Of a DNA stretch of 31,302 bases, positions 1-31,302 are shown in pieces. The translations under genes were made by a program, and so were the position numbers. Source of the stretch: a virus; IMG/VR virus record IMGVR_UViG_3300028189_000040, positions 1 through 31,302 of that record. One strand, 5' to 3'. Below the pieces are notes generated by a model. That model did not search any database. It worked only from the letters and a program-made list of their open reading frames with translations, and was not told where the DNA came from. The stretch's first letter is position 1. Every line of letters begins with the position of its first letter.

Positions 1-1250
1 GCTAAGGTAGTCCCATCATGATCATGTAATGCACCTGTGTTGAATGAACCAATCGCATTGAATCCTGCACCCCCAACTCCTGGAGATTGTCTCCTAAAGA
101 CATAACAGAGAGGGATAGCGTAAACATACCCATCAACAGTACCTAATGCAGTGGCATCGGCTTCTGAACCATCTCCAGCATACCATAAACCTGTGTCAGT
201 AGAATGTTTACTAAAAGATTTTGTGTTTACAGGAGCACCTTGTGACCCTTGTGCGTAGAGTAATCCATTTTCAAACCCGAAAATCTGATGTGAAAGATTT
301 GTGTTCTGTTGAGTCCTGATACGATACTGAACTTGTATCCTTCGAGTAGAAGATACATTTACATTTGGGTCTTGTATATCATCAGGTAGGTGCGTTGAAG
401 TATCAGATAGTACATTCCCTGCATAATAAACTGTAGTAGCAGAAGGCTTTCCGTCACCATCAGAACCACCAGAAGGTTGTATTTGGATTTCAATCCCTGT
501 AACATCTGAAGAGGCTAAGGTAAAGCTAGCTCCACCAGTATAGTTCCCACTAGCTCCACCATTATGGTTTAGGAATACAAACTCTGTACCTCTAGTTTCG
601 GCAAATGTGGTAACACCATCAACAGTGAGTCCTAACCCTGCCCCACCATGATCATTTATGTATGAAGCCATATTGCGAGCTGTGTGAGCTAGAGAAGCCC
701 CTATTGCAAAAGTAGTGTCCACAGTGAGGACTACATCATTTGCTCCACCACCCTTTTTAAAGGTGAATGTGTCATTAGCTTGGGGGGAAAGTAACTTAAT
801 CCTAGACTTTGACTGCATGGCAGGAGTCACATCTTTTCGCCATACTTCAAGGAAAACAAAATCCCCACGATCACCTGGCCCAGACCCTGCATCTGGTGCT
901 GGTAGGGTGATTTTATTCGTACCATCGGTAGCATTTGTGTTTCGTACATCAATCACTATTCCATTTACCATTGCTTTGAACGGATTAATGATGAAGGTGT
1001 TAGCAGTGAAGTTGCCGTTTAGAGCACCCTCAACATACGGTTTTTCATATGCGAATGAACCCACAGAGTCATCTTCACCTTGATAAGAAATCATTCCACT
1101 TGGGAGGGTGTTTTTCTTATTGAGGATATCTTGGGTGAGGTTAAGTTCACTATCAAGCATGGGTCTCCCAGCTTGATATACAATGGAGTCCCACGCATAA
1201 TTTGTGGGGTCTAAATCTCTACTTGTAGAGGGTAAATACTTTTGTGACAT
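1..1250 (-). CDS. Tail/baseplate appendage-like structural protein, truncated at window edge
   Basis: An open minus-strand frame runs from an ATG at 1250 off the left edge, giving about 416 codons without a stop. The protein starts MSQKYLPSTSRDLDPTNYAW and contains FVFLEVWRKDVTPAMQ and, further on, YVYAIPLCYVFRR. From memory, this pairing of an 'FLEVWR' segment with a later 'Y-A-I-P-L...R-R' segment is common in phage tail or baseplate appendage proteins. The rest is rich in Gly, Asn, Thr and Ser, as expected of a beta-structured virion protein. It lies 15 nt downstream of another structural gene in the same direction and is probably co-transcribed with it. The C-terminus is missing, so the final domain, possibly receptor binding, cannot be judged. 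The role is inferred from composition and neighbours. Confidence 0.6.
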   Translation of the reverse strand, partial: MSQKYLPSTSRDLDPTNYAWDSIVYQAGRPMLDSELNLTQDILNKKNTLPSGMISYQGEDDSVGSFAYEKPYVEGALNGNFTANTFIINPFKAMVNGIVIDVRNTNATDGTNKITLPAPDAGSGPGDRGDFVFLEVWRKDVTPAMQSKSRIKLLSPQANDTFTFKKGGGANDVVLTVDTTFAIGASLAHTARNMASYINDHGGAGLGLTVDGVTTFAETRGTEFVFLNHNGGASGNYTGGASFTLASSDVTGIEIQIQPSGGSDGDGKPSATTVYYAGNVLSDTSTHLPDDIQDPNVNVSSTRRIQVQYRIRTQQNTNLSHQIFGFENGLLYAQGSQGAPVNTKSFSKHSTDTGLWYAGDGSEADATALGTVDGYVYAIPLCYVFRRQSPGVGGAGFNAIGSFNTGALHDHDGTTL

Positions 1251-1265
1251 TACTTAAACCCTCTC

Positions 1266-1907
1266 TTAGAATGTTAAACGCCAAGTAATCGCTAATATAG
1301 ACCCTGCGGGTTTATTGATTACTGGAAAAGTGAGGTAATTTACTAAGATGTCTTTTGCGGTGATGTCTGTAGTCAATGTACGATTAGGAAAAGCATCGGC
1401 TAACTGATCGAAGTCGGCAGGGTCATTTCCTATACCGTCAGTAGTACACATCAACCCCATCTCAGTTAATGCACCAACAGCATCCGAAGCCTCAAATGTA
1501 GTTGTGAAGTCTACGATGTTTGTGGGGACTGAAGCTAGAGAACCGTCAGAGTTTCGATAAACAACACTTGAAAATTCTTTACGATAAAGGGGTGTGTTGA
1601 TAATTCTTTGCCTATAATCAGCGATGTCGGGACTCGCAGTTGATCCCGATGCTCCTGTTCCAACAGCTAACATATCAATGCCACGAAAATTACCCACACC
1701 TAAGTTTTTGGAAAACAAGATAGCGGCTAAAATCCCACCATCTAGTGTGTATATATTTGATTTATCTAAGACGATTTCTTCTTGACCGTCTTTATGTTGG
1801 AGAACCCCAAAAACATCCCCTTTGATTTTAACTCCGATTTCTTCTGAGAAACCTAATCCAAAGTTAATAGCAGTCGTTTTTGGTGGTGGGATTTTCGTGT
1901 GTATCAT
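1266..1907 (-). CDS. Small phage structural (tail-associated) protein
   Basis: This 213-aa protein starts at the ATG at 1907, which has a strong GGAGG Shine-Dalgarno five bases upstream; a longer frame starting at 1958 has no such site. It contains LAVGTGASG near the middle, an ALTEMGLM segment, and ends in a beta-rich stretch (PAGSILAITWRLTF). From memory, the order 'L-A-V-G-T-G', 'A-L-T-E-x-G-L', 'x-I-T-W-x-x-x-F' recurs in small structural proteins beside phage tail fibre genes; I cannot give a precise family. It sits between the 1197-aa protein and the appendage protein, and a copy of the putative late promoter (1960-1977) lies just upstream. No enzymatic motif is visible. Confidence 0.6.
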   Translation of the reverse strand: MIHTKIPPPKTTAINFGLGFSEEIGVKIKGDVFGVLQHKDGQEEIVLDKSNIYTLDGGILAAILFSKNLGVGNFRGIDMLAVGTGASGSTASPDIADYRQRIINTPLYRKEFSSVVYRNSDGSLASVPTNIVDFTTTFEASDAVGALTEMGLMCTTDGIGNDPADFDQLADAFPNRTLTTDITAKDILVNYLTFPVINKPAGSILAITWRLTF

Positions 1908-1959
1908 ATTGTCCTCCAATCTAAAAATTGTGGGGGGGTCTTGTTTACATATTACCAAT

Positions 1960-1977
1960 GTATAAAAGAGTTATTAA
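1960..1977 (-). promoter_or_regulatory. Putative late promoter motif (degenerate copy)
   Basis: The minus strand reads TTAATAACTCTTTTATAC. It matches the exact motif at 29238-29255 at 12 of 18 positions, including TTAATA and TTTAT. It begins at the stop codon of the 1197-aa gene and lies 53 nt before the ATG at 1907. The role is inferred from recurrence. Confidence 0.35.
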
Positions 1978-4900
1978 CTCTCAGTGAATAGTCTTTTATA
2001 CCCGTAGTCATATTCTAAGGGTCTGATAGGATAGTAGTCCGTAGCGGAATAAGTAGTAGTAGTGGTGGTGTGAGTCAACCCTACATTTTCGGTGTCTTTT
2101 GTTGCCCCTGCGTCAGGGTCTGCGACATTACTGATCGTATTTATCTCAACCCCACCAGGATTATTCGTGAATGTGATTTCGTATGTTTCAGTCGTATCAT
2201 CTATGCCACCACCTTGACCTAAGAACTCAACTTCATTCTGATTTGGATACTGAAATGGGTCATTTAAGTTAAACCAAGTATCAGAGAGGTTTACATTTGA
2301 GTTTGAACCTCTGGCTGTAAAACCAAGAAAAGAAGCCCCTCCTGCTGGTGCTCGTTCAAAGAAGACTTCCATATAATAGGTCTCATTAGGTATGTGATTA
2401 AATGAGATATTAGCGTAAGCAGTAGAACTCATTTGATTGTATTCAAGACTTCCAAACCCATTATTCCCTAAGAATCTATATGCAAGTGGAGAGCCATTAG
2501 ATTCTGGTAGTGTTCCCGACACCTGTAAAGCGTCATCTCCATTTGGGTCTTGTATTGGTGTTAGTGTTTGATATTGCTTATCCCCATTAGCATCTATTCG
2601 ATATATGGAGAGGTAGTATACAATATCATTGTTGCCATCTTGGTCAATAAGCATAAAGTACCCAAAGAAGAGATATGTGGGGATCGTGTTTACAGGCACA
2701 CCCCCTGTTAATGTGGATATTGGGCCTAACACATATAGAGTCGGATCTGGGTAAAGAACTTCATCTTGTGTGCATTGCGTATTATATTCACTAGCAAACC
2801 CATCCCTTCCGTCTTCATCTTGCTTAAACTCATACCCTGTAACCTTGTCCTCATAAAAGTCTAGTTCACCCTCTATACCCGATGTTTTAGTGTCTTCCAT
2901 AGAGTATACAGAGCGTATTTGATCGGATACAACACCGTTTTTGTCGTATGCAAGACCTAGAGGGTTCGTCATGTATTCTTCAGGAGTAGACTCCGAGAAG
3001 ACATCTAATTCATTAGTGGAGGTGTGTTTGTAGAACGCTTGACCTTCTGCTAACTTTTCTCCTTTGTACCAATCAAGATCAGAGGAGAATGGGTTAGAAG
3101 AGATACCAGTAATGGTCAGTGTTTTTTCACTTGTTAATCCACTGACTAAGACATGATCTTGATTGAGTGTATAGGCATAAGACACAGCACTACTATCGAC
3201 CACGGAGGTGATGTACGAGGGTCTAAATCCCAAGAGATAAAAAGAAATCTTAGGGTTTGATGTAGTGATGGTTTTCGTAGACGGCTTAAAGACTTGATCT
3301 TGAGTTGCTGTTTGATTGAGTGAGAAGTTATTGAGGGTGTATGTGCTATTAAAGACTAAAGGGTCTGTGATTGTGTTTGCATATAGATTTTGATTTTTTG
3401 TATTGAGCAGGTCGGAGCTACCCGCAGAGTATGTAGCAGTCTTTTGTTCTTGTGTGAAAGGGGTGACAGGTTGTGGTTCATTAAGCACATAAGAGATTGG
3501 GGAGGTTGTCCCAATGACTCTGTTTTGACCTAATAACCCTCTACCAGAGTCGGAGACTTTACGAGCTGGTCTTGTGGCATTGAGGGTCATCTCAAGACTA
3601 TTAAGTTCTCTGAAGCGTCTGATTTCCGATTTGGATTTGGGATATGTGATTGAAACTTTATGTCCCGAACTTATAAGTGGGTTATTATAGTTATTAGCCC
3701 CCACAGTGGTATAAGTCCGATCACTTATACGCATGATCCCATCTTTATCTGAGTATGTATACCAGTTGATAGATTCTAAGAATAGGTTAGAATAAGAGTA
3801 ATCGGGATCTACGAACCCTGCTCCTTTGTCTATTTTTATGGTGATGTCATTCATAGACACAGGCAGTGTGCCTATAGATTTGAGCATATCTTTCACGATA
3901 AAGTTGGGTAGGTTTATAGCGTAGTTGTAGTTTACACCCCATCTAGCCACATCAAAAGTGTTAGTGAAGGTAACTGTCTCGTACTTTAATTCATCTCTAA
4001 CATTCCAAGGAGATGAGTTGTTTTTGAACTTGATCAACCCTTCTTGTTGTATCCTAGAATCTACAGTGATGACAGTCGCTACAAGACCTACCCTATGACC
4101 AGACATCATAGGTTCACGAACAGAATCAAAACTCAAAAGGTATTGACCCAAGTCAGATTTTAACTCACAGAAGTACACTTTATCTTTTAGGAAGATAGGC
4201 TCACCATCATTTAAGGATTGTGTATCACCTGCCCGACCCTCTCTTATACCGTTTTCCTCTATTGGGTACATACTCCCATTAATGATCTCTACATCAGCGA
4301 CATTTATGGGTTTCAGTGAAGAACTCGCACCACGATTCAAATCCCGTATTGTTTTAGTTGTGTATTCTACTCCATCACTACCAGTCATTTTCTGATAGAT
4401 GCCATCTACTGGTTTAATACCACTTTCGACCTCTATGACCCTAAACTTTTGATCTGCTGTGTTGGAGTCATCATCACTGAGGACGAGGTTGTCTGCTACT
4501 TGGACATTAGTCCTCCATACACGAATGGTATTACCAGACGCATACCCATAGAACTCGTCTTCATAAACGCCTTCTCTGGCCCTCCTCATCTCCTCTTGGT
4601 GGAAAGCCCCTAGTGAGAGTCCAACAAGCCCATAGAGAGCATTTTGGTTGTGGTAGACGAGGTTTGTGTCGATGGTGTTTTCTGTGATGATTTGAGCATC
4701 AGTTTGAGCAGGGTCGATACCGAGAATAGGGCTAAACACATCTCCTTTCCCTTTAGAGAGAATAGGTATGTCCTCATCAATGACTGAGGAAACCTCACCT
4801 GTTTTAATGTGAGCGGGTTTGGTTACCCTTAAAACCTTGCGTAAGTTCGTTTGTAATCTTATGATGTTTTTTGGTATGCCGAGATAAACCTCATGGGTGT

Positions 4901-5567
4901 GTGAGTTTCCGTCAGCATCTATATGAGGTTGAATAACACCATCTACGATGTCGTGAGTATGAAGGTCATCACCCCATTTATATTCAAGGGGTTTGTTGGT
5001 AGAACCTAGTCCAGATTCATCAGTGAAGGCAAAGTGTCTGTGTTTTCCAAACACCCCATCTGTGTTGTATTCTGTTGAGGCAAGAATAGAGGACTTGATG
5101 TTAGCGATATAGCCCTCAACCGTATTAAGTATAATAGCATTACCCTCTGCGATGTCCTTCAATACTTCATCGACAGATTTCTTTGTTGCCCCTTGCAAGA
5201 GAGATTCATAAGTTTGTAGTAGAAATGTGATTGTTTCTTCGTGCGTATCCCCAACAGGAACCGAATCCTCATCTGTAAAAATAAGGTACATAAGTCGAGT
5301 GGAAATAAACTCTGCTCTAAGTTGTGTGTATGCTACATCTTCTAAGTTATCTAAAGTATCAACTAACAGTTCTGCGAGTAATCTACCGACACCCTCATAA
5401 ATGATTCTGTGATTCGGCCCATAACTACGAGTAAAGTAGTTTGAGGCAGTCCCGAAGGACATGGAGTCCACTATTTTATTAGTGAGTATGTCCTCTATCA
5501 GTCGTCTAGGGTAAGACTTTGAGTTAAGATTTTCTCTATTTGTGCGAGGGTCGAAATCATAAACCAT
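1974..5567 (-). CDS. Large tail/baseplate structural protein, 1197 aa
   Basis: This long minus-strand gene starts at the ATG at 5567; the A is shared with the TAA stop of the baseplate J gene (TAATG), so the two are translationally coupled. The N-terminal 150 residues look helical. Near residues 175-230 there is a His-rich stretch (KHRHF, DDLHTHDIVDG, NSHTHEVYLG) that could bind metal, as His clusters do in some trimeric tail fibres and spikes. The rest is rich in Thr, Ser, Asn and Tyr with little hydrophobic clustering, typical of a beta-rich virion protein. Its place directly after a gp47/J-like gene suggests a baseplate wedge or fibre-attachment protein (a gp6/gp7/gp10-like position), but I recognise no family. 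Confidence 0.65.
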   Translation of the reverse strand: MVYDFDPRTNRENLNSKSYPRRLIEDILTNKIVDSMSFGTASNYFTRSYGPNHRIIYEGVGRLLAELLVDTLDNLEDVAYTQLRAEFISTRLMYLIFTDEDSVPVGDTHEETITFLLQTYESLLQGATKKSVDEVLKDIAEGNAIILNTVEGYIANIKSSILASTEYNTDGVFGKHRHFAFTDESGLGSTNKPLEYKWGDDLHTHDIVDGVIQPHIDADGNSHTHEVYLGIPKNIIRLQTNLRKVLRVTKPAHIKTGEVSSVIDEDIPILSKGKGDVFSPILGIDPAQTDAQIITENTIDTNLVYHNQNALYGLVGLSLGAFHQEEMRRAREGVYEDEFYGYASGNTIRVWRTNVQVADNLVLSDDDSNTADQKFRVIEVESGIKPVDGIYQKMTGSDGVEYTTKTIRDLNRGASSSLKPINVADVEIINGSMYPIEENGIREGRAGDTQSLNDGEPIFLKDKVYFCELKSDLGQYLLSFDSVREPMMSGHRVGLVATVITVDSRIQQEGLIKFKNNSSPWNVRDELKYETVTFTNTFDVARWGVNYNYAINLPNFIVKDMLKSIGTLPVSMNDITIKIDKGAGFVDPDYSYSNLFLESINWYTYSDKDGIMRISDRTYTTVGANNYNNPLISSGHKVSITYPKSKSEIRRFRELNSLEMTLNATRPARKVSDSGRGLLGQNRVIGTTSPISYVLNEPQPVTPFTQEQKTATYSAGSSDLLNTKNQNLYANTITDPLVFNSTYTLNNFSLNQTATQDQVFKPSTKTITTSNPKISFYLLGFRPSYITSVVDSSAVSYAYTLNQDHVLVSGLTSEKTLTITGISSNPFSSDLDWYKGEKLAEGQAFYKHTSTNELDVFSESTPEEYMTNPLGLAYDKNGVVSDQIRSVYSMEDTKTSGIEGELDFYEDKVTGYEFKQDEDGRDGFASEYNTQCTQDEVLYPDPTLYVLGPISTLTGGVPVNTIPTYLFFGYFMLIDQDGNNDIVYYLSIYRIDANGDKQYQTLTPIQDPNGDDALQVSGTLPESNGSPLAYRFLGNNGFGSLEYNQMSSTAYANISFNHIPNETYYMEVFFERAPAGGASFLGFTARGSNSNVNLSDTWFNLNDPFQYPNQNEVEFLGQGGGIDDTTETYEITFTNNPGGVEINTISNVADPDAGATKDTENVGLTHTTTTTTYSATDYYPIRPLEYDYGYKRLFTES

Positions 5568-8500
5568 TATCTTCTCTCCTCTTCGTAGGTGAAGCTGAGA
5601 TCCCCTACTTGGAAATAGCTGAACCTGTTAACCCTAATCTCACCAACTACCCCAGTCCCATCACCACAAGTATAATTGATTTCAATGACATAATCTGAAG
5701 GAGTTTCTCCCAAAGGTAATGACAGCATAAGTTTTCGAGTGGAGTTTGGTATCTCGGTGAGGACTCCACCCGTATTGATATAGGCTTTTTCTAAACCTAC
5801 GATGCTACCTTTCGTGCCGATCCAGTTTGTTGATACTTCTCTTTGACCAACCGAAAGGGTGTCGATTTGTTTACTGTTCAAAAACACCCTAGCGTTTGAC
5901 CCTCCACTTGAAGCAGGAACATGGTCTAACTGAACATCCATGAGCCATACTTTGTGGCTAGAACTTGTAAACTCTGAGACTTCCACGGGTATGGTTGGGG
6001 TTACTTTTTCACGAAGAATCTGATCACCCTGTGATAAAGAGAGTTCAGTTAAAGGAACAGAGACATAAGATACCCCTTGAACAGAGTCTATCTCCCGAAT
6101 GAAATCGGAGGGGTATAAACTACCACCTAATGAGGTTTCTGTTATTCTGTTGAACAGAGCGGATTTGAGAATGGAGTCCACGCTAGTAGCTGATGCTCCT
6201 TGCTCTAAGTAAACAAGACCTTTCACATTAACTCGTACTGGGGTTACTTCTTTTATGAGGACATCAGCACCCATGTGCTTTTGCTCATCTACTTCTATTT
6301 GTAGGTTTGAAACAACAAGGTTTGTCTGATAGGTGACAGTGATGTTTTCAAGAAACTCATAGTCAACCAAGACTGTTTGACTCGATGAGATTTCACTTGA
6401 AGTAGTTCTCCTAATCATTGTGAGATCATCATTTACTTCGATCACATAATCGGGGCTAGCGGAGGTAAGGGGGCTTGCGAAAGTATTCCCGTTTGAATCT
6501 TTGGCTACAATTGAGGTGATATCGATACCTCGATTTAAGAGGGTTTCGGCATACAATTCATTGAGTGTATGTGTTTCTCCTGTGACCTCAATGATTTTTT
6601 CTAGCCCGTCATTGTCAATAATGATGTAGTCTTGAGCTTTTGAAGATTGCCCTTGAACGAGAGGGTCTTCGGTTTTATAGAAAGTATATGGCAAGTCAGT
6701 ATTATCTGCTTTGCGTACAGAGATAACGGATTTAGCGGGTTGCTTGTTGAGTATGATTTTATTCGTCACCTCTGTTCGATAGTCTCCCAATATGATGTCA
6801 GTCATGCGATATGTGGGTTGAGGGATATCTGGATCGAGGATGAGGATCTTCCCCTCTGATATGGTAGCACCAGTAAGATCGAAGAACTCGCCATTGGTTT
6901 GGTTTTTAAGTCCAAAGGTATTAGTTCGGTCAATCATTTTAAACAGTGGATTTTCTATGGTGGCATCAGAGGCTTGGAACTTATACGCACCCTCCCTTTG
7001 AATCGGGATGAATCTTGATCCTTTTCTTGCTTTGTAAGAGGGTGCGTACACATCAGTAACTTTGCTTAGGATTTCTCCTCTAACCCAAATGTCTACTTTG
7101 CCCCCTTGACCATTATCCCGAATCATATATGGACTATCAGCGTCTATGACATCATACCCTACTACACCAGCAGATTCTCTGGCTACTCTTTCGTATCCTG
7201 CTTTCGTACCTACATCAACAGAGGAGATGTAAGTCATCGCTCTTGTCATCATTTCTTGGTTTGTTTCTCTACTAGACCCACCGAATGTAGGGGCGTTGTT
7301 ACTCACACTTAATCCTAGTGGAGCACCCGATATGATTTGTCCTGATGTTAGATTTCCACTCAGCCCTGCTGTATCTGCTTGTATCGGTAAGGTGACCTCA
7401 TATCTGCGTGTGATTGGATTGTAAAAGTTTGGGGCTTCGGAAACAGAGATAATACCTTCTTGGAGAGTCCTAAATCTCACACCATTACCAGAGATGATTT
7501 GTCCAATGGGTACAATCAGATCAAAAGTAGGTAGAGACCTAGAGAAAAAGGTAGCCTCACCTCTAGCCACTTGTCCAGATGTTCTAATAATGCCTAGATT
7601 TGATGCTAAACGATCAAAGCAAATGTCGATAAGGTTTTGTACCTGTGTATCGGTATCAAGGAAGTAAGCCTCTTTTAAGAGCTGTTTATAGCTTGAGTTG
7701 GCTACATAAAGAGACTCACCCAACCCTGTGGGGTCGTCTATGTCATTTAATGAAACAAAGTTGGTCGCTTTGTAGCAGAAGTCTAAGAGGACTCTCATGC
7801 GAGAGATCTCTGACACTACTGGGTCTATAAATAAATCTCTCACAGCAGACCCTGCATGAACACTCGCTGTGGAATCAGCGTCATAGATAGCAGAAATCAT
7901 ACTCTCTGTGAGTTGTGAGTCAGTCACATTCGGGAGGGTGGTATTGACAAGCTGTAAGTTAATAGGAGCAGAACCTACTTCAACACTAAAGGTTGATTCC
8001 ACCGATTGGTTATCAACAACCTTAACTGATGTAATCACATAATAAAGAGGTGTGTTGGCATTAAGAGAAGTAAACTCACCTATGTCTACCGTATTTGCTG
8101 AGTCAGGAGTAAGACGATTGTGTTTGAAAGAAACCTTTGTTTCTAGCTCGATTGAGGAAACATTTGTAGCGAATCGTAATCGACTAACACTTTCGGCAAT
8201 TTCTTGTGTGCCTATATCATTCCATGTGGTGTTCTGTAAGGCTTTTATCGTAAGGACATTTGGGTCTTCTTCGATGGTGTCAAGATCACTTGAGAAATCG
8301 ACAATCGAAGTGACTTTTTCAGATTTAGACCCATAGGTGATAGGGTCTATAGGTATCTTGTTAACTTGTTGATACCCATTCCCTCCCCCACTAGTTCTTG
8401 ATGCGTACACATTATAAGAACTAATCTCCGAGTCTGTATGTACCCAGCTAAGAACTACATTATCATCTGCTCGTTCTGCTTTTATGTTTAAGGGTGGTGT

Positions 8501-8845
8501 CGGTCTATTTGTATTTGAGTCTATGCTAGAAATGACAATGAGTGTAAGTGAAGTCGTGTTGTTATTCAGACTGTCAGTTGCTGTGACTAGGAAGTTGTTA
8601 GCCCCTTGATTTAAGTCTATCCCTTCGGTCGTATTTGGGTCTGGAAATGTCCATGCCCCATTGCTGATTTCGATGTCAGCGTCTACTCCAACAGAAGTGA
8701 ATACTTCACCTAAGAACGATACATTGATTTGATCAAACCCCTCAACAAGACCATGAATGAATACTTCTTCTTTATCTGTTGAATAACTTGTTGAATCTGA
8801 TGTGCTTACCCCATCTGGTTTTACTACTTTTAAGATATAACTCAT
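5567..8845 (-). CDS. Baseplate J/gp47-like protein with N-terminal Ig-like and FnIII domains
   Basis: This 1092-aa protein is likely a wedge component of a contractile-tail baseplate. Residues ~25-107 resemble an Ig-like fold, with alternating beta segments and GANNFLVTATDS. Residues ~114-290 look like a fibronectin III domain (PTPPLNIKAERADDNVVLSW and SYNVYASR), possibly with an insertion. Residues ~420-640 carry the baseplate J signature: VARGEATF, an IPIGQ-like segment (IVPIGQIISGNGVRF), ETNQEMMTRAM and VGTKAGYERVARESAGV. The start overlaps the stop of the gp25-like gene as ATGA, and the stop overlaps the next start as TAATG. J proteins are often shorter, so the N-terminal adhesin-like domains and the long C-terminus are additions. 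Confidence 0.85.
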   Translation of the reverse strand: MSYILKVVKPDGVSTSDSTSYSTDKEEVFIHGLVEGFDQINVSFLGEVFTSVGVDADIEISNGAWTFPDPNTTEGIDLNQGANNFLVTATDSLNNNTTSLTLIVISSIDSNTNRPTPPLNIKAERADDNVVLSWVHTDSEISSYNVYASRTSGGGNGYQQVNKIPIDPITYGSKSEKVTSIVDFSSDLDTIEEDPNVLTIKALQNTTWNDIGTQEIAESVSRLRFATNVSSIELETKVSFKHNRLTPDSANTVDIGEFTSLNANTPLYYVITSVKVVDNQSVESTFSVEVGSAPINLQLVNTTLPNVTDSQLTESMISAIYDADSTASVHAGSAVRDLFIDPVVSEISRMRVLLDFCYKATNFVSLNDIDDPTGLGESLYVANSSYKQLLKEAYFLDTDTQVQNLIDICFDRLASNLGIIRTSGQVARGEATFFSRSLPTFDLIVPIGQIISGNGVRFRTLQEGIISVSEAPNFYNPITRRYEVTLPIQADTAGLSGNLTSGQIISGAPLGLSVSNNAPTFGGSSRETNQEMMTRAMTYISSVDVGTKAGYERVARESAGVVGYDVIDADSPYMIRDNGQGGKVDIWVRGEILSKVTDVYAPSYKARKGSRFIPIQREGAYKFQASDATIENPLFKMIDRTNTFGLKNQTNGEFFDLTGATISEGKILILDPDIPQPTYRMTDIILGDYRTEVTNKIILNKQPAKSVISVRKADNTDLPYTFYKTEDPLVQGQSSKAQDYIIIDNDGLEKIIEVTGETHTLNELYAETLLNRGIDITSIVAKDSNGNTFASPLTSASPDYVIEVNDDLTMIRRTTSSEISSSQTVLVDYEFLENITVTYQTNLVVSNLQIEVDEQKHMGADVLIKEVTPVRVNVKGLVYLEQGASATSVDSILKSALFNRITETSLGGSLYPSDFIREIDSVQGVSYVSVPLTELSLSQGDQILREKVTPTIPVEVSEFTSSSHKVWLMDVQLDHVPASSGGSNARVFLNSKQIDTLSVGQREVSTNWIGTKGSIVGLEKAYINTGGVLTEIPNSTRKLMLSLPLGETPSDYVIEINYTCGDGTGVVGEIRVNRFSYFQVGDLSFTYEEERR

Positions 8846-9882
8846 GTCAAACTCCCATCTAATGAAATGCTACCTGGTACTTCAAAGACTATATTTACAC
8901 TCACTTGACGGTTAGCACCACTGCGAACAACCACATTACATAATAACGCTGTCGCATTGTTATTGAGTGCAGAAACTTCCACAGACTGAACGCTCATTAG
9001 TCTTTCTTCTTGGCTAAGGTATTGTACCCTCTTGAGGTCTTGTTGGATCTTCTGCAACTTATCAAGAGCCTGTTGTACGCTTAACCTTAAAGACACACCA
9101 ACAGAGGCATTGTTTTTTTTGCCTATAAGTCGATTAGCGTTTGACCCATACCAAGCGTGATAAGGATTCGATCCTATCTCGGTCAATAATGCTTTTGCCA
9201 CATTTTGATACAGTAAATTGGTGTCACTAATCTTTTGAATGTTTCCGTCAGAAGCAAACCTAAAGTCGTTTTCTACACCTGTCCCACCACATCTCCTACA
9301 GTATACTTTCTCGGTAGTGTACGATATTTCTAACAACCCTTCAGGTTCAAGGTTTTTTTGAAACTGTATATCGTGTCCATTAATTCTTGATACTAAACCC
9401 CAAGGTGGGGTGAGCTTCTTTGTTTTAACAACTTGCTTTTGTTTCTTGAACCCTAGAGTTTTTAAGAGACTACCTGTAAGGGTAAAACCAACCCCTAGCT
9501 CTTGGTCAGAAAACCTCAACGCCTTTGAGGATGTTTCTTCAACTACGATTGACCCAAGCACACCCTGTATCTCGGTGATTAAAGTCTTTGAGTTATAAAT
9601 CTTCGTAGGTAAGGTGATTGTGTTTGAGTACCCCTCTGTTGTAGTGATCGTCAGTACATTAGATGTTTTACGAACCCTAAAAGGAGATACATTAGGGGAG
9701 GTGATTGTAGATTCTCTGTTATTACCCTTTGGGTTGAGAACAACACCATCTCTTTTTATCTCTACAAGACCTTCTCCGTTAATTGGAGATGAAGGCATTA
9801 TATAGATACCGTTTTGAAGACCTACCCTCTCATATCGAGTATAATGAGGGCAAGCATAAGAAATCTGTAAATCTTCGCTCAT
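8842..9882 (-). CDS. Baseplate wedge gp25-like protein with Cys-motif N-terminal extension
   Basis: This protein has 346 aa, much longer than a typical gp25 (about 130 aa). Residues ~220-335 resemble the GPW/gp25 fold: LLYQNVAKALLTEIGSNPYH followed by WYGSNANRLIG, a helical pair (LRLSVQQALDKLQ) and a closing strand with VRSGANRQVSVNIVF. In T4, gp25 helps form the inner baseplate that starts sheath assembly. The ~200-residue N-terminal part is beta-rich and ends with CRRCGGTG near residue 195, a zinc-knuckle-like motif. Its neighbour downstream is the J/gp47-like gene, the classic gp25-J order. The ATG at 9882 follows a GGTGATAAT leader and a small hairpin. Confidence 0.75.
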   Translation of the reverse strand: MSEDLQISYACPHYTRYERVGLQNGIYIMPSSPINGEGLVEIKRDGVVLNPKGNNRESTITSPNVSPFRVRKTSNVLTITTTEGYSNTITLPTKIYNSKTLITEIQGVLGSIVVEETSSKALRFSDQELGVGFTLTGSLLKTLGFKKQKQVVKTKKLTPPWGLVSRINGHDIQFQKNLEPEGLLEISYTTEKVYCRRCGGTGVENDFRFASDGNIQKISDTNLLYQNVAKALLTEIGSNPYHAWYGSNANRLIGKKNNASVGVSLRLSVQQALDKLQKIQQDLKRVQYLSQEERLMSVQSVEVSALNNNATALLCNVVVRSGANRQVSVNIVFEVPGSISLDGSLT

Positions 9883-9896
9883 ATTATCACCAGCAA

Positions 9897-9917
9897 TCTA
9901 GTGGGTTATTTACTAGA
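9897..9917 (-). promoter_or_regulatory. 5'-leader hairpin before the gp25-like gene
   Basis: On the minus strand a perfect 6-bp stem (TCTAGT / ACTAGA) with a 9-nt loop lies between the putative late promoter (9926-9939) and the ATG at 9882. There is no U-tract after it, so it is more likely a 5'-end mRNA structure than a terminator. Confidence 0.35.
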
Positions 9918-9925
9918 CAACCAAT

Positions 9926-9939
9926 GATAAATAAACTAT
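9926..9939 (-). promoter_or_regulatory. Putative late promoter motif (near-exact copy)
   Basis: The minus strand reads ATAGTTTATTTATC, 13 of 14 identical to the two exact copies at 16661-16678 and 29238-29255. It is 44 nt upstream of the gp25-like start, in the gap after the 768-aa gene, and would drive the gp25-J-wedge operon. Confidence 0.5.
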
Positions 9940-9942
9940 AGA

Positions 9943-12249
9943 TTAACTTGCACCAACAAATGCTTTGTAAAGGTCTGTTTCCTCTCCGACCTCAAGTTTT
10001 TTGAATAACTTCTTCACTTGATTATTCATAGTATTTTTCTTATCAAACTGCACTTTGACCCTCTCTTCCAACGCTTTTTGGACTTCTAATGCCCAGTCGT
10101 TTAACATAGCATCATAAGTGTCGTTTTTAACCTCATTAACTGCTTTGGTAGGGATTGGCCCCATAAGGTATCTTACACGGGTATCACACTCTGAGTTCCC
10201 AAGATTTTTTGGTACTAGAGGGCCTGTTGACTCGGTTAATCCAAGATCGAGATAGAAGCGATACCGAACAATCTCACTAGCAACTGATCCAAAAAAAGCC
10301 TTCATTTTGGCTGAGTCTCTCCCTTTGGCAGTCTTATAAGCCTCCTTCTTATTTTTTTGCCTTCCTATGGTCTCTAACCAACTTTTTCCTGTTACTTGGA
10401 TACCCTCTGGAATTAAAGGGGAAACGAGGGAGTCGATTTTATCAGCTAGATCTTTTTTCTCACTCTCGTCCATCACGGCTAAAGCCTCATAGATCCCCCC
10501 AATGAACCTGCCTGTAATGAAAAAGTACTCTAGCTTATCTATGTTGAGTTCTTTTCTCTTCTCGCCCGCTTTAAAAGTTAATTTACCACCATCTAACACA
10601 ATGGCACACTCAAGATACCATGAGAATGGCCCCTGATCTTTTCCAAAGAGTTTTTTAGAATTCTCCATGCAACTATCGGTAAACTCTTTGATCGCCACAA
10701 TCTTTGCTTTATCGGTAAATGTGCTTGAGTTTAAGACATTCTTCAATCCGACAGGTATTAGGGGTTCTTGGTGTTCCTCGATCATATCTTGTAAAGAGGA
10801 CATCGCTTTTTCATTGAAATATCGGGTAGCTAAGGCCCACTCGCTATCTTGAAGATACAAGTTTGCGTCTAGCATCCAGTGGAACTGATCGCTATCAAAC
10901 ATCTTCGAGAGCTTTTTCAAGTGAGCTTCTTGCATTTCTGCTTTTGCTAGTTCAGCTATAGCATCTCCAAGATCACCTTCTGGTAAGTTAAGACCACTAA
11001 CAGCGATTTGGGCCATTTGTTCCGCTTGCTCTGAGATCATTTTAACAGATTCAGTGGCATCTGTAGACATTTCAATGTGATCTACCATCCAACCGTCATT
11101 TATAAGATCATACTCAGCGTCAAGACGATCTGCTTCATCGAGTTCTCCAGAGTGATAACTCCTAATAAGCTCCATAAGCTCATCAGTGATAGGATTTCCT
11201 GTCATCTTAAGGATTTCACTAGCGAGTAACATCTCTTTTTTCTCTGTGTAAACACCTGCCATAAAGTCGAGTTTTAACTCTCGAATAAACGCATCGTCAT
11301 TTGCAATATGGTCAGAGTTCAGCAGAATCTTGATAGCCATGAGGGTTTCCACATTGTTAAGTGATCCGTCTGTCAACTTCCCTGTCATTCCTTCTAGCTG
11401 ATCTTCGCTCCAGCCAGATTCCTCAAGATACCCCTCCCCCTTAGTTTTAAGTTCAGTTACTTGTCCCTGCTGATCGAGTTTGCTGTATTCTCCACCAGAC
11501 GAAGATTGCCCCTCGATAGATTCTTGCCTTACTTTTCGTCCATCAACGGTTGCGATCCCTAGCAATCTTCTTTCCTCAAGATTTAGGTAGCGTCCTTTAG
11601 AAGTCATAGCACTGAATACTCCCTTACGGATAGCTTTCATAACTCTCTCAGCGAGAGAGCCTCCCCCCTCGACATTTCCCTCGATCCTTTTCCAAGGGGA
11701 TACCTCTGTATCTCTTATTGCACTATCTCTTGTACCAGTCACAGCCCACAGCGTAGCTCTCTGCCAAAGATCTTCAAGAATGTCGCTGTTTAGTCTCTCG
11801 AACTCTTTGTTGTTCCTAACAAAAGATTTATAGGTGATGTTGACGCTTTTAGTGAGAGTTGGTTTGATTTGTTCATAGAGATTGTTCAAAAAGATTGCAT
11901 ATCTTGCAACACTCGCCTGTCGCCTTCTCATCCGACCACCACCAAGTTGATTGAAGATTTTTGTTCCATACTCTGTGGGTGTATCAGAACCAACAGGGGG
12001 GATAGTCATACCTTGCAGTTCTGGCTCACTAGTCATTTCAGAGAGAGCGGCACTTGCCCAATAGAAGAAGATCTTCTTAAGATCAGAGTCGCTTTGAGTA
12101 TACAACCTCAGATCGGCTTGCTTAGTCATACCTGCTGATTTGAGGGTCATTTCAAGCTCTCTTACAAGTTCTTGAGCAATTTTGGTCTTAGTATGAAGTC
12201 CAGATTTCTTGATCTGATTTAGCATGGCAGATGCTTCTTTAATGTTCAT
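9943..12249 (-). CDS. Large helical virion-associated protein of unknown function, 768 aa
   Basis: This gene has a solid coding frame of 768 aa and heads the minus-strand tail block. Composition is strongly helical and charged (many Lys, Glu, Leu), unlike the beta-rich tail proteins downstream. Visible landmarks are an N-terminal helical pair (MNIKEASAMLNQIKKSG), a basic GGGRMRRRQASVARY segment near residue 105, and a Gln/Ser-rich linker near residues 245-270. No transmembrane segment or catalytic motif is recognised. A putative promoter (12294-12310) lies 45 nt upstream. It could be a tail, neck or internal virion protein; the family is not recognised. Confidence 0.6.
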   Translation of the reverse strand: MNIKEASAMLNQIKKSGLHTKTKIAQELVRELEMTLKSAGMTKQADLRLYTQSDSDLKKIFFYWASAALSEMTSEPELQGMTIPPVGSDTPTEYGTKIFNQLGGGRMRRRQASVARYAIFLNNLYEQIKPTLTKSVNITYKSFVRNNKEFERLNSDILEDLWQRATLWAVTGTRDSAIRDTEVSPWKRIEGNVEGGGSLAERVMKAIRKGVFSAMTSKGRYLNLEERRLLGIATVDGRKVRQESIEGQSSSGGEYSKLDQQGQVTELKTKGEGYLEESGWSEDQLEGMTGKLTDGSLNNVETLMAIKILLNSDHIANDDAFIRELKLDFMAGVYTEKKEMLLASEILKMTGNPITDELMELIRSYHSGELDEADRLDAEYDLINDGWMVDHIEMSTDATESVKMISEQAEQMAQIAVSGLNLPEGDLGDAIAELAKAEMQEAHLKKLSKMFDSDQFHWMLDANLYLQDSEWALATRYFNEKAMSSLQDMIEEHQEPLIPVGLKNVLNSSTFTDKAKIVAIKEFTDSCMENSKKLFGKDQGPFSWYLECAIVLDGGKLTFKAGEKRKELNIDKLEYFFITGRFIGGIYEALAVMDESEKKDLADKIDSLVSPLIPEGIQVTGKSWLETIGRQKNKKEAYKTAKGRDSAKMKAFFGSVASEIVRYRFYLDLGLTESTGPLVPKNLGNSECDTRVRYLMGPIPTKAVNEVKNDTYDAMLNDWALEVQKALEERVKVQFDKKNTMNNQVKKLFKKLEVGEETDLYKAFVGAS

Positions 12250-12293
12250 ATCTCTCTCTCACTTTCAATGGTGGATGACTCATAGAACATACC

Positions 12294-12310
12294 GTATATA
12301 AACAATCTAC
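12294..12310 (-). promoter_or_regulatory. Putative late promoter motif (degenerate copy)
   Basis: The minus strand reads GTAGATTGTTTATATAC. It keeps the TAG, TT and TTTAT core of the repeated motif and is placed 45 nt before the 768-aa gene start, the same distance as the better copies. It is weaker evidence than the exact copies. Confidence 0.3.
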
Positions 12311-12372
12311 AAATCTGACTTTAGGTGGGCAAATATCTTGCTTCGAGTAGGGGGGTGTGGTAATGTAAGGGC

Positions 12373-12399
12373 TGACTTGGATAGATGTCCAATAAGTCA
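12373..12399 (+). promoter_or_regulatory. Hairpin in the leader of the repeat-bearing regulator gene
   Basis: An inverted repeat TGACTTGGA...TCC-AAT-AAGTCA folds as a 6-bp plus 3-bp stem with a 3-nt bulge. It ends 28 nt before the ATG at 12428. No U-tract follows. It could be a 5'-UTR structure or an operator. The rest of 12250-12427 shows no gene; a frame open from 12338 has no ribosome site and its first 30 residues look non-coding. Confidence 0.3.
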
Positions 12400-12427
12400 A
12401 CCTTTAACCCGATTTTCGGAGACACAA

Positions 12428-13369
12428 ATGAGTAATAAAACCAAGGGGTTACACACCCTTAAGGGGAGTAGTTTAGAGGACTACTTTCAGTTAATATGCG
12501 AAGACACATTAGATGATTACTTTCAGTTAATATGCGAAGACACATTAGATGATTACTTTCAGTTAATATGCGAAGACACATTAGAGGACTACTTTCAGTT
12601 AATATACGAAGTCCCTATCGTTGTTGAGAACAAACCTAAAAGAGTTTGGAACGAGACTGAGCATTGGTTATATGGTGTTGAGTGCAAAAACTATGAGCTA
12701 GTTTTAAACCTAGTTCAGAAAAAGACACCCTATAATAATCGCTTCACCTTACCTCAAGATCAGATTGTGAGCTATTTCCATGAGTTCCTTACTGAACAAC
12801 TAATCAAGAACAATCAGCTCAAAAAAGAACTCGATAGGGGTAAAAAGGTCAAGTCCTCAGTCGTGTATGAGTGGTACTTGCAGTATGTGGTTCGTGAGAA
12901 GTATAAAGAGGGTAAAGACTGTCATCAGAGATCTCGTGGTGCGAGGACTCAATCAGAAGTGACTAAAATTAAAGCATACGAGCTAGAGGAGGTAGACACC
13001 CCTTATGCTCCAAGCCATCAGATAAAAAACCTAGAGTCTCAAGGGTTTCAAGTTGCTCAGAGGGTTTCAAAGATGGATGCAGAGACAGGTCAACAAATTG
13101 GCGAACCTGACCTCTATGTACACAACGATGAGTTTCTTTCTATCGAGGAAAGATCAGAAAATGAGTACATGAAAGATTTGTTGCTCAATCGCTTTGGGTC
13201 TAAACAGCTGGATATATATTATGAACTCTGGCTTGAGCTTCGTTATGCTGAGTATGAGAACAAGAAAAATTGGGCTAAATCTCGCAAGGTTTCTTATAAA
13301 GTCTTAACCTCTCGAATCAATCAAATCAAAGATGTGTTTAAAGACAACCTGGAAGCGTTTGGCTATTGA
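12428..13369 (+). CDS. Possible sigma-factor-like regulator with N-terminal 12-aa tandem repeats
   Basis: This 313-aa protein starts at ATG 12428 (MSNKTKGLHTLKG), preceded by GGAG six bases upstream. Residues 18-61 are 3.7 copies of the unit DYFQLICEDTLD. Residues ~155-200 contain VVYEWYLQYVVREKYKEG followed by a basic SRGARTQSEV, which loosely resembles sigma-70 region 2.3-2.4 (an aromatic W-L core, then a basic helix). The C-terminal 60 residues are helical with a basic KSRKVSYKVLTSRINQIKDV segment that could be a region-4-like helix-turn-helix. It is a lone plus-strand gene between two minus-strand late blocks, a position that would suit a late-transcription regulator. The sigma assignment is inference; another DNA-binding protein is possible. 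Confidence 0.4.
   Translation: MSNKTKGLHTLKGSSLEDYFQLICEDTLDDYFQLICEDTLDDYFQLICEDTLEDYFQLIYEVPIVVENKPKRVWNETEHWLYGVECKNYELVLNLVQKKTPYNNRFTLPQDQIVSYFHEFLTEQLIKNNQLKKELDRGKKVKSSVVYEWYLQYVVREKYKEGKDCHQRSRGARTQSEVTKIKAYELEEVDTPYAPSHQIKNLESQGFQVAQRVSKMDAETGQQIGEPDLYVHNDEFLSIEERSENEYMKDLLLNRFGSKQLDIYYELWLELRYAEYENKKNWAKSRKVSYKVLTSRINQIKDVFKDNLEAFGY
12479..12610 (+). repeat. 36-bp in-frame tandem repeat, 3.7 copies
   Basis: Units start at 12479, 12515, 12551 and 12587 (partial, 24 bp). Each encodes D-Y-F-Q-L-I-C-E-D-T-L-D/E. Units are almost identical at DNA level; differences include GAC versus GAT at the first codon and ATATACG versus ATATGCG in the last unit. Such identity implies recent expansion, and copy number may vary between related phages. 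Confidence 0.95.
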
Positions 13370-13452
13370 CCGTAGCTTCGATCAATGACGCTTTGGATGA
13401 CCTCTCTGCTGGAACTGTCCTTTGGATTAAAAGGTCTACCTCATTAATCATT

Positions 13453-14508
13453 TCAAATCGCTTGGACTGCGGGGAGCATAGGGTCACTTGGCTCTAGTAG
13501 ATCTTGATTCTCAGAGACTATAAACTTGATCTTATCATACGCCCAGTTAGTCATCTTAACCACCCCCTGCCCAATCATCTTAAGGATCTTCCATATGACC
13601 TGTACAGGGAACTCTATTAGTACCCTACTAGGTAGCCTTGTGATCTGATAACTCATCCAAGACAAACCTATTATGGCGTAATATACAATAAGTGCAATCC
13701 CTATGACTTTCAGCACTGCGATGATTCCGAATGTCGCTGTGCTTTTAACTATTGACGCTTTAATCGCCCCTATAGCTAGGCCACCTGCCTTCATAATCCC
13801 TAGCCATGCATTCTTCAGAATGAAGTATATTGCAGTCCACACTTTACCTGTGGGTAAAGTTGGAGCATACCCTGAAGGGATTATAGACCAAAGCCATGAA
13901 ATCCCTTCACCTGTATAGTGAGATACTTGGCTAACCACACCACCACCTATATTTAGTACATTTTCCACTACAACAGATTGTGCGTGGAAAGGGGGGAGAG
14001 GGGGGACAGGAGCAACGGCAAATGGATTCCAAAAAGCATTTTTGTTCATGGAAGCATTTTTGAGTTTCACATTTTTATTGTCTCTCACATACCAGAGCAG
14101 GACGAGAGCCATAGTCTCTTTTTCAACTCCTACCTCTTTAGCCATCCCCTCAATGTCTTGCTTCTGATAAGCATTAGCGAACCTACCTAACATATCACCT
14201 GCTTCACCTGGCGAGTTAGTTTTAGCCCCAGCTTCTGCAATCATTTTTTGTACTGGGTCATTGGGATCATATTTAGATTGCCCAATCGCTTTGATGAAGG
14301 AATCCATTGAGTTTAGTCCAAACTGCTTCTGCAAGAACTTTAATCCAGACTTACCTTCGCTAGAAATCTTCTTTCGTTCTTTTGACGCTTCATTTTGCAT
14401 GAAGGCTGAAGCTACATCTTCTTTGACATTATCAAAGAACATCGCTCTCTTTTGCATACGAGCTGTATGGATACGGGCGACTCTATTTACACTTGCATAT
14501 CTATTCAT
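13453..14508 (-). CDS. Probable packaged membrane-segment protein with RVA-type N-terminal tag
   Basis: This 351-aa protein begins MNRYASVNRVARIHTARMQK, one of the recurrent tagged N-termini. Residues ~20-150 are helical and charged. A Pro-rich linker (VAPVPPLPPF) near residue 168 leads to a hydrophobic second half with several possible membrane helices (VWTAIYFILKNAWLGIM, IIAVLKVIGIALIVYYAIIG). A soluble tagged half joined to a membrane half would fit an internal head or tail protein released into the host envelope on infection, but this is inference. The start follows a weak GAGATAAAG site two bases after the GNAT-like stop, so it is translationally linked. Confidence 0.5.
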   Translation of the reverse strand: MNRYASVNRVARIHTARMQKRAMFFDNVKEDVASAFMQNEASKERKKISSEGKSGLKFLQKQFGLNSMDSFIKAIGQSKYDPNDPVQKMIAEAGAKTNSPGEAGDMLGRFANAYQKQDIEGMAKEVGVEKETMALVLLWYVRDNKNVKLKNASMNKNAFWNPFAVAPVPPLPPFHAQSVVVENVLNIGGGVVSQVSHYTGEGISWLWSIIPSGYAPTLPTGKVWTAIYFILKNAWLGIMKAGGLAIGAIKASIVKSTATFGIIAVLKVIGIALIVYYAIIGLSWMSYQITRLPSRVLIEFPVQVIWKILKMIGQGVVKMTNWAYDKIKFIVSENQDLLEPSDPMLPAVQAI

Positions 14509-14510
14509 CT

Positions 14511-15029
14511 TTATCTCAACTTTCGACCTACCATCAAAACAACATCACCAGAGCTGGTCGAAGCATTTGATGTTGTTAAGGATTTCCAAACCCTTAGTGC
14601 TGAAGGGGTTGTAGACCTCGTATTGCAGTAGTTAGGGATAAAGAACATTGGTGTCCTAGACTCTTCCCTAGCTAAGTTGGCGAGTTCTTTATACATTTGA
14701 AGACCTAACTTTTTTGAGCGATACTCCTCATCGACACTGCTCTCTAAGACTTCAAATACAGGGATCTCATCGTGCCATTCAGCATCTATCGCCCATAGTT
14801 CATAAAGGGCTAAAATATCTTCAGAACAGGCATATTCATATAGTTCTTCTAAAGTATGGTTTCCAAACTTACCCTCTATAAAACCTACAACATCCCTATA
14901 TAATTTCACTTTATTATTTACAATCTCTATCGAATGAGTTGAATTTGTATTAGTAAAGTCATCCGTTTCTACGAACTTAATATCAAGACGAGCGATATGT
15001 CTACTCGCAACTCTTTGATGAGGTTTCAT
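14511..15029 (-). CDS. GNAT-like N-acetyltransferase with RVAS-type N-terminal tag
   Basis: This 172-aa protein begins MKPHQRVASRHIARLD, the clearest tagged N-terminus. The rest fits a compact GNAT fold: a strand VFEVLESSVD leading into EEYRSKKLGLQMYKELANLA (residues ~101-120). There, R104-S-K-K-L-G109 matches the R/Q-x-x-G-x-G/A acetyl-CoA pyrophosphate loop, with the first Gly replaced by Lys. It is followed by FFIPNYCN and a final SALRVWKSL helix. The substrate is unknown. The start overlaps the thermonuclease stop (ATGA). If the tag directs packaging, the enzyme may be injected to act on host targets, as T4 Alt is; this is inference. Confidence 0.6.
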   Translation of the reverse strand: MKPHQRVASRHIARLDIKFVETDDFTNTNSTHSIEIVNNKVKLYRDVVGFIEGKFGNHTLEELYEYACSEDILALYELWAIDAEWHDEIPVFEVLESSVDEEYRSKKLGLQMYKELANLAREESRTPMFFIPNYCNTRSTTPSALRVWKSLTTSNASTSSGDVVLMVGRKLR

Positions 15030-15394
15030 CTCTTACCACCGTCATAGGCTTTAGCATGACCCATGCGGATCATTTCATCGTTAAGTGATTCACCTAGATC
15101 ATCTGCATCTTCGGTGTAATCCCACATAACGCCAAGCCACCTACCGAACTTACCCTTTTTAAGGGTTTGTACGATAATGGTTTTACCTTCGATTCGGGAC
15201 TTTAGGTAGTCCTTAGCGGCATACCCTCTTTTTTTCTCATCAAGGTCTTTAGTGCGTATCTCAGGGGTGTCAATCCCAATCATTCTTACTTTGACTCTGG
15301 CGAAGTGTTTCATGCCTTGGTCAATCATAAGGGTAACTGTGTCTCCGTCATATACGGAAAGAACTTCAGCTTTGTAGTGGTATAGGTATTTCAT
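15026..15394 (-). CDS. Thermonuclease (SNase/TNase-like) family nuclease
   Basis: This 122-aa protein matches the staphylococcal nuclease fold over its whole length. Visible motifs are YDGDTV (D16, D18), VRMIGIDTPEI with R37 and E45, and GRWLG with R85. These correspond to the calcium-binding Asp and the catalytic Arg-Glu-Arg residues of the family, so it should be an active Ca-dependent DNA/RNA endonuclease. No signal peptide is seen. It sits in the late operon between a Gly-rich structural protein and the GNAT-like gene. Start at 15394 with AGGATAAAT upstream. Roles could include host DNA breakdown or virion-associated nuclease activity; context does not decide. Confidence 0.9.
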   Translation of the reverse strand: MKYLYHYKAEVLSVYDGDTVTLMIDQGMKHFARVKVRMIGIDTPEIRTKDLDEKKRGYAAKDYLKSRIEGKTIIVQTLKKGKFGRWLGVMWDYTEDADDLGESLNDEMIRMGHAKAYDGGKR

Positions 15395-15396
15395 AT

Positions 15397-16620
15397 TTAT
15401 CCTACAATCATGTAGTTAATAAAAATATCAACTGCCCCAACATTACCATTTGTGAGATCGAACCCTACAGTGAAGTCTGTATCTGGTGTTATGTCTGAAA
15501 CATAAGGTGCAGTGGCTACAGTTACACCTGCTACGGTTTGGAGTGTTACAGTGATAATACTTTCGGCTCGGAGTACATTTAGAAAGTCTGCATCTGCAAT
15601 GATGTGTTGGGTGAGTTGACCAATAGCAACATTAATAGTTTCTTTCTTTACGAGGAAACCATTCCCTGTGGATACTACATTAGAGTTCCCATCAATAGAA
15701 AGTAGCCCCTTATCCATGTTTGCGATTTTAAGATTGCCGTTAGTAGCCCCTGCTATACCCGTCATAGGTGCTAGAGTGATGTTACCACTTCGATTGCCTA
15801 CGCCTAAGCCTGCTCCTGCTTCAAGGTAGATATCCCCTCCGTTACCGTTTATGCGATCCTCGCCTGTCACGATCAGAATATCTCCACCTTTATCTTCATG
15901 CCCCTGTCCTGTTGTGATTGAAATCGTACCCCCTTTTCCCCCAAACTCTCCACCACTTCCAGTTAAAATCTCAACATCACCTCCGTTTTTACCGTTTGCG
16001 TCTTGGGCATTAGAATCCAAACCATACCCTGTCTTGACTCGAAACTCTCCACCCCCTGTACTGCCATTTCCCACAGCGTACCCTGCTGATGTCATAAATA
16101 CCATATCGGCATCACCAGCGTCATTAGGTATATTGGTAGACGGATGAGCGATAACTCTTAACATTGAGTCATCATCATCATAGAAGAAGTCTATGTATCC
16201 ATTACTGACACCACTCTTACCATTGATTCTGATACCTTGATCGTTCACATCGGGATCTTCGCCACCATTTCCTGTGGGGTCAGTTGCGTATAATGTAACA
16301 CCTTCGACCAGTTCTAACGCACCACCGTCAGATCCCTCAAAGGTTGTAGTGATATGACCACTAGCGATCAAAGCCTTAATGGATCCAGACTCGTAAGACT
16401 TCTCAACTCGGTCTGTGAAGTCCAGAGTAACAAAGTTGTTACCTCCTGTAGTGAAAGTAAGTTGGCTTGGTGGTGCGATTGACCTAGTGAACTGACTTTG
16501 ATCAAGATTATCCGTTAAGTCATTGAAGTAAACTGTGAATCCTTCTGCGGTTAGTTCTTGGTTAGTGCGAGGGTCAATAGGCCCTTTTCCTGTGTGTGTT
16601 ATTCTGATTTTAGTAGCCAT
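15397..16620 (-). CDS. Gly-rich beta-repeat structural protein
   Basis: This 407-aa protein has a central run of about six repeats of the form G-G-x-I-x-I-x-T-G-x-G (GGDVEILTGSG, GGTISITTGQG, GGDILIVTGED, GGDIYLEAGAG), spaced about 20 residues apart over residues ~185-285. This pattern suggests a beta-helix or stacked-sheet fibre. The N-terminal ~130 residues and the C-terminal ~100 (a beta-rich VAPYVSDITPDTDFTVGFDL) probably form caps or assembly domains. It is likely a fibre or virion-surface protein, expressed late: an exact copy of the putative late promoter lies 41 nt upstream. Its ribosome-binding site (GGAAAGGAT) is in the 3' arm of a hairpin. Confidence 0.65.
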   Translation of the reverse strand: MATKIRITHTGKGPIDPRTNQELTAEGFTVYFNDLTDNLDQSQFTRSIAPPSQLTFTTGGNNFVTLDFTDRVEKSYESGSIKALIASGHITTTFEGSDGGALELVEGVTLYATDPTGNGGEDPDVNDQGIRINGKSGVSNGYIDFFYDDDDSMLRVIAHPSTNIPNDAGDADMVFMTSAGYAVGNGSTGGGEFRVKTGYGLDSNAQDANGKNGGDVEILTGSGGEFGGKGGTISITTGQGHEDKGGDILIVTGEDRINGNGGDIYLEAGAGLGVGNRSGNITLAPMTGIAGATNGNLKIANMDKGLLSIDGNSNVVSTGNGFLVKKETINVAIGQLTQHIIADADFLNVLRAESIITVTLQTVAGVTVATAPYVSDITPDTDFTVGFDLTNGNVGAVDIFINYMIVG

Positions 16621-16625
16621 TACTT

Positions 16626-16659
16626 TATCCTTTCCTGTTATAATTACTAGAAAAGGATA
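16626..16659 (-). promoter_or_regulatory. Ribosome-site-sequestering 5'-UTR hairpin
   Basis: On the minus strand TATCCTTTTC pairs with GGAAAGGATA (10 bp including one wobble) around a 14-nt loop. The 3' arm contains the Shine-Dalgarno of the gene starting at 16620. The hairpin begins one base after the exact late-promoter motif, so it may be close to the 5' end of the mRNA. Confidence 0.5.
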
Positions 16660-16660
16660 G

Positions 16661-16678
16661 AGATAAAGAAACTATTAA
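16661..16678 (-). promoter_or_regulatory. Putative late promoter, exact 18-nt copy
   Basis: The minus strand reads TTAATAGTTTCTTTATCT, identical over 18 nt to plus-strand 29238-29255. It starts within the stop codon of the holin-like gene 16675-17046 and lies 41 nt before the Gly-rich protein start. Function is inferred from recurrence upstream of late-type genes. Confidence 0.55.
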
Positions 16679-17046
16679 TCTTTGGACTCTGGTGCTGGTG
16701 TCTTATCTAAACCCACTGTGGATTTTATTTTTGACTTGATGATTTTGATAACATAAGCATTTAATGCCCCTGCCGAAGCTCCGAGCCATAGATCTAAAAT
16801 ATCATTACTTAAAGAGTACCCTACAATCGCTCCTGTAATGACAGCAAAGAGGCGAATAGCGGCTTCAGATTTTTCAGCACAGGTTTTGAAGATGAATGGT
16901 TTTACAATTTCAGTGACCGCATAACTAACAATAGCCGCCACGACTATGAGATACACATGACCAATATGATCATATTTTTCTATTTTAGGAGCAGGTGGCC
17001 CCATCAGAGTCTCGGTCGTTTCAGTTTTTTTAGTCTCTTTACTCAT
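16675..17046 (-). CDS. Holin-like membrane protein (paralogue 2)
   Basis: This 123-aa protein has a short polar N-terminus, then hydrophobic segments HVYLIVVAAIVSYAVTEIV, AAIRLFAVITGAIVGYSL and LWLGASAGALNAYVIKII, and a charged Lys-rich tail. Size, 2-3 membrane segments and charged C-terminus fit phage holins, which open the inner membrane for endolysin release. It is clearly paralogous to the protein at 17423-17929: both have a VKPFI(F/W)KTC(A/T)EKS(E/D)A segment and a GASAGA(L/I)NA(Y/F)VIK segment. Start at 17046 with AGGAGG upstream. It may be the holin of the pair or an antiholin; no endolysin is recognised in the window. Confidence 0.6.
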   Translation of the reverse strand: MSKETKKTETTETLMGPPAPKIEKYDHIGHVYLIVVAAIVSYAVTEIVKPFIFKTCAEKSEAAIRLFAVITGAIVGYSLSNDILDLWLGASAGALNAYVIKIIKSKIKSTVGLDKTPAPESKD

Positions 17047-17073
17047 AAGCCTCCTATGGTTTTCAAAGCATCC

Positions 17074-17430
17074 TTACAAGTGATTCTTTAATAATCTATA
17101 TACAGTATCTGTCGCTTCGTCTAAACTATCAACTTTAATGTCTCTACCATGAGGGTTAGACACAGTTAAGACCCGATAAGATAGATTCCCTTTTTTGTCC
17201 ATTTCAAGACCAGTAATCTCAGACAAGAAACCATCTGGTGTAGTAGTCCTAATCACTTTCTTCCTGTCTTGCCCCATAATGGACATGACTTTGTATTCAC
17301 CTTTTGGGAAAGCCCATTGTAATCTTTTAACTGCTCTTCTTATTTCCTGATTGCTAACAGGAGTACTAAGTAGTCCAAATAATCTTGCTTCCATATATTT
17401 TGAAGCAACTCGTTGTAGTGATTTATTCAT
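17074..17430 (-). CDS. Unknown protein with RVAS-type N-terminal tag
   Basis: This 118-aa protein uses the ATG at 17430, inside the end of the upstream holin-like gene (GAAGATGAATAA), with AAGGAAAAAGAAG as ribosome site. The frame is open 14 codons further upstream, but that part lies wholly in the neighbouring gene. It begins MNKSLQRVASKYMEARLFGL, a tagged N-terminus. The rest has a helical VSNQEIRRAVKRLQWAF segment then beta-like strands (YKVMSIMGQDRKKVIRTTT) and a short helical end. No family is recognised. Lying between two holin-like paralogues, it may be a packaged late protein or part of lysis timing. Confidence 0.5.
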   Translation of the reverse strand: MNKSLQRVASKYMEARLFGLLSTPVSNQEIRRAVKRLQWAFPKGEYKVMSIMGQDRKKVIRTTTPDGFLSEITGLEMDKKGNLSYRVLTVSNPHGRDIKVDSLDEATDTVYRLLKNHL

Positions 17431-17929
17431 CTTCTTTTTCCTTATCTTGTGGGTCTGGTGTTGATTCAACACCTAGTGATTTCTTGACTTTAGCTTTAAA
17501 CATTTTTATCACGAAAGCATTGATAGCTCCCGCACTTGCTCCCATATAGACATCAATCATCTTAAGTGGGTTTGATAAATGGTAGGCAATACCCGCACCC
17601 GTGAGTATCGCAAATAGTCTAATCACAGCATCCGACTTTTCGGTGCAGGTTTTCCAAATGAAAGGTTTAATGATTTGAGTTAAGGCTAAACTCAAAATAG
17701 CGACAACCACTACAAGATAAGCATGACCTATAAAGACATCTTTCATCTCCGCACCTGTTGGGTTTACATCCACAAGTTGTGCTGTCACCTTGCATCCTAA
17801 TTCACCCTCGAAAAATTCACATTCTCGATCAACGCCATCGTTGTCCGAGCAGATTATCTTATCACTGCCAACAAAGTGACAGTGTTCAGGTAATGGTGTA
17901 GTGCCTAGTGGTATGTTTCCATCACTCAT
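17423..17929 (-). CDS. Holin-like membrane protein with Cys-containing N-terminal extension (paralogue 1)
   Basis: This 168-aa protein has a C-terminal half (residues ~62-168) homologous to the 123-aa protein at 16675-17046: AYLVVVVAILSLALTQIIKP, IRLFAILTGAGIAYHL and VYMGASAGAINAFVIKMF, then a charged tail. Its N-terminal ~60 residues are extra and hold four Cys (CHFVGSDKIIC, CEFFEGELGC), which could form disulphides if periplasmic. The two-paralogue arrangement recalls holin/antiholin pairs, where an extension changes topology or timing. Start at 17929, overlapping the stop of the 16-codon leader ORF. Confidence 0.55.
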   Translation of the reverse strand: MSDGNIPLGTTPLPEHCHFVGSDKIICSDNDGVDRECEFFEGELGCKVTAQLVDVNPTGAEMKDVFIGHAYLVVVVAILSLALTQIIKPFIWKTCTEKSDAVIRLFAILTGAGIAYHLSNPLKMIDVYMGASAGAINAFVIKMFKAKVKKSLGVESTPDPQDKEKEDE

Positions 17930-17972
17930 GGGTTGCCCCTAATCTCAAAGCTACTTGTTGGTTCGGCTTCAT
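17922..17972 (-). CDS. 16-codon leader ORF resembling the RVAS tag
   Basis: ATG at 17972, preceded by AAAGGAG with a good spacing, encodes MKPNQQVALRLGATHE and stops at 17922. Its stop region overlaps the start of the holin-like gene (CATGAGTGA contains ATGAGTGA in another frame). The peptide starts like the tagged GNAT-like protein (MKPHQRVASRHIARLD). It may be a coupling leader for holin translation or a relic of a tagged gene. A +1 shift would join the two frames, but no slippery site is evident. Confidence 0.4.
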   Translation of the reverse strand: MKPNQQVALRLGATHE

Positions 17973-18005
17973 TTTATACTCCTTTAATAAGTACAGTAGA
18001 GGTAC

Positions 18006-18020
18006 TAATAAACAAATTAC
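18006..18020 (-). promoter_or_regulatory. Putative late promoter motif (degenerate copy)
   Basis: The minus strand reads GTAATTTGTTTATTA, keeping the TTT and TTTAT parts of the motif, 34 nt before the leader ORF. The adjoining AGTAC / GTACT inverted repeat (7-nt loop) lies in this divergent region, which also serves the Nudix gene on the plus strand. Confidence 0.3.
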
Positions 18021-18035
18021 AAAAGGAGAACCACT

Positions 18036-18410
18036 ATGGGTGCAGGGGTAATGCTATTATGCGGTAATAAAGCCCTCATAATGAAAAGAACACATTATAA
18101 ATACGACAAGTGGTCGGGCTATTGGGACTTCCCAGGAGGACAGGGCGAACCAAATGAAACGACTTATCAGACAGCTCTTAGGGAGACTGAAGAAGAGACA
18201 GGTATAACTCCCGACCAATACAAGGTAGTCGATCATGTTGAGGACAGGATTTACACCATGTATGTTGGAATCTGTAAAACAGAGATAGAACCTGTTTTAG
18301 ACCATGAGCATACTGAATGGGAATGGGTCTTGATTTCTAAGATCCCAAGTATGTTTAGTGAGATACACCCCAAAGATTGGAGAGGGTTTAAAAAGTTCTA
18401 CCGACTTTAA
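18036..18410 (+). CDS. Nudix hydrolase
   Basis: This 124-aa protein has a complete Nudix box: G35-x5-E41-x7-R49-E50-x-x-E53-E54-x-G56-I57 (within GGQGEPNETTYQTALRETEE). R49, E50, E53 and E54 are the metal-binding and catalytic residues; Thr replaces the usual hydrophobic residue after RE. Strand GVMLLCGNKALIMKR and WSGYWDFPGG precede the box as usual. The enzyme should hydrolyse a nucleoside diphosphate linked to some group X; the substrate cannot be read from sequence. Phage Nudix proteins have been linked to nucleotide clean-up and RNA decapping. Start at 18036 with AAGGAG upstream. It ends one base from the convergent spanin-like gene. Confidence 0.92.
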   Translation: MGAGVMLLCGNKALIMKRTHYKYDKWSGYWDFPGGQGEPNETTYQTALRETEEETGITPDQYKVVDHVEDRIYTMYVGICKTEIEPVLDHEHTEWEWVLISKIPSMFSEIHPKDWRGFKKFYRL

Positions 18411-18411
18411 C

Positions 18412-19500
18412 TCACCAAACTTGAAAGTGGACTCCCAACGACCATGTGTTAGAACCATCAGCACCAAATACCCAACCAAGACCAGGAGCTATATTGAGGT
18501 TTTTACCCGCTATATATGGATGCCATGTTCCCATCAGCCCTAGATACTGATTAGATTCTGTAAGGGCAAAGTTCCCACCGAACCGATACTCCCCTTTACG
18601 GAGATTCAAAAAGCTACCCCCAATAGACAGACCAAAGTCACTCGCTTGATATGTTGAGCCTACAAGCAAACTTGGTTCAAACAAACTTAACCCTAAACGC
18701 CCAATAGGTGCATCAACCTTTGGGACATAAATCAGTCTAGGATCTAAGTTTTTATCTCCTTTCATGAGTTTACTCTCAAGACCCTCTATCTCCACAAACT
18801 CTCCTTGTTCATCAAAGTACCCACCATAAATGTGCATACCTTGATTTTGAACCGCACCCGAACCGAGTTTGGATTGATCCTCACCATAAGTGATCGCCAC
18901 CACCTTAAATGCTAAGTTGAGGTCGAGACTCCCTTTTCCTTCCCATATGTTTCTACTTGAGAAAGTATATATGGGTCTACCTTTTAGAGAGAAAGGTGAG
19001 TGCCAGCTAAACTCAAATGTTTCACATCTCTCTGGGTGGTCTGCACATCGGGTTTGATCTTGTCTACTCACACCTTTCCAGCTTTTAGGGGGAGGAGGGG
19101 TTTTTCTTTGGCGATCTACTTTTTTACCTATGCGAGAGATCCCTTGATCGAGTCTTGCTTCCATTCTAACAAAGCGTTTGCTGATTGAGTCTACTTTTGC
19201 TCCCGTTTCAGAAGTATACTTCCCTATAGCGTCTTGGGTCTTTTGGTCAAGTCCACTAATGATTTCTTTTGCTCTTTGTTCAAGCGTGGCACGATCAACC
19301 ATCTGAGATTTCACAGTACCTAAAGTCTCATTCATCGTGGTTATCTTTGTAGCGTTCTCACTAAGAACACCTGCAATCTGATCTTGTATTGTAGCGTCCA
19401 TTCGTTGCATTTTATAGACAGTCCAAGCATTACCCCCCACCGATACAAGAAAGAGGCTTGCAAGTCCATACAGGGCGTATTTAAAGTATAGTTCTGACAT
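18412..19500 (-). CDS. Envelope-spanning protein: N-terminal anchor, coiled coil and beta-rich C-terminus (spanin-like?)
   Basis: This 362-aa protein has a membrane helix at residues ~8-27 (YALYGLASLFLVSVGGNAW), then ~100 residues of coiled coil, a Pro-rich hinge (KTPPPPKSW) near residue 135, and a ~210-residue beta-rich domain with two close Cys (CADHPERC). It ends in alternating strands WSLGVHFQVW with a terminal aromatic residue, as in outer-membrane barrels. Such a layout would reach from inner to outer membrane and suggests a single-chain spanin-like role near the holins. Classical u-spanins instead have an N-terminal lipobox and C-terminal anchor. Start at 19500 with AAAGGAG. Confidence 0.5.
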   Translation of the reverse strand: MSELYFKYALYGLASLFLVSVGGNAWTVYKMQRMDATIQDQIAGVLSENATKITTMNETLGTVKSQMVDRATLEQRAKEIISGLDQKTQDAIGKYTSETGAKVDSISKRFVRMEARLDQGISRIGKKVDRQRKTPPPPKSWKGVSRQDQTRCADHPERCETFEFSWHSPFSLKGRPIYTFSSRNIWEGKGSLDLNLAFKVVAITYGEDQSKLGSGAVQNQGMHIYGGYFDEQGEFVEIEGLESKLMKGDKNLDPRLIYVPKVDAPIGRLGLSLFEPSLLVGSTYQASDFGLSIGGSFLNLRKGEYRFGGNFALTESNQYLGLMGTWHPYIAGKNLNIAPGLGWVFGADGSNTWSLGVHFQVW

Positions 19501-19638
19501 AGTTAATCTCCTTTGTTTAGATGGAGATACTATACCATACTACATGAAGCAAACGAATGAGACTTCTAACTCTTATTTGTTCTGCCTTGCCCATGCACAA
19601 AGATTAAAATATACTTTAGGTTTGTGCAATAGGGGCTA
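19501..19638. promoter_or_regulatory. Intergenic region with extended -10 promoter for the spanin-like gene
   Basis: On the minus strand TGGTATAGT (extended -10 form TG-N-TATAGT) occurs roughly 30 nt before the spanin-like start at 19500, with a weak -35. The repeated late motif is absent here. I see no gene in the rest of the 138-bp gap. Confidence 0.35.
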
Positions 19639-19830
19639 CTATTCTTTATCCTCTACAACCTCGATCTCTCGTGTTGTCTTACCTGTGTTGTAGTCGATGT
19701 TCTCACGAACCCGAAAGACAGGCATAGGGGCGGGTTGAGGTGGTCGGCTGTAGTAGCGAACTTCGTTGTTATAACGACCACCGACCTCCACCCATACTCG
19801 TTCTCCATTTTCCATTCGTTTATAAGGCAT
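19639..19830 (-). CDS. Small unknown protein, 63 aa
   Basis: This last gene of the three-gene minus operon reads MPYKRMENGERVWVEVGG and continues with a Pro-rich PPQPAPMPVF and an acidic end. The ATG at 19830 is preferred to the one at 19836 because GGAG lies seven bases before it but only one base before the other. No family is recognised. It follows the 75-aa gene by 15 nt. Being co-transcribed with the DUF1874-like gene, it may share an early, host-directed role, which is inference only. Confidence 0.55.
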   Translation of the reverse strand: MPYKRMENGERVWVEVGGRYNNEVRYYSRPPQPAPMPVFRVRENIDYNTGKTTREIEVVEDKE

Positions 19831-19845
19831 ATCCATTCTCCTTTT

Positions 19846-20073
19846 TTAAAGTGTTTTGATAAGTTCCCACCAACCTGGACTACATTGTTCAGTACGCTGG
19901 AGGACTAAGGTTTGTGAACCTAGTGGCTCAAGAAAGTCTCGGTGTTCTTTGTCGTATCCATCGCCACCTTTGGAGCGTAAGAGAGCATCAGCAGAGCAGA
20001 CAAGCATCTCGTTAAGACCAAAGTATTTAGCTCCGAATAAGCCACACTGATCCACATCTGTGTAGATCAACAT
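19846..20073 (-). CDS. Small unknown protein, 75 aa
   Basis: Start at ATG 20073, which has a strong GGGAGG four bases upstream; a frame open to 20136 would overlap the DUF1874-like gene. The protein begins MLIYTDVDQCGLFGAKYFGL and ends PGWWELIKTL, with three Cys and no membrane segment. No family is recognised. It lies 11 nt after the DUF1874-like gene and is followed closely by the 63-aa gene, forming an operon transcribed divergently from DNA polymerase. Confidence 0.6.
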   Translation of the reverse strand: MLIYTDVDQCGLFGAKYFGLNEMLVCSADALLRSKGGDGYDKEHRDFLEPLGSQTLVLQRTEQCSPGWWELIKTL

Positions 20074-20084
20074 ACACCCTCCCT

Positions 20085-20477
20085 TTAACTCTGGAGCATT
20101 GAGAGGGGTAGGCATTGAAGGACTTGGAAGATACACTCGTTAAAGTGTTCGACCTCGAACTCGGTGTCGTTTCGACTCGATGCTGAGGGCTGAATGATGA
20201 CCACCACATCACCATCGTTGAGACTCACATTGCCACCGACACACTCGGACTTGGTAAGTCCTTGAGCGAGAGCCACAGTGGACTCGTGGCGTGGATTGAT
20301 AGCGTTCTCGAAGGTGATGTTGCTTGCCATCTCTGCGAGAGAGATGATAGCCTTAGCTTGATCGACATCAAGGTCGATCTTGTGGACAAGAGCGTTCTCG
20401 GCTAGCATACGATTGCTGAAAGCCGAACTGAGGACTACACGAGTAGTTGGTGTTTTGAGGATTGATGCGATAGTCAT
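20085..20477 (-). CDS. DUF1874 (STIV B116/AcrIII-1-like) protein, candidate viral ring nuclease
   Basis: Start at ATG 20477, with AAGGAG well placed; the protein has 130 aa. Family-like features are the VVLSSAFSNRML opening (DUF1874 members often read 'x-N-A-F-S-x-x-M-L'), an AINPRHESTVALAQGL segment like the family's 'S-A-I-G-H-x-S-T-A', and VSLNDGDVVVIIQ like the 'L-x-x-G-D-x-x-x-V-x-Q' strand. H64 and R102 are 38 residues apart, the same spacing I recall for catalytic H47 and R85 of SIRV1 gp29. E106 follows R102 by four rather than three. Some family members degrade cyclic tetra-adenylate and so block type III CRISPR immunity. The usual Gly before His is missing. It is first in an operon divergent from polymerase, so early expression is plausible. 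Confidence 0.55.
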   Translation of the reverse strand: MTIASILKTPTTRVVLSSAFSNRMLAENALVHKIDLDVDQAKAIISLAEMASNITFENAINPRHESTVALAQGLTKSECVGGNVSLNDGDVVVIIQPSASSRNDTEFEVEHFNECIFQVLQCLPLSMLQS

Positions 20478-20555
20478 ATTAGGTTCTCCTTCCAAGAGAG
20501 TTAAAGTTGATGACATAAGGGTATAAATAAGGGGTCACAATATGCCCCAACCTCA

Positions 20556-20561
20556 TATAAT
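20556..20561 (+). promoter_or_regulatory. Candidate -10 box for DNA polymerase operon
   Basis: A perfect TATAAT lies 38 nt before the polymerase ATG. No good -35 is seen at 16-18 bp (GGTCAC at 20533). The gap 20478-20599 serves two divergent operons and also contains TATAAATA at 20522-20529. Confidence 0.4.
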
Positions 20562-20599
20562 AGGAGGGTGAGAACTATATTTATAAGGAGGTGCAACGA

Positions 20600-23341
20600 A
20601 TGTTTGCAGATATGCTTGAGTCATTAAGACGACCAAATATCCAACCCAAGTTGTGGATGAAAGACACAGAAATGATCTTGGGTACTAAAGAGAACCTTGA
20701 TCAGTGTATTGATGAGTGTATCAACAGTCCAGTTGGTGCTTATGGTCTTGACCTTGAAACAACAGGTCTTGATAATCGTGTATTCGATGGTCGCACTAAA
20801 GATTCCATTGTTGGTGTTTGCCTGTCAGCACATAGGGACAAGGGGTATTATTTCCCTGTTGGTCATCAAGAGGGAGTTGAACACAACATTCCTTGGAGAT
20901 TAATGCACCCAGCACTTGAGCGATTGCTTGATCCAAGCGTAGAAGCACAACCAATCTTCCATAACGCAGGTTTTGATCAAGAGTTCTTGGAGTTTAATGA
21001 ATACAAGTCGGGTCTAGGAGAGGAGCGTTGGGATTCTTTTAAATGGCATGACACTTACATCATTCAGTATCTCTTGAACCCTCGTGAAAAAGGTGGTCGA
21101 GGACTAAAGCATTTAACTAATGTTCACCTTGAGCGAGAGATGATTGAGTTATCAGACCTCATGCCCGATGCTCCCGACAAGAATTACTCTAAACTTGATG
21201 TGAGCTGGGAACCCTGTGTTTGGTATGCCGCTAGTGATGCAATGTGTACGCTTGGGCTGTGGGAAGTTTTGTATAAGAAGTACAGTGAAGCTAAAGAACA
21301 CACTAACTCGATGTATAAGTTAGAGCGTATGTGTCTACTCTCGACTCGGTGGATGCACAGAAATCGTGTGTACATTGATCAAGATACAGCCTTGAAGTAC
21401 AGTCAGCAAGGGCAGAAGCTATGGTTTGACTCTTTGATTGAGGTCTACGATGGAGCGAAAGAGATCTTAGGTCGAGACATTACACCTAACTATGTGCGAG
21501 TCCTCAAGGGGAGTCTAAAGGGAGATAATAAGTTTAATCACATGGAAGTGGAGGGTATGAGTTATAAAACTCGTGTAGATGAAGCTCGTAAGGAATCCCT
21601 TCGACTTTATCCTGATGAAAAGGGTGTGGTTACTAAGGCTGTAACGGTTCTCGGTAAGAGTGTAGGTACTGAGGAAGTGGAGTTTCCATTAACCTATGAC
21701 ATTTTATCTCCTCAAAAGCTCGGTCTGTTATTTAGAGAGTTGAGTGTACCAGGGCTTAAGGCGAGTGAAAAGTCGGGGCAGGTCGTGACTTCTAAGGACA
21801 TTCTTGAAGATGTGATTAAAAATGCGGCTGAAGACTTTCCTTTTATGGCTAAGGTTAAGACCTTTCGAGAGCTTGGGAAGGCAATGGGTCAGTATCTCAT
21901 TCCATTTGTAGAAGATGTTGGACCAGATGGTACGCTTAAACCTAAGTTTGATCAGTTTGGTGCAGACACAGGTCGTTTTTCCTGTAAGACGAATAGCAAG
22001 CCTTGGAAGGTCAAAGATGGAGGGTGTCGTGTACCCTTTCAAGGCATACCTGCTACCTATGACCCAAACAAACCCGAAGCGATTTCTAAGATGCGTTCAT
22101 GTGTGTCTGTGCGAGATGATGATTGGTGGTTAGCGGCCATTGACTATGCAGGTGTAGAGCTTCGGTTAGTAACCAACCTTAGTCTTGAGCCTAAATGGAT
22201 CAAGGCTTTCTTTGAGTGTTCTGAATGTGGCACAGCTTATCCTAAAGAACTCCAAGAGGATGGGTTCGCTAAAGCACCTCCTTCAAACTGTACTGGTTGT
22301 GGGTCGGACAAGATTGGAGACTTACATACAATCACAGCAGTTGCATTTTATGGTGAGGGAGCTAAAAATCGTGATGATTGGAAAGCATTAAGAGGGAATG
22401 CTAAGGGTTGCAACTTTGCGTTGTCCTACGGAGGTACAGGTAAAGCTGTTCAGCGTACTATTGGTTGCTCTTCTGAAGAGGCTGATGAGAAGTTCAAGAA
22501 GTTCACTTCGACCTATCGTGAGTTGACTAAATGGTGGTCTAAGCAACACAACTTTGGTCGTAAACATGGTTATGTAAAGACGGGTATGGGTCGGGTTCAA
22601 CCTTTACCCGACATCAAATCTGATGACTTTAGGTTCAAGTCCAAAGATGAGCGTAAGGCAGTGAATGGCCCAGTTCAAGGTACAAGTGCTGATGTGACTA
22701 AGTTGGCGATGAGCTTCATCTATCAAGAGACTAAGAAGCGTGGCTGGCAAGACAAACTGATGATGGTCTTAACAGTACATGACGAAATCGTGTTCGAGAT
22801 TCATAAGTCAATCTTGAAAGAAGCGATTGACATCATTTCTGAATTAATGACTCGCAACAAAGTCATTAAGCGTTTAGGGTGGCAAGTTCCTTTACTTGTC
22901 GATGTTGAGCTTGGTAAAGATTGGACAGTGCCTTTTGATGAGAAAGATGTGATTGCAGGAGAAGCAGGGGATAAGATCATCAATGCCAAGTACAAGTGCA
23001 GAGAGGTAGATTGTGATGGAAAAACACCTCGTGATCCTAAGCCGACCTCATGTATGCACTGTGGCTCTAGCAACATCTATTGTGATTACACAGAGGAATT
23101 CATCGCCAAGATCAAAAGGCAGACAGAACAAATTTATGCAGACTATGGAGTAAACCCCGATAACATAGTTAAAAAGAAGGTCGTAGAAGAACCCGTTCAG
23201 AAAACCCACGCTCTTCCTACTTTTTGTGTAGAGGAACTAACTGAGGAGATCGCAAAAGACCTTGCCGATTGGATTAAGTCGCAAGATGGTGAGTATGATG
23301 TGGTATATGGAGGTCGTAAAATCAATGCTTTGTTAGAATAG
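20600..23341 (+). CDS. polA: Family A DNA polymerase with 3'-5' exonuclease and two Cys-pair zinc-ribbon-like insertions
   Basis: The ATG at 20600 is eight bases after AAGGAGG; a GTG at 20591 overlaps that site and is unlikely. The 913-aa enzyme lacks a 5'-3' exonuclease domain. Proofreading motifs are LDLETTG (~res 50), HNAGFD (~120) and YAASDA (~210). Polymerase motif A is DYAGVELRL (~515), motif B is RGNAKGCNFALSYGG (~598) and motif C is VHDE (~728), so the catalytic Asp residues are present. The position equal to E. coli F762 is Phe. Unusual additions are CSECG...CTGCG (~540-569) between motifs A and B, and a Cys cluster near 798-820 (KCREVDC, CMHCG) followed by a ~95-residue tail. It replicates the phage genome. 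Confidence 0.95.
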   Translation: MFADMLESLRRPNIQPKLWMKDTEMILGTKENLDQCIDECINSPVGAYGLDLETTGLDNRVFDGRTKDSIVGVCLSAHRDKGYYFPVGHQEGVEHNIPWRLMHPALERLLDPSVEAQPIFHNAGFDQEFLEFNEYKSGLGEERWDSFKWHDTYIIQYLLNPREKGGRGLKHLTNVHLEREMIELSDLMPDAPDKNYSKLDVSWEPCVWYAASDAMCTLGLWEVLYKKYSEAKEHTNSMYKLERMCLLSTRWMHRNRVYIDQDTALKYSQQGQKLWFDSLIEVYDGAKEILGRDITPNYVRVLKGSLKGDNKFNHMEVEGMSYKTRVDEARKESLRLYPDEKGVVTKAVTVLGKSVGTEEVEFPLTYDILSPQKLGLLFRELSVPGLKASEKSGQVVTSKDILEDVIKNAAEDFPFMAKVKTFRELGKAMGQYLIPFVEDVGPDGTLKPKFDQFGADTGRFSCKTNSKPWKVKDGGCRVPFQGIPATYDPNKPEAISKMRSCVSVRDDDWWLAAIDYAGVELRLVTNLSLEPKWIKAFFECSECGTAYPKELQEDGFAKAPPSNCTGCGSDKIGDLHTITAVAFYGEGAKNRDDWKALRGNAKGCNFALSYGGTGKAVQRTIGCSSEEADEKFKKFTSTYRELTKWWSKQHNFGRKHGYVKTGMGRVQPLPDIKSDDFRFKSKDERKAVNGPVQGTSADVTKLAMSFIYQETKKRGWQDKLMMVLTVHDEIVFEIHKSILKEAIDIISELMTRNKVIKRLGWQVPLLVDVELGKDWTVPFDEKDVIAGEAGDKIINAKYKCREVDCDGKTPRDPKPTSCMHCGSSNIYCDYTEEFIAKIKRQTEQIYADYGVNPDNIVKKKVVEEPVQKTHALPTFCVEELTEEIAKDLADWIKSQDGEYDVVYGGRKINALLE

Positions 23342-23351
23342 GATTACAAGT

Positions 23352-23474
23352 ATGTTTTTTGAGTATGGGAAAAAAGAAGAGAAGAAGATAGACGATTACA
23401 CTTGGGTAAGAGATGGGTGCTTATACGCCCCCGAACCAAATCGACAAACAGATACTTTTTTTGGAGTTCTCTGA
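23352..23474 (+). CDS. Small unknown protein, 40 aa
   Basis: A 40-codon frame begins at ATG 23352 with AGGA about eight bases upstream. Its TGA (23472-23474) directly abuts the ATG of the next gene (TGAATG). The peptide begins MFFEYGKKEEKKIDDYTWVR. It fills the only gap between the polymerase and the acyltransferase-like gene, and the tight stop/start junction supports real translation. No family is recognised. Confidence 0.5.
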   Translation: MFFEYGKKEEKKIDDYTWVRDGCLYAPEPNRQTDTFFGVL

Positions 23475-24401
23475 ATGTGGAAGTTGCTTGAGTTAAGACA
23501 TTTGAAAGAGATAACACCATTTGTGTCTTCTGCTCTGGATAGAGGGTTGCTTTGTTATAACTATGAAGCTCTGAAGTATCTGTCTAACTATAAAAATCAG
23601 TGCTTATTCAAGATAGAAGATGATGTCCTCTATCTGGGTCGGCACTCAAAAATCATAAACACCAAGTATTTTAAGCTCTACTTTTCTCCGATACATATTG
23701 GTGGAGATGAAGATAAAGAGAAAGAAGCACTCATTCGGAGTTTAAGAGAGGGTCTGTCTGCATGGGTAGGTTTAGAAGAAGCCAAGAGGTATAAAGTAGA
23801 TTATCGCAAAGTTAGTGAGTTCAGGGGTGGTGTTCAGGTGAATTATCACAGGCCCGAAGGTTTTAGTGGTAATAAAAACAAAAATATAAGGTGGGAGATC
23901 AACAGGTTTAATAAGGCTTTAGAGAACAATGAACTTGAGGTAGTTGTGGATTATCCTTTGGAGAGGCTATCTCACCTCAATGACACCTGGAATGTTCAAA
24001 AAGGGGGTGTTTGTAAACTCTTTGGGTACGCTATTAAACACCGATCTAGTATCGACCATTTAAAGAACCTCACCTTACTGAAAGACAATAAACCCATCAC
24101 ATCTAGTCTTTATCGGTGTTATACAGATCACACATGGCTTTGTGTAGGGGCAATAAGTGATTATGATAAGATACCGTTTGGTGGTCTTCAAAGGATGTCA
24201 GACATACACATATTCAATCTTATGCCCGACCTACAAAACTTAGTTGTAGGGGGTTATAAAGATGACCCCCTCAAGAAGTCAAAGTTGAGGGGTGGTTCTT
24301 ATTCTTTATATTGTAATGTAACTTGCCCCTCAACAGTTAAAATGACTACAGATATGTGGAGTTCATTCAGACCTAAAAAAGAAACATACTTCGAGGTTTA
24401 A
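23475..24401 (+). CDS. GNAT/DUF2156-like acyltransferase candidate
   Basis: This 308-aa protein starts immediately after the preceding stop. It looks like a tandem GNAT-fold protein of the DUF2156/FemAB type. A central KNIRWEINRFNKALENNELE (about residues 137-156) resembles the 'R-x-x-x-N-R-F' helix that opens the second half of such proteins. It is followed by LSHLNDTWN, LLKDNKPITSSLYRCYTDHTW and a late NLVVGGYKDD, which resembles the glycine turn near acyl-CoA or aminoacyl donors. Members usually move an acyl or aminoacyl group to an amine. Its partner downstream is a PLP enzyme, suggesting that an amino-acid-derived group is made and transferred. The target is unknown; fold assignment is by eye. 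Confidence 0.4.
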   Translation: MWKLLELRHLKEITPFVSSALDRGLLCYNYEALKYLSNYKNQCLFKIEDDVLYLGRHSKIINTKYFKLYFSPIHIGGDEDKEKEALIRSLREGLSAWVGLEEAKRYKVDYRKVSEFRGGVQVNYHRPEGFSGNKNKNIRWEINRFNKALENNELEVVVDYPLERLSHLNDTWNVQKGGVCKLFGYAIKHRSSIDHLKNLTLLKDNKPITSSLYRCYTDHTWLCVGAISDYDKIPFGGLQRMSDIHIFNLMPDLQNLVVGGYKDDPLKKSKLRGGSYSLYCNVTCPSTVKMTTDMWSSFRPKKETYFEV

Positions 24402-24403
24402 TC

Positions 24404-25315
24404 ATGTATGATCTAATAAAGACTTTAGACCCCATAGAAGAACATGAGGGGTATCTTGTTAAGCGTGGAGATAAATTTAAGTTAGGATATGTCAACGGCT
24501 CTAAGGTTCGGCAGAGTATAAACATAGTCAGTGAGAACTTAGACCTCATCAAAGAAAAGCATGGGGGTTCTCTTATCGTGAGTGGTGGACTACCCTCTGC
24601 TCAAACATCTGCGGTAGCTCAAGTGGCAAAGCATTTTAACTTAGAGTGTATCGTTTGTGTTCCTAGATACGACAACTCAAAGGTAGACCTTAACCGTATC
24701 AATATATCTATAGCTCAAAAGGTGGGGGCGAAAATCTTTGGTGTGAGCAACCCTCAACCTTCGGGTTCTAAATGCGATGTTAAATGGCACATAGAAAATA
24801 GCAACCCTTATGAAATAAACTTTGGGGATATAGGTTATCTAGCTCTTGATCCTATCATATACCAAGTACAGAACATTCCTAACAAGGTAGAAGAAATTAC
24901 TGTGATCGCGGGGTCAGGCTTTTCTGCACTAGGTGTTTTAATGGGTGTTAAAAAGTATGGGAAGTCTAATGTTAAAGAAGTGAATATAATAGATGTGAGC
25001 GGATTCACTGAGGCAAATAAGTCAAAGTGGTATGACCCCCTCCCTCAAGATCAAAAGTTTGATGGTGAGGTCAATCTAGTAAGTTCAGAACACCCTTACC
25101 GAAAGTCTTTGAAGACTTACCCGATGTTCGATTACACTTATGAGTCGAAAGCATGGGATTGGATGGTTAAGAACAGAGAGCCAAGTTTAAACCATTTGTT
25201 TTGGGTTGTAGGGATGAAAAGTAGAGATCTCAGTTTAGTAGAACCTATTAAATGGTATACCTCTGGTTATCAGGATGCAATAAACAAGAAAAAGAACCCA
25301 CAATACTACTTTTGA
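24404..25315 (+). CDS. PLP-dependent enzyme, fold type II (D-cysteine desulfhydrase/ACC deaminase-like)
   Basis: This 303-aa protein has a pattern fitting fold-type II PLP enzymes. LVKRGDKFKLGYVNGSKVRQ resembles 'K-R-E-D...G-G-N-K-x-R-K', making K34 the probable Schiff-base lysine. VSGGLPSAQTSAVAQVAKHF (~59-78) resembles 'G-G-x-x-S-N-H-x-x-x-x-A', with Gln in place of His. AGSGFSALGVLMG (~170) resembles the phosphate-binding glycine loop. Family members do beta-elimination, deamination or racemisation on small amino acids. The protein may supply an amino-acid-derived building block for the neighbouring acyltransferase. GAGG precedes the ATG by eight bases, and the gene is 2 nt from the upstream stop. 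Confidence 0.65.
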   Translation: MYDLIKTLDPIEEHEGYLVKRGDKFKLGYVNGSKVRQSINIVSENLDLIKEKHGGSLIVSGGLPSAQTSAVAQVAKHFNLECIVCVPRYDNSKVDLNRINISIAQKVGAKIFGVSNPQPSGSKCDVKWHIENSNPYEINFGDIGYLALDPIIYQVQNIPNKVEEITVIAGSGFSALGVLMGVKKYGKSNVKEVNIIDVSGFTEANKSKWYDPLPQDQKFDGEVNLVSSEHPYRKSLKTYPMFDYTYESKAWDWMVKNREPSLNHLFWVVGMKSRDLSLVEPIKWYTSGYQDAINKKKNPQYYF

Positions 25316-25324
25316 GGTATGAGT

Positions 25325-25885
25325 ATGAAGCCCACTAAAGATTTCTTTATCGAGTGCAACGAGGGTGGTTTAATGAGTCCGCCAGAGTTTGAGCGTACCT
25401 TTTGCAACCAATGTAAAAATAGAGAGTGTGTTCGTGCAGACTGGGCGTTCACTAAGTGGGATAGGCGTATCCTCACGCAATCAGATAGATTGCTTGTGAA
25501 TCCTAATATAATTGCTCAGAATAAGTCGAGTAGGTGGGATGGGATTTCTAACTTCGAGGGGTTTCAAGAGCCACAGGTGATTGAAGTGTGGGGTGTTTCG
25601 GAGAAACCCTCTGACACTCCCCCTTTGATTGTTTCGGAGGAAGAGGATACAGTACCAGCACAACCTGTTGAACCTCCAGAGGTTGAGGGGGCAATAGAAA
25701 CTCAGCCCCCTCAGACGCAACCTCAAGTTTACCAAAACCCCCTAAATACAATCCCCCAAGAAATAATTATAGGGGAATCCTCAAAACCTGATCACTCAAA
25801 ACCACGCCCAAAAAGATTCCAATCTGACCCGTGGACTGTAACCGAAACGCTACCCGTGGGTGGCAAGTTTAAGATGGGGAAATAA
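25325..25885 (+). CDS. Cys-cluster protein with Pro-rich tail
   Basis: The ATG at 25325 has GAGG seven bases upstream and is preferred over the one at 25319. The 186-aa protein has C11 and a compact cluster C27-x2-C30-x4-C35 (FCNQCKNRECVRADW), probably a zinc or iron-sulphur site, followed by KWDRRILTQSDRLLVNPNI. Residues ~95-165 are rich in Pro, Glu and Gln and probably disordered. The last 25 residues are basic. It directly follows the PLP enzyme and belongs to the same operon, so it may act as a nucleic-acid-binding or scaffold partner. The family is not recognised. Confidence 0.6.
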   Translation: MKPTKDFFIECNEGGLMSPPEFERTFCNQCKNRECVRADWAFTKWDRRILTQSDRLLVNPNIIAQNKSSRWDGISNFEGFQEPQVIEVWGVSEKPSDTPPLIVSEEEDTVPAQPVEPPEVEGAIETQPPQTQPQVYQNPLNTIPQEIIIGESSKPDHSKPRPKRFQSDPWTVTETLPVGGKFKMGK

Positions 25886-25886
25886 T

Positions 25887-26090
25887 ATGATTGAACTCGT
25901 AATCTGTAACCACATTCGTAATGGATATAAAGTAGTTTTACCTAAGAATCTAAGCGTAAAACTACTACCTAAGTACGCCAAAAGTATTGTATATAATCCG
26001 TCAGAACTATCTCCTCAAGACAAGATTAAGTTCATCGGTTGGGTCTCTGCCTCAGATGGGGATCGTTCCTTATGGCGAAGTTATCTTTGA
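25887..26090 (+). CDS. Small basic protein of unknown function, 67 aa
   Basis: ATG 25887 lies two bases after the previous stop, with GGGG upstream. The protein reads MIELVICNHIRNGYKVVLPK at the start, then LSVKLLPKYAKSIVYNPSEL. It is basic and mixed alpha/beta in appearance. No motif is recognised. Its end overlaps the next gene by 19 nt in another frame. Confidence 0.5.
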   Translation: MIELVICNHIRNGYKVVLPKNLSVKLLPKYAKSIVYNPSELSPQDKIKFIGWVSASDGDRSLWRSYL

Positions 26091-26440
26091 AGTATGAGCG
26101 TCTGATTAAGCCCTCAAAGGTTTTACCTCCAGATTTGATAAGTGGGTATTATTCACAAGACCCAAAATGTCTCAAAGAGGTTGAGGTATGGCTCTCGAAG
26201 AATGGATTGACCATTTTATTCACGCTTGGAGAAGCCTATGGGAATGAAAGTGTATATTTAGGTAAGGACAACAAGATATACATGGGGACTGAAAGGATAC
26301 CTAGAGCAACCTGGCTTAGGAAACAGCTCTTAGGGATTAGTGTGGGGATTTTACAACAAGCAATAAAAGAAAAGTGGTCAGTTAAAGAAATGTTTGAAGA
26401 GCTTAAAAAAAGGTCTGAAATAGAGAATCCCATAGTATAA
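26072..26440 (+). CDS. Unknown 122-aa protein
   Basis: The start at ATG 26072 (MAKLSLKYERL) is chosen over an upstream in-frame codon at 26039 to limit overlap with the previous gene, but its ribosome site is weak. The protein is mixed alpha/beta, with a basic helical end (QAIKEKWSVKEMFEELKKRS). No family is recognised. A perfect TATAAT for the next gene overlaps its stop codon. Confidence 0.5.
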   Translation: MAKLSLKYERLIKPSKVLPPDLISGYYSQDPKCLKEVEVWLSKNGLTILFTLGEAYGNESVYLGKDNKIYMGTERIPRATWLRKQLLGISVGILQQAIKEKWSVKEMFEELKKRSEIENPIV

Positions 26441-26466
26441 TGAGTGTTGTGTAGGACATCCCTACA
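26436..26466 (+). promoter_or_regulatory. -10 box and 5'-end hairpin for the Hc1-like gene
   Basis: TATAAT at 26436-26441 is followed nine bases later by a perfect 6-bp hairpin TGTAGG-ACATC-CCTACA (26450-26466), just where transcription would start. The -35 is weak. A 5'-terminal hairpin would protect the mRNA, fitting an abundant small DNA-binding protein. Confidence 0.5.
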
Positions 26467-26501
26467 ATTAATCAACCCTTTCCTTATTAGGAGAAATCAA
26501 T

Positions 26502-26687
26502 ATGAGTACTATCTCAGACCGTATCGCCACCCTTAAGCAAGTAATCGCAGACCTCGAATCAGACGCTTCTAAAGTTGACGATGGAAACAAAGCCGCAGGG
26601 ACACGAGTCCGTAAATCACTACAAGATGTAGTCGCTCAGTCTAAAGAGATTCGTAAGGCGGTTCTTGAAGCTAGAAATAGCGATTAA
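26502..26687 (+). CDS. Histone H1-like (Hc1-type) protein
   Basis: This 61-aa protein begins MSTISDRIATLKQVIADLES and contains GNKAAGTRVRKSLQDVVAQS, which closely matches the 'G-N-K-A-A-x-x-R-x-R-K' core of the Hc1 histone-like family (chlamydial HctA and short forms in Bacteroidetes and others). The whole is a helical hairpin with a conserved basic face. The Lys/Ala-rich DNA-condensing tail of chlamydial Hc1 is absent, as in the short bacterial versions. It probably binds or organises DNA, either phage or host. AGGAG precedes the ATG. It has its own TATAAT promoter and a hairpin leader, suggesting strong expression. Confidence 0.75.
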   Translation: MSTISDRIATLKQVIADLESDASKVDDGNKAAGTRVRKSLQDVVAQSKEIRKAVLEARNSD

Positions 26688-26695
26688 TTTCTATT

Positions 26696-26716
26696 GACTC
26701 TCATTATTAGAGAGTC
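26696..26716 (+). promoter_or_regulatory. Perfect inverted repeat between Hc1-like and helical genes
   Basis: GACTCTC-ATTATTA-GAGAGTC is a perfect 7-bp stem with a 7-nt loop. TTGACT (26694-26699) overlaps its left arm and TATAAA follows at 26722, but 22 bp apart, which is long for a sigma-70 promoter. No U-tract follows. It could be an operator or a 5'-leader hairpin. Confidence 0.4.
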
Positions 26717-26767
26717 TAAAGTATAAACGCCCATTTGGGTAACACACACACAGAGAAAGGATGACTT

Positions 26768-27079
26768 ATGTCGTCAAGTCTAAAAGGTGACCTTGCACCT
26801 AAACCAAACAAGACCCCCTATGAGCTTCGTGTAGAGATTTTACATCTCGCTCAACATATCGTTGAAGACAGTGTAGAAAAGCAAATTCAGTATATGCACA
26901 CACAAGGTGACATTGCAGGTAGCTTTTATGATCGACATGAAGATACGATTGGTGTTGCAGCCGCTGAGTTGATTACATCTGCGAAAGAAAACATCGAGGG
27001 GTTGAAGATGCCCCCTATGGGTGTTGACGAAGTTTTAACTATTGCAAAGAAGTTGAATGACTTTGTGTCGAATGGCTAA
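26768..27079 (+). CDS. Small helical protein of unknown function, 103 aa
   Basis: ATG at 26768 is preceded by AAAGGATGACTT. Segments TPYELRVEILHLAQHIVEDS and DEVLTIAKKLNDFV are helical. From memory, a 'P-Y-E-L-R-x-x-I-L-x-x-A' start and 'A-x-K-L-x-x-F-V' end occur in short hypothetical proteins of T4-like marine phages; no function is known to me. It is the last plus-strand gene of this block and is followed by a strong hairpin. Confidence 0.55.
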   Translation: MSSSLKGDLAPKPNKTPYELRVEILHLAQHIVEDSVEKQIQYMHTQGDIAGSFYDRHEDTIGVAAAELITSAKENIEGLKMPPMGVDEVLTIAKKLNDFVSNG

Positions 27080-27082
27080 CTC

Positions 27083-27141
27083 TTAATACCTTATTTATTA
27101 TCAGTCACCTTATAGGAACTAAACTTATAAGGTGGCTGATA
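27083..27141 (+). promoter_or_regulatory. Late-motif-like sequence followed by a 16-bp hairpin, in a gene-free gap
   Basis: TTAATACCTTATTTATTA (27083-27100) matches the exact late motif at 13 of 18 positions. It runs into a 16-bp hairpin (TATCAGTCACCTTATA / TATAAGGTGGCTGATA, 27099-27141, one wobble, 11-nt loop). No U-tract follows on either strand. The remaining 27142-27281 shows no convincing gene; a 22-codon frame at 27173-27241 has no clear ribosome site. The hairpin lies between convergent genes and could terminate transcription, or it could begin a small RNA. Confidence 0.4.
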
Positions 27142-27281
27142 TGCGATATAACATACAAAAAGACAAGTTAATATGATGGATTGTATCTACTCAGAAGAGA
27201 TTATGATGTGTATTTGCTTTTATTTGGAAGTGCTTGTTTAGGCTACATATTCTGCGATCACATATAGGAGAATTAGGGAGG

Positions 27282-27743
27282 TTATAAAGACAGCAATGAC
27301 CCACATACTGTGTCCTCCTCTTGCTCTGTATCTTGATAGTTTGATTTATCCAGTGCGTTCTCTAAGGGTGTCATGTTAAAGCCATAATCTTGATATTTTT
27401 TATGTACTCTCATAAGATAATCTTGAGTTGGGGCTACTAGATCTTTTCGGTTCGTATAATAAACATGAGCTGAGACATAGTTTCCGTCATGACCCATAAT
27501 GTCGAGTATAGACAGTGAAGAACCCTCTCTGGGTTCGGATAACTCTTGATGATCTACGGTGTATAAAACGCCCTCAACAATGTCATTAAATGACCCTTTA
27601 TCTATGGAACATACTCCATCACTAGAGAAGATGAGTTTAAAACCCCTCAAGGTTGCGAACAGGTGAAACCTAGCACTAGGGTGGTAGTCAACCATTGTGT
27701 GTTCTTCAAGACAAAGACCATAAGCGAAATAAAGAGCTTTCAT
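27282..27743 (-). CDS. Gamma-glutamylcyclotransferase-like (GGCT/AIG2 fold) protein
   Basis: This 153-aa protein opens with ALYFAYGLCLEEHTM, resembling the 'Y-F-A-Y-G-S-N-L' substrate loop of GGCT enzymes (Ser-Asn replaced by Leu-Cys). ATLRGFKLIFS, DIVEGVLYTVD and YVSAHVYYTNR follow in the family's order. The canonical 'L-D-x-x-E-G' catalytic glutamate region reads SILDIMGHDGNY here, so the usual Glu seems to be missing. Activity is therefore doubtful; it could bind a related ligand or use another residue. AAGGAACACAGT precedes the ATG. It is the last gene of a three-gene minus operon. Confidence 0.55.
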   Translation of the reverse strand: MKALYFAYGLCLEEHTMVDYHPSARFHLFATLRGFKLIFSSDGVCSIDKGSFNDIVEGVLYTVDHQELSEPREGSSLSILDIMGHDGNYVSAHVYYTNRKDLVAPTQDYLMRVHKKYQDYGFNMTPLENALDKSNYQDTEQEEDTVCGSLLSL

Positions 27744-27755
27744 ACTGTGTTCCTT

Positions 27756-28076
27756 TTAAGTGTGTACTATGACAGCGGCAACACCACAAAGACATAATGC
27801 TATTACCCCTTTCCAGTTGAACCCGAAGAAGTAGCAGTTGAGAATAAGGTCTATTGTCAAACTACACAAGCCCCAAGTTACGCCAGCTTTCCAAACATCT
27901 CCGATTTCTATTAGCTTCCACCACGCATATAGGGTCATATAGTTTGTGAATAAACTTGTATAGAGCCACCATTTTAAAGGCCCCCAATCTATCCCATAGA
28001 GAGCCTTTGAGTTCCCCTTAAACCAAAAAATGATATCAGCGAGACACAAGAGAATAACTGGCATCACATAGCTCAT
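27756..28076 (-). CDS. Small multi-pass membrane protein, 106 aa
   Basis: Three or four hydrophobic segments cover most of the protein: YVMPVILLCLADIIFWF, WWLYTSLFTNYMTLYAWW, TWGLCSLTIDLILNCYFF and VIALCLCGVAAVIV. It is rich in Trp and Cys, with very few charges. It starts directly after the stop of the 150-aa gene (TAA-ATG) and likely relies on coupled translation. It should sit in the host inner membrane. Function is not recognised; a role in superinfection exclusion is one possibility but there is no direct evidence. Confidence 0.6.
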   Translation of the reverse strand: MSYVMPVILLCLADIIFWFKGNSKALYGIDWGPLKWWLYTSLFTNYMTLYAWWKLIEIGDVWKAGVTWGLCSLTIDLILNCYFFGFNWKGVIALCLCGVAAVIVHT

Positions 28077-28529
28077 TTAATGAACCAGATATTCTTCTTC
28101 GTAGTTATCGCACAATGGAGGAACTACTTGCATAGGGTCTACTTGCAGAGGTTCAGACTCAAACTTAAAGTCGCTTAGAAAACCCGACCAACCATCTCCT
28201 TTGAGATAAGAAGCTCCAAATACTTGGTCTTGATCATCGCTTTCCACCACACACCAAAAGATAAAACCTATTGATTTATCTTCATCTTCCATTCTACACC
28301 TAGCGAACCAAGACCAAGTGCTTGGATCTACATCTTGTAGAATATCAGGTAATGTTGAAGAGATAACAGTAGATCCAAAATCTTCTCCAATATCCAACTC
28401 GTCATGTATAATGATGGACAACTGTGGGGGCATGGTTGAAACTTCTAATCCATGATCTTTCGCCCCAGAGACTAGTTGGTTAATAATACGATATGCTTGT
28501 GCATGAAAAACATTAGAAGAAAGTTCCAT
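28077..28529 (-). CDS. Unknown acidic protein, 150 aa
   Basis: The ATG at 28529 (MELSSNVFHAQAYRIINQLV) has GAGG eight bases upstream and is preferred to a frame start at 28586, which would lie inside the divergent gene. The protein is acidic with several Trp (DVDPSTWSWFARC, DGWSGFL) and looks alpha/beta. No family is recognised. It heads the minus operon that continues with the membrane protein and the GGCT-like gene. Its start codon is one base from the start codon of the plus-strand gene at 28531. Confidence 0.5.
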   Translation of the reverse strand: MELSSNVFHAQAYRIINQLVSGAKDHGLEVSTMPPQLSIIIHDELDIGEDFGSTVISSTLPDILQDVDPSTWSWFARCRMEDEDKSIGFIFWCVVESDDQDQVFGASYLKGDGWSGFLSDFKFESEPLQVDPMQVVPPLCDNYEEEYLVH

Positions 28530-28530
28530 T

Positions 28531-28782
28531 ATGACAACCTCATTAAGACACGCTCGATCTATACAACAAAAGTTATTATCAAGCAAAGAAAGTATTCGTT
28601 CAATTCTATCTTACAATAGTTATAGGAAAGATGACTCAATATGTTCAGATAAAGAGTTACAACAAAAACTAAAGCAAGTCGATAAAGAGCTTGGTAGGCT
28701 ATTAGAGTATGTTAAAACGCTTGAATCTAAAGCCCGAAGGGTTAAAAGAGAAGAGGGATTAAAGAAAGAAGGAGACAAATAA
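28531..28782 (+). CDS. Small basic coiled-coil protein, 83 aa
   Basis: The protein begins MTTSLRHARSIQQKLLSSKE and ends in a helical Lys/Glu-rich coiled-coil region (QQKLKQVDKELGRLLEYVKT). Its stop shares the TAATG junction with the FmdB-like gene, supporting real translation. Its own ribosome site is weak (AGAAGAAAG). No family is recognised. Confidence 0.5.
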   Translation: MTTSLRHARSIQQKLLSSKESIRSILSYNSYRKDDSICSDKELQQKLKQVDKELGRLLEYVKTLESKARRVKREEGLKKEGDK

Positions 28783-28964
28783 TGCCGACTTACAACTACA
28801 GATGTAAACAAGAAGAATGTAAACATGACTTTGAAGCCACGCATAAAATGAATGACCCATCACCTCCTTGTCCTAAATGTAAGACAGAAGACCCCCAGAA
28901 ACTTATCTCAAAGAGTTCTTTTATATTAAAGGGAGAGGGATGGTTTAACTCTGGTGGATATTGA
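28782..28964 (+). CDS. FmdB-type zinc ribbon protein
   Basis: This 60-aa protein begins MPTYNYRC and contains C8, C13, C30 and C33, then LISKSSFILKGEGWFNSGGY. This matches the FmdB / CxxC-CxxC zinc-ribbon family almost end to end ('M-P-x-Y-x-Y-x-C...C-P-x-C...F-x-L-K-G-x-G-W'). The first pair is spaced C-x4-C rather than the usual C-x2-C. Family members are small putative regulators and are frequent in phages; the molecular role is not settled. It is coupled to the upstream gene and overlapped by the next. Confidence 0.9.
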   Translation: MPTYNYRCKQEECKHDFEATHKMNDPSPPCPKCKTEDPQKLISKSSFILKGEGWFNSGGY

Positions 28965-29241
28965 TCGTCTTAGGCTTTTAGTTAAACACCCTAAGTGGGT
29001 CTGCGTGACTGGCATCCTAGTTTTCCCTCACTTCAAACCTAAACAAAAAGTTAGATACACTATTACTAGTGAAACATGGTTGCCCGATTTTGAGGACACA
29101 GTTACCCTTGCGTACCTCCACCATCTATACGCACTCAATAATGGGTCTGTAAGGAGAGAAGGGGAGTTATGGGTAAGTTCACATGGGGTTGAGGGGGAAG
29201 ATCTCGCAGAGGTGCTTGTAGAGTCTTTCCTTAAACTTTAA
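28954..29241 (+). CDS. Unknown 95-aa protein, GTG start
   Basis: The frame begins with GTG at 28954 inside the end of the zinc-ribbon gene (11-nt overlap), the only plausible start. The protein reads MDIDRLRLLVKHPKWVCVTG, then a basic beta-like segment, and ends EDLAEVLVESFLKL. No family is assigned. Its stop (TAATAG) forms part of the exact late-promoter motif before the next gene. Confidence 0.5.
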   Translation: MDIDRLRLLVKHPKWVCVTGILVFPHFKPKQKVRYTITSETWLPDFEDTVTLAYLHHLYALNNGSVRREGELWVSSHGVEGEDLAEVLVESFLKL

Positions 29242-29255
29242 TAGTTTCTTTATCT
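29238..29255 (+). promoter_or_regulatory. Putative late promoter, exact 18-nt copy
   Basis: TTAATAGTTTCTTTATCT is identical to minus-strand 16661-16678. It lies 25 nt before the ATG at 29280 and runs into a hairpin. In both exact copies the preceding stop codon forms part of the motif. Confidence 0.55.
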
Positions 29256-29279
29256 AGCAACTTATTGAGGAGGCTAGAT
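29252..29279 (+). promoter_or_regulatory. 5'-UTR hairpin enclosing the ribosome site
   Basis: ATCTAGC (29252-29258) pairs perfectly with GCTAGAT (29273-29279) around a 14-nt loop holding GAGGAG. The ATG follows at once. The architecture (motif, 7-10-bp stem, 14-nt loop, ribosome site) matches 16626-16678. Confidence 0.5.
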
Positions 29280-30212
29280 ATGTTAAATAAAGAATACTTA
29301 AAAAAACTTGAGGTTAGGGTAGCTACCCTTGAAAAGACCTTAGCTCGAAAAGAGATGGCTTTAAGGATAGCGAGTGTCAAGTTAGCCGAGAAAAGTGCTA
29401 TTGAGGTGTATAAAAAAGTCGCACCTTCTTACAAGAATAATAAAACCCAGAAACAAGTCTCTTGGGCGACTGCGTATCGAAGTAAAGGCCACCCTAATCA
29501 CAAGCAAGCACTAGCAGACTATCAAAAATGGGTATCTAAGAATACAGGTAAAGGTCTGACAAAGAAGATGCTAGGTGCAAAGAAAAAGGTAGGTAAACTC
29601 CTTGCGTCAAGTGGTAAAGCTATCGGTAAGAAGTCTTGGTCTAGTTTTAAGTCTGTTTTAAAGAACGCAAAGGGTGAAGTAGCCGATATGCTCATAGAAA
29701 CACCAAAACTACTAGGTAAAATGGCTACAGGTAAGTATGACTTTGAAGATAAAGAACAACTTAAAAAAGACATGAAAACCATTTATGGTTCAGCTATTTA
29801 TTATGGTGGTGCTGTAGTAACAGTTATGACAGCAGGGGCAGCCGCACCATTACTGACTGCAAAAACAACTGCACTTTCTTTAGGTAAAAGTGTTGCATCT
29901 CATGCCGTAATAGGATCTGTGAGTCAAAGTGCAGACTTTTGGGGGTTTCTTAGTTTGGAAGCCACTGAGACAGTCGGAGGTTTAGCAATGGGGTCAGAGG
30001 AATTTGCTTCAACGGTGGGTGGGTATGCTACATCAGACTTGTTTAATGGTTTGGTTGGAGCAATACAGTCTGGACTATCGACTATAGCGAGTGAGGATAG
30101 CGAATCCGATGATGAAGATAAGTTTATGGTTGAGTTTTTAGGTACAGTTAATGAGGCTATCGGGAAAGCCATGCAAGAGATGTCCGATGAGGAGATCAAT
30201 GCTTTGTCCTAA
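29280..30212 (+). CDS. Probable internal/packaged virion protein with membrane-active central region
   Basis: ATG 29280 follows GAGGAGG; in-frame codons upstream lie in the leader. The 310-aa protein has an N-terminal basic coiled coil (KLEVRVATLEKTLARKEMAL, ALRIASVKLAEKS) that partly resembles the RVAS tag, and a Lys-rich region to ~residue 120. A hydrophobic Gly/Ala-rich centre (~175-250: GGAVVTVMTAGAAAPLL, SHAVIGSV) and an acidic tail (ASEDSESDDEDKF) follow. This recalls internal or ejected phage proteins that touch membranes, but no family is recognised. It has the exact late promoter and hairpin. It ends 4 nt into the convergent GIY-YIG gene. Confidence 0.5.
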   Translation: MLNKEYLKKLEVRVATLEKTLARKEMALRIASVKLAEKSAIEVYKKVAPSYKNNKTQKQVSWATAYRSKGHPNHKQALADYQKWVSKNTGKGLTKKMLGAKKKVGKLLASSGKAIGKKSWSSFKSVLKNAKGEVADMLIETPKLLGKMATGKYDFEDKEQLKKDMKTIYGSAIYYGGAVVTVMTAGAAAPLLTAKTTALSLGKSVASHAVIGSVSQSADFWGFLSLEATETVGGLAMGSEEFASTVGGYATSDLFNGLVGAIQSGLSTIASEDSESDDEDKFMVEFLGTVNEAIGKAMQEMSDEEINALS

Positions 30213-30535
30213 AATCTAGGTTCTCTACCTCGACACCATTTAGACTCTTGCTCTGTCCAATAGAGCCTAGCCTTACCACGCTTTTTCTTTAGATCCATCT
30301 CAGCTTTCATGGCTTCTGATCTATTAGCGTATGTGCCATAAGTACACATGAGCTTCCAAGGTCGGTGCTTTGCAGTGTATTTCCCGCCTCCTTTGATGAA
30401 ACCCTGATGCTGTCTCAGCCTACGGTTAACATCTGTGGTGCAACCTACATAAAAGAAACCAGGTAGTTCTTTACCTGTCTTAGCAGAGCGTCTGATCTGC
30501 TGACTCTGGATGACATATACGACCCATTCGCTCAT
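30209..30535 (-). CDS. GIY-YIG domain protein (UvrC/YhbQ-like nuclease fold)
   Basis: In this 108-aa protein, VVYVIQS is the 'GIY' strand and FFYVGCTTDVNRRLRQHQGF is the 'YIG' segment with catalytic-type Arg (R38/R39), followed by TYANRSEAMKAEMDLKK, which provides the metal-binding Glu (E74 or E79). This is the single-domain GIY-YIG form related to YhbQ and Slx1-type proteins, likely a structure-specific or homing-type DNA endonuclease. Its C-terminus is Arg/Trp/Cys-containing (WCRGREPRF). It stands alone on the minus strand between two plus-strand late-type genes, so it may be a mobile insertion; no flanking repeats were seen. Confidence 0.85.
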   Translation of the reverse strand: MSEWVVYVIQSQQIRRSAKTGKELPGFFYVGCTTDVNRRLRQHQGFIKGGGKYTAKHRPWKLMCTYGTYANRSEAMKAEMDLKKKRGKARLYWTEQESKWCRGREPRF

Positions 30536-30542
30536 ATTTGTA

Positions 30543-30557
30543 GTAGTTCCTTTATAT
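30543..30557 (+). promoter_or_regulatory. Putative late promoter motif (degenerate copy)
   Basis: GTAGTTCCTTTATAT keeps the TAGTT and CTTTAT core and lies 43 nt before the ATG at 30600, within the short gap after the GIY-YIG start. Confidence 0.35.
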
Positions 30558-30599
30558 CTTGCTTTAGGTATTTATAGTCTGATAGATGGAGTTGGTGAG

Positions 30600-31302
30600 A
30601 TGAGACATCAAGTTAGTATTCAAAGAGTAGTTAATCGTTATATTACCAAAGTCGCAAAAGAGAAATCTCTCAACTCACTTATAGATGAGAAGTTTAAGAC
30701 TTGGAAAGGTAAGAACCCCAATACAGGCAATGAGGTGGGTTATTGGACGGTTAAGGGTTGGAAGCAGATCACTAAGAAGCAATTATCAAAAGACAGCAAA
30801 AAGTCAAATCTGAAGGAATATGCTTTAGGGGTATTCAAGGAGTTTACGAAAGCGATAAAAGGAGATGGGGGTGAAGAGGGTGGGTCTAGTGATAAAGAAA
30901 TCCAAAAGACGATTGCAGATATGATTTCTAAACCTAATCTCGGTTTACCAGAAAAGGTATTCAAAGGAAACAAGTTTGCTTTAGAGGTAAAGAAACCATC
31001 ACAACAAGATGTTAAAGACCTCGCTAAAAGTTTAAGGGGTAGCTTTAAAACTCCAGGCTTCAATCGTGGTATGATCAAGCAAAACTTAGATGTTCTAGGG
31101 ACAGATGAGTGGATTAATAGGTCTGCTATGATGGTAGCTAGACCTCTTAGAGCATTGGGTGCAAAGTTATCTAAAGACGATGACTTTAAAGAAGCGGTCA
31201 GAGAAGCCCAAGAGTCCAACCCCGAAGTTGGAGGAGCCGCCAAGAACCTAGCCTCTAATTGGACTCAAAGCACAATCGCACCTATGGTTATTTCGTCACT
31301 TG
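30600..31302 (+). CDS. Tagged unknown protein, truncated at right edge
   Basis: An open frame runs from ATG 30600 to the window end (234 codons, no stop). The ribosome site is a modest GGAG/GGTGAG upstream. The protein begins MRHQVSIQRVVNRYITKVAK, the same type of N-terminus as the tagged proteins at 14511 and 17074. The rest is Lys-rich, helical and soluble, with a Gly/acidic linker (KGDGGEEGGSSDKE) near residue 95. No family is recognised in the visible part. The late motif upstream and the tag suggest a packaged or virion protein. Confidence 0.55.
   Translation, partial: MRHQVSIQRVVNRYITKVAKEKSLNSLIDEKFKTWKGKNPNTGNEVGYWTVKGWKQITKKQLSKDSKKSNLKEYALGVFKEFTKAIKGDGGEEGGSSDKEIQKTIADMISKPNLGLPEKVFKGNKFALEVKKPSQQDVKDLAKSLRGSFKTPGFNRGMIKQNLDVLGTDEWINRSAMMVARPLRALGAKLSKDDDFKEAVREAQESNPEVGGAAKNLASNWTQSTIAPMVISSL

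Follow-up and report, generated by a model that had tools for sequence, protein, structure and literature searches.

Phage Mu makes Mom, a GNAT-fold enzyme that acts on DNA bases, and the FemX/MprF form of the fold (DUF2156, LPG synthase C) normally acts on peptides or lipids. PLP enzymes belong to another group of phage DNA-modification systems, being among the conserved 5-hmdU genes of Ackermannviridae (PMC6336734) and likewise among the 5-hmdU genes of the M6-like phage SN1 (PMC9476957). ABC-ATPase-GNAT proteins have been predicted to acyl-modify DNA bases (Iyer et al., as cited in PMC7824862).

Here we analysed a virus record of 31,302 bases (IMG/VR IMGVR_UViG_3300028189_000040), a genome fragment hereafter called the window, in which genes for a GNAT-type transferase (A) and a fold-type II PLP enzyme (B) lie behind the gene of a family A DNA polymerase (Pol). 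B belongs to the same broad family (phrog_3650) as the PLP enzymes of Ackermannviridae/ViI and M6-like thymidine hypermodification but falls outside their clade; the near relatives of the window have no detected 5-hmdU kinase, and a FemX-like transferase is unreported for those pathways in the literature searched, which yielded no paper on FemX-like enzymes in DNA modification at all. A shares the GNAT superfamily with the ABC-ATPase-GNAT proteins of jumbo-phage DNA-modification islands, and one of these shares an island with homologues of A; A, however, lacks an ATPase and belongs to the tandem GNATs of the FemX/MprF type. Unlike Mom, A resembles aminoacyl transferases; Mom is absent among the listed fold matches of A, and no Mom-type locus was found. 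Compared with FemX/MprF, whose fold it has (Z 11–13.5), A lacks a membrane domain, is only ~12% identical, sits in phage DNA-modification cargo and bears an aromatic C-terminal tail. ACC deaminase, a PLP enzyme that shares fold type II with B, is the nearest PDB sequence to it (E 1e-3), whereas the closest phage relatives of B, ~28% identical to it, adjoin DNA-modifying enzymes. The locus points to a new enzyme combination for phage DNA decoration, in which a transferase of FemX/MprF fold is paired with a PLP enzyme.

A two-gene insertion between Pol and C

Pol (20591–23341, plus strand; PF00476, E 2.7e-64) borders the insertion site on the upstream side and lies outside the A+B cassette. It has 22 relatives in IMG/VR, on fragments and on large contigs, the longest measuring 619 kb, plus one in a 485-kb uncultured phage, and from these sizes the source of the window is probably a jumbo phage. 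A script made the ORF calls in the relatives automatically, and some of the family names given for them were read by eye.

Behind Pol, on the plus strand, lie A (23475–24401, 308 aa), B (24404–25315, 303 aa) and C, a four-cysteine protein of 188 aa (25319–25885). The first-pass annotation had treated these three tightly packed ORFs as one operon. The packing was borne out, with gaps of 2 and 3 nt, but the grouping was not, because C follows Pol in many relatives without A or B. In the near relatives L004–L007 and L018, whose Pol is 91–94% identical, C comes directly after Pol, A and B are absent, and the empty site measures 13 bp. The blastn match of the window with L004/L005 runs to 23339 and resumes at 25324. 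A and B are therefore a two-gene insertion (cargo) within a variable segment between Pol and C (23342–25318), of which C forms the right border. The trio was not found together in any other genome, and the A+B pair was also seen nowhere else, the window being the sole contig that carries it.

The C-x2-C-x4-C cluster and the Pro-rich tail described for C were both recovered, together with a fourth invariant cysteine. C is found behind Pol in most relatives, with C13, C29, C32 and C37 invariant and a conserved VGGxFKMGK/G end. The direct succession of Pol and C in relatives lacking A and B argues that C is a core gene of the Pol locus, outside the A+B pathway.

Directly upstream of A, and missed in the first reading, is a 40-codon ORF, MFFEYGKKEEKKIDDYTWVRDGCLYAPEPNRQTDTFFGVL (23352–23474, plus strand). 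A 408-aa protein of L008, encoded by a whole gene (12751–13977) at exactly this site, begins like the first ~24 residues of the ORF and ends like its last ~16. The L008 protein has an SPPYF motif and matches N6_N4_Mtase. The window ORF is an in-frame remnant of an SPPYF N4/N6-type DNA methyltransferase whose catalytic core has been lost; METHYLTRANSFERASE once occupied the Pol–A site of the window. More cargo is found near Pol in L013, with methyltransferases, an ABC-ATPase-GNAT and a QueC-like protein, and in L016, with three methyltransferases.

The fold of A and the family of B

The earlier description of A as a GNAT/DUF2156-like protein agrees with its predicted structure. The AF2 model, built on 3 sequences (pLDDT 70, pTM 0.71, residues 261–308 of low confidence), is a tandem GNAT that VIA-align matched to 2hqy, a protein of unknown function (Z 16.6), to MprF/L-PGS/A-PGS (Z 12–13.5; 4v36, 13.5), to FemX and the aminoacyl-tRNA-dependent peptide synthases Sbb17 and Sba18 (Z about 11) and to the arginyltransferase ATE1 (Z about 10), the matches to 2hqy, 4v36 and FemX extending over ~240 residues. 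A itself has no Pfam match, and a profile search against PDB sequences returned only chance-like viral fusion proteins. Its homologues are two tandem genes in the near relative G002 (44% and 30% identity), the second of which matches LPG_synthase_C/DUF2156 (PF09924) at E 9.6e-4, below the Pfam cut-off. Annotated phages, all other IMG/VR records, the genomes of bacteria and archaea and seven additional relatives yielded no further homologue, the contig scans being ones that need short near-exact peptide matches and that distant homologues could escape. PADLOC gave no match for A, B or C.

A second trio of GNAT, PLP and methyltransferase genes was considered at L048 and L068, where ~340-aa proteins adjoin PLP and methyltransferase genes, and is not claimed here: profile comparison of these proteins with A was negative, Pfam and PDB gave nothing useful, and an AF2 model (pLDDT 32) left a GNAT fold unsupported.

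B is a fold-type II PLP enzyme, as first proposed (PALP, E 2e-6, below the Pfam cut-off; phrog_3650, E 1e-15). Its candidate PLP lysine, K34, is invariant in 9 diverged relatives, and G170 of the phosphate-binding glycine loop, which reads GSG in B, is invariant in 9 sequences. B also has a C-terminal extension, ending NPQYYF, that is absent from its relatives. By tblastn, B matches 244 phage records, mostly of Salmonella, Klebsiella and Escherichia phages; the annotated phages matching at 26–30% identity include Ackermannviridae, and the PLP proteins of two Ackermannviridae records match phrog_3650 at E 1e-179 and 1e-240. An alignment scan of IMG/VR found 123 relatives, from which 80 loci were kept, forming 37 groups at 80% identity. 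In the tree, B stands on a long branch beside methyltransferase-linked, radical-SAM-linked and island PLP enzymes, and is excluded from a clade of TS/TET/Ackermannviridae PLP enzymes (27 rows, support 100/99). This placement indicates that B is not simply a ViI-type PLP enzyme. Profile comparison of the B family with the island PLP enzymes gave E 3e-14.

At L044, L046, L047, L055, L081 and L084, a B-like PLP gene lies beside an apparent spore-photoproduct-lyase-like radical SAM enzyme, and most of these loci have ParB-like proteins too, both read by eye. An apparent S-adenosylmethionine synthetase adjoins the PLP gene of L044 (by eye).

DNA-modification neighbourhoods of the relatives

The homologues of A lie in an island behind a DnaB-like helicase gene of G002. 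Three SPPYF methyltransferases are followed there by the two A-like genes, a QueC-like/Asp_Arg_Hydrox fusion, a methyltransferase, an ABC-ATPase-GNAT and then a T5orf172 gene; no PLP gene was found on this 107-kb fragment. Between helicase and T5orf172 gene, G004 has methyltransferases, a TS-like gene, an Asn-synthase-like PP-loop gene, a fold-type II PLP gene and a methyltransferase, and the cargo of G005 and G007 is like that of G004 in the parts fetched. As the gene sets differ at a like position in G002, G004, G005 and G007, modification modules seem to replace one another at one set position in this lineage. A distant TS-like gene is present in G004, G005, G007 and G010 and absent from the 31-kb window fragment. 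A 5-hmdU kinase was detected in both Ackermannviridae controls and in none of 9 Pol relatives, the window itself being a 31-kb fragment.

In L028 the fusion of a QueC-like PP-loop domain to an Asp_Arg_Hydrox (2OG) domain spans 13112–15121 within the modification island. Both domains also occur as genes of their own, the QueC-like one in L013 and the hydroxylase one in L016. PADLOC matched the L028 methyltransferase at 7487–8707 weakly to the MADS defence protein mad2 (E 7e-7) and the ABC-GNAT at 16296–17423, again weakly, to mad3 (E 3e-6).

DNA-modifying genes lie within 5 kb in 26 of the 37 groups of phage relatives of B, the partners being TS/5-hmdU kinase (10), TET/JBP (11) and DNA methyltransferase (5); all 37 groups derive from a single scan and some are related to one another, so the tally makes strong context but does not amount to 26 independent events. 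In a reverse scan from the SPPYF methyltransferase, a PLP gene was found within 6 kb in 19 of the best 79 loci, and in 8/8 of the loci among them with a TS-like protein.

A module of SPPYF methyltransferase, TS-like, Asn-synthase-like, fold-type II PLP and methyltransferase genes recurs at L122 (2271–10542), L123 (12507–18873, minus strand), L124 (3250–8125) and L126 (201–8404), in relatives as well as in other phages. It looks like a separate DNA modification pathway, matched to none described.

Aromatic C-termini and a proposed role for A and B

A ends KKETYFEV, its homologues KPQTYFGV and KPNTYFGV, and B NPQYYF. Similar tails are found on the SPPYF methyltransferases of the lineage, in forms such as EPKWNQDNFFGV, and on its ABC-GNATs (QDNFFGV, QDNFFEV or HTPFF), so that the tail is present in 3/3 of the A family, 4/4 ABC-GNATs and most SPPYF methyltransferases. 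A double-aromatic ending occurs in members of 8 of the 189 families in the lineage sample, a descriptive count, as this loose pattern was chosen after the tails had been seen. Five of the eight are DNA-modifying or proposed to be so (methyltransferases, ABC-GNAT, A, B and a D12 methyltransferase), the other three being Nudix and two others. Under the stricter pattern Q..[LFYM]F, sought in the C-terminal 12 residues, 19 of 426 ORFs qualify where 0.9 would be expected; every one is a DNA-modifying enzyme, but most are mutually related SPPYF methyltransferases, and the excess therefore overstates the number of independent events. Q..[FYL]F fits the methyltransferases and ABC-GNATs of the island, whereas A and B keep the aromatic end only and fall outside the strict Q..[LFYM]F. 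Judging from these sequences, the aromatic tail is nearly confined to DNA-modifying enzymes in this lineage, with A sharing it and B, whose tail is similar, probably doing so too. Tails of this clamp-like kind are seen on unrelated DNA-modifying enzymes at L028:7487–17423, L130:5986–10996 and L013:13265–18942, and many of the methyltransferases also start M[FL]F[ED]Y.

The bacterial clamp-binding consensus is QLxLF (PMC2705854), and two D12 methyltransferases end close to it, in QLDLFGL and QVDLFGI. In T4, gp43, gp55 and gp33 carry C-terminal clamp-binding motifs that can stand in for one another (PMC2988020). In T4-like loci, polymerases end KFFSF, TLMDFFN and ASLEAFFG, and similar tails (TLESFWN, TLDSFFE, VKHNFF) occur on a small number of methyltransferases nearby and on a single PLP enzyme, most methyltransferases there having none. 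The replication operon of L043 (5086–12446) runs from clamp and clamp loader through a methyltransferase and a PLP gene to, further on, DNA polymerase; its methyltransferase ends TLESFWN and its polymerase TLMDFFN. From the likeness to QLxLF and to T4-type tails, it is a reasonable inference that the tails bind a sliding clamp, as a candidate function. No clamp was found in the window lineage with the Pfam beta-clamp models, the T4-clamp models or a custom clamp alignment that detects that of L043, so a host clamp or another partner would have to serve.

The first-pass annotation had suggested, as one possibility, that a PLP enzyme and a transferase modify DNA bases. This idea is well supported by context, through the TS, 5-hmdU kinase, TET/JBP and methyltransferase genes near relatives of B, the homologues of A in an island and the tails; C, which it had grouped with A and B, is not part of the pathway. 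We consider it fairly probable that A and B, in the cargo site next to Pol, form an exchangeable module for the hypermodification of DNA bases, A serving in acyl or aminoacyl transfer and B in amino-acid processing, both tethered to a clamp. DNA as the target is the better supported part and is likewise rather probable, while the specific chemistry is put forward tentatively. In the order of steps we infer, A would attach an acyl or aminoacyl group either to a DNA base itself or to a group already present on it. Like the PLP enzymes of phage thymidine hypermodification, B might then process an amino-acid moiety, with decarboxylation and elimination as examples. The aromatic tails would bring A and B to new DNA via the sliding clamp, and the modified phage DNA would escape host nucleases.

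Several observations favour this DNA-modification reading: A and B occupy the Pol–C site beside the remnant of a methyltransferase kept whole in L008; the homologues of A lie amid methyltransferases, a QueC-like/2OG-hydroxylase fusion and an ABC-ATPase-GNAT; PLP groups and DNA-modifying genes are neighbours in both scans; the second cargo site of near relatives combines TS-like, AsnB-like, PLP and methyltransferase genes; and the tails are common to the DNA-modifying enzymes of the lineage. It is weakened by the restriction of the A+B pair to the window and the lack of a PLP gene with the G002 homologues of A, by the long branch of B outside the TS/TET/ViI clade, by the failure to find a 5-hmdU kinase or clamp, by the departure of A and B from the strict tail pattern, and by the usual peptide and lipid substrates of the FemX/MprF fold.

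Alternatively, A might aminoacylate a host protein, as in the N-end rule or in FemX-like fashion, with B supplying or removing the amino acid, for host takeover from a cargo site reached by chance. The match of A to ATE1 would fit, and acetylation of host RNA polymerase by phage GNATs is on record (PMC7824862), but we regard this as unlikely, given that the only homologues of A lie within a DNA-modification island and bear its common tail, and that relatives of B accompany DNA-modifying genes. Membrane lipid is a far less probable substrate. MprF and L-PGS/A-PGS are among the closest named fold neighbours of A, and MprF-like aminoacylation could act against superinfection or antimicrobial peptides; yet the two domains of A, at 308 aa, are too small to include the membrane flippase domain of MprF, and the context of A is DNA modification.

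A metabolic role is about as improbable as a host-protein target. B would then be an ordinary auxiliary metabolic enzyme resembling ACC deaminase/D-cysteine desulfhydrase, its substrates would be free amino acids or compounds derived from S-adenosylmethionine, in the service of the methyltransferases, and A would act on a small molecule. ACC deaminases are indeed the nearest solved structures to B, and its L044 relative adjoins the apparent S-adenosylmethionine synthetase, but the genes that the PLP family keeps company with are those of DNA kinases, TET/JBP and TS, not metabolic ones, and the extension of B carries an aromatic tail like those of DNA-modifying enzymes.

A more specific form of the DNA-modification reading, which we hold to be doubtful, is that A charges a DNA base with an amino acid from aminoacyl-tRNA and B reworks it in situ, both on a host or phage clamp and coupled to the fork. 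Use of aminoacyl-tRNA by A, if true, would be a DNA-modification route not found in the open-access literature searched. The short clamp-like C-terminal motif may be a common address tag on unrelated DNA-modifying enzymes that are swapped beside replication genes. It offers a simple sequence test for further phage DNA-modifying enzymes and a direct test of coupling between DNA hypermodification and replication.

Elsewhere in the window, an ORF at 12338–13369 has about four tandem copies of a DTLDDYFQLICE-like short peptide in its N-terminal part, 27282–27743 encodes a gamma-glutamyl-cyclotransferase-like protein (phrog_2520, E 7e-11), and 28782–28964 a Zn_ribbon_8 protein (E 1.3e-11).
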